NCBI GenBank assembly: GCA_022736495.1
Contig: DZCR01000001.1
Span: 1-64,000 of the forward strand
Direction: 5' to 3'
Length of the DNA stretch: 64,000 nucleotides
Source: Desulfobacca acetoxidans
GTDB taxonomy: Bacteria > Desulfobacterota > Desulfobaccia > Desulfobaccales > 0-14-0-80-60-11
The notes under the pieces: model-generated
What the model saw: the letters and a program-made list of their open reading frames with translations, nothing else
The model's database searches: none
What the model was told of the DNA's origin: nothing
Translations under genes and position numbers: made by a program
In this document: in pieces, positions 1-64,000 of the stretch
Position numbering within the stretch: position 1 is the stretch's first letter
Layout: every line of letters begins with the position of its first letter

Positions 1-1964
1 TCAAGCCCAAGGCTCTCAGCAATATCTTTTTGAGTCATTCCCTGGTCTATCATTTTCAAAATAGCATTTTTATTCCCGGTTTTTACATTTTTGAAAGTCC
101 ATACGTGACTACCTTCTGCGTCTTCAAGTAAAGCAAATTCGGTATCTGCAATAAGATGCAAGTCCCGATGCCGTATCCGGGCTTTTGTGAATTTGGCGAT
201 AAAATTACAACCATTTTCTCTCGAATAATTCTTGGGGTAATCGAGCATCAGGGAAATATCAATGTTATCTTCCCGCCCTGACGTCCCGCGCTGCTGTCCC
301 TCTTTTCCTGTATGGTGCACAAAAGCGGTTCCTATACCTGCAAACCTTAATTCCATGAAAAACTTGTTAATTGGATCCCAATCTTTCTTGCTATTCTCAT
401 CAATTCCTGGAGCTAACGACGCGATATTATCAACACACCACAATTTGATATTTTTATCTAATAAAAGTTCTTTCATTGCCTTGCGCCAATCTTCATCGAG
501 TAAGTTTGCGCTTGGTAATCCCAAATGGTTTCCGTAGTGATCTGAATAAATATAGAGTTTTGATAGGTAATTCTGTTGAACAAAGTAAGCAGTCCGTTCG
601 CTGATATCTGCCATAGTCAACTCCCCATCCAGGTAGAGGACATTGGCCGATTCTCCGGCTGCCCACGGACCAAATGCCGCGCCGCGGGCCACGCTCTCAA
701 TAATTGAAAAAGCCAGCATGGTTTTGCCGATCCCCCGCGGACCACAAATCATATTGATACTGGCCTCCATTAACCAAGGGGCGAGGTGGACTTTGCGCGA
801 AGGTATATTCAGAGCAATAAAATCCTTTGCTTCAATAACAGCATGATACAAGGTGGCTTTGGGTGGCTTCGCCTGGGCCTCTTCCCTGATTGCTTCCCGT
901 TCCGCCTGGTCGTAGTCCTGCCCATCATCTGCTGGCGGCGGCTGGGGCCGCTCATGGGTTCGCTCAATACCAAGCTCTGCCGCCGCCGCCTTGACCGCTG
1001 CCTTCACATCGCCACCATGCTCCAGGATGCAAAAGACCGAAAAAGGATTATGGGCATGGCCGTCATTCAGAGGATCGTTGCCATGGTGAGAATAACATCG
1101 CCCGGTGTCCTCAAAGATATACACCCCTGGCTCTCCAGTCGTGCTGTCCGGGGCCAGGTAACGGTTGCCCCGGGGTTGGTATTTGTTCCGGGATAGAATC
1201 GTCCCCACGTCGTAAAACGCATTGAAAGCCTCGATGACTCCGTTCCCCCCCGCTCCGCCGTTGCTCCTTGGGGAAAGCGGTGCCGACTGCATCTGCTTTT
1301 TGGATACCGGGACCTGACAGAGGCTCCGGGCCACCTCAATGAGGTGTCGGGCCTGCTCATTGGTGATGGTGGGAATTTTGGCGAAGTCACCATGGATGAC
1401 TTGATAGGGGTGCTGGTGCCGTTTGCCTCGCTTCTCTGCCAGGTGGCAGAATGATGGTGGCAACACTGCGTAACCACCCTCGCCGCGGGTTTCAATAGCG
1501 ACTTCACGGCCCATCGTATTGTCCGCCGGTGCCCAGGCAAGTTTGTCGTTAGCGACTACCAAGCCAGACCGAAAGGCCACTTGTTCCCCGTCACCTCCGG
1601 TCCGCTGGGTCGGTAATGTCTGGGCCAGTTCTCCCACCAAGGCTGCCCATTTTTCGTAAAAACCAGGGACGTCAAAATCAATGATGGTGAGGCCGCCCGA
1701 CACCTCGCCGCATACGACGGCAAATCCGGCCACAACTTCCTGGTCCCCCCACATCTTGATTTGCTCCGGGGTTGACCGTTCTGACTGGTAGGGCTTCCAT
1801 TCCTTTAGCGCCGGTTTTTTCCGACCCCTGACCGGGATGACGCTCAACCCGCCGGCCAAGTAGTCCAGGGCCGCCGCAGTCAGGGCTTGCCGGTCGGGGC
1901 TGGGGGCCGGTTCTGGCCGTACTTTTTGTTCCTGGGGGATATTTTCATAACTTGGCATCATCAT
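1..1964 (-). CDS. Primase-polymerase / RepA-like helicase fusion, 3' end cut by window edge
   Basis: Replication protein of an integrated element, predicted to prime and unwind DNA. The 654 visible codons are open with no stop. An N-terminal archaeo-eukaryotic primase-polymerase domain (roughly residues 25-215) has the acidic DFD at 96-98 and the family signature GEGGYAVLPPS at 161-171. A RecA/RepA-type ATPase follows, with Walker A GPRGIGKT (408-415), acidic strand VDN (511-513) and the HHTGK motif (550-554). The last visible residues (MTQKDIAESLG) look like the start of a helix-turn-helix. Three consecutive ATG codons start the frame (1964, 1961, 1958), with an in-frame TGA 36 bases upstream; the first is used here. 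It lies 58 bases downstream of the excisionase-like gene, on the same strand. Domain assignment is confident. That it belongs to a phage, satellite or plasmid-like element is inferred from gene content and the nearby tRNA. Confidence 0.85.
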   Translation of the reverse strand, partial: MMMPSYENIPQEQKVRPEPAPSPDRQALTAAALDYLAGGLSVIPVRGRKKPALKEWKPYQSERSTPEQIKMWGDQEVVAGFAVVCGEVSGGLTIIDFDVPGFYEKWAALVGELAQTLPTQRTGGDGEQVAFRSGLVVANDKLAWAPADNTMGREVAIETRGEGGYAVLPPSFCHLAEKRGKRHQHPYQVIHGDFAKIPTITNEQARHLIEVARSLCQVPVSKKQMQSAPLSPRSNGGAGGNGVIEAFNAFYDVGTILSRNKYQPRGNRYLAPDSTTGEPGVYIFEDTGRCYSHHGNDPLNDGHAHNPFSVFCILEHGGDVKAAVKAAAAELGIERTHERPQPPPADDGQDYDQAEREAIREEAQAKPPKATLYHAVIEAKDFIALNIPSRKVHLAPWLMEASINMICGPRGIGKTMLAFSIIESVARGAAFGPWAAGESANVLYLDGELTMADISERTAYFVQQNYLSKLYIYSDHYGNHLGLPSANLLDEDWRKAMKELLLDKNIKLWCVDNIASLAPGIDENSKKDWDPINKFFMELRFAGIGTAFVHHTGKEGQQRGTSGREDNIDISLMLDYPKNYSRENGCNFIAKFTKARIRHRDLHLIADTEFALLEDAEGSHVWTFKNVKTGNKNAILKMIDQGMTQKDIAESLGL

Positions 1965-2022
1965 AGCAGCACCAGAATAGCCACCAGGGTTGCCCGCTCA
2001 ATATTATGTGGGGGAATATTCT

Positions 2023-2283
2023 TCACCGGCCGCCCCCCCGGAGTTCTTCTATGGCCTCAGCCGCCAGGGCATCCAGATCAACCGCCTCCTGCCGGTGCTG
2101 GGCAAGGAAACGATCAAGATCAGCCCGCTTGATCATGATCTTCCCCTTTCCCCGGCGATAGAAGGGAAGCTCGCCAATCCCGATAAGACGGCGCAAGGTT
2201 CGCACACCCCAAGCCCCACCCAGGTAAGCGCTTGCACCTCCTAAATCGAAAAAGGCAGCTTCAATTTGCGGGGAAGATCGCAT
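2023..2283 (-). CDS. Excisionase/AlpA-like helix-turn-helix protein
   Basis: Small DNA-binding protein of 86 aa. The central part resembles the excisionase-family HTH_17 fold: a TLRRLIGIGELPFYRRGKGK block where a recognition helix runs into a basic wing, then IMIKRADLDRFL. Such proteins usually act as recombination directionality factors or activators in integrated elements. The ATG at 2283 is chosen over upstream in-frame codons because GGAG lies 9 bases before it and the protein then begins just before the HTH. It overlaps the end of the upstream repressor-like gene by 23 bases, which suggests translational coupling. It could equally be a plain transcription factor of the element. Confidence 0.7.
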   Translation of the reverse strand: MRSSPQIEAAFFDLGGASAYLGGAWGVRTLRRLIGIGELPFYRRGKGKIMIKRADLDRFLAQHRQEAVDLDALAAEAIEELRGGGR

Positions 2284-2461
2284 CCGGTTCAACTCCAAGT
2301 TCTTGGGTGATGATCTTCTTTTCTCTTTCAGTGGGAGAAATCCGGCCAGAAACCAGCTTAGAAAAACGATCCTCTCGAATCCCCACCTTTTGGCAAAATT
2401 CATATTGGTGGGGGAAAAGCTCCAAGACTGCGAACTTTAACCGATTATTTTTACGTGTCAT
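2261..2461 (-). CDS. Cro/CI-type (XRE) small repressor-like protein
   Basis: A 66-aa protein consisting almost entirely of a helix-turn-helix of the XRE family: YEFCQKVGIREDRFSKLVSG forms the two DNA-binding helices, and the IITQELGVEPDAIFP tail is typical of the family. AGGGAGG sits 8 bases before the ATG. A perfect 18-bp palindrome lies just upstream at 2480-2497, so autoregulation is likely. It is the first gene of a short minus-strand run followed by the excisionase-like and primase-helicase genes, a layout typical of phage or satellite early regions. Confidence 0.75.
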   Translation of the reverse strand: MTRKNNRLKFAVLELFPHQYEFCQKVGIREDRFSKLVSGRISPTEREKKIITQELGVEPDAIFPAN

Positions 2462-2479
2462 TACCCGGCCCTCCCTGAT

Positions 2480-2497
2480 GTTACATATATATGTAAC
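2480..2497. promoter_or_regulatory. Perfect 18-bp palindromic operator candidate
   Basis: GTTACATATATATGTAAC is an exact inverted repeat centred between 2488 and 2489. It lies between the repressor-like gene (start 2461) and the end of the MerR-like gene (2515). A 14/18 match occurs at 2983-3000, directly before the MerR-like start codon, so one regulator probably binds both. Confidence 0.65.
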
Positions 2498-2514
2498 TTA
2501 AGGGGCAAAAAAAA

Positions 2515-2982
2515 TTACCCTATTTCAGCAATCTTGGCGTCCACGTGTTTCTTAATAGGTGTTAAGTCTATTATCAATGCGGATTCTGCTTCCTGGTGCT
2601 TTGTCCACCAAGAAGTAGTGTTAAAAGCAAGCTTTCTGTTCTCACCTGATAAATAAAGCCAAGTGGATTTCTCGGGGTCGTGAGGGTTCGTAATCAGCAG
2701 AAACCCATTAACTTTATTCTCGGACCAATCAACAAAAAAATTCCGAAACCAGGAAAGCTTGACAATACTCTTAATAAAATCCCTGGGAATGCCAAATTTT
2801 TCCCGCAAGGCAAGGGCTAAAGCGGCCTGCAAAACGCCAGCATATGAAAACTCTCGCCGGCTGGCAAAACCAGCAGCCGACTGGATATCAGCAATTATGA
2901 CCCCGCGCTCGCACCAATCGATGATTCTTCGCTGCGATCCCCCTAGAATGCGTGCAACCTGAGGCGTGCTGAAAGTATCCAT
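2515..2982 (-). CDS. MerR-like helix-turn-helix regulator
   Basis: Probable regulator of the integrated element, 155 aa. The N-terminus (STPQVARILGGSQRRIIDWC) is a MerR-type winged helix, followed by YAGVLQAALALALREKFGIP, which resembles the dimerisation/second-helix region. The C-terminal 80 residues are not recognised. The frame stays open to 3114, but the ATG at 2982 is preferred: the extra N-terminal sequence is unlike the family and would run through the terminator at 3067-3094. An operator-like sequence occupies the 18 bases immediately before this ATG, where a ribosome-binding site would lie, so repression could act on both transcription and translation start. Confidence 0.6.
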   Translation of the reverse strand: MDTFSTPQVARILGGSQRRIIDWCERGVIIADIQSAAGFASRREFSYAGVLQAALALALREKFGIPRDFIKSIVKLSWFRNFFVDWSENKVNGFLLITNPHDPEKSTWLYLSGENRKLAFNTTSWWTKHQEAESALIIDLTPIKKHVDAKIAEIG

Positions 2983-3000
2983 GTTACACCCATATGTAGC
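2983..3000. promoter_or_regulatory. Second, imperfect copy of the operator
   Basis: GTTACACCCATATGTAGC matches the perfect palindrome at 2480-2497 in 14 of 18 positions, and the differences weaken the dyad symmetry. It abuts the ATG of the MerR-like gene on the minus strand. Confidence 0.5.
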
Positions 3001-3054
3001 AGAAAATATTATGTGCGTCAAGACAAATCTTTGTCTTGTTCTTGGACCGATTTT

Positions 3055-3094
3055 GAAAACAAAAAAGGCCCCGAATCTTTTTTCATTCGGGGCC
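3055..3094 (-). terminator. Rho-independent terminator downstream of tRNA-Ser
   Basis: On the minus strand a perfect 10-bp stem (GGCCCCGAAT / ATTCGGGGCC, 3067-3094) with an 8-base loop is followed by a run of six T and a further T-rich stretch. It ends transcription from the tRNA gene and insulates the MerR-like gene. Confidence 0.85.
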
Positions 3095-3099
3095 AGCTT

Positions 3100-3120
3100 G
3101 CACCCTATACGCACCCTATA
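3100..3120. repeat. Tandem 10-bp direct repeat beside tRNA
   Basis: GCACCCTATA occurs twice, separated by one base, between the tRNA and its terminator. It could be a recombinase arm-type site at the element boundary; that is only a guess from position. Confidence 0.35.
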
Positions 3121-3174
3121 TTTATGTGAATAAACTATGGTTATTTAGTCATTTTGCTAAGTGGTTGTTATCGT

Positions 3175-3262
3175 TGGCGGAGGGAGAGAGATTCGAACTC
3201 CCGGACCCGCGAAGGTCTGCGGTTTTCAAGACCGCTGCCTTAAACCACTCGGCCATCCCTCC
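3175..3262 (-). tRNA. tRNA-Ser (anticodon UGA)
   Basis: An 88-base class II tRNA. The acceptor stem GGAGGGA (5' end at 3262) pairs with TCCCTCC. The anticodon loop CTTGAAA gives UGA, with a long variable arm, a GTTCGAATC T-loop, and CCA encoded at 3177-3175. The 3' end faces the integrated element at 1-3.1 kb, the usual orientation for a tRNA used as an integration site. Confidence 0.95.
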
Positions 3263-3303
3263 ATAACCTGTATTTATTAACACCGGGTCTGGGGATTGTC
3301 AAG

Positions 3304-3440
3304 AAAAGGGGCGCACCTGCTTGTGCGACCACACTGAGGGCGGACACCTAGGTCCGCCCCTCCAAAAACTAAAATGATTTATTTTACTGCGACTTTGGTA
3401 TTAGTCTGCCCCGGCACAGGCGAGAGGCCTGTGCCATCAT
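3304..3440. repeat. Cluster of three short GC-rich palindromes
   Basis: The spacer between tRNA-Ser and paaK has no gene but three hairpin-forming units: GCGCAC/GTGCG (about 3310-3328), GGGCGGAC/GTCCGCCC (3338-3359) and GGCACAGGC/GCCTGTGCC (3413-3435). Close relatives occur in other spacers of this window, so they look like members of dispersed repeat families rather than local regulatory sites. Confidence 0.6.
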
Positions 3441-3482
3441 TTGCGTGCCTGCCCCTCAGGGAGAAGCGTCCATGTTATTCTC

Positions 3483-4769
3483 TTACCGGTTATCAATCAC
3501 CCGTTGGGCCTTGCCTTCGGTCCGGGGCAGGGTGTTGGGCTCCACCAGCTCCACCCGGGGCGTGACCAGCAACTCGCTCTTTAAGGCCTCGGTAATCTTT
3601 TTTTGCAATTGCTTGAGGTAGCGCAGGTCTTCCTGGAAAAAATTCTGCTGCACTTCCACTTTGACCAGCATCACATCGCTATAATCTTTCCGGCTTAACT
3701 CCACCAGGTAGTGGGTGCCCACCTCAGGCATGGCCATGAGCACCTTGTCGATCTGCATGGGGAAGATGTTGACTCCCTTGATAATGAGCATGTCGTCGGT
3801 GCGCCCCATGATGCGGGAGAGGCGGCGAAAAGGGCGGCCGCAGGCACAGGGCGCGTCGTCATAGGAGGCCAGGTCCCGGGTGCGATAGCGCAACAGTGGC
3901 ATACCTTGCCGGGTGAGGTTGGTAAAGACCAGTTCCCCCGGCACCCCCGGCGGCACAGGTTCCAGGGTGTCCGGGTCCAGGACTTCCAGCAGGAAGGCGT
4001 CTTCCCAGACGTGCATACCGTTTTGCTCCGGGCATTCAAAGGCCACGCCGGGGCCGTTCATTTCGGACAGACCGTAAGAATTGTACGCCTTGAGGCCGTA
4101 AGCGTGCTCGATGCGCCGCCGCATATCTTCGGAATGGGGCTCGGCCCCCAGAAACGCCAGCCGCAGTGGCAGGTCCCGGGGATCCAGGCCGCTGTGCGCA
4201 AAGGTGTTGAGCAGATACAGGGCATAGCTGGGGATGATATGGACCGCGCTGGTGTTGAATTGCTGCATCAACTGCACCTGGCGCTGGCTGTTGCCGGCCC
4301 CGATGGGAATGGTCAGGGCCCCCAGCCGTTCAGCGCCGTAATGAAAACCCAAGCCCCCGGTGAACAGGCCGTAACCCATCATATTCTGAAACACGTCGGT
4401 CGCCCGCATGCCGGTCATGTACAGGGAGCGGGCCACCAAATCGGCCCAGGTCTCGATATCCTGGCGGGTATAATAGATCACCGTGGCCTGGCCCGTGGTC
4501 CCGGATGAGGCGTGGAGGCGCACCATATCGGTAAGCGGCCGGGTCAACATGGAAAGCCCGTGCGTTCTCAGGTCGTCCTTGGTGGTAAAGGGAATCCGGC
4601 GGATATCCTCGACGGACCTCAGGCTGGCGGCGCCAACCCCCGCCTCTTGCAGGCGGCGGCCATAAAAGGGGCTCTGCGCAGCGCGCTGCACGGTCTGTCG
4701 CAGGCGCTCGAGCTGCAACTCTTGCAGGGCTGCGGGGTTTAGGGTTTCAAGCTCGGCATTCCAATACAC
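3483..4769 (-). CDS. paaK: Phenylacetate-CoA ligase family protein
   Basis: AMP-forming aryl-CoA ligase of the ANL superfamily, 428 aa, the usual size for PaaK. It adenylates an aromatic (or other) acid with ATP and transfers it to CoA in the cytoplasm. Visible motifs are the P-loop SSGTTG (88-93), YGLSE (232-236) and a C-terminal domain beginning after GRTDDMLIIKG. The start is GTG with AGGAG 7 bases upstream. A strong promoter lies at 4813-4841. No other phenylacetate pathway genes are near. In anaerobes these ligases often serve benzoate, phenylacetate or indoleacetate activation, so the exact substrate is open. Confidence 0.88.
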   Translation of the reverse strand: MYWNAELETLNPAALQELQLERLRQTVQRAAQSPFYGRRLQEAGVGAASLRSVEDIRRIPFTTKDDLRTHGLSMLTRPLTDMVRLHASSGTTGQATVIYYTRQDIETWADLVARSLYMTGMRATDVFQNMMGYGLFTGGLGFHYGAERLGALTIPIGAGNSQRQVQLMQQFNTSAVHIIPSYALYLLNTFAHSGLDPRDLPLRLAFLGAEPHSEDMRRRIEHAYGLKAYNSYGLSEMNGPGVAFECPEQNGMHVWEDAFLLEVLDPDTLEPVPPGVPGELVFTNLTRQGMPLLRYRTRDLASYDDAPCACGRPFRRLSRIMGRTDDMLIIKGVNIFPMQIDKVLMAMPEVGTHYLVELSRKDYSDVMLVKVEVQQNFFQEDLRYLKQLQKKITEALKSELLVTPRVELVEPNTLPRTEGKAQRVIDNR

Positions 4770-4812
4770 TGCACATCTCCTGATGGATTAGCCGCACAGC
4801 TGGCTACCGCAT

Positions 4813-4841
4813 TTTTTATGCGGTTACCATCCTGCTGTCAA
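4813..4841 (-). promoter_or_regulatory. Sigma-70 type promoter of paaK
   Basis: On the minus strand TTGACA (4841-4836) is followed after 17 bases by TAAAAA (4818-4813). The transcript would have an untranslated leader of about 40 bases before the paaK GTG. Confidence 0.6.
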
Positions 4842-4913
4842 GGGGTAGGGATTATTAAAGTTGTTGGCGCAAAGACCGATCCTCATACAAAGCAAGCGGA
4901 TAAGGGGCCATGG

Positions 4914-5321
4914 GTGGACCGGATCTTTGTCTATATCGTGCTGGTGCTGGGGGGACTGCTGGTGGCCGGCGCCTCGGGAGATTTAGTGTCCGCAGGGCGC
5001 TATGATCTGTTATGTGGCCCTGCTGAATTAGCCCAATCGGTCTCGGCTTTGGGTGATATGGTTGATGACCACCTGGCCTTACAATCAGCTTTAGCCCGGG
5101 AATATGGCTCGCCCCATATTGCTCAGGTGATTCAATTATTAGCGGAGCGTTATGATGCCGCACATCCGGTGGCGTTACCGACACCTGATTTAACTATAAA
5201 TATGCCGATCAACAACCATAATCCTCTCGATGGCGTTCTGGCGGGGGGTCGAGCTCTGGGAGGTTTTTATACACAATTATTCAATGCAATGCCTGGAGCT
5301 GTGCCCGCAGGCCTGCATTGA
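4914..5321 (+). CDS. Small membrane-anchored protein of unknown function
   Basis: Not recognised. Taking the GTG at 4914 (AAGGGG 8 bases upstream) gives 135 aa with an N-terminal hydrophobic anchor (IFVYIVLVLGGLLVAGA, about residues 4-20), followed by a soluble part without cysteines. The frame is open upstream to an ATG at 4818, but that would lie inside the divergent paaK promoter. From about 5080 the third codon positions are much richer in A/T than in the neighbours, so the gene may be acquired or poorly expressed. It is convergent with the DUF1641 gene. Whether it is truly coding is uncertain. Confidence 0.45.
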   Translation: MDRIFVYIVLVLGGLLVAGASGDLVSAGRYDLLCGPAELAQSVSALGDMVDDHLALQSALAREYGSPHIAQVIQLLAERYDAAHPVALPTPDLTINMPINNHNPLDGVLAGGRALGGFYTQLFNAMPGAVPAGLH

Positions 5322-5373
5322 GTTAATGCCCTTTCCCGGCCGGTGATTCAGTCCGTGTCTGACCCCGAACCCT

Positions 5374-6087
5374 CTAAACCCCCGACTCAGCCACCTCCGG
5401 CGGCGGCCCCGCCTTGAGTTTGCCCAGGGCCTTGGTGAGTTCCACCAGGACGCCCAGGCCCTCTTGGCATTCTCGGCTCCGCAGCCGCCAGAGCATCCCC
5501 AAAGCGCCCACCGGCTTGACCTCCTCCAGGTTGACTTCCAGGGGAACATCGGTGAGCTTGTCAAGAAAGCGGATCATCTCAGGATTCGACAATTTTTTGA
5601 CCATGCCGTGCATCAAGACGAAGCCGTCGCCCATGGCCGCAATATCCCCGGCATCATAATGCGTGGCAATCTTACCATACATTTCCAGTACCGCGGCGTT
5701 GATGCGGAATATGCCTTTGTGCTCCAGGGCATCCAGGAAGTCGATCAATTTGGGGACGCCCAACTTCAGGAGGGGCTCCATATCCCGCCACCAGTCGATG
5801 AGATTTTCCAACTGCTCCAGGGACCAGCTCAGATATTTCAGACTGGGCAGGAGCCGCTTGATGAGGGTAAAGAAGTCTTCCAACTGAAAGCCGCTCTCGA
5901 CCTCCACCAGTTCCTCGGTCAGCCTCCGGACGGCTGGTTCGGTTAAGAAGGAGAGGTCGCGGCCCAAATCGCTGAGGTTTTCCCAGGGCGCGGCAAACTT
6001 CTGCAATTGCTGCTCGACCCGGGCGACTCCATCCAACCTGGCTTCAATGCGGGCCAGTTTCTCCAGGATCAGCTCGTCGTTGGTCAT
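5374..6087 (-). CDS. DUF1641 family protein
   Basis: A 237-aa soluble helical protein of the DUF1641 family. It begins with a short coiled-coil-like segment (LEKLARIEARLDGVARVEQQLQ), and the family core follows in the second half (YDAGDIAAMGDGFVLMHGMVKKLSNPEM). These proteins are encoded beside sulfide:quinone-oxidoreductase-like flavoproteins and some formate dehydrogenases; the function is unknown. Its start codon overlaps the stop of the SQR-like gene by four bases (ATGA), indicating coupled expression and a probable shared complex. Confidence 0.8.
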   Translation of the reverse strand: MTNDELILEKLARIEARLDGVARVEQQLQKFAAPWENLSDLGRDLSFLTEPAVRRLTEELVEVESGFQLEDFFTLIKRLLPSLKYLSWSLEQLENLIDWWRDMEPLLKLGVPKLIDFLDALEHKGIFRINAAVLEMYGKIATHYDAGDIAAMGDGFVLMHGMVKKLSNPEMIRFLDKLTDVPLEVNLEEVKPVGALGMLWRLRSRECQEGLGVLVELTKALGKLKAGPPPEVAESGV

Positions 6088-7355
6088 GGCCGTTTCCTCC
6101 TGAGGGGCAGTTCAATGTCCGGAGAGAGAATGCCCCGAACCTTGCCGGCCATGACAAACTGGTTTTCCAGGGGCAAGTGGCTTCCTTTGAGCATCAGATT
6201 GTAGTAGGTCCACCGGAACATCATCTTGCCCATAAAGTTGACGAAACTCTCGCCCAGGAGGTCGAAAGGTCCCAGCCCCGGAAAGGGAAACTTGCCCGGC
6301 AAGGGCTCGATCTTGTAGTTGAAGTCCAAGAGAGACCCCTGGTTGTAGCCGGTGACCACAAAGCAGGTGGAGTGGCCGTCGTAATCCGGCTTGGGCTCAT
6401 GGCCGTCAATCTCCCGCTGCAGGTTATCCGCGACCACATCGGCCTCGTAGTGGGCCACGGACCCGGCTTTGGAAGTGGGCACATCAGCGGCGTCGCCTAC
6501 AACGTAGATATGGTCAAAATTCTTGGCCCTTAACGTAAAATTATCGGTTTCGACATACCCCATGGGGTCCCCCATTTCGCTGTCGATGATGCACTGAGCC
6601 CCGAAGTTGGGCGGAATGGAGACCAACAGATCGTAGGGGACCTCCTGGCCTTGATAAGACTTGATAATTTTTTTCTCCGAATCCACCTCGGCCAGTTGGT
6701 AATCGGGAGTTATCTGAATGTTTTTTTGTTCGCAGATTTGGCCCAGGGTCCGGGAAGCCATGGGTTTGGTAAACGCACCCGCCAGCGGCGTCACCAGCTC
6801 GATTTCCACGTTATCTCTCACCCCGTTGATGGTGAAATACCAGTCGGCCATGAAGACGAATTCCAGGGGAGCCACCGGGCACTTAAAGGGCACTTCCGCG
6901 ATGTTCACAACCACGCGGCCTTTGTCAAAATACTTCAGCTTTTCAAACAGGGCCACCGCACCCTCCGGGGTGTAGAAATTGTGAATATCCTGCCCCCAGC
7001 CAGTGGTCAGGCCCTCCACTTCTTCGGGCACGATACGGCAGCCAGTGCCCACCACCAGCCAATCATAGGGGTACGTGTCCCGCTTGGTCTTGACCTGTTT
7101 TTTAACCGGATCGATCCCGGCGATTTCATCCAGAATGAAATTGACTCCGGGTGGGACAAATTTGCTCTTGGGTTTGACGCAGTCATCCAGGGTATAAATG
7201 CCAAAGGGAATGAGGAGCCAGCCGGACTGGTAATGGTGTTGCCAATCCCAGTCGATGACGGTTATCTGCCATTCTTTCTCCGGCAGTTGTTGCCGCATTT
7301 TGGCGGCAATGATGGTGCCGCCGGTGCCATGTCCTAAAATAAGCAAATTTTTCAT
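6084..7355 (-). CDS. SQR-like FAD-dependent NAD(P)H/sulfide oxidoreductase
   Basis: Flavoprotein of the sulfide:quinone oxidoreductase/flavocytochrome c family, 423 aa. The N-terminal FAD-binding GHGTGG lies at 8-13 and the second FAD motif YVVGDAA at 284-290. Cysteines at 106, 159 (FKCP) and 331 fall where SQR enzymes place redox-active cysteines, so oxidation of sulfide or a persulfide with quinone reduction is plausible. The C-terminal region (FVNFMGKMMFRWTYYNLML) is amphipathic, as in membrane-attached SQRs. The ATG at 7355 follows GGGAGG by 8 bases; an upstream extension of 30 codons is unlikely. It forms a two-gene operon with DUF1641. The exact substrate is inferred. Confidence 0.8.
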   Translation of the reverse strand: MKNLLILGHGTGGTIIAAKMRQQLPEKEWQITVIDWDWQHHYQSGWLLIPFGIYTLDDCVKPKSKFVPPGVNFILDEIAGIDPVKKQVKTKRDTYPYDWLVVGTGCRIVPEEVEGLTTGWGQDIHNFYTPEGAVALFEKLKYFDKGRVVVNIAEVPFKCPVAPLEFVFMADWYFTINGVRDNVEIELVTPLAGAFTKPMASRTLGQICEQKNIQITPDYQLAEVDSEKKIIKSYQGQEVPYDLLVSIPPNFGAQCIIDSEMGDPMGYVETDNFTLRAKNFDHIYVVGDAADVPTSKAGSVAHYEADVVADNLQREIDGHEPKPDYDGHSTCFVVTGYNQGSLLDFNYKIEPLPGKFPFPGLGPFDLLGESFVNFMGKMMFRWTYYNLMLKGSHLPLENQFVMAGKVRGILSPDIELPLRRKRP

Positions 7356-7585
7356 GCAGATGGCCTCCCGCTTGCGGTTATTTCCTAAAGATAAGCTCTC
7401 CGGCTGGGTTTGTCTTGGCTTTGCCGCAAAAACTTTAAAAAACACCTTGTTTCCTCGCCGCTTTAGTTCTAAGGCTCCAGGGCTCCAGCCGTGCGACCAT
7501 GAGATTTTTCGGCAGGTTTTCCAATACTGTCCTGATAAACCGGAATCATTCCTGGGTTAGCTCCCGCACTGCGGGTAAAAAGAGG

Positions 7586-7614
7586 TTGACGGCTTGGGGT
7601 GGATAAGATAAAAG
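7586..7614 (+). promoter_or_regulatory. Candidate promoter of the lipoprotein-zinc ribbon genes
   Basis: TTGACG (7586-7591), 17-base spacer, TAAAAG (7609-7614). Transcription would start about 35 bases before the ATG at 7655. Confidence 0.4.
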
Positions 7615-7654
7615 TTTCTAAATCCATCCCGCAGGGTTATATGGCAAATTGATC

Positions 7655-8263
7655 ATGAAATGTATGCTTGCCGCGATGTTGGCGTTCTTGCTGCTGGGTG
7701 GTGTGACGGGTTGCGGACCAAAGCCTATGGTGCTGCCGCCGGAAGCCGCCACGGTGACCCCGGCCGAACCCCCTCATGCCGAAACTTCTGACCAGGCCAA
7801 GCTCAAAGGCGGCCTCACCGGACGCGAGATGTCGGCCGCCGAGGTGGCGGAATTGAGCGATCGCCTCCTGGCGAACGACAATTCCTTAAATGATCAGGAA
7901 ACCATGGCTCGCCTGGAACTCCTGCTCCTGAAGAGCATGAAAGGCTCGGATAAGACCCACCGTTCGACCTTATGGCGCAACCTGGGGATCATCCATTACC
8001 ACCAGCATAAGTACAAGCAGGCCCGCCAGGAACTGCAAGCCGCCAACGAACTCAACCCCAAAAACGCCCGCACCCATTTTTACCTGGCCTGCCTGTTCGC
8101 CCACCAGGGCCAGATTTATGAAAAGCAAGGCAAGCAACGCATCTCCCGGCAACAATTCAAACGCGCCGCCATCGAAATGGAGCAGGCCCGTAAGCTGGAG
8201 CCCAATAACTCCTTGTTTAAGCAAGACCCCAAACAAATCATCCAGCAAGAGCAGGGCAAATGA
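7655..8263 (+). CDS. TPR-containing lipoprotein
   Basis: A predicted outer- or inner-membrane lipoprotein of about 202 aa. A hydrophobic signal ends in the lipobox LGGVTGC, so the mature protein starts at that cysteine. A proline-rich linker follows, then at least two tetratricopeptide repeats (LGIIHYHQHKYKQARQELQAANELNP and the next helix pair), which probably hold a partner protein. The ATG at 7655 is preferred; a TTG two codons earlier is possible. It overlaps the following zinc-ribbon gene by four bases. No specific role can be assigned. Confidence 0.75.
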   Translation: MKCMLAAMLAFLLLGGVTGCGPKPMVLPPEAATVTPAEPPHAETSDQAKLKGGLTGREMSAAEVAELSDRLLANDNSLNDQETMARLELLLLKSMKGSDKTHRSTLWRNLGIIHYHQHKYKQARQELQAANELNPKNARTHFYLACLFAHQGQIYEKQGKQRISRQQFKRAAIEMEQARKLEPNNSLFKQDPKQIIQQEQGK

Positions 8264-8475
8264 GAATTGCCTGTCCCTATTGCGGCAATGATACGGATTT
8301 TTATGAGATCGCTGAAGGCGTTACCATCACCACGTTTTACGTCCAGAACGAAGACGGCAGTTTCTCCTCGGTGAGCGACGATTCCGAGATCCAGGGGGAA
8401 GTGCGCCTCTTTTGCGGGGAATGTCACAAAGAGCTGAAGGAATACCACGAACACTTCTTGGACATGCTCTTTTAG
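8260..8475 (+). CDS. Small zinc-ribbon protein
   Basis: A 71-aa protein with two knuckles, CPYC at 5-8 and CGEC at 52-55, spaced for one structural zinc ion. The part between (FYEIAEGVTITTFYVQNEDGSF) would form the ribbon's beta strands. ATGA overlap with the lipoprotein gene indicates coupling. Function unknown; small ribbons of this type often bind nucleic acid or act as adaptors. Confidence 0.7.
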   Translation: MRIACPYCGNDTDFYEIAEGVTITTFYVQNEDGSFSSVSDDSEIQGEVRLFCGECHKELKEYHEHFLDMLF

Positions 8476-8606
8476 CCCGGTCCTCCAAACCCCGGCCTCT
8501 GCCGCCCCGGCCAGACCATGAATGTCGTTTAACCCGCCCACGCCAGAGCTTCTTACCTCTGGATGGTTACCCGCAAACCCCTGATTCGATCCCTGGAGCA
8601 GACCTT

Positions 8607-9434
8607 ATGCCTGAACTCCCCGAAGTGGAAGTCATTCGCCGCGGGTTAGCCCCGTTGTTGGTGGGACGCCGCTTCCTGGCCGTCAAGGCGGGTGAGAAAC
8701 GGCTGCGGCGGCAATCCAGCCTTAAAGAACTTCGCCACTGGGTCAAAGGCCGGCGCCTGGAAAAGCTGCGACGCCGCGGTAAATACCTGGTGTTTGACCT
8801 GGAAGGCGGGGTCACCCTGCTCATTCATCTGGGCATGACCGGCCGTCTTTTGACCGTAGCCCCCCCCTCTCCTCCCCTGGACCACGTTCACCTGGCCTTT
8901 CAGATGGAAGGCGGGCTTAACCTCCTTTACCAGGATGTCCGGCGTTTCGGCCAGGTTATAGTCTTTCCGCCAGGGGAGGAACCCGCGCCCCTGGCCCAGG
9001 TGGGCGCCGAACCCTTTTCCCGGAAAGCAACCCCGGCCTGGCTGCTGGAGATGGCCCGGGGCCGATTCCGGCCCATAAAAAACTTCCTCCTGGATGCCCG
9101 GGTAGTGGCCGGCATTGGGAACATTTATGCCTGTGAAATCCTCCTGGCTGCGGGCCTGCACCCGGCCACCCCGGTGGGCCGCCTGACCCTGGCGGACTGG
9201 GATCGGGTTTTGACCGAAACTCGTCGTATTCTCAAACACGCCATCAAAAAAGGCGGCACCACGGTGTCCGACTACCTCAACAGCCGGGGAGAATCCGGCC
9301 TCTTTCAACTGGAGCTTCTGGTCTATGGCCGGACCGGGGAGCCGTGTTTTCGCTGCGGCACGCCCATAGCCCGCCTGGTCCAGGCCGGGCGCAGTTCCTT
9401 TTTTTGTCCGGTTTGCCAAAGATTTATGGAATGA
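8607..9434 (+). CDS. mutM: Formamidopyrimidine-DNA glycosylase
   Basis: Base-excision repair enzyme that removes 8-oxoguanine and FaPy lesions and cleaves the AP site, 275 aa (family 270-280). After Met removal the catalytic N-terminal proline is exposed in PELPEVE. The conserved helix-two-turn-helix region (FRPIKNFLLDARVVAGIGNIYACEIL) and the C-terminal zinc finger CFRC...CPVC are intact. The ATG at 8607 follows GGAG and is fixed by the requirement for Pro2. It is encoded 131 bases after the zinc-ribbon gene, on the same strand. Confidence 0.95.
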   Translation: MPELPEVEVIRRGLAPLLVGRRFLAVKAGEKRLRRQSSLKELRHWVKGRRLEKLRRRGKYLVFDLEGGVTLLIHLGMTGRLLTVAPPSPPLDHVHLAFQMEGGLNLLYQDVRRFGQVIVFPPGEEPAPLAQVGAEPFSRKATPAWLLEMARGRFRPIKNFLLDARVVAGIGNIYACEILLAAGLHPATPVGRLTLADWDRVLTETRRILKHAIKKGGTTVSDYLNSRGESGLFQLELLVYGRTGEPCFRCGTPIARLVQAGRSSFFCPVCQRFME

Positions 9435-9566
9435 TTATCATGCGCTGCTGCTGCCGCCTCTTGCCTCCTCAATTTCTTTCCCCCTTTTTTAAGGCCTCGA
9501 AAATATTTTCGGACTGGCGCGCCGCAACGTGAAGCAAATCGGGTTTTCTTATACAATGATACCAGT

Positions 9567-9751
9567 TCAGATGACTTCGAGGCAGGCTTGCTGCACAGCC
9601 TTTTCAAGCTGAAGTAGATCATATTTCACCGGGCCTCCCGCTGCCACCCAACGGGAAAATGTGCAGATATGATCAGGATAGCAGCTCTGGGAGACTTTTA
9701 AGAGGATACTGCTAACTAAAGTGGCGCTGTTTGATCTGATGCCGCGATTCT
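9567..9751 (-). pseudogene. Orphan coding-like fragment downstream of ribD
   Basis: The 317-base spacer between mutM and ribD has no complete gene. On the minus strand a frame ending at TGA 9567 reads like real protein (YPDHICTFSRWVAAGGPVKY, then LLQLEKAVQQACLEVI) but has no start codon with a ribosome-binding site, and it runs back into the end of ribD. It may be the 3' relic of a lost gene. I do not recognise the family. Confidence 0.25.
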
Positions 9752-10846
9752 CTACAAATACCCCGACACCAGCAGGTCGACGCCCAGGCGGCGGATGCTG
9801 AGATTTCTGGCGATATGGGCCTCCCCTAGGTGCGCCACCCCCTGGCCGCCCACCATGGCCGGAGCTTTCACGCCCCCGAGGATCTTAGGCGCATAAAAGA
9901 AATGGAACTGATGGACCAGTCTCTGGTCGAAAAAAGCGCCCAGGGTCTCGGCCCCGCCCTCCACCAGCACGCTCTGGACCTGATGTTCCCCCAGGCAGTG
10001 CAGCAAGGCCGGCAGGGCGACCCGGCCGTCGTCGGCCGGCAGCACCATGACCTGAACTCCATGCCCTTGTAAGGCGCGCACCGTATCCGGCGGGGCCTGG
10101 CTGGTGGTGGCCACCCAGGTGGGGGCTGGGGAGTTGCACTGGACGAGTTTGGCGTTGAGGGGCAGGCGCAGGCGGCTGTCCAGGACAATGCGGATGGGAT
10201 CCTGGCTGTGGCCACGGGGCAGCCGGGCGGTGAGTTGGGGGTTGTCGGCCAGCACCGTGCCGACCCCGACGAGGATGGCGTCGACTCGATGGCGCAGGCG
10301 ATGTCCGAAAGCCCTGGCGGTCTCGCCGGTGAGCCACTGGGATTCCCCGGTTGCGGTAGCAATGCGGCCGTCCAGGGAGCAGGCCGCCTTGGCCATAACC
10401 CACGGACGTCCGGTCTTCACCCAGTGGAACCAGACTTCGTTTAATTGCCGGGCCTCGGCCTCAAGCATCCCTACGGTTACGTCCACGCCCTGTTCAGCCA
10501 GAAACTTGGCCCCGCCGCCGGTGACCTGGGGGTTGGGGTCATAAGTGGCGATGATAATCCGGCGCACCCCCGCAGCCAGGATGGCCTGGGTGCAGGGCGG
10601 GGTGCGGCCCTGGTGGTTGCAGGGCTCCAGCGTGACGTACAGGTCGGCGCCCCGGGCGGCCTCGCCCGCAGTGCGCAGAGCTTCGACTTCGGCATGGGGC
10701 AGGCCGGCCCGGCGGTGATACCCCCGACCCACCACCTGGCTCTCTTTGACCACCACTGCGCCCACCATAGGGTTGGGCGAAACCCAGCCCGCGCCCCGAG
10801 CAGCCAGGCGCAGGGCCAGCCTCATATGAGAAGGTTCGGCGGTCAA
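9752..10846 (-). CDS. ribD: Bifunctional riboflavin deaminase/reductase RibD
   Basis: Catalyses two steps of riboflavin synthesis: deamination of the diaminopyrimidinone ribosylamino-phosphate, then NADPH-dependent reduction of the sugar, 364 aa. The N-terminal cytidine-deaminase-like domain has the zinc ligands HAE (51-53) and PC-x8-C (75-85). The C-terminal reductase domain begins at [16 protein letters not shown] and ends with [13 protein letters not shown]. It overlaps the upstream CMD-family gene by four bases. The other rib genes are not in the window. Confidence 0.93.
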
Positions 10847-11232
10847 GGTTGGCCCTTCTGATCTCGCTCTTGGAAGACTTCCCGGGCGGCGAACATACCG
10901 TTAAGCGCGGCGGGGAAACCGGCATAGACCGCCATCTGGATGATAACTTCGACAATCTCCGTGCGGGTGCAGCCGACATTGAGGGCCGCATGGATATGCA
11001 CCCGCAATTGCGGGCCGGCGTGGCCCAGGGCGGTGAGCGCAGCCACCGTGGCAATTTCCCGGGACTTGAGGTCCAGGCCGGGACGGGAATAGATGTCGCC
11101 AAACGGAAATTCAATAGTATAGCGGGCCAGGTCCGGGGCAATGTCTTGGAGACTAGCAATGACCCGTTCTCCGGCCTCGCCATCAATTTCTTTGAGTTTT
11201 TCCCAGCCGCGCTGGTATCTCGTGTCGTCCAT
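10843..11232 (-). CDS. Carboxymuconolactone decarboxylase (CMD) family protein
   Basis: A 129-aa helical protein of the CMD/AhpD fold. The core ([20 protein letters not shown] ... [33 protein letters not shown]) is the canonical CMD segment. It has only one cysteine in the helix where AhpD has CxxC, so it resembles the decarboxylase type rather than the peroxidase adaptor. The ATG at 11232 with GGAG 9 bases upstream is preferred to an ATG at 11253. It is coupled to ribD by a four-base overlap; no functional link is obvious. Confidence 0.8.
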
Positions 11233-11331
11233 CGGCAAGGCTCCGTTATGCATTAACTCTGCTGTGTAGTCCTCTCCGGTCTTTAATTTACGAGGTGACC
11301 ACGCCGAGCTTGGGAAGGAGAATCAAGATTA

Positions 11332-11799
11332 CTACTTTTCTTCCTGCTTGGAGGCCAAAAGGGTGCGAATCTCGTCCATAAAGTCGGTGGCGTCCGTGAA
11401 GTGGCGGTACACCGAGGCAAAACGCACGTAGGCCACTTCATCCCACTGGCGCAGTTGGGCCATAGCCCGTTCGCCGATCCAGGTGGAGGCGATTTCACGC
11501 ATCCCGCTCTCCAACATTTCCCGTTCCAGGCTGTCCAGGAAATTCTCGATGGCGTCGATGGAAACCGGGCGCTTTTCACAGGCCTTGGTAATCCCCTCGT
11601 AGAGCTTAGAGCGCTGAAAGGGTTCCCGGCGGCCGTCTTTTTTGACCACCAGGGGCATGGTCTCTTCCACCTGCTCATAGGTGGTGAAGCGCCGCTGGCA
11701 GTGGAGGCATTCGCGCCGCCGCCGGATGGCGTTGGCCTCCCGGCTGGGACGGGAATCTATGACTTTGTTGTTGGTGCTATGGCAATAAGGACAGCGCAT
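11332..11799 (-). CDS. nrdR: Transcriptional repressor NrdR
   Basis: Nucleotide-sensing repressor of ribonucleotide reductase genes, 155 aa, the standard length. An N-terminal zinc ribbon (CPYC at 3-6 and CLHC at 31-34) is followed by RRFTTYEQVE and an ATP-cone from about residue 49 to 139 (VVKKDGRREPFQRSKLYEGI). It lies upstream of the CMD-ribD pair on the same strand; an nrdR-ribD neighbourhood is common in bacteria. Confidence 0.95.
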   Translation of the reverse strand: MRCPYCHSTNNKVIDSRPSREANAIRRRRECLHCQRRFTTYEQVEETMPLVVKKDGRREPFQRSKLYEGITKACEKRPVSIDAIENFLDSLEREMLESGMREIASTWIGERAMAQLRQWDEVAYVRFASVYRHFTDATDFMDEIRTLLASKQEEK

Positions 11800-11968
11800 G
11801 CCCTATCTTCTCATAAAAAATGCGGCGTCGTAAAGAGCGAAAATTACGGGGCCAGGGGAAGGGAGCGTATTGCCGAGTGAGGCCAGACGGAAAAACGCCC
11901 AGGTTAAAAGCCTGCGCACCAAAATTAGACTTAAGGGGGAATCGCCGGTTAGTGGGATCAGATTAGAA

Positions 11969-13255
11969 TCAACCCCGGATGGCGCAGGACCTGGCCGGAC
12001 GGTCCATCAGCCATTCCTCGGCAAAAAGGGAGGGGAAACTCCGGCAAAGCTCTTTGACCTGACCATCCAACTTCTGGAGGCGAGCCTTATCCTTGGGCGC
12101 AGACAGAGCCTGGTGAATCAGTTCCGCGATGATTTCCATCTCGGGTTCCTTCATGCCCCGGGTAGTCAAGGCCGGGGTGCCCAGGCGGATGCCGCTGGTG
12201 ATCGTGGGAGGCCGTTGATCAAAGGGAATGGTATTCTTGTTAACCGTCATGCCGGCAAGATCCAGGACATCTTCCGCCTCCCGACCCGTAAGGCCGGTGA
12301 GAGTCAGATCCACCAGGATGAGATGGGTGTCGGTGCCGCCTGCCACCAGGCGGTAGCCACGCTTGTTGAACTCCCGGGCCAGAGTCCGGGCATTGGTCAC
12401 GATCTGCTCCTGGTAATCCCGGAAATTAGGCGCCAGGGCTTCCTTAAAGGCCACCGCTTTGGCCGCAATAATGTGCATGAGGGGGCCGCCCTGAATGCCC
12501 GGAAAGATCTGGCTGTCCAGGGCCTTGCCATATTGGGGTTGGGCCAGAATGAGGCCGCCCCGAGGCCCGCGCAAGGTCTTATGGGTGGTGGAGGTGATGA
12601 AATCCGCCGAAGCCACGGGACTGGGGTGCAGGCCGGCGGCGATCAACCCGGCGATATGCGCCATATCCACCAGGAGATAGGCTCCCACTTCCCGGGCAAT
12701 CTTGGCAAAGCGCTCGAAGTCAAGAATCCGAGGATAAGCGCTGGCCCCGGCGATGATCATCTTGGGGCGGTGTTGCCGGGCCAATTCCGCCACCACGGCA
12801 AAATCGACTTCTTCGGTCTGGCGATCCACCCCGTAGGTGACGGCCTTGAACAGGCGCCCGGAGAAATTCACTGCGGCGCCATGGCTCAAATGGCCCCCAT
12901 GGGACAGATCCAAGCCCAGGATGACATCCCCCGGTTTCAGGAAGGAGAAATATACGGCCATATTGGCCTGAGAGCCGGAATGGGGCTGCACATTGGCGTA
13001 GGCAGCCCCGAACAGTTCTTTGACCCGGCTCAAAGCCAGGTTTTCCGCAGTATCCACGCATTCGCAGCCGCCATAAAAACGCCGGCCCGGATACCCTTCA
13101 GCGTATTTATGTGTCAGGATGGACCCCTGAGCCTGAAGCACCGCGTTACTGACGAAGTTTTCGGAGGCAATCATCTCCAGCTTGGTCAGTTGGCGCAGGC
13201 GTTCACGCTCGATGACAGCAAATATCTCGGGGTCGGTACGGGCCAGTTCGTCCAT
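11969..13255 (-). CDS. glyA: Serine hydroxymethyltransferase
   Basis: PLP enzyme interconverting serine plus tetrahydrofolate with glycine plus methylene-tetrahydrofolate, 428 aa. The PLP lysine lies in [12 protein letters not shown] (Lys226 with this start). Also conserved are [20 protein letters not shown] and the C-terminal [15 protein letters not shown]. The ATG at 13255 has AGGAG upstream; a GTG four codons earlier would overlap that site. It follows rpiB by 21 bases, in a run acpP-rpiB-glyA. Confidence 0.96.
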
Positions 13256-13276
13256 CCGGTAAAACACTCCTGCTTC

Positions 13277-13774
13277 TTAGAAAGCCGCTTGGGCCAACCG
13301 TTCTAACAGTTCCAAACGCTCCTGGTGACGTCCGCCCTCAAAAGGGGTGGTGAGCCAGGCCCGCACGATTTCTTTTCCCAGGTCCGGCCCGATGACCCGC
13401 CCGCCCATTACCAGTAAATTGGCGTCATTATGGCGCCGGCACATGATGGCGCTAAAGATGTCGTGACAGAGGGCGGCTCGGATGCCGGGGAATCGGTTGG
13501 CCAAGATGCTCATGCCGATGCCGGTTCCACATATAAGTATACCCCGCGTCTCAGGATGCGCCAACAGAGCTTCTACGACTTTTTTGCCGTATAAAGGATA
13601 ATGTACGGATTCGTCCGGGCTGGCGCAGCCGATATCCACGCAAGGCACCTTGAGTTCGTGCAAAAACTTAAGGATGTCCCGCTTCAATCCATGGCCGGCA
13701 TGATCGCAGCCAATGGTAATAATTGCCGGGTCAAGCGGCTCAAGCAGCCCGGGCGGAGACGAAGGTGATGACAT
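13277..13774 (-). CDS. rpiB: Ribose-5-phosphate isomerase B
   Basis: Isomerises ribose-5-phosphate and ribulose-5-phosphate in the pentose phosphate pathway, about 165 aa. RpiB hallmarks are [13 protein letters not shown] at the N-terminus, the catalytic cysteine in [10 protein letters not shown] and [17 protein letters not shown]. The ATG at 13774 lies inside the end of acpP (35-base overlap) and has only a weak ribosome-binding site, so a slightly shorter protein is possible. Placement directly before glyA is common in many bacteria. Confidence 0.9.
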
Positions 13775-13976
13775 CCTGAACAGTCCGCAGCTTTTCCGCG
13801 TCCTCATCGGCGATTTCCATGCCGAATTCTTCTTCCATGGCCATGATCAATTCCACCAGGTCAAGGGAATCGGCTCCCAGGTCATCGACAAATACGGCTT
13901 CAGGCGTGACCTCGGCGCGATCTACCCCTAATTTGTCCACGATGATGTCGATTACCTTCTCTTCAATTGCTCCCAT
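13740..13976 (-). CDS. acpP: Acyl carrier protein
   Basis: Carries growing acyl chains on a phosphopantetheine arm in fatty acid synthesis, 78 aa. The attachment serine is Ser37 in [15 protein letters not shown], and the protein is acidic and helical as expected. It sits 23 bases after fabG on the same strand, the usual fabG-acpP order, but fabF is not next; rpiB follows with an overlap instead. Confidence 0.96.
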
Positions 13977-13999
13977 TGTTCGAAAACCTCCTCTTTATC

Positions 14000-14746
14000 T
14001 TAAACCATCAACATTCCGCCATTGACATGAATCACCTGACCGGTGATATAGGCTGCGGCATCGGAAGCCAGGAAAACCACTGCCTGGGCCACCTCCATCG
14101 CGGTGCCAAAGCGGCCCAAAGGGATCTGAGCCAGCATCAACTGTTTGGTGGCCTCGGGCAAGGCCTCGGTCATTTCTGTCTGGATAAAGCCCGGAGCCAC
14201 TGCGTTGACCGTAATGTTCCGGGAGGCCAGTTCCCGGGCCACTGTCTTGGTGAGCCCGATCAGGCCGGCCTTGGAGGCCGCATAATTGGCCTGGCCGGGG
14301 TTCCCCATGACCCCAACCACCGAACTGATATTGATGATGCGCCCGCCCCGTTGTTTGACCATGGGCTTGCTCACGGTCCGGATACAATTAAAGGCGCCCT
14401 TGAGATTGACTCCCAGAACCGCATCCCATTCGGTTTCCTTCATGCGCATGATGAGATTATCCCGGGTGATGCCGGCGTTGTTCACCAGGATATCGATGCG
14501 CCCGCTTTCCTTCAGAATATGGTCCACCCCTTGGCTGACTGAAGCGGCCTCGGCTACATTAAATTCCACCAACCGGGCCGCAGCGCCTTTGGCTTCTACC
14601 TCTTGTTGCGTCCGGGATGCTTCTTCCCCCAGGACTACATCATTGAGATAGATGGTCAGGCCCGGTTGCGCCAGGGCCAGGGCAATGTCCCGGCCGATAC
14701 CCCGGGCAGCCCCGGTGATCAAGACTATGCGGCTAATATCATTCAT
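14000..14746 (-). CDS. fabG: 3-oxoacyl-ACP reductase
   Basis: Short-chain dehydrogenase that reduces 3-oxoacyl-ACP with NADPH, 248 aa. The cofactor motif TGAARGIG lies at 11-18, NNAG at 89-92, and the catalytic triad is Ser141/142, Tyr155 and Lys159 (YAASK). The C-terminal YITGQVIHVNGGM is typical of FabG. It is placed directly before acpP. Confidence 0.94.
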   Translation of the reverse strand: MNDISRIVLITGAARGIGRDIALALAQPGLTIYLNDVVLGEEASRTQQEVEAKGAAARLVEFNVAEAASVSQGVDHILKESGRIDILVNNAGITRDNLIMRMKETEWDAVLGVNLKGAFNCIRTVSKPMVKQRGGRIINISSVVGVMGNPGQANYAASKAGLIGLTKTVARELASRNITVNAVAPGFIQTEMTEALPEATKQLMLAQIPLGRFGTAMEVAQAVVFLASDAAAYITGQVIHVNGGMLMV

Positions 14747-14933
14747 AGTTGCGTCTGGCTGGAGGCTGGGTTGGCCGCCATCTTAGGCTTGGCAAACACC
14801 AATCCCCCAGGCTCTGAACTCGTGAGTCTGCTGCGTTAATTACATAAATCGAATTGGCCGAAATTGAAAGAGGTTTCTTATACTTTTTTTCACTAAATGC
14901 ACTTCCGGTCTGAGGTCATCACTGAAATAACTT

Positions 14934-16127
14934 TCAGCCCCGATCTTTCTTGATCTCCTGGATCAGGCCCGGGACGATCTCGAACAAATCCCCCACCAGG
15001 CCGACATCGGCCACTTGAAAAATAGGCGCCTGGGGGTCTTTGTTGATGGCCACGATGACATCGGCGGATTGCATCCCCACCACGTGCTGGCTGGCGCCGC
15101 TCAAGCCTATGGCGAAGTAAAGTTTAGGGGAGACGGTCTTGCCGGTCTGGCCGATCTGGTGGGCGTAAGGAATCCAGCCCGCGTCCACCGCGCCCCGGGT
15201 AGCGCCCACCGCACCCCCCAGCAAGTCCGCCAGTTCCTCCAGAAGCTTGAAGTTTTTGGCCTCTTTCAGGCCTCGGCCCCCGGCCACGATGACCTCCGCG
15301 GCAGAAAGCGGGATGCGCTCCTTGATTTCCGCCACCGTGGCCACAAAATTGCTGCGCGGCGAGCCCGCGAGGCACGCCAACTCCACCCGAACCACCTCTC
15401 CCTTGGGGGTAGCCGAGGGCGCGGCCGGCTTGAAAACTCCGGGCCGGGCCGTGGCCATTTGGGGAAAGGTCCGGGGCGTGATGATGGTGGCCATAATATT
15501 ACCGCCGAACGCGGGCCGGGTTTGAAGCAGCAAGCGCTTTTCCGGGTCGATGGCAAAGGCGGTGCAGTCCGCGGTAAGGCCGGTTTTCAAGGCCGCGGCT
15601 ACCTGGGGAATAAAGGCCCGGCCCAAATAAGTGGCCCCTGCCAGAATGATTTCGGGCTGATATTTTTGCGCCAGTTCAACCACGGCCGCAGCATAGGTCT
15701 CTTCCAGGAAATCGCGCAGGAGCGGGTGCTCCATCACGTAGACCTTATCAGCCCCGGCCGCCAGCAGGGTCTGGCTTAAGTCGGCAATCTGTTCCCCCAG
15801 GAGAACCGCGGCCACCTTAACGCCCAAAGGCTCGGCCAGCCGCCGGGCTTCTCCCAGGAGTTCCGCAGTCACCGGGGCCAGGACGCCGCCGCGCTGTTCC
15901 GCAAAGACCCAGATGCCGTCTGGCGGCACGGCAGGCCGGATCGATTCACCTGCGGTTTCGGGGAGGGCCAGGGCCTCCACCTCGCAGACCTCGACGCAGG
16001 CGCCGCACAGGGTGCAACCTTCGCCAATGATGAGGGTCTCGCCCTCCAGCCGCAAAACCCCAAAGGGACAGGCCTCGACGCATTGGCCGCAGGCGATACA
16101 TTTTTCGGAGTAAAGAATCAGGCTCAT
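14934..16127 (-). CDS. etfA: Electron transfer flavoprotein alpha subunit with N-terminal ferredoxin domain
   Basis: FAD-binding subunit of an electron transfer flavoprotein, 397 aa. Two [4Fe-4S] motifs precede the ETF part: C10-x2-C13-x2-C16-x3-C20 and C38-x2-C41-x2-C44-x3-C48. The Etf alpha domain starts near residue 70, and the FAD-binding core is GGRGLKEAKNFKLLEELADL through YFAIGLSGASQH. Ferredoxin-fused EtfA proteins are typical of anaerobes that link acyl-CoA dehydrogenation to low-potential carriers or membrane quinones. etfB and an acyl-CoA dehydrogenase lie upstream on the same strand, separated by a membrane methyltransferase gene. Confidence 0.92.
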   Translation of the reverse strand: MSLILYSEKCIACGQCVEACPFGVLRLEGETLIIGEGCTLCGACVEVCEVEALALPETAGESIRPAVPPDGIWVFAEQRGGVLAPVTAELLGEARRLAEPLGVKVAAVLLGEQIADLSQTLLAAGADKVYVMEHPLLRDFLEETYAAAVVELAQKYQPEIILAGATYLGRAFIPQVAAALKTGLTADCTAFAIDPEKRLLLQTRPAFGGNIMATIITPRTFPQMATARPGVFKPAAPSATPKGEVVRVELACLAGSPRSNFVATVAEIKERIPLSAAEVIVAGGRGLKEAKNFKLLEELADLLGGAVGATRGAVDAGWIPYAHQIGQTGKTVSPKLYFAIGLSGASQHVVGMQSADVIVAINKDPQAPIFQVADVGLVGDLFEIVPGLIQEIKKDRG

Positions 16128-16131
16128 ATTT

Positions 16132-16203
16132 TAGCAGTCAGCGGTTAGCAGTTAGCATGTAGGGCGGGCACTGCCCGCCATATGATGCGCCTTGCGCACC
16201 ATA
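16132..16203. repeat. Heptad array joined to a GC palindrome
   Basis: Four near-identical 7-base units (TAGCAGT, CAGCGGT, TAGCAGT, TAGCATG; 16132-16159) run directly into the palindrome GGCGGGCA/TGCCCGCC (16163-16179) and a small GCGC hairpin. No gene in this 79-base spacer. Similar heptads occur near 17.9, 34.4, 34.6, 38.5 and 61.4 kb. Confidence 0.6.
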
Positions 16204-16206
16204 TCT

Positions 16207-16947
16207 TCACCGGCCAGTTGTGGCCAATACCTTGGTCTTTTTCTTCAAATATCTGATGGTCAAATAAATAACCGTGCCGCCCAGGAAGATCTTTATCCAG
16301 ATAGCATCCAGAATTAATCTGCCGGAGGAAAATATTCCACTCAGCAGTTCCAACACCGTAAAGGTGACGATGATGGCATAAAAGGAGCCGTATTCCCTGA
16401 CAAGGGCCGATTTCCACGAAAAGGGCAGAGACGGCGGCCGCCAATTCTTGAGGTTGGGAATAATGACCGGGGTCTTCTCGGCCCACTGCAAAAATTCGTC
16501 CCCAAATTTTTCCCGCAAAAACCGTTCTTCCGTAAAAATGATCCGTTCGTAAAAAATCAAGAAAAATAAAATAATTAACGCCGTGAACCACCACAATTTC
16601 ATGAACAGCGACAATCCGAACCAAATGATAAAATTGCCCAAATAAAGGGGGTTCCGCACCGCCGCATACATGCCTGTGGTGTTCAGGGTTTCGGCCACTT
16701 GCCCCTTGGTATTGCGGCCAGAAGTGCCCCGGGGCACATAGCCCACCGTAAAGAACCGAAGGCCCTCGCCCAGGAGAGCTACCGCCAGGCAGAAAAAATC
16801 CCAGGCCAGGTTCAGACCTGGGTTATTAAAGGGAGTGCGATAACCGATCAGGGCCAGGATAAATAAAATGGCCATGATTAAGGGTAGATAGCTTCTCCAT
16901 CTGAAGAAGTATTCCCCGGTTTTTTCAAATTCTTCTTGTAAGGCCAT
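16207..16947 (-). CDS. Isoprenylcysteine carboxyl methyltransferase-like membrane protein
   Basis: Integral membrane protein of about 246 aa with roughly five hydrophobic segments. The segment YAAVRNPLYLGNFIIWFGLSL and the following ERIIFTEERFLREKFGDEF match the SAM-binding region (RNPxYxG ... EExxLxxxFG) of ICMT and phospholipid methyltransferases. The substrate is unknown; lipid or quinone methylation is possible. The ATG at 16947 is chosen; 29 further codons upstream lack any family likeness. It is oddly placed between etfB and etfA on the same strand. Confidence 0.72.
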   Translation of the reverse strand: MALQEEFEKTGEYFFRWRSYLPLIMAILFILALIGYRTPFNNPGLNLAWDFFCLAVALLGEGLRFFTVGYVPRGTSGRNTKGQVAETLNTTGMYAAVRNPLYLGNFIIWFGLSLFMKLWWFTALIILFFLIFYERIIFTEERFLREKFGDEFLQWAEKTPVIIPNLKNWRPPSLPFSWKSALVREYGSFYAIIVTFTVLELLSGIFSSGRLILDAIWIKIFLGGTVIYLTIRYLKKKTKVLATTGR

Positions 16948-17039
16948 CTGGTACCCGGCGTGCCGGTTAATTCCATTGTTCCTTTCTGGTCCCTTGCCTG
17001 GTGGGGAACCAGGACCGGAAAGCGCCGGCGTCACACCGG

Positions 17040-17075
17040 TCTGTAGGGGCGGGTTTTAAATCCGCCCTGCAATTC
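17040..17075. repeat. Dispersed GC palindrome
   Basis: TGTAGGGGCGGG...CCGCCCTGCA: arms GGGCGG (17047-17052) and CCGCCC (17062-17067), in the spacer between etfB and the methyltransferase. It has the same TGTAGGG-like edge as other copies in the window. Confidence 0.5.
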
Positions 17076-17082
17076 CATTCAG

Positions 17083-17868
17083 CTAAACAGCTTTGCTCTG
17101 CGCCTTCAACCGCCCCCACAACCGGCCCGCCAGTTCCTCCGGTGCGCCGGTCCAGATTTCCGCCTTACCCCTGGCAGGCGGGGGAAAGACCTTGACCACC
17201 TGGGTGAAGGAACCGCTCAGACCCACCTCCTCCGCGTTCAAGCCCAGATCATCAATGCCCCAGACGGGAATAAGTTCTTTCTTGGCCTTGAGTTTGGCCT
17301 TGAAGGACGGCACCCGGGGCTCGTTGATCTCCTTGATTACCGTGATTAATGCCGGCAGGCTCGTGCCCACCGCATCGTAGCCGTGATCCAAAAGGCGCTC
17401 CACCGTCAGATTGCCATCGGCGAAGCTCAGCTTCCGGGCCCAGGCGACGTAAGGGATATCCAGGATGGCGGCCAGCATGGGCCCCACCTGGGCGGTGTCG
17501 CCGTCAATGGCCTGCTTGCCGCAAAAGATCAGGTCAGCGCCGCCCAGCTTGTCCACGGCCCGGGCCAACGTCAGCGCCGTGGCCCAGGTGTCGGCCCCGG
17601 CAAAATTTTTGTCCGACAGGAGAACCGCCGTATCGGCGCCATAACCCAAGGCCTCCCGCAGCGCGGCTTCGGCCTGGGGCGGACCCATGGTGATGACCGT
17701 CACCGTGCCCCCCTGGGCATCTTTGACCCGCAACCCTTCTTCCAGGGCATAGAGGTCAAAGGGGTTGATGATGGCCGCGATGCCCTCGCGCTTTAAGGTA
17801 TGGGTCACCGGGTCCAGGCGGACTTCCTGGGTGTCGGGGACTTGCTTGATACAGACGATTATTCGCAT
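17083..17868 (-). CDS. etfB: Electron transfer flavoprotein beta subunit
   Basis: AMP/FAD-binding partner of EtfA, 261 aa, the usual length. It begins MRIIVCIKQVPDTQEVRLDP, and the nucleotide-binding region is LIFCGKQAIDGDTAQVGPMLA. With EtfA and the acyl-CoA dehydrogenase it should move electrons from acyl-CoA oxidation to ferredoxin, menaquinone or another acceptor. Whether it carries the second (bifurcating) FAD cannot be judged here. Confidence 0.93.
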   Translation of the reverse strand: MRIIVCIKQVPDTQEVRLDPVTHTLKREGIAAIINPFDLYALEEGLRVKDAQGGTVTVITMGPPQAEAALREALGYGADTAVLLSDKNFAGADTWATALTLARAVDKLGGADLIFCGKQAIDGDTAQVGPMLAAILDIPYVAWARKLSFADGNLTVERLLDHGYDAVGTSLPALITVIKEINEPRVPSFKAKLKAKKELIPVWGIDDLGLNAEEVGLSGSFTQVVKVFPPPARGKAEIWTGAPEELAGRLWGRLKAQSKAV

Positions 17869-17893
17869 AGGTTAAATTTTTGGGGAGGCGACC

Positions 17894-17973
17894 AGGCAGA
17901 GAGGCGAAAAGACGAAAGGGGAAAAGTGGATAATTTCAACCCATTTCGCCTTTTTCCCATTTTGCCTTTTCCC
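17894..17973. repeat. Opposed heptanucleotide arrays
   Basis: Five 7-base units of the type GAGGCGA/AAAGGGG (17894-17928) face four reverse-complementary units of the type TCGCCTT/TTTTCCC (17946-17973). The two arms can fold back on each other. They fill the spacer between etfB and the acyl-CoA dehydrogenase gene. Confidence 0.55.
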
Positions 17974-17974
17974 C

Positions 17975-19132
17975 TTATTTTTTCTTGGAATATTCCTTAT
18001 TCAGCGCCAACCCAATAACGTTGCGCATGATCTGGTTGGTGCCTTCGTAGATCTGGAGGATTTTGGCGTCCCGCATCATCTTTTCCACCGGGTATTCCCG
18101 CATGTAGCCATGCCCGCCCATGACCTGGACCGCGTCCACGGTGGCTTTCATGGCCATATCCGTGGCGAAGAGTTTGACCATGGCGCCTTCTTTGGAAAAG
18201 TCCTTGGGCTTGGAGTCGATGTGCCGGGCCACGGCGTAGGTCAAGGCCCGGGCCGCTTCGACGTTGGTGGCAATATCGGCCAGAAGGTGCTGCACCGCCT
18301 GGAAGGAAAAGATGGGGGCGCCGAACTGGTGGCGCTCCTTGGCAAAGCTGGCGGCCTCATCCAAAGCGCTCTGCGCCAGGCCCACGGCCAAAGCCCCCGC
18401 GCCGGGCCGGGCATTGTCCAGGGTCTTCATGGTAACGATAAACCCCATGCCCTCTTTGCTGATGAGGCGGTCTTTGGGGATGCGGCAGTCTTCCAGGATG
18501 ATCTCCCGGGTGACCGAGGCCCGGATACCCATCTTCTTTTCTTTTTTGCCGAAGGAGATGCCCGGGTCGTTTTTCTCCACCACAAAGGCCGAGGCCCCCC
18601 GAGCGCCTTTGGTCCGGTCGGTCAGCGCGATGATGGTGTTGAATTCGGCTTCCCCGGCGTTGGTGATCCATTGCTTAGTGCCGTTCAACACGTAAAAATC
18701 GCCGTCCTTGATAGCGGTGGCGGCAATCGCCCCGGCATCTGAGCCCGCCTGGGATTCGGTCAGGGCAAACGCGCCCAGAGACTCACCCCGGGCCATGGCC
18801 GGCAGATACCGGTGTTTCTGGGCGTCGGTGCCGTAGAGCAGGAGGGGATACGCCCCCAGGAAGCTGGCGGCATAGGTGGTGGCCACCCCGACGCAGCCCT
18901 CGGCCAAAGCTTCCAAAACCAGGCAGTTCTCCAGGCACCCCAGCCCCAGCCCGCCATATTCTTCGGGGATGATGGTGCCGCACAGGTCGGCCTGGGCCAG
19001 GTCGGCCATAACATCCCAGGGAAAGATTTCTTCTTCGTCCAATTGCGCCCGGATAGGCTTGATGCGCTCATGGGCGATCTGGCGGGCCAAATCCTGGAGC
19101 ATCTGCTGCTCTTCGGTGAGCAGATAATCCAT
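17975..19132 (-). CDS. Acyl-CoA dehydrogenase
   Basis: FAD enzyme that introduces the alpha-beta double bond in acyl-CoA, 385 aa. The substrate-pocket signature FALTESQAGSD lies at 122-132 and WITNAG at 155-160. The catalytic base Glu363 is in IYEGTNQIMR, and MGGHGY lies at 338-343. All are as in the short-chain/butyryl-CoA group. It is the likely electron donor for the EtfAB encoded just downstream. The gene ends in a heptad-repeat spacer. Confidence 0.93.
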   Translation of the reverse strand: MDYLLTEEQQMLQDLARQIAHERIKPIRAQLDEEEIFPWDVMADLAQADLCGTIIPEEYGGLGLGCLENCLVLEALAEGCVGVATTYAASFLGAYPLLLYGTDAQKHRYLPAMARGESLGAFALTESQAGSDAGAIAATAIKDGDFYVLNGTKQWITNAGEAEFNTIIALTDRTKGARGASAFVVEKNDPGISFGKKEKKMGIRASVTREIILEDCRIPKDRLISKEGMGFIVTMKTLDNARPGAGALAVGLAQSALDEAASFAKERHQFGAPIFSFQAVQHLLADIATNVEAARALTYAVARHIDSKPKDFSKEGAMVKLFATDMAMKATVDAVQVMGGHGYMREYPVEKMMRDAKILQIYEGTNQIMRNVIGLALNKEYSKKK

Positions 19133-19138
19133 GGCGCC

Positions 19139-19321
19139 CTACTCCGCCGCTTTCGGGATTACCAGCCGGCCCTTGTAAAAGCCGCAATGGGGGCAGGCAT
19201 GGTGGGGCAGCCGGTGCTCATTGCACTTGGGGCAAGTGGACAACTGCGGCGGCGTCAGGTGGTCATGGGAGCGGCGGCTGTTTTTCTTGGAAACGGAGGT
19301 TCTTCTTTTTGGTAACGGCAC
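19139..19321 (-). CDS. rpmF: 50S ribosomal protein L32
   Basis: Small ribosomal protein, 60 aa. The basic N-terminus MPLPKRRTSVSKKNSRRSHD is the L32 signature, and four cysteines (CPKC and CPHC) form the zinc-binding form. It lies 11 bases after the DUF177 gene, the classical yceD-rpmF order. The acyl-CoA dehydrogenase, rather than plsX-fabH, follows. Confidence 0.97.
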   Translation of the reverse strand: MPLPKRRTSVSKKNSRRSHDHLTPPQLSTCPKCNEHRLPHHACPHCGFYKGRLVIPKAAE

Positions 19322-19332
19322 GGGCGTTCTCC

Positions 19333-19875
19333 TTACATTTTCACCTTTGTCAGTTCGGCAAAGGTGGCATTAGCGGCTTCGGGTTGGCAGTGGCAGGTCT
19401 CGCGGTTGAGGTTGGCCCCGCACTGAGGACAGAGACCTTTACAGACTTCGTCACACAGGGGCTTGACGGGGATCATGAGAATAATCTGTTCCCTCAGGAT
19501 GCCTTCCAAATCCACTACCTCCCCGGTATAATTGTCCAGATCCAGATCGGCGGGGCTCAATTCCTCTTCTGCCGCGGCCGCCGTTTCGGGTGCAGGCGCT
19601 AAGAGGAGGTCGAAATCTGCGGCCACCGGATAGGTAAAGGACTCCAGACAGCGGCTGCAGGCCAGGTTCAGATGGCCGGAAAGCTGCCCCCGCACCAGGA
19701 TATCGTGGCCGTGTTGCGACAGGCTCACCGCGCCGGTGATCTGACCGTCGGCAAATTCCAGCCCCGGGTCCTCTTCACGCCACCGGGCGAACCACTCCGG
19801 GCCCAGGTCGATGGCGACCTCTTTGCCGGTATCGCTGATGGCTTTGATGGCTATCTGCAAGCTCTTTGATTTCAT
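19333..19875 (-). CDS. DUF177 (YceD) family protein
   Basis: A 180-aa member of the YceD/DUF177 family, implicated in 23S rRNA accumulation in E. coli and plants. Conserved pieces are GHLNLACSRCLESFTYPV and the C-terminal IPVKPLCDEVCKGLCPQCGA, where two CxxC pairs may bind zinc. Expected placement before rpmF. A good promoter precedes it (19916-19943). Confidence 0.88.
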   Translation of the reverse strand: MKSKSLQIAIKAISDTGKEVAIDLGPEWFARWREEDPGLEFADGQITGAVSLSQHGHDILVRGQLSGHLNLACSRCLESFTYPVAADFDLLLAPAPETAAAAEEELSPADLDLDNYTGEVVDLEGILREQIILMIPVKPLCDEVCKGLCPQCGANLNRETCHCQPEAANATFAELTKVKM

Positions 19876-19915
19876 AACGTTAAAAAGCCCTTTATTCCCA
19901 CGGCCAAAATAAATT

Positions 19916-19943
19916 AATATATAAAAATCTGAGCAACTGTCAA
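19916..19943 (-). promoter_or_regulatory. Sigma-70 type promoter of DUF177-rpmF
   Basis: Minus strand: TTGACA (19943-19938), 16-base spacer, TATATT (19921-19916), followed by about 40 bases of leader before the ATG at 19875. Confidence 0.65.
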
Positions 19944-20116
19944 GATATTAAGGGAACGGTGACTCCCGGCGCGATATTGGTTTATACTCTCCGGTAAGGG
20001 GGTTTCCGGTCCATCTGCCAAATATCCTGGACGCTATTGCAATTGATTCTCAGTAATGATAGAAAGCTCATGGGCTTTTTGATCTTTTGCAAGGAGATTC
20101 GCCTCAGGCGCCACTC

Positions 20117-22039
20117 ATGATTATTTCTCTCATCGGCCAACCCAATTGCGGCAAGAGCACCATTTTTAATTACTTCAGCGGCTATAAGGCCGCAGTCTCC
20201 AATTTTCCCGGCACCACGGTAAAGTACACTGTCAGCAAGGTGGCGTTTGAGGGTGAGGAACTCACCTGCGTGGATTTGCCTGGGGTCTATTCCCTGACTT
20301 CCATCGACCCGGCAGAACGGGAATCCCGGAACTACCTCCTGGCGGGCGAATCCGACGTCATCATTAACGTGATCGACGCCTCCCTCCTGGGCCGCAGCCT
20401 GGAACTCACCCTGGAGCTGATGAGCCTGGAGCGCCCTTTGGTATTGGCCCTGAATATGATGGATGAGGCCGCTCGTAAAGGCATCGTGATCGAGGCGGCC
20501 AAACTCTCGGAGCTTTTGGGGGTGCCGGTGGTGACCACCGTGGCCGCGTCGGGCCGGGGCCTGACCAAGCTGTTGCGCGAGGCGGTCAGTGCAGGCCGGG
20601 CCGGGGTGCGGCCCGCCCAGATCCAGTTCAGCCGGGATGTGGAAGAGGAGATCGACTCCCTGGCCGAGCAGTTGGATTTCAGCTTCTCCCAAGACCTGGG
20701 GATGCCCTGGCGCTTTGTGCTGGTCAAGGCCCTGGAAGATGACCCCTACGTTATGGAGGAGATCGGGCGCCGGAATCAAGAGGCGGTCCACTGGGTGAAA
20801 AATAGCCAAAAAATCCTGGCCCAGTCCCATGGCCGACCTCCGGAAACCGTAATCTCCTCGGAGCGCCATGCCCTGAGCGTTAATCTTTTCGAGCAGGTGG
20901 CCAAGGTCAAACCCGCGGAAAAGCCTGACTGGCGAGAGCGCCTGGACAAAATCGCCACCGACCGGTTCTGGGGCTACGTTATCCTGGTTGCGGTCCTGGC
21001 AGGTTTCTTTATGGTGGTCTTCAAGGTGGGGCAACATGTTGAAGAATTCTTTATGGATTATTTAACCGCGGCCCAGGGTCTGGCCAAGGCCTGGGTGGGG
21101 GTCAACACCCTGACCTATAGCGTCGTTGAGGGCCTCTTAATGGGCATCTTCGGCGGAGTGGGCATCGTGCTGCCGTATCTCTTGCCCTTCCTTCTCGGGT
21201 TGGCGCTGCTGGAGGACAGCGGCTACCTGCCCCGGGTAGCCTTTCTGATGGACAACCTCATGCATTTTCTGGGGCTCCACGGCAAGTCTATCATCCCCTT
21301 TATCCTGGGGTACGGCTGTAGCGTCCCCGCGGTGATGGCCACCCGCATCCTGGAGAGCCCCCGGGACCGCCTGGTGGTTTCCATGCTGGCGGTGCTGGTC
21401 CCCTGTTCGGCCCGGTCGGTGATCATCTTCGCCCTGGTGGCCTACGCCCTGGGGCCGTACTGGGCCTTGGGGGTCTACTTCTTCAACCTGGTGGTTATAG
21501 CCCTGCTGGGAAAAGTCTCCACCTGGATCCTGCCCGAGGTTTCCCCGGGCCTTTTGATGGAGATTCCGGAGTACCGGTTACCCACCGTGCAGAATGTGGC
21601 CCGCAAATCCTGGCACAGCCTCAAGGAATTCATCGTGGTGGCCTGGCCCATCCTGATCGTGGGGAGCCTGGTTCTGAGCCTCTTGCAGTTCTGGCACCTG
21701 GAAACCTACGTCAATGACCTCTGCCGCCCTTTCACCTATATCCTGGGCCTGCCCGCCGCGGTGGGTACTACCCTGATCTTCGGGATCATGCGGAAGGAGC
21801 TGTCCCTGATCATGCTCACCGAGGCCCTGGGCACCACCCAGATTACCACGGTGCTGACCCTGACCCAACTCCTTACTTTTACCATTTTTGTCCTGTTCTA
21901 TATCCCCTGCGCCTCCACCATCGCGGCCATGAGCCGGGAGCTGGGCTGGAAGGGTGCAGCCACGGCCGTGGGCCTGTCCCTCATCCTGGCCCTGGTGCTG
22001 GGCCTGCTCACCCGAGGCTTCGGCGCCCTGGTTTTTTAA
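20117..22039 (+). CDS. feoB: Ferrous iron transporter FeoB
   Basis: Inner-membrane Fe2+ transporter, 640 aa from the ATG at 20117. The N-terminal GTPase has G1 GQPNCGKST (7-15), G3 DLPG (53-56) and G4 NMMD (113-116). A helical linker and a polytopic membrane part with gate motifs (GYGCSVPAVMATR and later VPCSARSVIIFALVAY) follow. AAGGAG lies about 20 bases before this ATG, too far for an ideal site, so a TTG at 20087 cannot be excluded. No feoA is adjacent, which is unusual but not rare. Confidence 0.93.
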   Translation: MIISLIGQPNCGKSTIFNYFSGYKAAVSNFPGTTVKYTVSKVAFEGEELTCVDLPGVYSLTSIDPAERESRNYLLAGESDVIINVIDASLLGRSLELTLELMSLERPLVLALNMMDEAARKGIVIEAAKLSELLGVPVVTTVAASGRGLTKLLREAVSAGRAGVRPAQIQFSRDVEEEIDSLAEQLDFSFSQDLGMPWRFVLVKALEDDPYVMEEIGRRNQEAVHWVKNSQKILAQSHGRPPETVISSERHALSVNLFEQVAKVKPAEKPDWRERLDKIATDRFWGYVILVAVLAGFFMVVFKVGQHVEEFFMDYLTAAQGLAKAWVGVNTLTYSVVEGLLMGIFGGVGIVLPYLLPFLLGLALLEDSGYLPRVAFLMDNLMHFLGLHGKSIIPFILGYGCSVPAVMATRILESPRDRLVVSMLAVLVPCSARSVIIFALVAYALGPYWALGVYFFNLVVIALLGKVSTWILPEVSPGLLMEIPEYRLPTVQNVARKSWHSLKEFIVVAWPILIVGSLVLSLLQFWHLETYVNDLCRPFTYILGLPAAVGTTLIFGIMRKELSLIMLTEALGTTQITTVLTLTQLLTFTIFVLFYIPCASTIAAMSRELGWKGAATAVGLSLILALVLGLLTRGFGALVF

Positions 22040-22157
22040 AGAAGAGTTGCAGGAAGGGCCTGCTGACCAAATCTAATTGTCAAACAAAGAATAACCGCAT
22101 CCATTAAATTCTTTAAGAAATTATCCCGAAGCACCCATACAATTTCCTAGCCGGACC

Positions 22158-23291
22158 ATGCTGATAAAGATTAAAAGTCATCTCAAAAACTTCTTTCTGC
22201 TCGTGCTGGGCTGCCTGGTGGCCCTAATGGCCCTGGAGGTGTTGCTAAGGGTCTACAATCCCCTGGAAATTCGCTTTAAGCCCGACCGTATCGTCCTGCC
22301 GGTTAACAAACATTACTTCATCGATAACACCGCCAAGTTTACCAAATTGCCGCCGCGTACCATCCATACTAAAAATAACCTGGGGTTCCGCGGTGCTCCC
22401 CCTCCCCCCGATTTCAAAGATGACCTGACCATCGTCACCATCGGCGGCAGCACCACGGAATGTTTCTACCTTTCCGACGGCCGGACCTGGCCGGACCTGC
22501 TGGGACAGGAACTATCCCGCAATTTTAGGAGGGTGTGGGTCAATAACGCAGGGCTGGACGGGGCCACCACCTACCGGCATATCATCCTGCTGGAGGACTA
22601 CCTCATCAAGTTGCGGCCCAAAGTGGTGTTATTTCTGATTGGCATCAATGACGTGGGGGCCGGGAACCTGGACCAAACCGGGACGCAGCGGGGAAGCTAT
22701 CTAAAAAAGCTGTGGCGGGGCCTCTTATATCGCAGCGAAGTCTATTCCTTGGAACAGAACCTCTATCACTACCTCATAGCCCAGAGCCGGGGATTGCGGC
22801 ACACGGAAATTAACCTGAAGCAAGCCAAAACCCTGGACCTGCCCCCGGAAGGCCTGGAATCACAGACTTTACAAGCATATCGCCGCAACTCCTTGCCTTT
22901 TTTTGCCCAGCGGGTGGAAAAACTCGTGCGCCTCTGCCGGGCGCACGGCATCGAGCCGGTGCTGATCACTCAGCCGACCCTTTATGGTCCGGGCCTCGAC
23001 CCGATTACCGGGGTTAATCTCGCTACCATCAAAGTCCAGGACCACTTTAACGGCCTGATGATGTATGACGTTATCGAACTGTATAACGCCGTAACTCGGC
23101 AGGTGGCCCAAAAAGACGGGGTTCTGCTGATCGATCTGGCCCGGGAACTGCCCCGCAACTCCGCCTATTACTATGATTACCTCCACTACACTGAACCTGG
23201 AGCCTCAAAGGTGGCGGCTATCATCGACCGGGACCTGACCCCGTGGTTGGCCCGGCGCTATCCAGATTTCTCCCAAAAGCCCGGGCCTTAG
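22158..23291 (+). CDS. Membrane-anchored SGNH/GDSL hydrolase family protein
   Basis: A 377-aa protein with one N-terminal transmembrane segment (FFLLVLGCLVALMALEVLL, 12-30) and an extracytoplasmic SGNH hydrolase domain. Catalytic blocks: nucleophile Ser in GGSTT (96-100), oxyanion Asn in GIND (162-165), and Asp340/His343 in DYLHY. Such enzymes act on acyl or acetyl esters of polysaccharides or lipids; this one's substrate is unknown. It follows feoB by 118 bases on the same strand, with no obvious link. Confidence 0.78.
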   Translation: MLIKIKSHLKNFFLLVLGCLVALMALEVLLRVYNPLEIRFKPDRIVLPVNKHYFIDNTAKFTKLPPRTIHTKNNLGFRGAPPPPDFKDDLTIVTIGGSTTECFYLSDGRTWPDLLGQELSRNFRRVWVNNAGLDGATTYRHIILLEDYLIKLRPKVVLFLIGINDVGAGNLDQTGTQRGSYLKKLWRGLLYRSEVYSLEQNLYHYLIAQSRGLRHTEINLKQAKTLDLPPEGLESQTLQAYRRNSLPFFAQRVEKLVRLCRAHGIEPVLITQPTLYGPGLDPITGVNLATIKVQDHFNGLMMYDVIELYNAVTRQVAQKDGVLLIDLARELPRNSAYYYDYLHYTEPGASKVAAIIDRDLTPWLARRYPDFSQKPGP

Positions 23292-23497
23292 AGATAGGGA
23301 GGCAGAAGGAGCAGTCTAACACTACTGTGTCATAAATAGATTGCAAAAACTTACAAACTATGCCCAAAAACCTTTTCCGACGGCTTCGCTATCTATGTGT
23401 GCAATGCTACTTAGGAGATATTGCATTGATATGGTTAGCATAACTGCATTTCAAACTTGAAGTCCAATCACCCTTTTACTGTGGGCAGCATTTTCCT
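23292..23497. other. Spacer without recognisable content
   Basis: About 200 bases between converging genes (SGNH hydrolase and GNAT). AT-richer than average. I see no gene, clear hairpin terminator or repeat-family copy. Confidence 0.5.
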
Positions 23498-23992
23498 TCA
23501 GACCAGGTCCAGCCGATAGGCGATAGGCCCAGGGTCCCCGTCAAATTCCGGGGCTCGCTTAAAGCCTATTTTTTCATAGAGGCGTTGGGCGGCGGCCATA
23601 AACGTGCCGGTGTACAAAAAAATGGTGCCGATTCCGAGTTCCCGGGCCCGGCGCAGACAGGCTTGAGTCAAGAGCTCCCCGACCCCTTTACCACGACTGG
23701 CCAGGCGCACCGCCAGCATCCGGATGGCCCCGGCCCCTGCGGGCCAATGGCCTTGGTGGGCCTGACTGGCGTCGGGATAGAACGTGACCGCCCCTTCGAT
23801 CTTCCCTTCTCGTTCCGCTACCAGCACGATACCCCCAGGAGCATGCATTGCCTCGCTGACATTACGCATCCATCTTTGCCAGATTGCTTCAGGCATAAAA
23901 CCCTGAAATTCCTGATACGCAGTCTTCACCAGGCGTTCAATCTCTGGCAGCTCGCCGGGGACTGCTTCCCTGGTTAAGAGTGTCGGCGCCAT
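23498..23992 (-). CDS. GNAT family N-acetyltransferase
   Basis: A 164-aa single-domain GCN5-related acetyltransferase. The acetyl-CoA pyrophosphate loop is in RLASRGKGVGELLTQACLRR, preceded by the strand GAIRMLAV, and a C-terminal RLYEKIGFKRAPEF closes the fold. Substrate unknown. It lies 40 bases after trpA, as the last gene of the long minus-strand trp run, so it may be co-transcribed. Confidence 0.82.
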   Translation of the reverse strand: MAPTLLTREAVPGELPEIERLVKTAYQEFQGFMPEAIWQRWMRNVSEAMHAPGGIVLVAEREGKIEGAVTFYPDASQAHQGHWPAGAGAIRMLAVRLASRGKGVGELLTQACLRRARELGIGTIFLYTGTFMAAAQRLYEKIGFKRAPEFDGDPGPIAYRLDLV

Positions 23993-24032
23993 GCTTGATC
24001 CGGACTGAAACCAGTAACCAATCGGTTCTCCC

Positions 24033-24830
24033 CTACTTTCCCCGCAAAGGCGCTTTGAGAGCTGCGATAAAGTCGCCCACCTCTTTGATCAGCTCAGGCC
24101 CCTGGAGCCGGGCCACCCGCTGGACAATGGCGCTGCCTACCACCAGCCCATCCACGTACGGGGCCAGGTTCGCCACCTGCTCCGGCGTGGAGATGCCGAA
24201 GCCCACGGCCAAGGGACATTTCACCAGCGAGCGCACTTCCGCCAGTGATGCGGCCAGGTCTGGGGGTAGTTCAGTCCGGGCCCCGGTAATCCCCGTTACC
24301 GAGACATAGTAGAGAAATCCCTTGGTGAGGCGTCCCAGGTGCTTAATCCGTTCTACACCGCTGGTGGGGGCGGCCAGGAAAATCGTGGCGATTTTTGCCT
24401 TCAAGGCCGCCACTCGCCAGGGGCCCGCTTCCTCCGGGGGCAAGTCCGGGATGATGAAGCCATCCACTCCCCGGTCTGCGGCTGCGGCTGCGGTGCGCTC
24501 CAAGCCGTACTGCAGCATGGGGTTGTAGTAGCCCATGAGCACCAGGGGAATCTGAGTCTGGGCCCGCAAGTCCCCGGCCAGGTTGAGGACATCTTCCAGA
24601 TGCACGCCGGCCTGCATGGCCCGGAGACTGGCGGCCTGAATGGTGGGACCATCGGCCAGGGGATCGGAAAAGGGCACGCCCAACTCCAGAATATCCGCGC
24701 CCCGGGCGGCCATCTCCAGGGCCAGGGCCCGGGTGGCGGCTAGATCGGGGTCTCCTGCGGTGATAAAGGGAATAAGGGCTTTTTCGCCTCTAGCCTTGAG
24801 TTGCTTGAACACCCGGTCAATGCGGTTCAC
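24033..24830 (-). CDS. trpA: Tryptophan synthase alpha chain
   Basis: Cleaves indole-3-glycerol phosphate to indole for TrpB, 265 aa. Family landmarks: the catalytic Glu in [15 protein letters not shown] and [13 protein letters not shown] with its conserved acidic residue. The GTG at 24830 has GGAGG 6 bases upstream and is the start that yields the normal TrpA length. It overlaps the end of trpB by 14 bases, the usual coupling. Confidence 0.95.
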
Positions 24831-26010
24831 CGGACACCTCCATAGCCCCGGCCACCGCATCCACATCCTTGTCGCCCCGGCCGGAAAGATTGACGATAAT
24901 GATATCCTCAGCAGAATATTCGGGGGCCAGCCGCGAGAGATATGCAATGGCATGGGAGCTTTCCAGGGCGGGGAGAATACCTTCGGTCCGGGAGAGCAAT
25001 TGAAACCCTTCCAGGGCCTCCACATCCGTTACCGCCACGTATTCGGCCCGGCCCTGGTCCTTGAAGAAGGCGTGCTCCGGTCCCACCCCGGGATAATCCA
25101 GCCCCGGCGCCAAGGAGTGGGCCTCCTGGATGTTGCCCCAGGGGTCTTGTAAGAGATAGCTAAACGCCCCATGGAGAACCCCCTCCGACCCGGCCACCAG
25201 GGTGGCGGAATGATGGTTGCTGCTGATCCCATGGCCCGCGGCCTCCACCCCCACGAAGCGCACCGGGTCGTCCACAAAAGCATGGAACAGCCCCATGGCA
25301 TTGCTACCGCCGCCGACGCAGGCCACCAGGCACTGGGGCAGCTTGCCGGTGCGCTGCCGCAGTTGGGCCCGGGCCTCCCGGCCGATGACCGACTGAAAGT
25401 CCCGGACAATCATGGGATAGGGATGGGGTCCGCCCACCGAACCCAGGACATAGTGCGTGTGGCGCACGTTGGTGACCCAATCCCGGATGGCGTCATTCAT
25501 GGCATCCTTCAGGGTGCGGCTGCCCGATTCCACCGGCACGACGGTCGCCCCCAACAGCCCCATGCGGATGACATTGAGGCGCTGGCGCCGGATGTCTTCG
25601 GTGCCCATATAGATGTCGCATGACAGCCCCAACAGGGCCGCCACCGTGGCCGTGGCCACCCCGTGCTGGCCCGCGCCGGTTTCGGCGATGAGCCGGGTCT
25701 TACCCATGCGCCGGGCCAACAACCCCTGTCCCAGGGTGTTGTTGATTTTGTGGGCCCCGGTGTGGGCCAGGTCCTCCCGTTTGATGAAGATCTGCGGCCC
25801 TCCCAATTCAAAGGTCAAATGCCGCGCAAAATACAACGGCGTGGGACGGCCCACATAATCTTTTAAATACCAGGATAATTCCTGTCGGAATTCCGTGGTG
25901 CGACTGATCTTGCGGTACGCCTCCTCTAACTCCAACAGGGCGGGCATCAGAGTCTCCGGCACAAACCGACCCCCATACCGCCCGAATCTTCCGTGTCTGT
26001 CTGGCAACAA
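24817..26010 (-). CDS. trpB: Tryptophan synthase beta chain
   Basis: PLP enzyme joining indole and serine, 397 aa (TrpB1 type). The PLP lysine lies in [15 protein letters not shown], and the phosphate-binding loop is [10 protein letters not shown]. It starts with TTG (a second TTG follows) and has AAGGAGG upstream. It is preceded by a 155-base spacer with a dispersed repeat, then trpF. Confidence 0.96.
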
Positions 26011-26029
26011 AACAACCTCCTTAGGGTTT

Positions 26030-26160
26030 GTTTTGAGGGGGGACCGGGGGACGTTTGCGTAAGATTCCCCGCCCTTCCCTCAAGCTCCCTCCCATCCCCC
26101 TGTAAGGGGTTTGGCTTCGGGGAAGGAGGCAGGGGTGTCCAGCCCTGGCACCCTCCCCGA
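26030..26160. repeat. Intergenic repeat, relative of the 30.3 kb copy
   Basis: The spacer between trpB and trpF contains, on the minus strand, CCCTTACAGGGGGATGGGAG and a following purine-rich AGGGAAGGGCGGGGAATCTT. An inverse-oriented relative lies between korC and korB (30300-30412). No gene. Confidence 0.45.
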
Positions 26161-26165
26161 TCCAC

Positions 26166-26786
26166 TCACTTCATTCTTCTCGTCGCCGAAAAAAACGCCC
26201 TGAGCTTCTCCGGGTCTTTTTTACCCGGTGCGGCTTCAGTGCCACTGGCCGTGTCTATAGCCTCAGGTTGTGCCACTTCGATGGCCTGGGCGACGTTGTC
26301 GGGCGTGAGTCCCCCGGCCAGCATAATCTGGCCATACTTTTTGGCCTCCCGGGCCACCCGCCAGTCAAAAGTCTCTCCCGTACCGCCCACCTGCCCCTTT
26401 TTATAGGTATCCAACAAGAAGGCCTGGACCGCGCCCTGAAAAGGCTCCAGGTCTTTGAGGGAGCTTTCATCCTTAATGCGAAAACCCTTAATGACCCTCC
26501 GGCCCAAGCTTCGGCAATAATCCGGGGATTCCTGGCCGTGCACCTGGATCCAGTCCAGGCCCGCCTGCGCCGCCAGTTCCCTTACCACCTGCGTTTCTTC
26601 ATCCACAAAAACTCCGACGCTGGTTACAAAGGGGGGCAATTGGGCGATGATTTCTCGGGCAGTCTCTGGGGCCAAGTGCCGGGGGCTTTTGGAGTAAAAA
26701 ATAAACCCCAGGGCATCGGCGCCCAAATCCGCTGCGAGCAAGGCGTCGGCCAGATTAGTAATTCCACAGATTTTGATGCGAACCAT
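26166..26786 (-). CDS. trpF: Phosphoribosylanthranilate isomerase
   Basis: Amadori rearrangement step of tryptophan synthesis, 206 aa TIM barrel. The catalytic cysteine is in IKICGITN (Cys7), the catalytic aspartate in FLLDTYKKG, and the phosphate-binding loop is LAGGLTPDNV. It stands alone, not fused to trpC, and is separated from trpC by the AT-rich HD gene. Confidence 0.95.
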   Translation of the reverse strand: MVRIKICGITNLADALLAADLGADALGFIFYSKSPRHLAPETAREIIAQLPPFVTSVGVFVDEETQVVRELAAQAGLDWIQVHGQESPDYCRSLGRRVIKGFRIKDESSLKDLEPFQGAVQAFLLDTYKKGQVGGTGETFDWRVAREAKKYGQIMLAGGLTPDNVAQAIEVAQPEAIDTASGTEAAPGKKDPEKLRAFFSATRRMK

Positions 26787-26940
26787 ACGTTACAACCCTT
26801 ATGATTATTAGCTGAAATTTTCGATATTAAACTTGAAATTTAGAAACTCTTTGCAACAATTAAGCATTAGATCACCAAGACCAATAACCTTTTCTTGTTT
26901 CTAAAGGATATGGTTTCTTTTATAAATAGATACAGTAATA

Positions 26941-27597
26941 TTATCCTGAAAACCAATTTCCAATTTTATACCCTTTACCAAGATAAAATTCTAATTCCAA
27001 TTTCATTAAACGAAAGGCTTCTTCATTAGTGATTTTCGCAAGAGGAAGATACATTGTTTCCGCTTCCATTAACCATCTGGGGATTTTCAGAATTTCTGGT
27101 TTATTTTTTGTAATAAATTTCCAACTTATCATATTATCTAAATAATCGAACGTTTTGATTGCACGAATTTCTTGAGATTCCTCCATAATGAGGTGCCACT
27201 TTTTGATCTTGCTCAACATCTTCATCATTGGCGTCTCGTCAGCAGGACGATACATAGTGAGAGCTTTTAAATAAGTAGTTACCGGTTCCCCGAAAACATC
27301 ACATACCTCTTTCTCAGATAATTTTGTATCTTCTAAAGTATCATGCAAGAGAGCAGCCGCAACCATGTCAGCAGTAGTATTATGCTCATATTTTTCTAAT
27401 AAGAGAGATACTCTCAGAGGATGAACTATATAAGGACTACTATCTGCACGGGTCTGTCCATAATGCGCATTGACCGCAAGGGCAAGAGCTTTCTCGATCC
27501 TAGCAATTTCTTCGTTTCTGTATTTATTCTGTATTATTTCTAAAAATATTTTTTTTGTGATAGTTTCATTATAATTTATTTGAAAATTATATTCCAC
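26941..27597 (-). CDS. Stand-alone SpoT-like HD-domain protein (small alarmone hydrolase-like)
   Basis: A 218-aa metal-dependent HD phosphohydrolase. The motif set of RelA/SpoT hydrolase domains is complete: AHYGQTR with Arg50, His59 in YIVHP, HD at 85-86, ED at 89-90, then Asp151 and Asn155 in FDYLDNM. There is no synthetase, TGS or ACT domain, so a MESH1-like hydrolase of (p)ppGpp or a related nucleotide is likely; NADPH or another substrate is possible. The gene is strikingly AT-rich compared with trpC and trpF on either side, and AT-rich spacers flank it, suggesting acquisition by transfer into the trp operon. Family is confident; substrate is inferred. Confidence 0.78.
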   Translation of the reverse strand: MEYNFQINYNETITKKIFLEIIQNKYRNEEIARIEKALALAVNAHYGQTRADSSPYIVHPLRVSLLLEKYEHNTTADMVAAALLHDTLEDTKLSEKEVCDVFGEPVTTYLKALTMYRPADETPMMKMLSKIKKWHLIMEESQEIRAIKTFDYLDNMISWKFITKNKPEILKIPRWLMEAETMYLPLAKITNEEAFRLMKLELEFYLGKGYKIGNWFSG

Positions 27598-27654
27598 GAC
27601 ATTACCTGTTATTGCTATAATTATAACTAATAAGTGACCTCTTCCCGCCTTCTT

Positions 27655-28443
27655 TTATCCACCACGCCTCCCCAAAAATTCCTGCAACGCCGCGCCCGGG
27701 TCCGCCTGGGTCACCAGCATCTCCCCGATGAGAAAGGCGCGGATGCCCGCAGCCATATAGCGTTCCAGGTCGGACCGGGACTTTATGCCCGACGCGGCCA
27801 CCAGGGTGACCTCTTGCGGCGCCAGGGGAGCCAGTTCCAGAGCCCGCTCCGGAAACATCTCGAAAGTATGCAGATTCCGGGAGTTGATGCCGATCAAGTT
27901 GGCCCCAACCTTGAGCGCGGTCTCCATTTCCGCCGCGGTGTGCACTTCCACCAGCGCCTCCAGCCCCAGAGATCGGGCCAGGAGCAGCAGGGCCCTAAGT
28001 TTCCCCAGATCCAGCAGGCTGACGATGAGCAGCAGGGCGTCAGCCCCCAACGCCGCAGTCTCGTAAACCTGAATAGGCTCCAGGATGAAATCCTTGCGCA
28101 GGATGGGGAGCTGGATCAGCGGACGCATCTGCCGGATAAATTCCGGGTCGCCCTTGAAATAGTGGACCTCCGTCAAGACGGAAAGCGCAACGGCGCCGTG
28201 GTCCTGATAAATTTGGGCCAACTCCACCGGGTCCCAGCCCATGCCCAACTCCCCCTTGCTGGGAGAGGCCCGCTTGATCTCCGCAATGATGGCCGGGCCC
28301 GCGCTGGCGTCCAGGGCGGCCTTGAGGCTCTTGGGCGCCGGCCGCCGGGCGATGTCGGTTTTGAATTTGTCCGCCACCGCGGATTCAAAGAGCTTGCGGG
28401 AATCCTCCAGCTTCCGGGCCACGATTTCTGCTAAGAAGTTCAT
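27655..28443 (-). CDS. trpC: Indole-3-glycerol phosphate synthase
   Basis: Ring-closure step of tryptophan synthesis, 262 aa TIM barrel. Conserved IIAEIKRASPSKGEL, LRKDFI, GINSRNLHTFE and the C-terminal ASGIKSRSDL / FLIGEML are all present. It lies 47 bases after trpD. Confidence 0.96.
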   Translation of the reverse strand: MNFLAEIVARKLEDSRKLFESAVADKFKTDIARRPAPKSLKAALDASAGPAIIAEIKRASPSKGELGMGWDPVELAQIYQDHGAVALSVLTEVHYFKGDPEFIRQMRPLIQLPILRKDFILEPIQVYETAALGADALLLIVSLLDLGKLRALLLLARSLGLEALVEVHTAAEMETALKVGANLIGINSRNLHTFEMFPERALELAPLAPQEVTLVAASGIKSRSDLERYMAAGIRAFLIGEMLVTQADPGAALQEFLGRRGG

Positions 28444-28467
28444 AGAATTGTTTCTTTCTTCTCATGC

Positions 28468-28497
28468 CGATTCGGCGGGCAATGCCCCCCCTACACC
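28468..28497. repeat. Degenerate GC palindrome
   Basis: GGCGGGC-AAT-GCCCCCC followed by CTACA, a decayed copy (reverse orientation) of the TGTAGGGCGGGC palindrome family, at the trpD/trpC junction. Confidence 0.4.
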
Positions 28498-29561
28498 TCA
28501 TTGCTAAACGACTTGCTCTTGGCGATCAGGGCTTCCAGTTTGGCCATGGCCTTGCCGGTGTGAATAACTTCCCGGGCCAGGTCAATGCCCCGGAAAAAGT
28601 CCGGCACCAGCCCTGCAGCGATGAAAGCCGCGGCGGCGTTCAGCGCCACCATATCTTCCCGGGGTCCCCCCTCCCCTGCCAGGACTTTGCGGACAATGCG
28701 GGCGTTGTCAAAGACGTCGCCGCCCTTTATATCTGCCAGCGTGGCGCGTTTTAGTCCAAAGTCCTCGGGAGCAATGTCGTAGGTCCGCACCACCCCGTCT
28801 TTGAGCTGGCTCACCTGGGTAGGCCCCACGATGCTGATCTCGTCGAAGGAGCCCTCGCCGTACACCACAAACGCGCTCTTGCCCCCCAGGTTGCCCAACA
28901 CCTGGGCCAGGGATTCGGTGAGCCGGGCGTCGTAGACCCCCAGCACCTGAACGTTGGCGTTGGCCGGGTTGGTGAGCGGCCCCAGAATGTTGAAGATGGT
29001 GCGGATGCCGATCTCCCGCCGGGGTCCGATGGCGTAGCGCATGGCCCCATGCAGTTGGGGAGCGAACAGAAACCCGATGCCCACCTCCAGGATGCACCAG
29101 ACTACCTGGTCCGGTGTCAGCGCCAGGTTGATCCCCAGGGCCTCGATGACATCCGCGGAGCCGCAGCGGCTTGAGACCGCCCGGTTGCCATGTTTGGCGA
29201 CCTTCAGCCCCGCACCGGCCACCACAAAAGCGGTGGTGGTGGAGACGTTGAAGGTGGAGGTGGCGTCGCCGCCAGTGCCGCAGGTGTCCACCACCGTCTC
29301 CCAATCCACGTTGATCTCATCCCGGTCCAGGTCGATGAGGCCGTCCGAAATAGGGATACGGGTGGCCTTGGCCCGCATGACTTTCGCCGCGGCGGTAATC
29401 TCGGCCACGGTTTCGCCCTTCATCCGCAAACCCGTAATAAAGGCTCCGATCTGCGCCTCGGTGGCCTCGCCCCCCATGATGATCTCCATGGCCTGGACCA
29501 TCTCGGCTTCGGTCAAATCCTGGCGGGAGACAACTTTCAGTATGGCTTCCTTTAACATCAT
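28491..29561 (-). CDS. trpD: Anthranilate phosphoribosyltransferase
   Basis: Transfers phosphoribose from PRPP to anthranilate, 356 aa. The PRPP-binding glycine loop is [17 protein letters not shown], with [22 protein letters not shown] text (here SADVIEALG) following. It is not fused to trpG; trpG lies about 4 kb upstream on the same strand with the kor genes between. Confidence 0.96.
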
Positions 29562-29714
29562 TCAACCCCATGGCACTCTTTTTTATTATGTCCCAGATTT
29601 TCAATTGAATGTCCATCTTACCGTTAAGTAGCACTTTGGTTGTGCCCCAAACAAATTTCCGGTAAATTTGACCCCGAAAAAAGTCCCTCCCTATTGACTA
29701 TTTCCTGAGGTTTC

Positions 29715-30281
29715 CTAACTTTCCCCGTATTCCTTCCGGCCCGTAACCCCGCCTCCCGCCTGAACTGCGGCAATCCCGGCGGCCAGGGCGCGGCGGTTCA
29801 AATCTTCCGTGCCTTTGGGCACCCGGGCCAGTACCGCCGCTTCCAGGCTTGCAAGGGACACCGCGCCGGTGAGCTGGACCAGGGCTCCCAGGGCGACGAT
29901 ATTGGCCACCAGGGTTTTCCCCAAGTCCTCCCGGGCGATCCGGGTGAATGGCACGGCCAGGGACTGGCTTAAGGGCACCTCCGTGACCAGGTCCGCATCT
30001 ACCAGGAGCAGGCCCCCTGACTTCAGGTCAAAGACATAGGCATCCAGGGATTTCTGATTCATGGCCAACAGCACGTCGGGCTGGATAGCCTTGGGATAAT
30101 CGATCTCTGTGTCGCTGATGACTACCTCAGCCTTGGACGCCCCAGCCCGGGCCTCGGGGCCGTAGCTCTGGGTCTGGCAGACAAACTTGCCATCATAGAC
30201 CCCGGCGGCCTCAGCCAAAATAATCCCTGCCAGGATCAACCCCTGCCCCCCGGACCCGGCCAAGCGAATTTCGTAGCGCAT
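29715..30281 (-). CDS. korC: 2-oxoacid:acceptor oxidoreductase gamma subunit
   Basis: Gamma subunit of a four-subunit 2-oxoacid:ferredoxin oxidoreductase, 188 aa. It opens with the family signature IRLAGSGGQGLILAGIILAEAA, then QTQSYGPEARAGASKAEVVIS. It forms part of the complex with KorD, A and B encoded directly upstream. Of the two likely substrates, 2-oxoglutarate fits the subunit sizes best; other branched 2-oxoacids cannot be excluded. Confidence 0.88.
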   Translation of the reverse strand: MRYEIRLAGSGGQGLILAGIILAEAAGVYDGKFVCQTQSYGPEARAGASKAEVVISDTEIDYPKAIQPDVLLAMNQKSLDAYVFDLKSGGLLLVDADLVTEVPLSQSLAVPFTRIAREDLGKTLVANIVALGALVQLTGAVSLASLEAAVLARVPKGTEDLNRRALAAGIAAVQAGGGVTGRKEYGES

Positions 30282-30299
30282 AATTGTCCTTGGATTCTT

Positions 30300-30412
30300 G
30301 GGGGAGAGGGCTAAGGGCGAAAGCCCTTACCCCCTCCCCCAATCCCTTACAGGGGGTTGGATGGGGGATTGGGGGAAGGCGGGGGAATTTGTCTTCTCCC
30401 GGCCTTCCCCCA
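30300..30412. repeat. Intergenic repeat with internal palindrome
   Basis: The 134-base gap between korC and korB holds GGGCTAAGGGCGAAAGCCCTTA-like hairpin DNA and TCCCTTACAGGGGGTTGGAT plus a purine-rich tail, matching (inverted) the repeat between trpB and trpF. No gene. Confidence 0.45.
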
Positions 30413-30415
30413 AAA

Positions 30416-31261
30416 TTATCGTCGCTCTCCCTCCATCGTCCCTCGGGCCGCGTCCCGAATTTTTTGGTACTCTTCGGTATAGATGGGCAAGTCCCGGTCC
30501 ACCAGGGTCCCGATGGTGATCTTGCCTTCCAGTTCTTCCGGGCTCATGGTCTGCGCCTTCTCCACGCGCACCGCCAGTTCTTTCTGGCGGCGCATCATTT
30601 CCACCGGCCCCCCCAGTTGATTCTTCAGGCCGAACTGGGTGTGGCAGTGGCTGATGACTTCCACCACCGCAAAGCCCCGTTTCAAAATGGCCTGTTCCAT
30701 AAGCTGGTCTAACAGGGTGGCATGATACACCGTGCCCCGCCCCACCAGCGCAGCGCCCGCGGTCACGGCCATCTCGGCGATGTTAAAAGCGTGCTCGATG
30801 TGGCCGTACGGTGAAGTGGTAGCCTGGGCCCCGTAAGGCGTGGTGGGCGAATACTGGCCGCCGGTCATGCCGTAGATATTGTTGTTGATGATAATGGCCG
30901 TGAGATTCAGGTTGCGCCGGGCCGCATGGATAAAATGATTGCCGCCGATGGCGGTGGCATCGCCGTCGCCCATGACCACGATCACCTGGAGCTTTGGATT
31001 GGCCAGCTTCACCCCCGTGGCAAAGGTCAGCGCCCGGCCGTGGGTGGTGTGCAGGGTGTTAAAATCCACGTACACGCTCATGCGGCCCGAGCAGCCGATG
31101 CCGGAGACCAGGACGATATCGTCCTTTGCCAACCCCGTGCGGTCGATGGCCCGGATCAGCGCCCCCAGCACGATGCCGTTGCCGCACCCCGGGCACCAGA
31201 CATGGGGGAACTTCTTCTCGTGCCGCAGGTACTTGTGAACGAGTTTGGTGACTTCGGGCAT
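30416..31261 (-). CDS. korB: 2-oxoacid:ferredoxin oxidoreductase beta subunit
   Basis: Thiamine-diphosphate-binding subunit, 281 aa. The ThDP/Mg site is MGDGDATAIGGNHFIHAARR followed by NNNIYGMTGGQYSPTT. The N-terminal FPHVWCPGCGNGIVLGAL is typical of KorB/PorB. It decarboxylates the 2-oxoacid and passes electrons to ferredoxin. It starts 72 bases after korA; a GC palindrome sits in that gap. Confidence 0.93.
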   Translation of the reverse strand: MPEVTKLVHKYLRHEKKFPHVWCPGCGNGIVLGALIRAIDRTGLAKDDIVLVSGIGCSGRMSVYVDFNTLHTTHGRALTFATGVKLANPKLQVIVVMGDGDATAIGGNHFIHAARRNLNLTAIIINNNIYGMTGGQYSPTTPYGAQATTSPYGHIEHAFNIAEMAVTAGAALVGRGTVYHATLLDQLMEQAILKRGFAVVEVISHCHTQFGLKNQLGGPVEMMRRQKELAVRVEKAQTMSPEELEGKITIGTLVDRDLPIYTEEYQKIRDAARGTMEGERR

Positions 31262-31267
31262 GGCGTT

Positions 31268-31330
31268 CCTTTAAGCGCAGGGTGCGTCCTACGCACCAAT
31301 AGTTATTATGGGGCGCAGGGCACACCCTAC
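31268..31330. repeat. GC palindrome pair
   Basis: GGTGCGT-CCT-ACGCACC (31281-31297) and a second GGCGCAGGGCACACCCTAC unit between korA and korB; members of the dispersed hairpin families of this genome. Confidence 0.45.
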
Positions 31331-31333
31331 ATA

Positions 31334-32473
31334 TCACAGCTTCAGCAGCCGTTCTAAAATCTCCCCCGGTGTAATCAAATCCCCATCAATCCGGTTCAGG
31401 GTCTCAATCCGGGTCATGCCCTGGTTGACCCTTTTGACCTCCCGGGACATCTGGCCCATATTGAGTTCCGGCACCAGCACCGCCCGGACTTTGTGCAAGA
31501 GCGGTTCCAGAAGACGCCGGGGAAAGGGCCACAGGGTGACCAACTGAAACAGCCCGGCTTTTATGCCTCGCTGTCGCGCCTCCCGGACGGCCCGGCGGGC
31601 GGAACGGGCCACCGAACCATAGGCCACCACCAGGATTTCGGCGTCCACACTCTGCTCTTCCGCCACCATCAGGATATCGCTAAAATGTTGGGTGATCTTG
31701 CGGAAAAGGCGGTTTAAGAACGGCACGATCTCGTCCTGGCGCTCGGTGGGAAAGCCGTGCACGTCATGGATGAGGCCGGTAACGTGATAGCGGTAGCCGT
31801 CCCCGAAGATGCCCATGGGCGGCACCCCCCGGGTGTTGTCCGCGTAAGGGACGTACCATTCCGGCGGCACGGTGGGGCGCAGGCGATTCACCATTTCCAC
31901 CGCCGCATCCGCCGGCAGCACCACCTTTTCCCGGGTGTGGGCCACCACTTCGTCGGTGAGTAAAATCACCGGCGTACGGTATTTCTCCGAGAGGTTGAAG
32001 GCCCGAACCGTTAGTTCGAAGCAGTCCAGCGTCGTGGCCGCGGCCAAAACGATGATGGGATGATCGCCGTGGGTGCCCCACCGCGCCTGCATAACGTCGC
32101 CCTGGCTGACGTGGGTGGGCAGACCCGTGCTGGGGCCGCCCCGCATGACATTGACGATGACGCAGGGGACTTCCGCCACGCAGGCGAACCCCAGGTTTTC
32201 CTGCATCAGGGAAAACCCCGGACCGCTGGTGGCGGTCATGGCCTTGACGCCGGCCAGAGACGCCCCGATCACCGCGCCCAGGGAGGCGATCTCATCCTCC
32301 ATCTGGATAAAGGTGCCGCCTACCCCAGGCAGCCGCTGCGCCATGACTTCGCTGATCTCCGTGGCCGGGGTGATGGGATACCCGGCAAAGAACCGGCAGC
32401 CTGCGGCCAAGGCGCCTTCCACCACGGCTTCGTTGCCTTGCAGCAGTCGGGGTTGTCCAGGAGATGTGTTCAT
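31334..32473 (-). CDS. korA: 2-oxoacid:ferredoxin oxidoreductase alpha subunit
   Basis: Pyrimidine-binding and substrate-recognition subunit, 379 aa. Conserved FFAGYPITPATEISE, MEDEIASLGAVIGASLAG, TSGPGFSLMQENLG and GGPSTGLPTHVSQGD assign it to the 2-oxoglutarate type (KorA). Its ATG overlaps the end of korD by four bases. Confidence 0.93.
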   Translation of the reverse strand: MNTSPGQPRLLQGNEAVVEGALAAGCRFFAGYPITPATEISEVMAQRLPGVGGTFIQMEDEIASLGAVIGASLAGVKAMTATSGPGFSLMQENLGFACVAEVPCVIVNVMRGGPSTGLPTHVSQGDVMQARWGTHGDHPIIVLAAATTLDCFELTVRAFNLSEKYRTPVILLTDEVVAHTREKVVLPADAAVEMVNRLRPTVPPEWYVPYADNTRGVPPMGIFGDGYRYHVTGLIHDVHGFPTERQDEIVPFLNRLFRKITQHFSDILMVAEEQSVDAEILVVAYGSVARSARRAVREARQRGIKAGLFQLVTLWPFPRRLLEPLLHKVRAVLVPELNMGQMSREVKRVNQGMTRIETLNRIDGDLITPGEILERLLKL

Positions 32474-32787
32474 TGAGCACTCTCAGAACTTTCCTCTTTA
32501 GGTACCACTTCCCTGACACAAATGGCAAAGTCCGGGCAGTGCAACTCGCACCAGCGGCAGCCCGTGCAGCGCTCGGCGTGGTCCACCACCGGATTGCCAT
32601 CGGCGTCCAGGCTCAGGCACTGCCGGGGGCAAAAGGCTACACAGATGCTGCACGATTTGCACCAGTCCCGATAGATGTTGATCCGGTATTCCGGGTGGGA
32701 CTTCTCCTCCGGATGATCCGGCGGAGGCGGAGCACCAGATTTCCGTGCCTGGCCGGCATTTTTACCGGAATCACCTCTATGCTTCAT
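32470..32787 (-). CDS. korD: Ferredoxin-like delta subunit of 2-oxoacid oxidoreductase
   Basis: A 105-aa electron-transfer subunit with two [4Fe-4S] motifs, CKSCSICVAFCP and CTGCRWCELHCP, preceded by a polar N-terminal stretch. It should accept electrons from KorB and pass them to free ferredoxin. First gene of korDABC; it follows the cation antiporter by 22 bases. Confidence 0.9.
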   Translation of the reverse strand: MKHRGDSGKNAGQARKSGAPPPPDHPEEKSHPEYRINIYRDWCKSCSICVAFCPRQCLSLDADGNPVVDHAERCTGCRWCELHCPDFAICVREVVPKEESSESAQ

Positions 32788-32809
32788 GGATAGCTCACCG
32801 CCGTTACTC

Positions 32810-33826
32810 TCACACCGCCAGCATTTGCACGAAAATGTAGGCAGCGTACAAAAATACCAGTATGAAAGTCCCGGAACTCATCCAGCGCAAGGTTTTTTTC
32901 TGGGGCCGGTACATCATTTCCGTGGCGGCAATGCCCGTCATAATGATCGCCATTATCCCAGTGCCCATGTGTTTAACAGACACTGCCTGCAATAAGGGGG
33001 CTTTCACATAGAGGAAACCCATGAGCCCCAGGATGCCCAGGTTGATCAGGTTGCTGCCAAAGAGATTGCCCACCGCCAGGTCCACCGCACCCAACCGCAG
33101 CGCGCTCAGCGTCACCACCATTTCGGGCAGGGAAGTAGCCGCAGCCACAAAGACGGTGCCCACTACCGATTGCTGCCAGCCCATGAGTGCGGCGATCTGA
33201 TCTGCCACCCGAGGCAGAAAAACGCCGGCTGTTACTACTGCCAAGGCACTGGCGGCGAATTTAGTTGCAGCAGACCCCGTCCCGATACTTTCATACATCA
33301 GGATTTCTTCATGCTCCTCCCGGTAAACCGTCCGCTCCCGCCGCTGATAGCGGAACAGGGACCGCATGGCCACCAGGTAGCAGAGGAGCAAAGCTGGGCT
33401 GCTCAGACCCAGGTGTCCTATAGTAACGTCTGCCAGAGATGGCGGCTTCACCAAACCCATAAGCGCCACCCCCAGCATCACCACGCCGAAACAGGCGGCC
33501 AGCAAATGGCCGCGAGCGGCGGCCGTAAGCACGGGCCCGGACGGGTAGAACAGGTCCACCACCGCGAGGATTAACAGGTTGAACATGCAGCTTCCCAAAA
33601 GGTCGCCCACGGTGATGTCCGGTACGTGCACCCACAGAATGGCACTGGCCCCGGTGGCCAGTTCCGGCAGGGAGGTCACCGCAGCCAGCACCACCAGCCC
33701 CAGCCAGGTGCGGCCCATGCCGGTCTTTTCCGCCAGTATGTCCCCGTAGCGCGACAACCGGGACCCCGCCACGGTGATGACCCCGGCAATGAGCAAAAAC
33801 TGCAGCCACGCGCTCCAACCGGTCAA
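32810..33826 (-). CDS. Calcium/sodium antiporter (CaCA family, YrbG-like)
   Basis: Polytopic exchanger of 338 aa with the internal duplication of the CaCA family. The alpha repeats are GLVVLAAVTSLPELATGASA and GTVFVAAATSLPEMVVTLSA, both carrying the TSLPE motif that binds cations. The two five-helix halves are separated by a polar loop near the middle. It starts with TTG, four bases after the trpG stop. An ion exchanger between trpG and kor is unusual, and its connection to either pathway is not evident. Confidence 0.88.
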   Translation of the reverse strand: MTGWSAWLQFLLIAGVITVAGSRLSRYGDILAEKTGMGRTWLGLVVLAAVTSLPELATGASAILWVHVPDITVGDLLGSCMFNLLILAVVDLFYPSGPVLTAAARGHLLAACFGVVMLGVALMGLVKPPSLADVTIGHLGLSSPALLLCYLVAMRSLFRYQRRERTVYREEHEEILMYESIGTGSAATKFAASALAVVTAGVFLPRVADQIAALMGWQQSVVGTVFVAAATSLPEMVVTLSALRLGAVDLAVGNLFGSNLINLGILGLMGFLYVKAPLLQAVSVKHMGTGIMAIIMTGIAATEMMYRPQKKTLRWMSSGTFILVFLYAAYIFVQMLAV

Positions 33827-33830
33827 CCAA

Positions 33831-34403
33831 TCACCCCCTCTGGCGCTTCAGGAAATTACGCAACAGATTGATGCCCTCGGCGGTGAGGATTGATTCAGGA
33901 TGGAACTGGACCCCGAACACCGCCAGGGTCTTATGGCGCAACCCCATAATCTCTCCCACTGAAGTTTGAGCCGATACCGCCAGGCAATCCGGCAGGCTCT
34001 CCCGCTCCACGATAAGCGAGTGATAACGCGTGGCCTCGAAGGGTGAGGGAATCCCCTGGAAAAGGTCTTTCCCGTCATGATAGATGAGGGAGGCCTTGCC
34101 GTGCATCAGGCGCGGGGCCCGGATCACCTTGCCGCCGAAGGCCGCGCCGATGGCCTGATGGCCCAGACAGACCCCCAGGATGGGCAGACGCCCGGCAAAG
34201 TGCTGGATAACCGTGAGAGAAATACCCGCCTCGTTGGGGGAGCAAGGGCCGGGGGAGATCACCAGGCGGCTGGGTTGGACCTGCTCCAGGCCTTCCAGAT
34301 CGATCTGGTCGTTGCGAAAGACCCTGACGTCCTCTCCCAACTGGCCGAAGTATTGGACCAGGTTGTAGGTGAAGGAATCGTAATTGTCTATCATTACTAA
34401 CAT
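33831..34403 (-). CDS. trpG: Anthranilate synthase glutamine amidotransferase subunit
   Basis: Supplies ammonia from glutamine to TrpE, 190 aa, class I amidotransferase. Catalytic Cys79 is in [10 protein letters not shown], and the His/Glu pair is in VQFHPESI. The ATG at 34403 with TGAGG 5 bases upstream is chosen; an open extension of 46 codons covers heptad-repeat DNA. It could also serve para-aminobenzoate synthesis, as TrpG does in some bacteria. Confidence 0.95.
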
Positions 34404-34414
34404 ATTTACCTCAG

Positions 34415-34442
34415 TGAGCAGTAAGCGGTGAGCAGTAAGCAG
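34415..34442. repeat. Heptad array upstream of trpG
   Basis: TGAGCAG, TAAGCGG, TGAGCAG, TAAGCAG: four tandem 7-base units just before the trpG ribosome-binding site. Confidence 0.6.
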
Positions 34443-34558
34443 AAGAACTTTCCCGCTGTCTGATAACCACTCACTGATCTTAGGTGAGGATGTCGAATTA
34501 TCTTCATTTTTAACATAGTTGCCTCCGCAAACGGTGGACAATGATCAGAAAGAACCCC

Positions 34559-34593
34559 AACTGCCAACTGCTAACTGCTAACTGCCAACTGCT
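34559..34593. repeat. Heptad array downstream of trpE
   Basis: Five tandem copies of AACTGCY (AACTGCC, AACTGCT, AACTGCT, AACTGCC, AACTGCT) ending five bases before the trpE stop codon region. Confidence 0.65.
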
Positions 34594-34597
34594 CCCT

Positions 34598-36073
34598 TCA
34601 CATCAACCCCTCATCCGCCCGGTCCAGGGCCCGCATCAGGGCCATCCCCTTGTTCACGGTTTCCTGGAATTCCGTGGCCGGGTCCGAATCCGCCACAATG
34701 CCGGCCCCCACCTGGAGATAGACCTTGTCCTGGTAGATGGTAAAGCTGCGGATGGTGATGCAAAAGTCCAGGTTGCCGCCGAAACTGAGGTATCCCACTG
34801 CGCCGGCGTAGGGGCCCCGCCGGGTGGGCTCCAGTTCCTCGATGATCTCCATGGCCCGCACCTTGGGGGCTCCGGCCACGGTGCCGGCGGGAAAGGTGGA
34901 CTTGAGCAGGTCCAGGCCGTCGTGTTCCGGGGCCAGTTCCCCCTCCACCTGGGAAACGATGTGCATGACATGGGAATAGCGTTCGATGCTGAACAACTCC
35001 GGCACTCTAACGCTGCCGATCTTGGCCACCCGGCCCACGTCATTGCGGCCTAAATCTACCAGCATCAGATGTTCGGCCCGTTCCTTGGGATCAGCCAGCA
35101 GCTCGGCTTCCAGGGCCTGGTCTTCTGCGGTAGTCGCACCTCGGGGGCGGGTGCCCGCAATGGGCCGGTAGCTGACCTGACCGTCCTCCAGGCGCACCAG
35201 GATCTCAGGCGAAGCCCCCACCACTTTGATATCCCCCTGGTCCAGGTAGAACATGTAGGGCGACGGATTGATGGAGCGCAAGGCCCGGTACAGGTCAAAG
35301 GGGTCGTGGCGCAGCGGCGTGGAAAAACACTGGGACAGCACCACCTGGATGACATCCCCCGCGGCGATGTATTCTTTGGCGGTGCGCACCATGTCTTCAA
35401 ACCGCTCCCGGGACAGGTTGGAAGCCAGGGGCGGCGGCAGCGCCGGCAACTGTAATGCGCCCAGGGGCACCGGCTGGTGCAAACGTTTGATGAGCACCTC
35501 GATGGCCGCCAATGCCCGGTCATATTGGTCCCTTAAAGGCGCCTCCGGGTCCAGGTGGACTATCGCCAGGATCTTGATGGTCTGGCGCAGGTTGTCGAAA
35601 ATCAGCAGGTTATCCGCCAGCATCAGCCGGGCCTCGGGCATGTCGGTGGCCGGCGTCAGATTCGGCAGCCGCTCGATGTAGCGCACCATGTCATACCCCA
35701 GATAGCCCACCAGGCCCCCCCAAAACCGGGGCAATCCCTCCATGGCTACCGGATGAAACCCGGCCAAAAGCTGTCGCAGGTGCTCGAAGGGGTCGGCTGT
35801 AGTGTCCAACACTTCGTTACGCCCCTGGCGCTGGATGGTGGTTTGCCCTCCCTTAACCTGAAACATCAAGGACGGATTGAGACCCAGAAAGCTGAAGCGG
35901 CCCCACTTCTCACCGCCCTCAACACTCTCCAGGAGGAAGGAGCAGCCCTCGCCGCGCAACTTCTTATAGGCCGACACCGGGGTCTCCAAATCCCCCAGAA
36001 TTTCGCGATAGACCGGAATCAGGTTACCCTGCCGGGCCAGATCGGTGAACATCTCAAAATCGGGATAAACCAT
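34598..36073 (-). CDS. trpE: Anthranilate synthase component I
   Basis: Converts chorismate to anthranilate with TrpG, 491 aa. The tryptophan feedback site LLES lies at 47-50. The chorismate-binding C-terminal half has SPEILVRLEDGQVSYRPIAG, MLVDLGRNDVGRVA and FPAGTVAGAPK. It is the first structural gene behind the trp leader, about 230 bases downstream of the leader peptide stop. Confidence 0.96.
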   Translation of the reverse strand: MVYPDFEMFTDLARQGNLIPVYREILGDLETPVSAYKKLRGEGCSFLLESVEGGEKWGRFSFLGLNPSLMFQVKGGQTTIQRQGRNEVLDTTADPFEHLRQLLAGFHPVAMEGLPRFWGGLVGYLGYDMVRYIERLPNLTPATDMPEARLMLADNLLIFDNLRQTIKILAIVHLDPEAPLRDQYDRALAAIEVLIKRLHQPVPLGALQLPALPPPLASNLSRERFEDMVRTAKEYIAAGDVIQVVLSQCFSTPLRHDPFDLYRALRSINPSPYMFYLDQGDIKVVGASPEILVRLEDGQVSYRPIAGTRPRGATTAEDQALEAELLADPKERAEHLMLVDLGRNDVGRVAKIGSVRVPELFSIERYSHVMHIVSQVEGELAPEHDGLDLLKSTFPAGTVAGAPKVRAMEIIEELEPTRRGPYAGAVGYLSFGGNLDFCITIRSFTIYQDKVYLQVGAGIVADSDPATEFQETVNKGMALMRALDRADEGLM

Positions 36074-36136
36074 GCCTGCTCCGTAATGATTATGAAAATC
36101 TATAGGTTAGTGGGGCAGACCTCCGCGCCCGCCAGC

Positions 36137-36172
36137 CAATCATCATTGGTGGCACAGGCGTCTCGCCTGTGC
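36137..36172. repeat. Dispersed palindrome in the trp leader region
   Basis: CCAAT/ATTGG (36137-36150) followed by GCACAGGCG-TCT-CGCCTGTGC (36152-36172), a copy of the GGCACAGGCG family, between the second leader hairpin and trpE. Confidence 0.5.
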
Positions 36173-36202
36173 ATCTATCTATTCACTATACCATCAAAAC
36201 CA

Positions 36203-36234
36203 TAAAAAGCCGTGCACCCTTGGGCCACGGCTTT
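36203..36234 (-). terminator. Second terminator-like hairpin in the trp leader
   Basis: Minus strand AAAGCCGTG (36234-36226) pairs with CACGGCTTT (36214-36206), followed by TTTTTATG. It lies between the attenuator and trpE, so the leader has two terminator-like hairpins in series. Confidence 0.55.
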
Positions 36235-36240
36235 CTCGCC

Positions 36241-36272
36241 TGAAAAAACCAAGGCCCCTCTCGTGAGGGGCC
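36241..36272 (-). terminator. trp attenuator terminator
   Basis: Minus strand GGCCCCTC-ACGA-GAGGGGCC (36272-36253), then TTGGTTTTTTC. The stretch CCTCACGA (5' arm plus loop, 36268-36261) is the exact complement of TCGTGAGG at the end of the leader peptide gene (36309-36302), giving the alternative antiterminator pairing. Confidence 0.8.
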
Positions 36273-36303
36273 CCAAAATATCACACCTGTTGCCGGACGC
36301 ACC

Positions 36304-36369
36304 TCACGATCCCGCCATCACGCGCCACCAGCACCAGTTGTCTTGATCATTCACTTGCTTTCTTTCCAT
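36304..36369 (-). CDS. trpL: trp leader peptide
   Basis: A 21-aa regulatory peptide. After ten polar residues it reads N-W-C-W-W-R: three Trp codons within four (36336-36325). A ribosome stalled there under tryptophan limitation would cover segment 1 (TGGTGCTGG, 36336-36328), which otherwise pairs with CCGGCAACA (36296-36288). That frees TCGTGAGG to pair with the attenuator's 5' arm and permits trpE transcription. The ATG at 36369 has no ribosome-binding site and lies only 7 bases past the -10 box, so the mRNA may be leaderless; a GTG at 36354 in the same frame is an alternative start. Confidence 0.82.
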   Translation of the reverse strand: MERKQVNDQDNWCWWRVMAGS

Positions 36370-36376
36370 GGGTTTT

Positions 36377-36406
36377 AATATATAATCATTTCAGAAAATT
36401 CGTCAA
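36377..36406 (-). promoter_or_regulatory. trp operon promoter
   Basis: Minus strand TTGACG (36406-36401), 18-base spacer, TATATT (36382-36377); a TATATA at 36384-36379 gives a 16-base spacer. On the opposite strand a perfect TATAAT (36381-36386) points toward hicB, so the two divergent promoters overlap. Confidence 0.7.
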
Positions 36407-36447
36407 TATATTTCTTGAGAAAGTGAATTTCTTCGGGAGGAATAAAC

Positions 36448-36675
36448 GTGAGATTTCTTATCACCATATTCCAGGATGAAGACGGCATGTATATCGCTGA
36501 ATGCCCTGCTATCCCCGGTTGCGTCAGCCAGGGAGCAACGGAGGCCGAAGCAGAAAAAAATATCCATGAAGCCATTAAAGAGTGCCTGGCAGTGCGAGCT
36601 GAAAAAGGCATGCCCCTTACTGTTCCTACACGGCAGATTGAGGTTGAGGTACAATGGGGACAATCCCCCTTTTAA
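36448..36675 (+). CDS. hicB: HicB-family antitoxin
   Basis: A 75-aa protein of the HicB fold (partial RNase H-like). Family pattern: FQDEDGMYIAECPAIPGCVS, GATEAEAEKNIHEAIKECL. It lacks the C-terminal DNA-binding domain of longer HicB proteins. GTG start with GGGAGGA upstream. The antitoxin gene comes first and overlaps hicA by 22 bases. Its promoter region is interlocked with the trp promoter. Confidence 0.85.
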   Translation: MRFLITIFQDEDGMYIAECPAIPGCVSQGATEAEAEKNIHEAIKECLAVRAEKGMPLTVPTRQIEVEVQWGQSPF

Positions 36676-36878
36676 GGCCTAAAGAAGTAGTAAAAGCATT
36701 CGAAAGACTTGGCTGGAAAACAACCCGGCAACGCGGCAGCTACATCATCTTGACCAAGCATGGTCACATCGCCACCCTCTCCATCCCCGATCATACATAT
36801 GTCGCTCGCGGTACTTTGCGTAGCCTCATTGCCCGAGCCGGGATATCTTTGGAAGAATTCTTAGAACCCCTAACTTAA
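36654..36878 (+). CDS. hicA: HicA-family toxin (catalytic His replaced)
   Basis: A 74-aa protein with the double-stranded-RNA-binding-like HicA fold: LRPKEVVKAFERLGWKTTRQ, IPDHTYVARGTLRSLIARAG. HicA toxins are ribosome-independent mRNases that need a conserved His in the GSH motif; here the motif reads RGSYIIL, with Tyr at that place. The protein may therefore be an inactive or altered member. It is coupled to hicB by overlap. Confidence 0.82.
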   Translation: MGTIPLLRPKEVVKAFERLGWKTTRQRGSYIILTKHGHIATLSIPDHTYVARGTLRSLIARAGISLEEFLEPLT

Positions 36879-36889
36879 TGCAGATGTCT

Positions 36890-37636
36890 TCAATCTACAT
36901 TTCTTGGTCTATAAATCATCTGCATAGGTAGGCCTCGATCATCGAATTCCGGCGGGTTAGGCAGGCAACTCAAAGCACCAGGGCCTGTAAAAGCAGTAAT
37001 GGCAGCCACTAAAGCGTCGAGGATGTCATCTTTTGCCACATCTCTTCTCCGGTAATTACTAAGAGCATATGAGACAATTGCGGCTGTATCGGGATGACAA
37101 GATTTTAAGACTTGGAAGCGCTCTTTAAATCCTTCGGCGTGCTTTTTATTGTGCTGCATAGGATTCCCGGCAAAAGCCCAAAAACATAACTCAGGGTGGA
37201 TTTCTTTTACGCATGATAAAGCAGATCGATTTCTTTCAATAAATTTATCCATTTCCCGAATCTTTGGAATTATCCCCCATGTCATAGGAGATATGCGAGT
37301 CCCCGTTCGCCGTTCATTAATTTCGTTAGCTTCATAATAAGTCGCCGCATAAACTGCTTTGCGGCAGGGAACCCGAAACACGCTCGATGCCCTTGGGGGA
37401 CGAACTATTCTCCTTGCCTCTTTATCACAACGACGCTCTAAGCCCCCTTCTTCTTTAATTCCAATGGGAATGTCAATAAGGATTACAGAAGCTTTTTTAA
37501 ACTTCCTCCATAATTCGCTAATATTTTGGAAAACCTCCGTTTGCCATTGATTTTTCCCGACAATGAGAATAGCAAACCAACCTGTCTTGCATCCATCTGC
37601 TCCCACATAGAACGGTTTATTTTCAAAATCCAGCAT
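36890..37636 (-). CDS. DUF429 domain protein (predicted RNase H-fold nuclease)
   Basis: A 248-aa protein of the DUF429 family. The first strand YVGADGCKTGWFAIL contains the acidic residue expected in an RNase H-like fold, then ILIDIPIGI, CDKEARRIVRPPRASSVFRVP and the C-terminal KDDILDALVAAITA. Molecular function is not established. AT-richer than the surrounding chromosome and convergent with hicBA, so the block 36.4-37.6 kb looks like an insertion between trp and the phosphatase gene. Confidence 0.8.
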   Translation of the reverse strand: MLDFENKPFYVGADGCKTGWFAILIVGKNQWQTEVFQNISELWRKFKKASVILIDIPIGIKEEGGLERRCDKEARRIVRPPRASSVFRVPCRKAVYAATYYEANEINERRTGTRISPMTWGIIPKIREMDKFIERNRSALSCVKEIHPELCFWAFAGNPMQHNKKHAEGFKERFQVLKSCHPDTAAIVSYALSNYRRRDVAKDDILDALVAAITAFTGPGALSCLPNPPEFDDRGLPMQMIYRPRNVD

Positions 37637-37663
37637 AGAACCCCTGTTTACTATGGCTATTCG

Positions 37664-38497
37664 TTATAGGCAATATATTAATTCAGAATGCAACCCCCCA
37701 TTACTCACCACAATATTAGGCGCGAAGATGTCGTAGTCGCCCCCATCAAAAGTAGTAATCTCCCCCCCGGCCTCTGTGACAATGACCACCCCCGCGGCGG
37801 TATCCCAGGGTTTCAGGTTTTCTTCGAAGTAGCCGTCGAAGCGGCCGCAGGCGATGTAGCTCATATCCAGGGCCGCAGAGCCGGCCCGGCGCAACCCTTG
37901 AGAAGCCGCCACCACCCGGCCTAAGCGGGCCATGGTCTTGGGTATGCGCTCCCGGATGTCGTAGGGAAACCCGGTGGCGATGAGGGCCCGGTCCATCCGG
38001 GCGGTATCGGAGACCCGGATGGGTTGACCGTTGCAGGTGGCCCCCCCGCCCCTTCTCCCCTCGAAGAGCTCATCCCGCATGGGGTCGTAGACCACCCCGT
38101 ATTCCAGCACCCCGTCGGCTTCACAGGCGATGGACACGCAGAACGCCGGAATCCCGTGGGCGAAATTGACGGTGCCGTCCAGGGGGTCGATGATCCAACG
38201 GCACGTCGGCGGCGCGTCGGCTTCCCAGGCCAGACCGGGGGGGCCAATCTCCTGGGCAGCCGGGGGCGTCTGCCCCACCTCCCCCTCCCTTGCCGTTTCC
38301 TCCGCCAGAAAACCATGGTCCGGAAAGGCTTGGCGGATCATGCCGATGATGATTTCCTGGCATTGGTAATCCGTTTCGGTCACCGGGTCGATGGCCCCCT
38401 TCATGATAATCTCATGGGGTTGCTCGTAATTTAAGCGCATCACCGCGCCCGCGGCCAGCGCCGCTTGCCGCCCGATCTGGGCGATTTTGTCCATCAT
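37664..38497 (-). CDS. suhB: Inositol monophosphatase family protein
   Basis: Mg-dependent, Li-sensitive sugar/inositol phosphatase of 277 aa. Metal ligands are in FLAEETA, IIDPLDGTVNFAHG and KPWDTAAGVVIVTEAGG. A proline-rich insertion of about 25 residues precedes the DPLDGT strand and is not typical. Substrate may be inositol-1-phosphate, fructose-1,6-bisphosphate or PAP; the symbol denotes the family only. Confidence 0.82.
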   Translation of the reverse strand: MMDKIAQIGRQAALAAGAVMRLNYEQPHEIIMKGAIDPVTETDYQCQEIIIGMIRQAFPDHGFLAEETAREGEVGQTPPAAQEIGPPGLAWEADAPPTCRWIIDPLDGTVNFAHGIPAFCVSIACEADGVLEYGVVYDPMRDELFEGRRGGGATCNGQPIRVSDTARMDRALIATGFPYDIRERIPKTMARLGRVVAASQGLRRAGSAALDMSYIACGRFDGYFEENLKPWDTAAGVVIVTEAGGEITTFDGGDYDIFAPNIVVSNGGLHSELIYCL

Positions 38498-38516
38498 CTG
38501 CTTTCCTTGTTTTCCA

Positions 38517-38558
38517 GTTCAAAGTTCGAGGTTCGAGGTTCTAAAACTTTGAACTTTG
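38517..38558. repeat. Heptad array with inverted heptads
   Basis: GTTCAAA, GTTCGAG, GTTCGAG, GTTCTAA (38517-38544) followed by AACTTTG, AACTTTG (38545-38558), the reverse complement of the first unit. The opposed arrays can pair. Confidence 0.6.
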
Positions 38559-38590
38559 AACCCTTTGATAACTATTACTAAACAATCCCA

Positions 38591-39049
38591 TTATTTTTTC
38601 TCCGGCCCCACCGTCAGCAACTGAAACCCGGTCTCCGGGTCTTTCCGGCGCAGGGCAGCGGTCCCGACAATCTCCAGCACGACAACCTCGCCCACCAGCC
38701 AGACGTCCATCCCGGCCCGGGTGCAGCCCACGGTGGCCCGGCCTTCCCGGCCCGAGGCGGCGTGCATGTGGAGCACCGGTGCGCCTTTCTCGTCGGGGAA
38801 GAGCGTGCCCACCGCCAAAACCTCCTGGGACCCCCGGAGCATATGGATAAGCGGCACCACGGCATCAACGCGGTCGGCATCGGGGCCCACCACCACCTTG
38901 CTGCCGCTGGCGGCGCCGCCCAGGTAAAAGGCCAAGGCGTGGGTAAGATTCTGCTCCCAAGCAAAGGCCTCCAGGGTGTCGTTGAGACGCTCCCCGTCCT
39001 CCAGTCTCAGCACAAAGACTCGTCCCATCCTGCCTTCGGTGTAGTGCAT
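38591..39049 (-). CDS. PPC/DUF296 domain protein
   Basis: A 152-aa single-domain protein of the plant-and-prokaryote-conserved family: GRVFVLRLEDGERLNDTLEA, GSQEVLAVGTLFPDEKGAPVLHMHAASGR and a C-terminal EIVGTAALRRKDPETGF. It is probably a trimer with bound metal at the His cluster (LHMHAA). Bacterial roles are unknown. ATG with AAGGGAG upstream. Confidence 0.85.
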   Translation of the reverse strand: MHYTEGRMGRVFVLRLEDGERLNDTLEAFAWEQNLTHALAFYLGGAASGSKVVVGPDADRVDAVVPLIHMLRGSQEVLAVGTLFPDEKGAPVLHMHAASGREGRATVGCTRAGMDVWLVGEVVVLEIVGTAALRRKDPETGFQLLTVGPEKK

Positions 39050-39064
39050 AATGTCTCCCTTCAG

Positions 39065-39095
39065 ATGATCAGGGCGGACACAGGTCCACCTCTAC
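39065..39095. repeat. Degenerate GC palindrome
   Basis: GGGCGGACACAGGTCCACC followed by TCTACA: a decayed copy of the palindrome seen at 3338-3359. Confidence 0.4.
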
Positions 39096-39147
39096 AACTT
39101 ATCATATTAAGGACAACCGTATTAGCCTTAGATTTATTTCTCAATGC

Positions 39148-39870
39148 TTACTTTTTCTTGGCCTTACCGGCTGCTTTCTTCCTTGGCGCGGTTTTGGCAT
39201 TAACCGGGGCCGCAGCCATGCTCACGGGCGTGAACAGGTTGACCGTGAGCAGGCCCATAAAGAAGCCCCCCAGGTGGGCCATCCAGGCCACCGCGCCGCC
39301 GCTGCGCAGGCCGTAGAATTGCAGCGCCAGCCATAGTCCCAACCAGACAAAAGCGGGGATGTACACCGCCTCCGGGCGCAACCGCCAGAAAACAATGGTG
39401 CAGATGGGAGACTTGGGCAGCCGGATCAGATAACCGCCCAAGACCCCGGCGATGGCGCCGCTGGCGCCGATCAGGGGCGCAGCCAGGCTGGAGGCCGCCA
39501 GCACGTGAAAGATGCAGGCGAAAAAACCGCAAAACAGGTAAAAACTGAGAAACCGAACGTGCCCCAGGTCATCTTCCAGGGCTTCCCCAAAGACCCAGAG
39601 AAACCACATGTTGCCGATAAGGTGCACCCAGCCGGCGTGGAGGAAGAGGGAGCTGAACATGGTGGGCAATAGGCCCAAAGACTGGCGGAAGCTCAGGACC
39701 TTGAGGCGGCTCAGCTTGGAGGCTACTGCGCCCTTATGATAAAACAGATCCGTCGTGGCGTCGGAGCCGATGTGCAGTTGATAGAGAAAAACTGCCAGAT
39801 TGACGGCGATCAGGCCCAGAGTGATCCAAGGCCACCGGCGTTGGGCCGGCGCCCCGCGCACGGGAATCAT
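39148..39870 (-). CDS. Rhomboid family intramembrane serine protease
   Basis: Membrane protease of 240 aa with six to seven transmembrane segments. Oxyanion/structural motif HLIGNMWFLWVFG (83-95), catalytic Ser137 in GASGAIAG and catalytic His199 in AHLGGF. A lysine-alanine-rich cytoplasmic tail (APRKKAAGKAKKK) ends the protein. Substrate unknown. Confidence 0.9.
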   Translation of the reverse strand: MIPVRGAPAQRRWPWITLGLIAVNLAVFLYQLHIGSDATTDLFYHKGAVASKLSRLKVLSFRQSLGLLPTMFSSLFLHAGWVHLIGNMWFLWVFGEALEDDLGHVRFLSFYLFCGFFACIFHVLAASSLAAPLIGASGAIAGVLGGYLIRLPKSPICTIVFWRLRPEAVYIPAFVWLGLWLALQFYGLRSGGAVAWMAHLGGFFMGLLTVNLFTPVSMAAAPVNAKTAPRKKAAGKAKKK

Positions 39871-40134
39871 GCCGCGGCTCCGGGCTGATTAATCGAGGCT
39901 TCTAATCGGTGGTTTTTGTCCACCCTGACCCTGCGGGAAATCCCCTCTATCCCCCTTTTTTCAAAGGGGGGAACCCGGCAGGGTTGTTGGAGTGCGGCGC
40001 GGTTTGCGATGGCCATCATAGTTCTCTGGGCAAGACTCCTTCTCCTGGCGGCAGGGTAGGGAATGAAGCTCCTGGCCTTTGCCAGGCGCATTGTACTCCA
40101 ATGCCCCGGAGCTGTCCAGAGCCGGAAAGTTGAG
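39871..40134. other. Spacer before miaB
   Basis: About 265 bases between the divergent rhomboid and miaB genes. Contains a short hairpin (CCCCCTTTTTTCAAAGGGGGG) near 39950-39971. I see no gene with a convincing start. Confidence 0.4.
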
Positions 40135-40163
40135 TTGACAAGGGGGGGAGTTTCTAATAAATA
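40135..40163 (+). promoter_or_regulatory. miaB promoter placing the start near the ATG
   Basis: TTGACA (40135-40140), 17-base spacer, TAAATA (40158-40163). The miaB ATG begins at 40170, 7 bases past the -10 box, and no ribosome-binding site precedes it, so the message may be leaderless. Confidence 0.6.
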
Positions 40164-40169
40164 GAATAC

Positions 40170-41510
40170 ATGGTTGGGGCGCAAAGGAAACTGTATATCC
40201 GGACGTTTGGCTGCCAAATGAACGTGGCCGATTCCGAGCTTATGGCCCAGGTTTTGGGCCGGGAGTATGCCCTGACGCCCCATGCCGAAGACGCCGACCT
40301 CTATCTGATCAACACCTGCGCCATTCGCCGCAAATCCGAAGAGAAGGTCCGGAGCCTTTTGGGAAGCTTAAAATCCCTGAAGCTCAGGCGGCCTCAACTG
40401 ATCCTGGGCGTGGGCGGCTGCGTTGCGCAACAGGAAGGCGAGCGGCTGCTGGCCTTTGCCCCCCACCTCAACCTGGTGTTTGGCACCCAGGGCGTTTACC
40501 GGCTGCCGGAACTGGTGCGCCGGGCCTCATTGGGCGAACGGCCGGTGGACGTAGCCCTGGAGCGGGAAATCCCGGATTTGCCCCATTACGGCTGGTCGCC
40601 GGGGAAGGTTCAGTCCATGGTGACCATCATGCAGGGCTGCGATAATTTTTGCACTTATTGTGTCGTCCCCTATGTGCGAGGTCGGGAGCACAGCCGGGCC
40701 CCCGAGGCCATTCTGGACGAGGTCGCCGCTTTTCTAGCCGCCGGCGGCAAAGAAGTGACCCTCCTGGGCCAGAACGTTAATTCCTACGGCCGGGGCTTGG
40801 CTGCGTCCATCACCTTTCCCCAGTTGCTGCAGCGTCTCGATGGGCTGCCGGGACTTGATCGCCTGCGGTTCGCGACGTCTCATCCCCGGGACCTTTCTCC
40901 TGCGCTGATCAGCTCTTTCGGCCAGTTGCCGACCCTGTGCGAGCATCTTCACCTGCCGGTGCAATCCGGAGCCAACCGCATCTTGAAGAAGATGAACCGG
41001 GGTTACACCCGGGAAGAATACCTGAGGAAAGTTGCGGCTTTGCGCCAGGCCTGTCCCGATATCGCGCTCACCACGGATCTCATCGTGGGTTTTCCGGGAG
41101 AGACGGCAGCGGACTTCAAGCAGACCCTTGAGCTGATGCGGGAAGCTGGGTTTGACCAGGCCTTTTCTTTCAAATATTCCCCCCGCCCCCAAACCCCGGC
41201 GGCGACCTTTCCCGATCAGGTGTCGGAAGACATCAAAACCGAGCGCTTAATTGAGCTGCAAGCCTTACAGGATGAACACACCATGCGGTCCCATGTCCGC
41301 CTGGTGGGCCAGGAGCAGGAAGTGCTGGTGGAAGGCAAAAGTAAGCGTTCCCGCGAGGAGTTGTGCGGGCGACTCCGGAGTAATCAGGTCGTCAACTTCA
41401 TCGGACCCCCGGAATTACTGGGATGTCTGACCCGGGTGGCCATAACCGCGGCGCACCCCCATTCTTTGAAGGGCCGGTGGCTAAAGCCTGCGTCCACTTC
41501 GTCAACGTAG
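40170..41510 (+). CDS. miaB: tRNA-2-methylthio-N6-dimethylallyladenosine synthase
   Basis: Radical-SAM methylthiotransferase acting on i6A37 of tRNAs, 446 aa. The UPF0004 domain binds one cluster through Cys15, Cys50 and Cys84; the radical SAM cluster uses CxxxCxxC at 157-164 (GCDNFCTYCVVP). A TRAM domain follows near the C-terminus (VRLVGQEQEVLVEGKSKRS). The start is well conserved (KLYIRTFGCQMN) and close to the predicted transcription start. DUF151 follows 36 bases later. Confidence 0.95.
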   Translation: MVGAQRKLYIRTFGCQMNVADSELMAQVLGREYALTPHAEDADLYLINTCAIRRKSEEKVRSLLGSLKSLKLRRPQLILGVGGCVAQQEGERLLAFAPHLNLVFGTQGVYRLPELVRRASLGERPVDVALEREIPDLPHYGWSPGKVQSMVTIMQGCDNFCTYCVVPYVRGREHSRAPEAILDEVAAFLAAGGKEVTLLGQNVNSYGRGLAASITFPQLLQRLDGLPGLDRLRFATSHPRDLSPALISSFGQLPTLCEHLHLPVQSGANRILKKMNRGYTREEYLRKVAALRQACPDIALTTDLIVGFPGETAADFKQTLELMREAGFDQAFSFKYSPRPQTPAATFPDQVSEDIKTERLIELQALQDEHTMRSHVRLVGQEQEVLVEGKSKRSREELCGRLRSNQVVNFIGPPELLGCLTRVAITAAHPHSLKGRWLKPASTSST

Positions 41511-41546
41511 GGAGGAGGAGCTGAGGGCATTCCCCAGGGAGGCACC

Positions 41547-42044
41547 ATGTTAAGAGAAATGACGGTTTCCGGCTTGACCATCGACCCTTTCACCAACAGT
41601 CCCATCATGATCCTGAAAGATGTGGATTCGGACAAAGCCGTGCCCATCTGGATCGGGTTGTTGGAGGCCACCGCGATTGCCAGTGAGTTGGAGAACATCA
41701 AATTCTCCCGTCCCATGACTCATGATCTGTTGAAAAATATCATGGAGCTTATGGAGACCTCGGTGACCAAGGTGGAGGTCACCGACCTGCGGGATAACAC
41801 CTACTTTGCCCTCATCTATCTCATCCGGGATGGCCAGGAAATCAGCATCGACGCCCGGCCCAGCGACGCCATTGCCTTGGCCTTGCGCACTAAGGCCCCC
41901 ATCTTCGTGGCCGACGTGGTGATTCAAAAGGCGCGGCGGGTTGACCTGAGCGCCAAGGAGGCCATCACTACCGAAGACGCCAAGAAGTGGACCGAGGTGC
42001 TGGAAGGCCTGGACCCGGACGATTTTGGCAAGTATAAGATGTAG
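41547..42044 (+). CDS. Bifunctional nuclease family protein (DUF151)
   Basis: A 165-aa protein of the BFN/DUF151 family: PIMILKDVDSDKAVPIWIGLLEA, ARPSDAIALALRTKAPIFV. Members have reported DNase/RNase activity, but the physiological role is unclear. miaB-DUF151 adjacency is frequent in delta-proteobacteria. AGGAG-like sequence and a GGAGGCACC precede the ATG. Confidence 0.88.
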   Translation: MLREMTVSGLTIDPFTNSPIMILKDVDSDKAVPIWIGLLEATAIASELENIKFSRPMTHDLLKNIMELMETSVTKVEVTDLRDNTYFALIYLIRDGQEISIDARPSDAIALALRTKAPIFVADVVIQKARRVDLSAKEAITTEDAKKWTEVLEGLDPDDFGKYKM

Positions 42045-42201
42045 TTTTCTCTCTTTTCTCTCTTCTGTTGCCGTAAGTAACCAGAGCGGGAGAGAAACTG
42101 CCTTTTCCATGCATATCGGCAACGGAGGACTCCCATAATCCCCAAAACTACCTAAACCCTGCCTTTAAGAACAGAAACCAGAAAATAGGAAAGACAAAAC
42201 C

Positions 42202-42855
42202 TTGATAGACCTCCATACCCATTCCCTGTATAGCGACGGAGAACTACTGCCGACGGAGTTATGGCGCCGGGCCCAGGTCAAAGGCTACCGCTATCTCGGC
42301 ATTACCGACCACGTCGACGCCTCGAACTTCGAGGTGGTCTTCGCCCGGCTGCGAACTGCGGCCTTGAGCCTCAACCGGGGCGACTACCCGGTTCTTATCC
42401 CCGGTCTGGAGTTCACCCACCTGCCCCCGGCCCTCATTGCCCCTTTGACCGCCCAGGCCCGGGCGTTAGGGGTGCCCCTCATCGTGGTCCACGGCGAGAC
42501 CCTGGCCGAACCGGTGGCCCCGGGGACCAACCGGGCCGCCATCGAAGCCGACATCGACATCTTATCCCACCCCGGCCTCATCACCCTGGAGGAAGCCGCC
42601 CTGGCCCGAGAGCGGGGTATCTTCCTGGAACTGTCCGCCCGCAAAGGCCATGCCTTAGCCAACGGCCACGTGGCCCGGATGGCCCTGGAGGTGGGCGCTT
42701 CCCTCCTGGTCAACACCGACTCCCACGGCCCCTCGGATCTCATCACCCGGCAGCAGGCCGAGCGCATTGCCCGGGGCGCAGGACTCAGAGAGCCCGCAGT
42801 CCAAACCCTCTTCGCCGACGCCGAAGCCCTGGCCCGCCGCCTGGCGGAGATCTAG
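42202..42855 (+). CDS. PHP-domain phosphoesterase
   Basis: Metal-dependent phosphoesterase of 217 aa. Metal ligands HTH (5-7) and ITDH (34-37), later GLEFTH, VVHGE, ILSHPG and the C-terminal NTDSHGP. Similar to stand-alone histidinol-phosphatase-like PHP proteins; substrate not determinable. TTG start. Confidence 0.82.
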   Translation: MIDLHTHSLYSDGELLPTELWRRAQVKGYRYLGITDHVDASNFEVVFARLRTAALSLNRGDYPVLIPGLEFTHLPPALIAPLTAQARALGVPLIVVHGETLAEPVAPGTNRAAIEADIDILSHPGLITLEEAALARERGIFLELSARKGHALANGHVARMALEVGASLLVNTDSHGPSDLITRQQAERIARGAGLREPAVQTLFADAEALARRLAEI

Positions 42856-42878
42856 GACAGAGAAACACGAGAAAGAAT

Positions 42879-42917
42879 CGGGGGAAGCCTGCTTTTTCTT
42901 AAAAGCCAGGTTCCCCC
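42879..42917. repeat. Long imperfect hairpin
   Basis: GGGGGAAGCCTGCTTTTT pairs with AAAAGCCAGGTTCCCCC over about 16 bp with one bulge and a short loop, between the PHP gene and comF. No T-run follows, so it is not an obvious terminator. Confidence 0.5.
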
Positions 42918-43014
42918 AAACCCCCTCCTGGATAAATTGACATTATTCCCTTCTGGTATAACAATATGGATGCCGCACCATCTTGCGATGGAATTGTTGG
43001 AAGTATTTAACTCA

Positions 43015-43043
43015 TTGACAATTCTTCCTAGTTCCATTAACAC
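43015..43043 (+). promoter_or_regulatory. Candidate comF promoter
   Basis: TTGACA (43015-43020), 17-base spacer, TAACAC (43038-43043); the comF ATG is at 43053. A second TTGACA at 42937 is an alternative. No ribosome-binding site precedes the ATG. Confidence 0.4.
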
Positions 43044-43052
43044 TTAATTCCA

Positions 43053-43802
43053 ATGAACCCGGCTGATACTTCTGCATTGGGGTGGCTTAAACACTCCGCC
43101 TGTTCCATCCTGGAATTCTTCCTGCCCCGGCTCTGTCTCTTCTGCGGCGCGGCGGTGGGGGAGGAGGCGGAAGTCGCAGTCTGTCCGGAGTGCGAGGGTA
43201 AGATCGTGTGGGTGGAGAGCCCCTTGTGCACTCGCTGCGGGGCGGTGTTTGCCTCCCGGGACGGGGCCGATCGCGTCTGCGGCGACTGCCAGGCCGACCC
43301 GCCGCCCTTTACCCGGGCCCGAGCCGCGACCATTTATGACGGCGCCGCCGCCCAAGCCATCAAGCGTTTCAAGTTTACCCGCCAGATGCCCTATCTCCCG
43401 GTAATGCAGCATTGGCTGCAGCGTCCCCTGTGCCTGGAGTTGGTGGCGGACGCAGACTTGATTGTCCCCGTGCCTCTCCACCCCAAGCGCCTGAAACAGC
43501 GCGGCTTCAACCAGGCCCTGCTTCTGGCCAAAGCCTTTCCCCAGATCCCCATGGGCAGGGAAGCGGTGGTCCGGGTGCGCCACACCGCGCCCCAGGTTGA
43601 ACTCAAGCCCAAAGAGCGCCGGGACAACGTCAAGGGCGCCTTTGCGGTGCCCGACCCAGCCCTGGTGCAAGGTAAGAACGTCCTGCTCCTTGATGACGTC
43701 TATACCACCGGAGCCACGGTCCGGGAATGCGCCAGGGTCTTGCTCAAGGCCGGCGCTTGCCGGGTGGACGTCCTCACCGTGGCCCGGGTGAAACATGATT
43801 GA
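43053..43802 (+). CDS. comF: ComF family phosphoribosyltransferase
   Basis: A 249-aa protein of the ComF/GntX family. An N-terminal zinc-binding region (CLFC, CPEC, CTRC, CGDC) precedes a type I phosphoribosyltransferase domain with the PRPP loop VLLLDDVYTTGAT. Needed for DNA uptake in some bacteria; in others a housekeeping gene of unknown role. The last bases overlap a repeat-rich spacer. Confidence 0.9.
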   Translation: MNPADTSALGWLKHSACSILEFFLPRLCLFCGAAVGEEAEVAVCPECEGKIVWVESPLCTRCGAVFASRDGADRVCGDCQADPPPFTRARAATIYDGAAAQAIKRFKFTRQMPYLPVMQHWLQRPLCLELVADADLIVPVPLHPKRLKQRGFNQALLLAKAFPQIPMGREAVVRVRHTAPQVELKPKERRDNVKGAFAVPDPALVQGKNVLLLDDVYTTGATVRECARVLLKAGACRVDVLTVARVKHD

Positions 43803-43829
43803 AAAGCAGGGGGAAACGGGGAAACAGAT

Positions 43830-43912
43830 GTAGGGCGGGCATTGCCCGCCATCGGTGCCCATCTGCACTGCACTTAACCAACCACAGGCGAGACGCCTGT
43901 GCCACTGGTCTA
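43830..43912. repeat. Two dispersed palindromes in tandem
   Basis: TGTAGGGCGGGC-ATT-GCCCGCC (43830-43850) and CACAGGCG-AGA-CGCCTGTG (43883-43901), i.e. one member of each of the two main families side by side, between comF and rfaE2. Confidence 0.65.
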
Positions 43913-43930
43913 ATAGGTAATGAGACTTTC

Positions 43931-44425
43931 ATGACCGAATGCGCCACCAGCCATAAGGTGATCGCTAAGGAAGCCGCGGCCCTTTGGGTCAAAGGGCTCC
44001 AAGGTCAAGGCAAGCTGGCGGTTTTCACCAACGGCTGCTTCGATCTCCTGCACCGGGGACACGTGGCCTATCTGGAAGAAGCCCGTTCCCTGGGGGATGC
44101 CCTCATCGTGGGGGTCAATACCGACGCCTCCGCGACCCGCTTGACCAAAGGTCCCGGCCGCCCCTTGACCCCGGAAACCGATCGGGCGCGAGTTTTGGCT
44201 GCGTTGGCCTGTGTGGACCGGGTGGTGCTGTTTGGCGAGGACACGCCTCTGGCGCTCATCACCTTGCTTGCCCCCGACATCCTGGTGAAGGGCGGCGACT
44301 ACCAGGTCCACGAAATCGTGGGCCGGGAAGCGGTGGAAGCCCGGGGCGGCAAGGTGTTGTCCCTGCCCTTTCTGCCGGGTTACTCCACCTCCGCCCTTAT
44401 CGCCCGCATCCGCTCGGGTCGTTAA
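43931..44425 (+). CDS. rfaE2: D-glycero-beta-D-manno-heptose 1-phosphate adenylyltransferase
   Basis: Stand-alone nucleotidyltransferase for ADP-heptose, used in LPS core synthesis, 164 aa; equivalent to the C-terminal half of HldE. Signature VFTNGCFDLLHRGHVAYLEEA with the HxGH site, then NTDASATRLTKGPGRP and VKGGDYQVHEIVG. The ATG at 43931 yields the standard length; upstream frame is repeat DNA. Implies a Gram-negative LPS with heptose. Confidence 0.92.
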   Translation: MTECATSHKVIAKEAAALWVKGLQGQGKLAVFTNGCFDLLHRGHVAYLEEARSLGDALIVGVNTDASATRLTKGPGRPLTPETDRARVLAALACVDRVVLFGEDTPLALITLLAPDILVKGGDYQVHEIVGREAVEARGGKVLSLPFLPGYSTSALIARIRSGR

Positions 44426-44558
44426 GGTAATCGACCTCGACGGGATTCAGGCGCGATAACTTGCACAATATATAAAAATTCCTGAAACGGCTTGACTTCC
44501 GCGAGGCCGCCGGGAGATATTTAAAGCCAATACTGCGAGTCCTCCAGGAGATAAACTG

Positions 44559-45308
44559 ATGAAACAACTCGTCCTCCTCAGACACGGCGAAAGTATTTGG
44601 AACCGGGAAAATCGCTTTACAGGCTGGATTGATGTGGGTTTGAGCGACAAAGGCGTCCAGGAGGCCGAAGAAGCCGGGCGCCTGCTCAAGGAGGAAGGGT
44701 TCGTCTTTGATGTCGCTTACACTTCGGTGCTCAAGCGGGCCATCAAGACCCTGTGGATCGCGCTGGAGGGGATGGACCTGATGTGGATCCCGGTGCATCA
44801 CAGTTGGCGCCTGAATGAGCGTCATTACGGCGCACTCCAGGAGCTCAACAAGGCGGAGACCGTGGAAAAATATGGCATGGAGCAGGTGCAAATCTGGCGC
44901 CGCAGCTACAGCACCCCGCCTCCGGCCCTTACCCCGGATGACCCGCGCTACCCCGGCAAAGATCCGCGCTACGCTGATCTGTCGGTCAACGAACTCCCCC
45001 TGACCGAATGTCTCGAAGACGTGGTGGCGCGTTTTCTGCCGCATTGGCAGAAAATCATCGCGCCGGCCATTCTAGCCGGGAAAAGGGTGCTCATCGCCGC
45101 CCATGGCAACAGTCTGCGGGCTTTGGTGAAGTACCTGGATAAGGTTTCCGACGAGGATATCGTGTCCCTGAATATCCCCACCGGCATCCCGCTGGTGTAC
45201 GAATTGAATGATGATTTGACGCCCATAAAAAGCCGTTATTTGGGCGACCCCGAGGCGGCAAAGAAAGCGGCCCAAGCCGTGGCGAATCAGTTAAAGGGCG
45301 GGAAATAG
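44559..45308 (+). CDS. gpmA: 2,3-bisphosphoglycerate-dependent phosphoglycerate mutase
   Basis: Glycolytic/gluconeogenic enzyme interconverting 3- and 2-phosphoglycerate, 249 aa. The phospho-accepting His9 is in [27 protein letters not shown] and the second catalytic His in [15 protein letters not shown] are intact. AGGAG precedes the ATG. Confidence 0.96.
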
Positions 45309-45427
45309 TCACTTATATCGTTTGCCGCAAATTCTGGCCAATTGCTGATTTTTAAATGCCCCTAAATCCAGGGCGGCCGCCTGAGTCCGCGGCAAAAGAA
45401 AAATTATTTATGAAGCGCATCTTGGTA

Positions 45428-46537
45428 TTACTCCCGCAAACCCGCGTAGGCTAAGGGCAACAGGGCCAGGCTGATGGCCCCGGAGACAATCAGCGGCACC
45501 TGGTAGCCATAGGCCCCGCCCAGGGGGCCGAAGATCAGGGAGCCGGCAAACACTCCCAGGGTGGTGGTGAGCGCAATCAGGCTGGCGCTGCCGCCGATGC
45601 GGTCCACGTGAAAGAGCCGGGTGATGGTGGTGTAGGTTTCCATAAGGATGAGGCCATCCCCGAATCCATGCACCGCCCGCCAGGCGAAAGACCACGCCAG
45701 GTCCGGATAGGTCATGCAAATATGGCCGACGCCGGAAAACACCAGGGCCAGGGCCAGAAAGGTCAGGGGCTTTAAGCGCCCGGCCCAGAATCGCCCGTAG
45801 AGATAGGCGGTGAGGGCCACTACCCCGAATTCCCCAGCCATGTAGACGCCCACCCCCAGGGGCGACAAGCCTAGGTTGTGCTCCAGAAACAACGACAGGC
45901 TGGTGGCTTCGGCCCCCCAGTGCAAGGTGAAGAGAAAGAGCCAGGTGACGAAAAACAGCACCGGGGCCGCCAGAAAATCCCGGCCGTAGTCAAACCAGGC
46001 CGTGCGCACTCCCCGGGTCACCGGCAGGCGCACCGTGGGCGCGATCAGGAGCAGCACCCCCAGACTGAACAGCTTCAAGGTGATGGTGAAATCCAGCCAG
46101 TAATACGCCGCGCCGCCCAAAAGCACCCCCACGAACATCCCGCCCATGCGCATGGCGTTGTACTGTCCCAGGCGCCGAGGCGCATCCGCATGGTCTTCTT
46201 TGAACAGGAGGGTATCTAAGGAGAGCCGGAAAAGCTGGATGCTCAGGCCGAACCCCCAAAAGGCCGCCAGGAAGGGCCAGAAACTCCCCACCAACGCCAG
46301 CCCCCAGAGGCTGGCCCCGGTTGCGGCCAGCCCTATCCGGGTGAGAATCCGGGCGGGATAACGGTCGCCGATGACGCCCACGGGGAAGGACACCAAGATG
46401 GCGTTCAGGCTGAGGACTGCGTAGAGGAGCCCGATCTGGCCTCCGGAAAAATGGAGACTACCTTTTAGGTAAAGGGGAAGGAGAAAATAGATGCAGGAGA
46501 TGACCGCGGAATAGACACTGATGTAGAAGGGGAGCAC
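45428..46537 (-). CDS. Major facilitator superfamily transporter
   Basis: A 369-aa membrane protein with about ten to twelve hydrophobic segments and the MFS loop motif in GVIGDRYPARILTRIG (between helices 2 and 3). No substrate-specific features recognised. GTG start at the end of a short spacer. Slightly short for the family, so one or two helices may be missing or short. Confidence 0.82.
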   Translation of the reverse strand: MLPFYISVYSAVISCIYFLLPLYLKGSLHFSGGQIGLLYAVLSLNAILVSFPVGVIGDRYPARILTRIGLAATGASLWGLALVGSFWPFLAAFWGFGLSIQLFRLSLDTLLFKEDHADAPRRLGQYNAMRMGGMFVGVLLGGAAYYWLDFTITLKLFSLGVLLLIAPTVRLPVTRGVRTAWFDYGRDFLAAPVLFFVTWLFLFTLHWGAEATSLSLFLEHNLGLSPLGVGVYMAGEFGVVALTAYLYGRFWAGRLKPLTFLALALVFSGVGHICMTYPDLAWSFAWRAVHGFGDGLILMETYTTITRLFHVDRIGGSASLIALTTTLGVFAGSLIFGPLGGAYGYQVPLIVSGAISLALLPLAYAGLRE

Positions 46538-46622
46538 AATCTAGGCCGTTTTAACGCATTTCCCAGTTCAAATACAATAATTTTGCCTGCAACTTTGGCA
46601 GTTTCCTACCTTAAACCTTAAA

Positions 46623-47045
46623 TTACAGGGCGCTCCGGTCGAGGCTAACCTCCATGGCCCGAGCCGGACAGACCGGACAACACAGCTCGCAGGCGCTGCA
46701 TTTGGTGGCGTCAAACAGCACCTCCATCTCCGGCCGCTTGATGAAGAGGGCCCCGGTGGGACAGACCGCCGTACAAGCGCCGCACTGGTAACAGCGCTCT
46801 TCATTACGCCGCACATCCCGGGCGACCCGCTGGACCTTAACCCCCGCTTCCCGCAGGTATTTGAGGCCCCGGCGAAAATTCTTCGGGTGCCCCCTCAACT
46901 CCATGACCATCACCCCTTCTTTGCGGGGATAGATGGTGGCCTTGAGCAGATTAAACTCCAGGTCGTAATCCTTGACCAGGCGATAAATGATGGGTTGATC
47001 CACCACCTCCTGGGAAAATCGCAGCACTAACATTTCCGCGTGCAT
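46623..47045 (-). CDS. NIL-domain ferredoxin
   Basis: A 140-aa protein: an N-terminal NIL domain (LRFSQEVVDQPIIYRLVKDY), often a methionine/small-ligand sensor, then two [4Fe-4S] motifs (CYQCGACTAVCP and CSACELCCPVCP). NIL-ferredoxins are common in anaerobes; those studied are linked to homocysteine synthesis or to electron transfer. No partner gene adjacent. Confidence 0.87.
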   Translation of the reverse strand: MHAEMLVLRFSQEVVDQPIIYRLVKDYDLEFNLLKATIYPRKEGVMVMELRGHPKNFRRGLKYLREAGVKVQRVARDVRRNEERCYQCGACTAVCPTGALFIKRPEMEVLFDATKCSACELCCPVCPARAMEVSLDRSAL

Positions 47046-47192
47046 ATCCTAATCCTCAATAAGCCGTCTTATGTGAAATGCCTTCACGCGTCGCAAGCGG
47101 CTTGGTTCTTCAGATAATCTTTGGGCGTCAGTTTTCCCATCATAAAGTATGCCAAGCCAGCCCCTCTTGTGAATCTCCTTTGGTTTTCCTGG
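47046..47192. other. Spacer downstream of the MerB-like gene
   Basis: 147 bases. On the minus strand a short open stretch (GLAYFMMGKLTPKDYL and a few residues more, ending near 47091) reads like protein and has AAGGAG about 20-30 bases upstream, but it is under 30 codons. I cannot decide whether it is a gene. Confidence 0.3.
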
Positions 47193-47903
47193 CTAAGAAA
47201 GCTCCGGCGCCCAGAAAGGGCGGGTCTGGGCAATTTCTCTTATAGCGCCCACAAATCCGCTTAAATAATCCTGCTTGCGGGAAACATAATCCAAGCATAA
47301 CCGTTTTTGGAAAAAATCCCCTGAAAACAATTTGACCAAGTCTGCAAGTTGGATAATGCCTTCTTCGGTAGCAGGATCAAACCGGATCCAGTTGCGGATG
47401 TGCTCTTCCGACCGGAAGAGATTCATGGTGCTTCACGCATGGGGGAGACGGCCCAGCCATTTCGAGAATGGCACCGCAACGTACCCTAAAGTTTCTTCCG
47501 GTACCGCTTTCAATATCTGCCCATCCCGGATTTCAATGTGAACCGGCAAACCGCAATCAAGGCACGGGGCTGCAATCTGGACAACCTTCCCTGGGAAAAG
47601 CCAGCAAACTGCCAGCGACTCAAAACCTCATTGACCAAACCACTTTTGTTTGCCATCCACAGTGATGCGATATTGGGTGGGGAGATTACTGAAAGGGGCA
47701 AAACTGCTTATGTAGTCAGTGTCGGGAAACAACCAAATTCCTGGAATCCCTGCGGACATCAGGTCGTGAAGAGCCCTGCGGGCTTCCTCAAGCGGAATCT
47801 GCAGCTCCCCCGCTAACTCCGTGTAGTGGGGCGCCTGACCCGACTGCACCATCCTTGTCAAGATCGCATGGTATACTTTATCCAAGAGGCTTGGTGAGCT
47901 CAT
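47193..47903 (-). CDS. MerB-like (alkylmercury lyase family) selenoprotein with two predicted Sec
   Basis: One 236-codon frame that contains just two in-frame stops, both TGA (47630-47628, codon 92; 47435-47433, codon 157). Reading them as selenocysteine gives a continuous MerB-like protein: a winged-helix N-terminus (HYTELAGELQIPLEEARRAL), KWFGQ-U-GFESLAV, PCLDCGLPVHIEIRDGQ, then HA-U-STMNLFRSEEHIRNW. In MerB the catalytic residues are Cys96, Asp99 and Cys159; aligned here they are U92, Glu95 and U157 (spacing 65 versus 63). Each TGA is followed at 18-19 bases by a SECIS-like hairpin. ATG with GGGAGG and AAGGA upstream; promoter at 47936-47963. C-Hg bond cleavage is the family's known reaction; activity here is inferred. 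The alternative is a pseudogene with two nonsense mutations. Confidence 0.8.
47403..47420 (-). promoter_or_regulatory. SECIS-like hairpin after the second UGA
   Basis: Minus strand CTCTTCC-GGTC-GGAAGAG: a perfect 7-bp stem whose loop starts with GG, the loop beginning 19 bases after TGA 47433. In E. coli fdhF the loop is AGGUCU, 17 bases after its UGA. Confidence 0.7.
47600..47616 (-). promoter_or_regulatory. SECIS-like hairpin after the first UGA
   Basis: Minus strand GCTGGCA-GTT-TGCTGGC: a 7-bp stem (five Watson-Crick, two G-U pairs) with a G at the first loop position, the loop starting 18 bases after TGA 47628. With the last A-U pair open the loop is AGTTT. Confidence 0.6.
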
Positions 47904-47935
47904 TGTCCTTACCTCCCCTAGGTAAGATTACGTAA

Positions 47936-47963
47936 ATTATATCAGATAATTGGCCTTCCTCAA
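47936..47963 (-). promoter_or_regulatory. Promoter of the MerB-like gene
   Basis: Minus strand TTGAGG (47963-47958), 16-base spacer, TATAAT (47941-47936). The -35 box overlaps the purL stop codon. No metal-responsive operator of the MerR dyad type is evident. Confidence 0.6.
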
Positions 47964-50944
47964 ATCAGGTCGCCAAAACGGCGCTCCCAGGCGGACTTGA
48001 GGGTTTCCAATGGGGCCGCCAGCATGGGCTGCCCGTGCCGAGAAATCTCTACGGTTTGATCGGAGCGCACCTGGCCGATTAAGGTAAGGGGCTGGCCGCG
48101 CCAGAGTTCTTCCAGGCGGACCTGGTGGGCCGGGTCGATGCTCACCAGGAACCGCCCGGCCGACTCGGAGTAGAGACTGGCGTAGGCCGGAGATTCCGGG
48201 GCCACCCGGCTCAGGTCCGCCTCTACGCCCAACCCCGCGGCCAGGCTTGACAGAACCAGGTGCACCCCCAGGCCGCCCCGATAGAGGCCGTGGGCCGAGG
48301 CCAACAGTTCGGCCCGGATCGCCTCTTCGAGCAAACGGTAATAAGCGAGAAATTCCTCGGGGTGAACCTCAGGCACACTCAGGCCCACATAGCCCAACAT
48401 CTCGTAAAATTCCGAGCCGCCCAGTTCGGGCCGGGTGTCGCCCACCAAATAAATGAGGTCTCCGGGCCGCTTCCATTCCGGGCTCAGGGCCCGACGCAGG
48501 TCCGGCAGCACGCTCACCGCGGTAAAAAACAGGGTGGGCAGACCGCTTACCCGGTGCATCTCCCCATAGGCGCCGGGTATCACACCGTCCACATACATGC
48601 TGTCTTTACCCGACAACAATGGAACCCCGTAAGCCAGGCACAGATCCTTGAGGGCCAGGCAGGAGCGCACCAGTTGGGCCGCCTTGTAGCGCCCGTCGGG
48701 ATTCACGCCTGGATCGTATTCCACGCTGGGCCAGCAGAAATTATCCACCCCGCCGATGTGGTCCAGGGTCCCGCCCACCGCCAGCAAACGCCGCACCGCC
48801 TCGTCGATGGTCACCGCGGTCATGTGATAGGTGTCGATCTGGGAATAAGCGGGGCACACGGCCAGGCTCAGGGCCAGCCCCCGGCGGGAGTCCGGCCGGG
48901 GGCGCAGGATCGCGGCATCGCCGGGCACCGGGGTGAACTCTCCCACCAGGGGTTTGATCACGCTGGCCCCCTGGACCTCGTGGTCGTATTGCCGGGAGAT
49001 CCACTCCCGGGAGCAAATGTTGGGCCGGTCCAGCAGGGCCAGGAGAACGCCCAGGTGGTCTCCGGGGTCGCTCAGGACCGGCTCGGTCAGACGGGTCTCC
49101 GGCGGCAGCCATTCGGCTGCAAACTCCCAGGGAGGGAACTCCTCCTCCAGGAATGACAAATCCATATAAGCGCAGGTGCGGCCCTGGTATTTTACCTCCA
49201 GAACTCCGCGGTCGGTATAGCGGCCCATGACGGTGGCCTCCACCGCATGCTTCCGGGCCAGGCCCTTGAAGGCGGCTTCGTGCTCCGGCTTGACGGCCAC
49301 CACCATGCGTTCCTGAGATTCGGACACCCAGATTTCCCAGGGGTCCAGCCCCTGGTATTTGAGGGGTATCGCCTCCAGCCAGACTTCGCCGCCGCCGGCC
49401 ATTTGAGCCGATTCCCCCACCGCCGAGGACAGCCCGCCGCCGCCGCAGTCGGTGATGAAGGTGATGAGCCCCTGGTCCCGGGCCTCTAACAGGAAGTCAT
49501 GCATGTTCTTCTGGGTGTAGGGGTCGCCGATCTGGACGTGGCCCGCCGGGGTGCCGGGAGAGGAGACCTCGGACGACGCAGTAACCCCGTGGATGCCATC
49601 CTGGCCCACCCGGCCGCCGCAGGTAACGATCAGGTCGCCGGGGTGCGCGGCTTTGTCGGCCCCGGGCTCGCCGTTGATTTCCCGAGGCAGCAACCCCACC
49701 GCGCCCACAAACACCAGGCATTTACCCAAATAGGCGGCATCGAAATAGAGGGCGCCGTTGACGGTGGGCACCCCGCTCTTGTTGCCGCCGTCTTTGACGC
49801 CTTCAATGACGCCGTCCAGGAGCCGCCGGGGGTGCAGTCGGGGTTTGAGCGGCCCGGCATAGTTCCGGGGACCCACGCAAAAGCCGTACAGGCCCCCGAT
49901 GAGGCGAGCCCCTTTGCCAGTCCCCAGAGGGTCCCGGTAAACGCCCACAATGCCGGTAAGTGAGCCGCCGTAGGCCTCCAGGTTGGAAGGGGAATTGTGG
50001 GTCTCGCCCTTGATCACGTAGGAAAACTCGTCGTCCAACTGCCCCACCCCGGCGTTATCCCAGAGCACCGAGACCACCCAGGGTTTGTGTTTGCTGATCT
50101 CCCGGGTGGGTGCGGAGATGCAGGTCTTGAACGGATTTTCCAGGATGAAGCTTTCCCCGCTCCTCAAATCCCGGTAATGGAAGCGCCCCCGGAAGGTGTT
50201 GTGGTTGCAGTGGTCGCTGCGGGCCTGGGCCAGGTATTCCAGTTCCACGTCAGTGGGGGCGGACAGCCCCACCGCAGCCCGCCGGGCCTGGACTTCCGGA
50301 CGCTGAAAGTAATCCAGGATAACCGGTAGGTCGGCATCCCGGAGCGCCAGATGACGCTGGCAGCTCAGGTGCTTGAGGACTTCCGGCGAGGCGATCTCAA
50401 AGGCCTCCACCGCGGGGGTGTGGGCCAGCGCCACCCGAGGCAGAATAATGCCTATGCCTTTATCGGAGTCCCAGGTCTCCCGGGAAAAAATCCGGAATTC
50501 CTGGACCATGTCGTTAGCCAGGAGTTCCCGGGCGATCTGGGCCGCATGGTTCCCGGTGAGCTGGTCGCCGGTTAACAGGAAGAGCTTGGAGGTATACACC
50601 GCGGCCCCGGTGGGTAGGGGCTGCCCCAGATAGGCTTCCAGGGCTTCCCGGGCCACAGCCCCGGCCGTATCCCGCACGCCGGGCTTAAAGCCCACCCAAA
50701 TGGCCCATTGGAAATCCCGGGCCAGGGTTTGAAAGCTGGAGACTTGGGTGGTGGGATGCGTGAAGATCTCCGTGCGGATCGCCTCCAGGCTCGCCAGGGG
50801 AAGATCCACATCCAGCATGAGCACTCGCAAAACCCGGACAGCCGTGAGGTCAAAGCCGAAGTATTCCCGGGCCTGGCGACGCACCCCCTCCCCTTCTGCG
50901 TCGATCAGGTCCGGGCGCCAACCGATTTCCAGCCGCACTGCCAT
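47960..50944 (-). CDS. purL: Phosphoribosylformylglycinamidine synthase, PurS-PurL fusion
   Basis: FGAR to FGAM step of purine synthesis, 994 aa. Two PurS-like segments occupy the N-terminal ~190 residues (RLEIGWRPDLIDAEGEG ... and WAIWVGFKPGVRDTAGAVAREAL), followed by PurL: SDHCNHNTFRG, KGETHNSPSNLEAYGGSLTG, ITDCGGGGLSSAVGESA and LLSGKDSM. The glutaminase PurQ is not in this chain nor next door. The length and fused PurS distinguish it from both the ~740-aa PurL and the ~1300-aa full-length enzyme. Confidence 0.94.
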   Translation of the reverse strand: MAVRLEIGWRPDLIDAEGEGVRRQAREYFGFDLTAVRVLRVLMLDVDLPLASLEAIRTEIFTHPTTQVSSFQTLARDFQWAIWVGFKPGVRDTAGAVAREALEAYLGQPLPTGAAVYTSKLFLLTGDQLTGNHAAQIARELLANDMVQEFRIFSRETWDSDKGIGIILPRVALAHTPAVEAFEIASPEVLKHLSCQRHLALRDADLPVILDYFQRPEVQARRAAVGLSAPTDVELEYLAQARSDHCNHNTFRGRFHYRDLRSGESFILENPFKTCISAPTREISKHKPWVVSVLWDNAGVGQLDDEFSYVIKGETHNSPSNLEAYGGSLTGIVGVYRDPLGTGKGARLIGGLYGFCVGPRNYAGPLKPRLHPRRLLDGVIEGVKDGGNKSGVPTVNGALYFDAAYLGKCLVFVGAVGLLPREINGEPGADKAAHPGDLIVTCGGRVGQDGIHGVTASSEVSSPGTPAGHVQIGDPYTQKNMHDFLLEARDQGLITFITDCGGGGLSSAVGESAQMAGGGEVWLEAIPLKYQGLDPWEIWVSESQERMVVAVKPEHEAAFKGLARKHAVEATVMGRYTDRGVLEVKYQGRTCAYMDLSFLEEEFPPWEFAAEWLPPETRLTEPVLSDPGDHLGVLLALLDRPNICSREWISRQYDHEVQGASVIKPLVGEFTPVPGDAAILRPRPDSRRGLALSLAVCPAYSQIDTYHMTAVTIDEAVRRLLAVGGTLDHIGGVDNFCWPSVEYDPGVNPDGRYKAAQLVRSCLALKDLCLAYGVPLLSGKDSMYVDGVIPGAYGEMHRVSGLPTLFFTAVSVLPDLRRALSPEWKRPGDLIYLVGDTRPELGGSEFYEMLGYVGLSVPEVHPEEFLAYYRLLEEAIRAELLASAHGLYRGGLGVHLVLSSLAAGLGVEADLSRVAPESPAYASLYSESAGRFLVSIDPAHQVRLEELWRGQPLTLIGQVRSDQTVEISRHGQPMLAAPLETLKSAWERRFGDLI

Positions 50945-51165
50945 AGCTCTCCCCAGATATCCATGGATTGTTATGGGGAATATACCTCAAGGCAAACCGG
51001 ATAGAAAGGCTAAGTTTTTCAGAGAATGGCCAGCAGAATCAAGTCCAGAAGCTCAAGCTGCGCGCCGTTACTGCGTTCAAGACAGAAATAGCCGCTTTGA
51101 AATAGCGTTAGTTCGCTTCCCGAAGCTTCGGGGGCTGATTTCAAGCGCCCAAGGCCGGCATAACC

Positions 51166-51375
51166 CTAGCAGGCATTGGAAAATTGGCGCTGTGGCTTCG
51201 CATAAACCTGGAAGCTCAAACGGTGGGTCTTACCATGGTCACAGATATAGGTGTGATAATTGCCATCCTGCGGGAGGTTGGATAGGACGCCCATGATCAT
51301 GAGGGTTGTCAAACCCTCGAGGTTGAACTGCAGCAGTTCGTGTTTTTGGCAGCCGGAATCAACTAACGTAAGCAT
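51166..51375 (-). CDS. Small hypothetical protein
   Basis: A 69-aa protein not recognised. An excellent ribosome-binding site (AAGGAGG, 8 bases before the ATG) supports translation. It contains FNLEGLTTLMIMGVLSNLP and a HTYICDHGKTHRL segment; two or three Cys/His could bind a metal, but no CxxC is present. It stands alone between rsmB and purSL. Confidence 0.6.
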   Translation of the reverse strand: MLTLVDSGCQKHELLQFNLEGLTTLMIMGVLSNLPQDGNYHTYICDHGKTHRLSFQVYAKPQRQFSNAC

Positions 51376-51606
51376 TCTCGGTTCCTCCTTGAACTGAGAC
51401 ACTTGGTGCTCTTGGGGTAAGGCGCATCCTTGCGCACCCCGATCTTGCTTCCTATTATGCATAAATGCGTATTTTTTTCTATAGGTAAAATTGCACAAAA
51501 GCCTCTAGGCAAAAATACCTAAGTTAAGAAGATAAAAAATAAGATGGGCTCGCTGATGTTGCCGGTAGCGGGAAGTCGCATTCGTCCAGCCTGCTGCACC
51601 AATTCC
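51376..51606. repeat. AT-rich spacer with inverted repeats
   Basis: Contains a degenerate GC palindrome (GGCGCA-TCCT-TGCGCA-like, 51421-51436), GCATAAATGC, and TAGGTA...TACCTA arms around 51482-51521 separated by an AT-rich loop. No gene. Confidence 0.4.
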
Positions 51607-52983
51607 TTATGCCCTGGCCAGCACCGCCGCGAAAAAGGCATCCAGATCATGGTCCTCCGGAGAGCTCCGAAAAAAACCGGGGGCCTGAACCAAATCCCGG
51701 GCCTGGGGCGGCAAAAGGCTGGCATCGGTGGCCAGATGAAATTCCGGGTGTTCGGCAAGGAAATGGTCGATCTGGGCCTCATTTTCCTCGGGTTCGGTGG
51801 TGCAGGTGATATAAAGCAGGCGACCGCCCGGTTTTAGGAGCCTGACGGCCTGGGATAGCAACGCGGCTTGCCGGGGTGGGAACGTGGCCAGGTCAGATTC
51901 CTTCAGCCGGCCTTTGATCTCCGGGTGGCGCCGCAGGATGCCCAAGGAAGAGCACGGCACGTCCAGAACCAGCGCATCCATGATGCCGCTTTTTAAGGGC
52001 AGGGCCGCAGCCGCGTCGGCACGAAGGGGCTGCACAATCTCTACTCCCCAGCGTCGCGTATTCAGCTTTAATTCCCGCAGCCGGCCCGGATGGCTGTCCA
52101 CCGCCACCAGCAAGCCGGTATTTCCCATGATTTCAGTCAGGTGGGTGGTCTTGCCTCCTCGTCCCGCGCCGATTTCCGTCAGGCGCAGGCCCGGCCTCAG
52201 GGGCAGCAGGCCGGCAAGAAGCTGAGCCCCCTCGTCCTGAAAGAGCCAAAGGCCTTCCCGGTAAGAGGGTAAGTCCGTAGGCGAAGCCTGAATCGTCTCA
52301 AAAATGAGGCCTGCGGGAGAAAAGCGGCCGCGCCGGGCAACCACCCCTTCCCGGGACAACCGGGCCATGAGGCGGTCGGGATCGGTTTTCAAGGTGTTCA
52401 CCCGCACGGAGCGGGGCGGTATCCGGTTGTTGGCGCCCAGGCGCGCCGCGGTGCCTTGCCGTCCATAGCGCGCCAGCCAGCGTCTTACCAGCCAGGCGGG
52501 GTGTGAGTGCAACACGCTTAGGGCCACTACCGGATCTGATTCGGGATCGGGCAGGGGGGGCGTTTCCCCTGCGGCCAGCCGGCGCAATACCGCGTTGACA
52601 AAGCCCACGTGACTCCGGGGCAAGGCCCGGGCCTTGGCCAGATTCCCGGCTTCATGGAGAACCGCACGGGCCGGCACTCGATCCAACATCAGGATCTGAT
52701 AGGCTCCAAGGCGCAGAAGTTGGAGGACCAGGGGATGGAGTTTTTTCAGGGGCAGTTGAGAGAGTTGGGATAACACATAATCCAGCCGTATCTCCCAGCG
52801 CTTCACTCCTTGGACCAGCTCCAGGAGCAAGCCCCGCTCCGGCCGCGACAGCCCTGGGTGACGCTTGAGGGTGGCGGCAAGCAACTCCTCCACCGACCGT
52901 CCCTGGCGAGCGGCAGCGGCCAGAATATCCAGGGCCAACGCCCGGGCGCCGGTTGGATGCGGTGATGGCCGGGGATTATTCAT
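51607..52983 (-). CDS. rsmB: 16S rRNA (cytosine-967-C5) methyltransferase
   Basis: SAM-dependent rRNA methyltransferase with an N-terminal NusB-like RNA-binding domain (to about 150) and a C-terminal Rossmann domain, 458 aa. Catalytic cysteines in VLDVPCSSLG and YITCTTEPEENE. The SAM loop reads TEIGAGRGGKTTHL, where most RsmB have DACAAPGGKTTHL, a noticeable deviation. The gene is on the same strand as def-fmt-DUF116 but separated from them by the K+ channel gene. Confidence 0.92.
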   Translation of the reverse strand: MNNPRPSPHPTGARALALDILAAAARQGRSVEELLAATLKRHPGLSRPERGLLLELVQGVKRWEIRLDYVLSQLSQLPLKKLHPLVLQLLRLGAYQILMLDRVPARAVLHEAGNLAKARALPRSHVGFVNAVLRRLAAGETPPLPDPESDPVVALSVLHSHPAWLVRRWLARYGRQGTAARLGANNRIPPRSVRVNTLKTDPDRLMARLSREGVVARRGRFSPAGLIFETIQASPTDLPSYREGLWLFQDEGAQLLAGLLPLRPGLRLTEIGAGRGGKTTHLTEIMGNTGLLVAVDSHPGRLRELKLNTRRWGVEIVQPLRADAAAALPLKSGIMDALVLDVPCSSLGILRRHPEIKGRLKESDLATFPPRQAALLSQAVRLLKPGGRLLYITCTTEPEENEAQIDHFLAEHPEFHLATDASLLPPQARDLVQAPGFFRSSPEDHDLDAFFAAVLARA

Positions 52984-53233
52984 GGGGTCAAACTTACCGC
53001 GCAGTTGGACATGCCGATATTTTTAAACTATGCCTCTCATACTTCTCGATTCATCATAGCAAAACTTTTTATCATCCCTAACTTAATTCAAGGCCCGCCA
53101 GCACCTATTTTAGTAAGCCCGTTCCCTGGCGGGGGGAGAGGGATAGGAAAACTCGCGAATTTCTCTTGCCTCCTGCAAGCGCTATGGTTTTAATATCTTA
53201 GCAGAGAATGATTGCCAAATTTCAGATATTAAC
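52984..53233. other. Spacer between rsmB and K+ channel gene
   Basis: 250 bases between divergent genes, AT-rich near 53030-53090. Promoters for both directions are expected; I cannot assign boxes with confidence. No gene seen. Confidence 0.35.
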
Positions 53234-54433
53234 ATGAGTCCCCCTGACAAATTGTTAACCCGAAAATCCCAAAAAGGGTGGCGCCGCGCTCTGAATTGGC
53301 TGCTGGCGCTGCGGCCCGAGTGGCCCCTGGCCCTGGCCCTGATGATTGGCGGCGCCTTAAACATCGAAACCGGCCTCCGATATAACCTCGTGGCCTTCAG
53401 CCAGATCGGACCCCTGAGCAGTTTAGGCCGTTCATTGTCGGTCCTGGGCAGCAGCTCCCAAGTCTTCCTGGGGGCCTGCCTGCTCCTGGTGGGTATTGGC
53501 TTAATGAGGCGGTTGGCCATAGCCTGGGCCTTTGCGGTGCTCCTTTTGGCCGTAGTCGTTGGGGTTAACCTGGCCCAGAGTTACCGGGGGGCCAGCCTCA
53601 TCCTTTCCAGCCTGGTGCTCCTGGCCCTGGTGATCCTCCGGCGGTATTTCACCCGACGCACTAACACGGCCAATTACCTCTTCTCTGTTATGGGCATCCT
53701 GATCACCCTGGCTTATGGCAGCTTTGGGTCCTATATGCTGGGGGCGGGATTTCACCCCAAAATCCCCGACCTGACTTCGGCTTTTTATTTCACTATCATT
53801 ACCCTGTCCACGGTGGGTTACGGCGATATCGTTCCCATCACCTATGAAACCCGTCTTTTTGTGGTATCCCTGGTCATCGTAGGTTTGAGCGTTTTCATCA
53901 CCGCCATTGCTTCGATTTTGGGACCGGCCCTTTCCGGCGAAATCTACCGCTTTTTCAATCCCAGAGAAAAAACCATGAAACCAAAAAATCACGTCATCCT
54001 GGCAGGGGAAGGGTCGCTGGCTACCAACACCGCTCGGGAACTCCAGGCCAGGGGCATCCCTTTCGTCCAGATCGTCTCCTTAGCCTCTACTCCCCCGAAC
54101 CTGCCCGAGGAACTGATAGTGCGCGGCAATGCCGGCGACGACCAGGTGCTTAAAGAAGCAGGCATCGGGGATGCTGTCCTGGTCATCGCCGCCCGGGACG
54201 ACGATGGTGAAAACGCCTTTATTTCCCTGGTGGCCAAGGATTTGAATCCCAGCGTCAAAGTCCTGGCAGTCGCCAGCACTCGCGGGTCCATCCGCCGGTT
54301 GAGGCTGGCCAGGGCTGAAGTGGTCTTTGCGCCGTCGGTGGTGGGCGGCCGCCTGCTGGCCAACATCGTGGAAGGCAAGGAAATCCCTACGGAATTTAAA
54401 GACCTCCTGGAGGGTTCAAGGAAAAAGACCTGA
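53234..54433 (+). CDS. Potassium channel with RCK/TrkA-N domain
   Basis: A 399-aa Kch-like channel. Several N-terminal membrane helices, a pore loop with the selectivity filter TVGYGD (193-198), and from about residue 245 a cytoplasmic RCK domain with a dinucleotide-binding strand (KNHVILAGEGSLATNTA) and IVRGNAGDDQVLKEAGI. It is on the plus strand inside an otherwise minus-strand def-fmt-DUF116 / rsmB cluster, so it probably was inserted there. Confidence 0.88.
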   Translation: MSPPDKLLTRKSQKGWRRALNWLLALRPEWPLALALMIGGALNIETGLRYNLVAFSQIGPLSSLGRSLSVLGSSSQVFLGACLLLVGIGLMRRLAIAWAFAVLLLAVVVGVNLAQSYRGASLILSSLVLLALVILRRYFTRRTNTANYLFSVMGILITLAYGSFGSYMLGAGFHPKIPDLTSAFYFTIITLSTVGYGDIVPITYETRLFVVSLVIVGLSVFITAIASILGPALSGEIYRFFNPREKTMKPKNHVILAGEGSLATNTARELQARGIPFVQIVSLASTPPNLPEELIVRGNAGDDQVLKEAGIGDAVLVIAARDDDGENAFISLVAKDLNPSVKVLAVASTRGSIRRLRLARAEVVFAPSVVGGRLLANIVEGKEIPTEFKDLLEGSRKKT

Positions 54434-54575
54434 GACACCCCTTAGACAGTCACCCCATACCCGGGAAAGTGGCACGAATCTACGGCCTGCGCCGGGATAC
54501 TCGAGATCAGGTGTCTTCCAACTACCCAGTAGCTTTTTGTCCCAAGAATTGATCAGCGCAGCAGATATAGCCGAT
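54434..54575. other. Short converging spacer
   Basis: 142 bases between the K+ channel and DUF116 genes (tail to tail). No clear hairpin terminator seen. Confidence 0.3.
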
Positions 54576-55406
54576 TCAAGCCGACTGGGGCTGGGGCTTC
54601 TCGGCGGGCACCGCCGGGGAGGGCAGCAGAAAGATGCTCAGGGCTTCTTCCACCTTCTCCAGGTCTACCAGGGTATCATAGCAGGGGCCATGGGGCCGTT
54701 GATTAATAACGCCGAAGACCGGCAACGGATAGCTGTCCTGAATGCCGCTGCTGAGATCCCGCTCGCAGGCCACCGCGATAATCAGGCGGGGTTTGCGTTC
54801 CACCACGATCCGCCGTGCCAAAGTGCCGCCGGTGGCCACTGCTAGCCCCACCCCGTATTTTTCCGACAGGTCCATTAAGCCGGTAATGGGACATTTGCCG
54901 CAGCGTTTGCAGTGCACCGTACTGCCCGTAATCCGAAACTGGCATTCGTGGAATTGCAGGCAATGGGGCATGAGCAGGAGCAATTTATCCGCAGTAGTCT
55001 TTAGGTGTTGCGCCAGGACCAACTGATTGTTGATTTCGATGAAAGAGCGCCGCACCTTCTCCTTGGAGACGCCGGCTAATTTTCCCACCCCGGTCATCAA
55101 AGGCAGCAGCAGCTTGATCACCAACCCTCGAAGTTTACGGGAAAAAAACAGGTCCCGCCCCAGAACCACGGTAAGGGCCAGCGTGACCAGAATGCCCAGC
55201 ACCAGCAGCAACAGGACGCCGAAGATGATTCCCAGGATCAAAGGCAGATCGGGATGGATCGTGGTTAGCCCCACGTAGGGCACATACCAGAGGATGGCCA
55301 GCAGGACCGTGAACAGAACGCAGGTTATGACCAGCAAGCCCAAAAAGATGCGCTTTTGGGGCCGCAGGGAATTGCCGCCGTTCAAAATTTTGACTGGCTC
55401 ATCCAT
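54576..55406 (-). CDS. DUF116 family membrane protein
   Basis: A 276-aa protein with two N-terminal transmembrane helices (about 20-45 and 57-85) and a cytoplasmic cysteine-rich domain (LMPHCLQFHECQFRI, CKRCGKCPITGL) that may bind zinc or an Fe-S cluster. DUF116 genes typically lie between fmt and rsmB in delta-proteobacteria and Clostridia, as here. Function unknown. Confidence 0.85.
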   Translation of the reverse strand: MDEPVKILNGGNSLRPQKRIFLGLLVITCVLFTVLLAILWYVPYVGLTTIHPDLPLILGIIFGVLLLLVLGILVTLALTVVLGRDLFFSRKLRGLVIKLLLPLMTGVGKLAGVSKEKVRRSFIEINNQLVLAQHLKTTADKLLLLMPHCLQFHECQFRITGSTVHCKRCGKCPITGLMDLSEKYGVGLAVATGGTLARRIVVERKPRLIIAVACERDLSSGIQDSYPLPVFGVINQRPHGPCYDTLVDLEKVEEALSIFLLPSPAVPAEKPQPQSA

Positions 55407-55414
55407 GAGTATTT

Positions 55415-56359
55415 TTATTCCAGTACTTGCCCGATCAGGGGTTGGCCCCGTAAAAATTCGGCGGCTATCAGGCGCTTGTGCCCCGCCGCTTGCACTTCCG
55501 CCACCGTGATGCTCCCCTGACCACAGGCGATTTCCAGACCTTGAGGGGTCAGGCGCAGCACCGTTCCTGGCGCAGCCACCTTTCCTGCGCTCTTCTTAAG
55601 CCGGGCTCCGAAAACCTTGAGAACCTGGCCTCGCCATTGGGCGGCAGCGCCGGGCTTCGGGTCCAGGGCTCGAATCCAACCCGCCACTTCCGGGGCCGGA
55701 AGTTCCCAATGGAGGCGGCGCATCTCGCGGCTGATGGGTGGGGCCAAGGTAGCTTCGGCCTCATTCTGGGGGACTTTGATGGTTTCTCCCCGCCGCAATA
55801 CGTCCAGGGATTGGACCAGTAAAGTTGCGCCTACCTCCGCCAAACGGGCGTACAACGTCCCGAAATTGTCTTCTGCAGCAATGGGCACTGTCTCCTGAAG
55901 GAAAATCGGTCCCGCATCCAGTTCCTGGCGCAGCCACTGGATGGTTACCCCGGTCATCTTATCCCCCTTTACCAGAGCCCAATTGATAGGGGCCGCCCCG
56001 CGGTAACGCGGCAGGAGGGAAGCGTGGACGTTGAGGGACCCCACGGCTGGCAAAGCCAGAATTTCGGGGGGGAGAATCCGGCCGTAGGCCACGACGATCA
56101 TCAGGTCGGGCGCCAGCGCCGCAAGAGCCCGGGTAAACTCGGGGTCCTTGAGGCGGTGCGGCTGCAGTACCGGCAGATTCCAGGCGCCAGCCAGTTCCTT
56201 CACCGGTGAGAATGTGACCACCTGTCCCCGCCCCCGAGGCCGGTCCGGTTGGGTCACCACCGCAGCCACCTCTTCCCCCGCGGCCAGGACGGCCTCCAGA
56301 GACGGCACGGCGAACTGGGGAGTGCCCATGAAAATCAGGCGCCAGGGTCCTGATTTCAC
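55415..56359 (-). CDS. fmt: Methionyl-tRNA formyltransferase
   Basis: Formylates initiator Met-tRNA, 314 aa. Formyl-folate-binding region with NVHASLLPRYRGAAPINWAL and GVTIQWLRQELDAGPIF; the C-terminal RNA-binding domain is present. Overlaps def by four bases (ATGA). Confidence 0.96.
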   Translation of the reverse strand: MKSGPWRLIFMGTPQFAVPSLEAVLAAGEEVAAVVTQPDRPRGRGQVVTFSPVKELAGAWNLPVLQPHRLKDPEFTRALAALAPDLMIVVAYGRILPPEILALPAVGSLNVHASLLPRYRGAAPINWALVKGDKMTGVTIQWLRQELDAGPIFLQETVPIAAEDNFGTLYARLAEVGATLLVQSLDVLRRGETIKVPQNEAEATLAPPISREMRRLHWELPAPEVAGWIRALDPKPGAAAQWRGQVLKVFGARLKKSAGKVAAPGTVLRLTPQGLEIACGQGSITVAEVQAAGHKRLIAAEFLRGQPLIGQVLE

Positions 56360-56865
56360 CTGGCGGCCACCTGCTTCTTCATTCGTCTTAAGTAGAGTCC
56401 CCGCTTGAGGCGGCTGATATGGTCGATAAACAGAATGCCGTTCAGATGGTCGATTTCGTGCTGCAGAACCACGGCCAGCAAGCCCTCGCCGGTGATCTCT
56501 ATGGGCTTGCCTTCCCGGTCCAGGCCTTTCACCAGCACTCGCGCATGGCGTCGCACCTCGGCGGCATAGTCTGGCACCGACAGGCAGCCCTCCTCGTGGA
56601 TGATTTCACTTTCCGCCTCAACAATGCAGGGGTTAAGCACCGCCTGGAGCTGGCGTGACCTAACCTCCTTATGGGCAATATCAAAGACGATAAGGCGCTT
56701 GAGCTCTCCCACCTGGTTGGCTGCCAGGCCTATACCCGGCGCGGCGTACATCGTCTCCGCCATGTCATCGATCAGACGCTGCAGGTTGCCGTTAATATTG
56801 GCAATCTCCTTGGCCTCCCGCCGCAGCACCGGATCGGGTAATTTGCAAATTGGTAATACTGCCAT
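56356..56865 (-). CDS. def: Peptide deformylase
   Basis: Removes the N-terminal formyl group, 169 aa. Motifs: GIGLAANQVG (44-53), metal ligand Cys94 in EGCLSVP, and HEIDH (136-140) with the catalytic glutamate. Gene order def-fmt is standard. Confidence 0.97.
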   Translation of the reverse strand: MAVLPICKLPDPVLRREAKEIANINGNLQRLIDDMAETMYAAPGIGLAANQVGELKRLIVFDIAHKEVRSRQLQAVLNPCIVEAESEIIHEEGCLSVPDYAAEVRRHARVLVKGLDREGKPIEITGEGLLAVVLQHEIDHLNGILFIDHISRLKRGLYLRRMKKQVAAR

Positions 56866-57002
56866 AACCTTGCCATTTTTCGGATAAATTAATTTCCTTG
56901 TTTAACTTTAAGTCAGAATCGGAAAATTTTCAAGAACTGAGCAGAAGCACCGGTAAAAATCTGCACGCAGCAACGCCGGCTCGGGCGTTGGCGGGGTCAG
57001 AC

Positions 57003-57037
57003 AAAAAGGACAAGGGCAGCTTTCGCCGCCCCTGTCC
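57003..57037 (-). terminator. Rho-independent terminator of the Spy-like gene
   Basis: Minus strand GGACAGGGGCGGC (57037-57025), GAAA tetraloop, GCTGCCCTTGTCC (57020-57008), then TTTTTGT. Confidence 0.85.
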
Positions 57038-57072
57038 GTGTCTAAGGGGGATTAAAAGATGAGAGAGAAATC

Positions 57073-57558
57073 TTACTTGGCCGGAGGGCCACCGGGGCCC
57101 ATGCCGCCACCGGGACCGGCCATGAGGCAACCGCCAGGACCCATACCCATGCCGTGGCCACCCATACCCATGCCATGACCAAAACCCTGTGCCAGCTGCG
57201 GGGCGATCTTGCGGGCTTCCAGACGAAAGGCCACACTCTTTTCCTGCATTTGGTCCTTCAGGGCATTCAACTCTTTCTGTTTGGCGACAATGGCCTTCTC
57301 ATCGGGAGTTGCGGCCTTCCACAGCGCCGCCAACTCCGCGTGCTTGACCACCATCTGTTTGCGCACTGCCGCGGTATCATTCATGAACTTCTGTTTGAGG
57401 TCAAAGAGCTTCCCGGCCTGATCCGGGGTCAGGTTCATGGCTCCCATCATGCCGCAACCCATACCGCCGCCCCAGGGGCGGGCCCAGGACGACGCCGCCA
57501 GACCCGCGGTCAACGCCAGGGCCAACAGAACCACCAGGGACATCTTACTCGCTTTCAT
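57073..57558 (-). CDS. Periplasmic Spy/ZraP-like metal-sensing chaperone
   Basis: A 161-aa secreted protein: signal peptide (about residues 1-26, cleavage after SWA), the family motif LTPDQ (43-47), an all-helical core and a low-complexity Gly/Met/His-rich tail (GHGMGMGGHGMGMGPGG) that could bind Cu, Zn or Ni. Members of this family are envelope-stress chaperones or metal sensors. No two-component system adjacent; own terminator. Confidence 0.78.
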   Translation of the reverse strand: MKASKMSLVVLLALALTAGLAASSWARPWGGGMGCGMMGAMNLTPDQAGKLFDLKQKFMNDTAAVRKQMVVKHAELAALWKAATPDEKAIVAKQKELNALKDQMQEKSVAFRLEARKIAPQLAQGFGHGMGMGGHGMGMGPGGCLMAGPGGGMGPGGPPAK

Positions 57559-57697
57559 CGGTTGTATCTCCTTTAATCTCTGCTCAGGTTTATAAGACCG
57601 GTAATCCGGCCTTTAATAGGTTAAACCCCCGGCAGGGACAAACCCGGCGCGACGGTGTGATTTTTTTTTGGCAAAGATAATTTGCAGAACGCAGTCT

Positions 57698-57859
57698 TTA
57701 TGAAGGGATTTTCTCTAAGTGGTGGGCAAAAACGTACTTCCAGCCCTCGAGGCCCCGGATACGCTGCTCGATACCGTCGGTAAGAAACAGGGTGCCGAAA
57801 TTCGCCTGCCTTCGGGCCAGCAACTCTGAGGAGGCGCCTGCACCTTTGCCCTGGTTCAC
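57698..57859 (-). CDS. 53-aa protein coupled to the cyclase gene
   Basis: Not recognised. A GTG start overlaps the cyclase stop (GTGA), with AAGGGGG 5 bases upstream, a typical coupling arrangement. The sequence FGTLFLTDGIEQRIRGLEGW then KYVFAHHLEKIPS looks like real protein. No cysteines or membrane segment. Real gene status is likely but unproven. Confidence 0.5.
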   Translation of the reverse strand: MNQGKGAGASSELLARRQANFGTLFLTDGIEQRIRGLEGWKYVFAHHLEKIPS

Positions 57860-59808
57860 GCCGCCCCCTTGTTCCGGCGCCACTTTCCATAGATTTCCGG
57901 GGGCGCCGAGGTGAAACTGATGAGGGCCTCGCACCGCCCGCCCTCCAGACGCGTCACTCCGGTGACCTTGCCGTAGATATGACCCGGCATCGGTTCTAAC
58001 GTATCATCCAACAATGTCAGGCGGACATCCTCCCATTCCGCCACCGTCCCTTCCAGGTTGACCAAGGCGGCGGTGTCGCACAGATGCGTAACCCAGGCCT
58101 GCCTGGCGGCGGCCCCGGTGACAATCTTGTCTTTGAGGTGGTGCAGGTGCACCATAATCTCTTCCGGTAATTTTACCAGCGCCTCGGACTTGTCCGGCAG
58201 CCGGATATTATAAGGGGGGCCGATTCCCTGGACATCATAGAGCGTGGCCTTGCCCGCCATTCCCTTCACCTCCACCTGCATCACATTTCTTACTTCCACC
58301 AGGTCCTTGACCCTGCTGTAGGTTGCAGCGCTGATGAGCACCTCTCCGGCCAGGGCGAAGCCTTCCATCCTTGAGGCAAAATTCACGTCGGAGCCCACCA
58401 CGCTATACTTGGTCCGCCTTTCCGAGCCGATGTTGCCCACTACCACGGCGCCGGTGTTCACCCCGATACCCATGGCCAACAGGGGCAGGCCGTCGGCCAG
58501 GTTCTCAGCATTGATTTCATCCATGGCAGCCTGCATCTGCAGGGCGCAAGCGACGGCCCGGGCCGGATGATCCTCCCGAGGCTCGGGCGCGCCGAAGAAG
58601 GCCAGGATGCCGTCTCCCAGGATTTCATCAATGACCGCCTGGTTATCCAACAGGATTTCTATCATCTTGCTTAGATAACGGTTGAGAAAGGTGATTATCT
58701 GCTCCGGGTCCATTTCGGCGGTGATGGCGGTGAAGCCCCGCAAGTCCGACATGATGATAGAGACCTCCCGGGTCTCTCCCCCCATTTCCCGGGCCTCTTT
58801 GGAAGCTAGCAGTTTACTCACCACTTCCTGGGTGACGTAGCGCCCAAAGGTATCCCGGATGAAATCCCGTTTGGCAATGTAGTCGATGAGCTGCTGTCCC
58901 AGTTCGTTGAAGGAATGGGCCAGTTCCGCCACCTCGCGCACGCCTCGTTCCGGCACGGCCACCGCAAAATTACCTTCCCCCACCTGCCGCACCCCATCCC
59001 GGAGACGAGAAATGGGCCGGGAAATGGCGCCTGCAAACCACAGCCCCGAAAACCCTCCCAAAAGACACAAGGCCAGCCCGGCAAAGAGGCCGCCCCACAT
59101 CACTTCCCGGTTGAGGCCGTTAAAGTGCTCTATAGTCTGTTGCCTGGCTTGCTCCGTGGCGAGCCGGCAGGAGTCCTGCATGCGCTGCTGGGTCGGTAGA
59201 AAAAATTCATCCAGATTGACGATAGCCCCAGCAATGAAAGGGGTGCCGGGAATATGGACCCTTACCGAGAATCTCCGCCGTTCCCGCTTATCCTTATCGA
59301 AAAATGTAAAATAACCTTTAACCCGGTCGGTGGTGAAGGAACGCCGGATCAACGCTGTGGTCTCCGGGTATTCCTTCTCCCAATCCAGTTGGTTGCGGCC
59401 TTCCACGCTTTTATCGGGATGAAACAGGATGTAGCCGTGCTTATCATATAAATCTACATACCCGGCGGGACCATCCGGCGTATAGATCGACTGGGTGGCG
59501 ATCTTCCTCAGAAAGAGGTCCCGGCGCAGTTTGGCGTAATCATAGGTTTTTTTCCCCCCCAAGAGATAGCCCAGCTCTCGGGCCACATCTTCCGCCTTAT
59601 CCTGGACGATATATTCCCCCACCTGCGTGAGAATGTGGTCCGATTGCCGCACATTCGCCTCGCCCAACTGACTGACGGCGCGATCTGCAATGTTAATGGA
59701 GTTCTTGCTGAGGTCGTGCATCACGTAATCGTCGATAAACCAGGTGCCGATCCCCAGTATGGCAATGAGCGCCAGATAGGACAGCAGCAGATAAGTGCGC
59801 AGTTTCAT
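57856..59808 (-). CDS. Membrane-bound adenylate/guanylate cyclase with Cache-like sensor
   Basis: A 650-aa class III nucleotide cyclase. Order: transmembrane helix (4-26), extracytoplasmic sensor of ~210 residues (double-Cache-like, with GYVDLYDKHGYILFHPDKS), second helix (237-261), HAMP (about 262-312), cyclase domain (347-520) with metal Asp355 in DLRGFTAI and Asp399 in ILGDGILAFFG, then an unrecognised 120-aa domain ending GKWRRNKGAA. An ATG at 59808 is preferred over 51 extra codons upstream. Substrate (ATP or GTP) cannot be told from the visible residues. Confidence 0.86.
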   Translation of the reverse strand: MKLRTYLLLSYLALIAILGIGTWFIDDYVMHDLSKNSINIADRAVSQLGEANVRQSDHILTQVGEYIVQDKAEDVARELGYLLGGKKTYDYAKLRRDLFLRKIATQSIYTPDGPAGYVDLYDKHGYILFHPDKSVEGRNQLDWEKEYPETTALIRRSFTTDRVKGYFTFFDKDKRERRRFSVRVHIPGTPFIAGAIVNLDEFFLPTQQRMQDSCRLATEQARQQTIEHFNGLNREVMWGGLFAGLALCLLGGFSGLWFAGAISRPISRLRDGVRQVGEGNFAVAVPERGVREVAELAHSFNELGQQLIDYIAKRDFIRDTFGRYVTQEVVSKLLASKEAREMGGETREVSIIMSDLRGFTAITAEMDPEQIITFLNRYLSKMIEILLDNQAVIDEILGDGILAFFGAPEPREDHPARAVACALQMQAAMDEINAENLADGLPLLAMGIGVNTGAVVVGNIGSERRTKYSVVGSDVNFASRMEGFALAGEVLISAATYSRVKDLVEVRNVMQVEVKGMAGKATLYDVQGIGPPYNIRLPDKSEALVKLPEEIMVHLHHLKDKIVTGAAARQAWVTHLCDTAALVNLEGTVAEWEDVRLTLLDDTLEPMPGHIYGKVTGVTRLEGGRCEALISFTSAPPEIYGKWRRNKGAA

Positions 59809-60044
59809 GGATACCCCAATCTCCCCCTGATCTGCTGAGAGAAAAGCTCGCAGCCGGGACCACTGATCTGGATCATACAATGTTTCGGCAACTTCAGGAA
59901 ATATAATGAATTGATTTCGGCAAGAACAAAAGCATGCAAGAGCGCGGCCCGTGGCAACCACAATTCATTAGGCCAGCGTGCGCAATACGCCCCCATAAAA
60001 AGAAAATAAAATCCTTTCAATATAAAAAACAGCGGACTGCTTGA

Positions 60045-61352
60045 TCAGGGGTAGATCCGATCCAACAGGCGCGGAAAGGGAATGGTCTCCCGGACATGGT
60101 GCAGCCCGCAGAGCCAAGCCACCAGGCGCTCGATGCCCAGGCCGAAGCCGCCGTGGGGCACGCTGCCGTATCGCCGCAGGTCCAGGTACCATTCCAGGGG
60201 CCCCTGGGGGAGGTGATGTTCTCGGATGCGGGCCAGTATGGTGTCGAGATCATGGATGCGCTGGGAGCCCCCAACGATCTCGCCGTAGCCCTCCGGGGCC
60301 AGCATGTCCACGCAGAGCACCAGCCGGGGATCATCCGGGTCCGATTCCATATAGAAGGCCTTGGCCTCCTTGGGGTAGCGGTGCACCAGCACCGGCCGGG
60401 GAAACCTCTGCGAGAGCACGGTTTCCTCATCACCGCCCAGATCGTCCCCCCAGGCCAGGTCCTTGCCTTCCTGCTTCAGGAGTTCCAGGGCCTCGGCGTA
60501 GCTCAGGCGGGGAAAAGGTCCGGCCACTTCCCGAAGCGGCGCGAGATCCCGCTCCAGCAGGCGCAGGTGCGGCTCCTGGTGTGCCAGCACTCTTTCCACC
60601 ACGGTGCGGACCAGGGATTCGGCCAGTTCCATAACGTCGTCCAGGGTAAAAAAAGCCGCCTCGGCTTCCACCATCCAGAACTCGGTCAAATGCCGCCGGG
60701 TCTTGGATTTTTCCGCCCGGAACGTGGGCCCGAAGCAGTAGACCCGGCCCAGGGCCATGGCCGCGGCCTCCAGGTAAAGCTGGCCGCTTTGGGAGAGATA
60801 GGCCTTGCCCCGGTCCAAATAATCCGTCTCAAACAGGCTGCTGGTGCCTTCGCAGGCGGTGGGGGTGAGAATGGGCGTGTCCACCAGGACAAAGCCGCGC
60901 TCGTGGAAAAAGTCGCGGCAAGCCCGGCAGACCTCGTCCCGAATCCTCAAGATGGCCTGCTGCCGGGGCGACCGCAGCCACAGGTGCCGCCGGTCCATGA
61001 GAAAGGCCACCCCGTGTTCCTTGGGGGAAATGGGATATTCTTGGGAAATTTGCACGGGAACAATCCGGCTAACTTCCAGCTCAAAACCCCCGGGGGCCCG
61101 AGGCTCAGCTTTGACGCGGCCTGATAGCGTGAGTGAGGATTCCAGGGTAAGGTGCTCGAATTGCTGAAAATCCTCTTCCGGCAGATTCCCCTTGACCAAA
61201 ACCCCCTGGGCCAGGCCGGTCCCATCCCGAAGCACCAGGAAGCGAATCTTGCCGCTGGAACGCAAATGATAGACCCAACCTCGCAGAGTAACGACCTGGC
61301 CGATATATTGGGGAAGATCGGAGATAACCGAAATTATAGGCTTTTCTATCAT
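60045..61352 (-). CDS. asnS: Asparaginyl-tRNA synthetase
   Basis: Class IIb aminoacyl-tRNA synthetase, 435 aa. N-terminal OB-fold anticodon domain ([20 protein letters not shown]), motif 2 in [25 protein letters not shown] and motif 3 [17 protein letters not shown]. The AEKS/TRRHL text and overall length fit AsnS rather than AspS. Presence implies direct Asn-tRNA charging. Confidence 0.93.
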
Positions 61353-61377
61353 CAGCGCCCTTATTGACCCTTGGCCC

Positions 61378-61398
61378 CTTACTGCTTACCGCTCACTT
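61378..61398. repeat. Three-unit heptad array
   Basis: CTTACTG, CTTACCG, CTCACTT between the SurA-like gene and asnS; same style as the arrays near trpG. Confidence 0.45.
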
Positions 61399-61400
61399 TT

Positions 61401-62348
61401 CTAAAGCATAACTTTGATATGGGCCTTCTCCCTTAAGGTTTTAACCCATCCGGTGAACTCCTTTTCCATGTCCTGCTGCTGCAACATCCGCCGAATCTCC
61501 GGGGCTACCTCCTCAAAGGGGCGGGCCTCGCCGCTGCGGCGGCCCAAAACCTGTATTAATTGAAAGCCTTGCGGCGTTGCCACCGGCATGACTTCCTTCG
61601 GCTTTAGTTTATCCAGATGTTCGGCCAGCCGGGGATCCAGGTCGCTTTGGGACACAAAGCCCACATCCGAGGGACTGAGGGAGAGCTTGCCCGCCGCCTC
61701 CGAGAAAGGCATGCCCTGCTTGATATCCTTTAAGATGGTTTCAGCTTTTTGCTTGGTTTCCTCTTTTTGGGCATCGGTGGCATCGGGAGGAAAAGGCAGC
61801 CTTAAGGTGAGGATATGCACCTGGGAGCCGCCTTGCTTAAAGCGCTCGTTATACACCCGGCGAACCTCGGCGTCATTGACGGTGATCTTGGACCCCACCG
61901 CCACCGCCAATAACCGGTCCTGGGTTATTTGATCCGCTAGCTGCTGCTTGAATTCCTTTAAAGAGAGACCCTGGTTGCTCAGGGCTTTGGCCAGGACTTC
62001 GTCATTAGGGATATTGTTGCGCTTCTTGAAGTGCTCCAGGGCCTCGTTTATCTCGTTGGGACTCACCACGATACCCCGGCGCTTGGCCTCCGCCTTGGCC
62101 AGCTTACGGTCAATCAACGCCTCCAGCATTTCCCGCTGCATTTTTTTATCCGTGTGTCCGGTGGGCTTAATACCGGACTGCGCTTGTATTGATTTAGCCA
62201 GGTTGTCCAACTCCGACATGGTGATAATATCGTTGTTTACTTCGGCCACAATCCGGTCCACCACTTCAGCCGCTCCCGGTCTTGCCAGGCCTAACTGGAC
62301 CAGGATAACCACGAGAGCAAACACCCAACATCCTGCGATTTTGGTCAT
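61401..62348 (-). CDS. SurA-like periplasmic peptidylprolyl isomerase
   Basis: A 315-aa protein with a signal peptide (cleavage near residue 26, GAAEVVDRIVAEVNNDIITMSEL begins the SurA N domain) and one parvulin rotamase domain (SQVHILTLRLPF ... VGFVSQSDLDPRLAEHLDKL). Assists outer-membrane protein folding. Four bases after mfd; an mfd-surA order is common in delta-proteobacteria. Confidence 0.86.
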   Translation of the reverse strand: MTKIAGCWVFALVVILVQLGLARPGAAEVVDRIVAEVNNDIITMSELDNLAKSIQAQSGIKPTGHTDKKMQREMLEALIDRKLAKAEAKRRGIVVSPNEINEALEHFKKRNNIPNDEVLAKALSNQGLSLKEFKQQLADQITQDRLLAVAVGSKITVNDAEVRRVYNERFKQGGSQVHILTLRLPFPPDATDAQKEETKQKAETILKDIKQGMPFSEAAGKLSLSPSDVGFVSQSDLDPRLAEHLDKLKPKEVMPVATPQGFQLIQVLGRRSGEARPFEEVAPEIRRMLQQQDMEKEFTGWVKTLREKAHIKVML

Positions 62349-62352
62349 CGGT

Positions 62353-64000
62353 TTAATCCTCTATTTCAGGCTTAACAAAAGACTGCGCTTCTTTCAAGCA
62401 ATTTTGCAATCGCTCAATCAGGGAGCCGCTTTGCGGCAGATGGATCCGCAAGGTTTGCTCCGGTGAGAGGCGATAGGTGCGCGGCTTTTTTTTAAGCATA
62501 TCCAACAAACGCGGCAAATCCAGTCGGTCCGGATAAGCAAACTGCAACACCGCACAACTGTCCTGCATATCCAGGCGCTTGACCCCCAACTGCCGCAACT
62601 GGTGTTTGGCCCGGACCACCTCCAGGAGATTGCGCCCCTCTGTGGGCAGCGGGCCAAAGCGGTCGAGAAATTCCTCTTCCAATTCGCTCACCATGGCCGG
62701 GGTTAGGCGGCCGGAGAGACGCCGATAGAGCGCCAGGCGCTGCTGCACATCGGGAACATAATCTTCGGGCAGATACGCGGCCAGGGGGAGATGGATTTCC
62801 GGGTCCGGCGTCTCATCGATGGGCGCCTCTCCTTTAAATTCTCGAATGGCGCTCTCCAGCAGTTGCAGATAAAGCTCGTAGCCTACTTCCGCCACCTGGC
62901 CCGACTGGGCCTGCCCCAAGAGGTTGCCGGCCCCTCTGATCTGCAGGTCGTGCATGGCAATTTTGAACCCGGAGCCCAGTTCGGTGAACTCCATTAAGGC
63001 CTTGAGACGCTTTTGGGCCTCGCTGGACAGCGCGGCTTCATCCGGCACCAGCAGGTAGGCATAGGCCTGGGCCTGGCTGCGCCCCACCCGGCCCCGCAAC
63101 TGATAGAGCTGGGCCAACCCCAGGGTATGGGCCCGATTGATAATGATGGTGTTGGCCGCGGGGATGTCCAGTCCGGCTTCGATGATGGCCGTGCACACCA
63201 GGACATCCACCTCCCGGTGCCAGAAGCGCACCATCACCTGCTCCAGTTCCTTTTCCGGCATCTGGCCATGGGCCATGGCTACCCGTGCTTCCGGCGCCAT
63301 TTCCTTAATGTGCCGGGCCCAAACGCCCAGGCTGCGCACCCGGTTATGCACGAAAAAAACCTGACCGCCCCGGACCAGCTCCCGGCGGATGGCGGACTGG
63401 AGCACCCCAGGTTCCGGCCGGCAGACATAAGTCCGAATGGCGCGCCGGTTCTCCGGCGGGGTATTGATCAGGCTCAACTCCCTGAGACCCGTGAGAGATA
63501 ACTGCAAAGTGCGGGGGATGGGGGTGGCGGTGAGGGTAAGGACATCCACGGTGCGCCGCCATTCCTTCAGCCGCTCTTTCTGGCGCACCCCGAACCGCTG
63601 CTCTTCATCGATGATGGCCAGCCCCAAATCCCGGAACGCCACGTCCTTGGACAGCAGGCGATGGGTGCCGATAAGGATGTCCACTTTGCCTTGGGCCACC
63701 TCCGCCAGAATACTTTTTTGTTCCTTGGGTGTTTTGAACCGGCTGAGCACCCGCACCTCTAAAGGGGAATGGGCCAGGCGGCGCCGGAACGTGTCAAAAT
63801 GTTGCTCCGCCAACACCGTGGTGGGCACCAGAACCGCCACCTGCTTGCCGTCCATGGCGGCCTTAAACGCTGCTCGCACCGCCACCTCGGTTTTGCCGTA
63901 GCCGACGTCGCCGCAAATCAGGCGGTCCATGGGCTTCTCCGAGACCATGTCCCCCAGCGTGTCGGCGATGGCCTGCAACTGGTCGGGGGTCTCCTCGTAT
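62353..64000 (-). CDS. mfd: Transcription-repair coupling factor, N-terminus beyond window
   Basis: The 549 visible codons cover the translocase and C-terminal part. The frame runs off the right edge (YEETPDQLQAIADTLGDM at the edge). Walker A GDVGYGKTEVAVRAAF, Walker B IIDEEQRFG, helicase motif III TLTATPIPRTLQLSL, and the TRCF C-terminal domain with AYLPEDYVPDVQQRLALYRRL. It removes RNA polymerase stalled at lesions and recruits UvrA. Confidence 0.96.
   Translation of the reverse strand, partial: YEETPDQLQAIADTLGDMVSEKPMDRLICGDVGYGKTEVAVRAAFKAAMDGKQVAVLVPTTVLAEQHFDTFRRRLAHSPLEVRVLSRFKTPKEQKSILAEVAQGKVDILIGTHRLLSKDVAFRDLGLAIIDEEQRFGVRQKERLKEWRRTVDVLTLTATPIPRTLQLSLTGLRELSLINTPPENRRAIRTYVCRPEPGVLQSAIRRELVRGGQVFFVHNRVRSLGVWARHIKEMAPEARVAMAHGQMPEKELEQVMVRFWHREVDVLVCTAIIEAGLDIPAANTIIINRAHTLGLAQLYQLRGRVGRSQAQAYAYLLVPDEAALSSEAQKRLKALMEFTELGSGFKIAMHDLQIRGAGNLLGQAQSGQVAEVGYELYLQLLESAIREFKGEAPIDETPDPEIHLPLAAYLPEDYVPDVQQRLALYRRLSGRLTPAMVSELEEEFLDRFGPLPTEGRNLLEVVRAKHQLRQLGVKRLDMQDSCAVLQFAYPDRLDLPRLLDMLKKKPRTYRLSPEQTLRIHLPQSGSLIERLQNCLKEAQSFVKPEIED

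Follow-up and report, generated by a model that had tools for sequence, protein, structure and literature searches.

On the minus strand of the window, the 64,000-nucleotide stretch of DNA analysed here, a MerB-like gene lies at 47903..47193. Read through, it has 236 codons from the ATG at 47903 to a TAG stop, and the translation is interrupted by two in-frame TGA codons only, codon 92 (47628..47630) and codon 157 (47433..47435), both on the minus strand. The plus-strand reading of 47193-47903 contains several stops. An earlier note on this DNA had described a frame of 236 codons with two TGAs as its sole breaks and gave no strand; the frame is present, on the minus strand. A Shine-Dalgarno-like GGGGAGG is located upstream of the ATG at 47912..47918 (minus strand), and in 75 of the 80 related loci described below an SD-like motif precedes the match start by at most 20 nt.

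The upstream neighbour is a PurL-like (FGAM synthase-type) gene with Pfam domains AIRS, AIRS_C and PurS and a TGA stop (47960..50944, minus strand), and the downstream neighbour encodes a NIL-domain 4Fe-4S ferredoxin with Pfam domains NIL and Fer4 (46623..47045, minus strand). In four relatives, whose PurL is 76-85% identical, the purL, NIL-ferredoxin and MFS genes are adjacent and nothing between them matches the MerB-like gene. In a blastn comparison with one close relative (L111), about 875 bases (47060..47933, no strand assigned, borders set by the alignment breaks) have no counterpart. The GC content measured piecewise over this stretch is about 49-52% versus about 54-67% in its surroundings, and the MerB-like gene itself has 51.5% GC versus 65% in PurL. 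Since the relatives carry the block of purL, NIL-ferredoxin and MFS genes free of the MerB-like gene and since its GC content is low, we infer that this copy probably arrived laterally and alone, as a single-gene insertion between the purL and NIL-ferredoxin genes; loss in all four relatives is the alternative. The neighbours thus form part of a host block that occurs independently of the MerB-like gene, and the NIL-ferredoxin is probably not a partner of its product.

No repeats are found exactly at the insertion borders. Inside the stretch and near its ends there are an imperfect 13-nt direct repeat (92%, 47094-47106 with 47883-47895) and an imperfect 16-nt inverted repeat (88%, 47142-47157 with 47866-47881), which may be due to chance or may be a trace of movement.

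Paired TGA codons in related genes

A scan of named genomes detected 192 loci encoding relatives, of which the best 80 were retained. One of the three scan patterns required a Cys or Trp codon at position 92, and the scan was therefore not biased toward TGA. By read-through and alignment, 74 of the best 80 loci have TGA at both columns, five (L059, L066, L071, L074 and L075) have TGC at column 92 followed by TGA at column 157, and one (L068) is frameshifted within the match. Column 157 is consequently TGA in 79 of the 80 loci, the remaining one being the frameshifted locus, and TGG was not found at column 92 in any of the 80. In one locus, L078 (match 4893-5576), codon 104 is an in-frame TGA too, which makes three with those at columns 92 and 157.

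Of 297 genomes sampled evenly from the phylum, 28 have matches and all 20 places scoring at least 270 bits hold exactly two TGAs; weaker, more distant or fragmentary matches hold none, one or two. In a sample of 149 genomes from one order, two TGAs are present at 20 of the 21 near-full-length places. In the same sample G486 has three TGAs and a TAG, the fragments in G517 and G532 have one TGA in the half covered, and a partial second copy in G030 has two. These counts overlap with the 80 loci and so are not independent: the phylum sample shares at least six carrier genomes with them, and the order sample at least seven. The earlier note had considered two chance nonsense mutations at precisely these sites very unlikely, and the recurrence of the same two columns in all three sets agrees with this. 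It had also proposed to look for homologs with Cys or TGA at these columns, which is what the TGA/TGA and TGC/TGA loci represent, together with Cys at column 157 in some database proteins; other residues or frameshifts in close homologs, which it named as evidence to the contrary, are not the pattern, with one frameshifted locus in 80.

The best loci belong mostly to deltaproteobacterial (Desulfobacterota-type) metagenome-assembled genomes (MAGs). Further loci are labelled Nitrospinae, Tectomicrobia, Thermoflexaceae, Poribacteria and others, taking the record labels as given, so binning errors are possible. The double-UGA MerB-like family is real and widespread. Two or three double-TGA copies per genome are found in G129, G186 and G039, and broken copies of the family gene in L097, L108 and G486, which fits a mobile single gene that is gained and lost.

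Past codon 200, the first in-frame stop of 78 loci is TGA in 20, TAA in 31 and TAG in 27. TGA ends the same frame in these 20 loci, and UGA is therefore not globally reassigned; the codon would have two meanings in one gene, as selenocysteine (Sec) predicts.

Among 120 close database proteins, 51 are full-length with Trp at both columns, 61 are short with Cys at column 92 and three have Cys at both columns; one short protein each has Ser, Gly or Trp at column 92, and two longer ones are unaligned at column 157 or have another residue there. Of the 64 short proteins, 41 stop exactly at residue 156 in the alignment, and most of the others were placed elsewhere by the aligner. The public metagenome proteins with Trp at both columns (P0002-P0030 and others) probably derive from short contigs translated automatically with code 4. 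Cys at column 157 is found in P0031, P0050 and P0119, and Cys at both columns in L098 and L099, two distant MerB-like loci of the same phylum. Hence at both sites an in-frame UGA is aligned with a conserved Cys of homologs, the pattern by which selenoproteins are recognised.

We mapped the residue at column 92 on a maximum-likelihood tree of 100 rows, which included 19 of the 120 proteins, omitted L068 and took U157 of the short proteins from their truncation. The Sec92 label needs 11 changes on this tree, eight of them forced by well-supported branches. The window gene adjoins L002 with TGA at column 92 and P0044 with Cys at column 92. Judged from these sequences, column 92 has switched repeatedly between predicted Sec and Cys codons.

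SECIS-like hairpins and selenocysteine machinery

Directly 3' of each TGA there is a conserved hairpin with a GGUC loop, in which synonymous codons are frozen and compensatory changes are clear at site 157 and modest at site 92. In the window, hairpin 1 (47600..47616, minus strand) has a 6-bp stem and begins 14 nt from the first base of TGA 92, and hairpin 2 (47403..47420, minus strand) has a 7-bp stem with a GGUC loop and begins 15 nt from the first base of TGA 157. The loop of hairpin 1 is GGUCU in the consensus and AGUUU in the window. We take the GGUC loop to resemble the loop of the E. coli fdhF SECIS. No Rfam family was matched here.

At aligned positions where at least 50 sequences share the residue, the excess of identical synonymous codons averages 0.31 in codons 93-103 (9 positions) and 0.38 in codons 158-168 (10 positions), and ranges from -0.002 to 0.08 in nine other codon blocks. 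In hairpin 2, 98.5% of the cells are paired over 68 distinct sequences, compared with 44-63% when the partners are slid, and four of the seven pairs show compensatory changes; none of 500 shuffles, which take no account of relatedness, reaches any of the five measures. Hairpin 1 is paired in 99.5% of the cells over 71 distinct sequences and in 12-60% when the partners are slid by 1-3 columns. Its covariation support is weaker, because a two-sided change is found in one of six pairs and because, for two of the five measures, 113 and 99 of the 500 shuffles do as well. RNAalifold recovered the same two helices without a supplied structure. In the five loci with TGC at column 92, the first GGUC loop is gone in L071, L074 and L075 and retained in L059 and L066. 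We conclude that there are two separate predicted SECIS-like elements, one per TGA. Since both hairpins are inside the coding sequence, the gene should need merely a Sec-using host.

For selB and tRNA-Sec, 49 carrier genomes holding 50 of the 80 loci were searched. SelB was above the cut-off in 41 of them, tRNA-Sec in 42 and at least one of the two in 48; only G023 has neither, and the carriers missing one or the other are fragmented MAGs, which may be the cause. The tRNA-Sec cut-off is lax, being passed by 5 of 14 control genomes compared with 2 of 14 for selB, and a tRNA-Sec match of at least 55 bits was found in 40 of the 49 carriers. In the phylum sample, selB is above the cut-off in 263 of 297 genomes and in 15 of 16 carriers (all except G033, from E-values read by hand). 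SelB is thus almost universal in the phylum and its presence gives no specific support. The nearest relatives found by PurL, G055 (85%) and G237 (83%), both have selB (by E-value) and tRNA-Sec. Of ten genomes given to this tRNA-Sec search, nine were above the cut-off, G342 barely.

Besides these, four carrier genomes (G004, G034, G038 and G048) have two selB genes above the cut-off, one of them adjoining a tRNA-Sec match of 52-56 bits (for example on G048:C100), which suggests a duplicated or specialised Sec decoding set.

Predicted MerB fold and function, and related selenoproteins

The read-through protein matches the Pfam MerB family (Pfam: PF03243) with 68.3 bits against a cut-off of 27. 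Its AlphaFold model has a pLDDT of 94.8, and the fold search against the PDB matched MerB structures and nothing else well; domain and predicted fold are both those of MerB. The identity to MerB (PDB: 3f0o, 3f2f and 5c17) is 16-21%, and residues past about 209 are outside the MerB match. In a profile alignment to MerB chains codon 92 falls on Cys96, Glu95 (codon 47619..47621, minus strand) on Asp99, the proton-relay acid of MerB, and codon 157 on Cys159; the earlier note had arrived at the same placement. MerB has Cys96, Asp99 and Cys159, whereas the positions that align with this triad in the window family are coded UGA (predicted Sec), Glu and UGA. An acid is found at the Asp99 column in all 201 aligned rows, 195 with Glu and six with Asp. 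The window protein is below the cut-offs of the NCBI curated MerB models (30.9 of 193 and 24.1 of 200 bits), which all seven family members tested fail.

A known MerB relative with a single Sec is SaoL (NCBI: NF040728), which PMC13188914 lists as a MerB-like organometallic lyase with a CU motif. Judged from L105, which is above the SaoL cut-off (148.5 of 140 bits) and has TGA at the 157 column, the Sec of SaoL is on the same column as U157 of the window protein. SaoL differs in having one Sec, with Cys at the Cys96 column, whereas two are predicted in the window family; moreover, in the window protein the residue preceding U157 is Ala and not the Cys of the CU motif (A-U at 156-157, plus U92). 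The SaoL cut-off of 140 bits is failed by the window protein with 41.6 bits and by all family members scored, the window protein and six further ones ranging from 33.6 to 42.5 bits. Another MerB-like locus (L107:1408-1965) is nearer to classical MerB (93 of 193 bits), combines Cys92 with TGA157 and is below the SaoL cut-off. As Sec at the second site is already known in SaoL, it is the predicted Sec at both sites that distinguishes the window family.

Two Sec in one bacterial protein are also found in NF041115, a 'putative mercuric reductase' with a UxxU motif, and in MduS, according to the entries of PMC13188914, but these are other families than that of the window. In the NF041115 entry the Sec are three positions apart, whereas those of the window family are 65 residues apart and expected to meet in a MerB-type active site. 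A double-Sec MerB was not found in the literature searched, where SaoL has a single Sec, in keeping with the earlier note, which knew of no characterised example; earlier mention in Haft and Gwadz 2023 or Haft and Tolstoy 2025 is possible. The sole related entries found are the MerB-like or SaoL ones tabulated in PMC13188914 (one Sec) and in PMC9312934, and MerB does not occur in the main text of the deep-Sep paper (PMC12013277) or of the older surveys PMC2398784 and PMC5029168.

Taken together, the paired TGAs, the exchange of Cys and TGA, the hairpins, the predicted MerB fold and the presence of Sec machinery in carriers and in the nearest relatives strongly support the double-Sec reading, and both UGAs are very likely read as selenocysteine. 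Each of the two in-frame SECIS-like hairpins would recruit SelB and tRNA-Sec by itself, and Sec92 and Sec157 would thereby be inserted in translation. Both residues would then serve as ligands to the metal of an organometal substrate, in the role of Cys96 and Cys159 in MerB, and the proton that frees the hydrocarbon would be relayed by Glu95, the counterpart of Asp99. The aligned metal-ligand positions and the conserved acid argue for such a MerB-like protonolysis with selenolates. Our main reading is a double-UGA MerB-domain enzyme with a Sec pair which splits the bond between carbon and mercury or another metal(loid), with a probability of roughly 0.68; given the double Sec, organometal lyase action is the predicted best guess for the activity. 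The same evidence backs the double-Sec MerB homolog proposed in the earlier note, whose mercury or organometal function we carry over as a prediction. MerA is above the cut-off in only 5 of the 49 carriers, so mercury is no more than a candidate for the physiological substrate, and another organometal or metalloid is equally possible. Selenium binds mercury more tightly than sulfur, with which the known MerB works, and the selenolate pair might grip Hg(II) too tightly and hinder product release.

The genomic neighbourhood was compared by clustering ORFs of at least 70 residues that lie up to 6 kb from the 80 loci or from the window gene. No neighbour cluster is common to more than 13 loci, and an operon partner was rejected. 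Among the 25 families listed out of 136 (Pfam, 76 of 83 adjacent co-directional ORFs), no mer family is found beside the family gene, another difference from MerB, and the commonest adjacent family is CCG with six. The missing mer families and the few carriers with MerA speak against classical mercury resistance. The lack of a shared neighbour and the rarity of MerA, which would remove Hg(II), are also what one would see if the protein only bound, carried or sequestered metals or metalloids, its two selenolates trapping Hg(II), Cu(I) or a comparable soft metal and leaving carbon-metal bonds intact. A copper-binding MerB mutant, cited in PMC8261052, is reported to tie the active-site Asp to metal specificity. 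A mere binder has no obvious need for an acid kept in every aligned row, and we consider it an unlikely role, though the strongest competitor.

Less likely still is a double-Sec redox enzyme, a peroxidase, reductase or dehalogenase on a MerB scaffold with a Sec92-Sec157 diselenide. According to PMC9312934, most of the known selenoproteins of prokaryotes are believed to have redox functions, and an ORF cluster resembling CCG/HdrD-type Fe-S proteins is found within 6 kb in 13 loci and a C_GCAxxG_C_C-like one in nine, both named from sequence and the Pfam matches of some members. Such neighbours are, however, present in a minority of loci, the two residues occupy the MerB metal-ligand positions, and the acid is conserved.

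A pseudogene with two nonsense mutations, or a true product of 91 or 156 residues, can be rejected for the family as very improbable: broken copies do exist elsewhere (the frameshifted L068, the broken L097 and L108, and G486 with its additional stops), but the protein is conserved past both TGAs, the same two TGAs recur in records of several phyla and the codons after them are strongly constrained. Genome-wide reassignment of UGA to tryptophan or another residue, which the Trp at both columns in 51 of 120 database proteins might seem to favour, is the least credible reading and was rejected, because column 92 shows TGC and never TGG, TGA serves as stop in 20 of 78 loci, the window PurL has 16 TGG codons, no internal TGA and a TGA stop, and a hairpin follows each TGA.

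Predicted double-Sec ligands combined with many Cys/Sec switches at one site make the family a natural experiment on the role of selenium in metal chemistry. It is easily overlooked by annotation, as many database members stop at residue 155-156, immediately ahead of the second UGA, or show Trp at the UGAs, and surveys requiring Cys96, Asp99 and Cys159 would skip it. A bolder and rather doubtful extension is that this laterally moving family with a diselenolate MerB active site acts as a MerA-independent organometal (methylmercury) demethylase in anaerobes, mercury methylators included. If the family does degrade methylmercury, figures for the turnover of organomercury in anoxic sediments would have to be revised.

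HgcA, the corrinoid protein of mercury methylation, is above the cut-off in 27 of the 49 carriers. It is commoner in carriers than in other genomes, both in the phylum sample (10 of 16 versus 73 of 281, Fisher p 0.003) and within one order (16 of 23 versus 56 of 126, p 0.04), each uncorrected for kinship and genome completeness; the association weakens as kinship narrows and is a lead only. PMC13188914 lists an HgcA that contains Sec, and an HgcA-like fragment with one in-frame TGA was detected at G504:C56:20526-21065.
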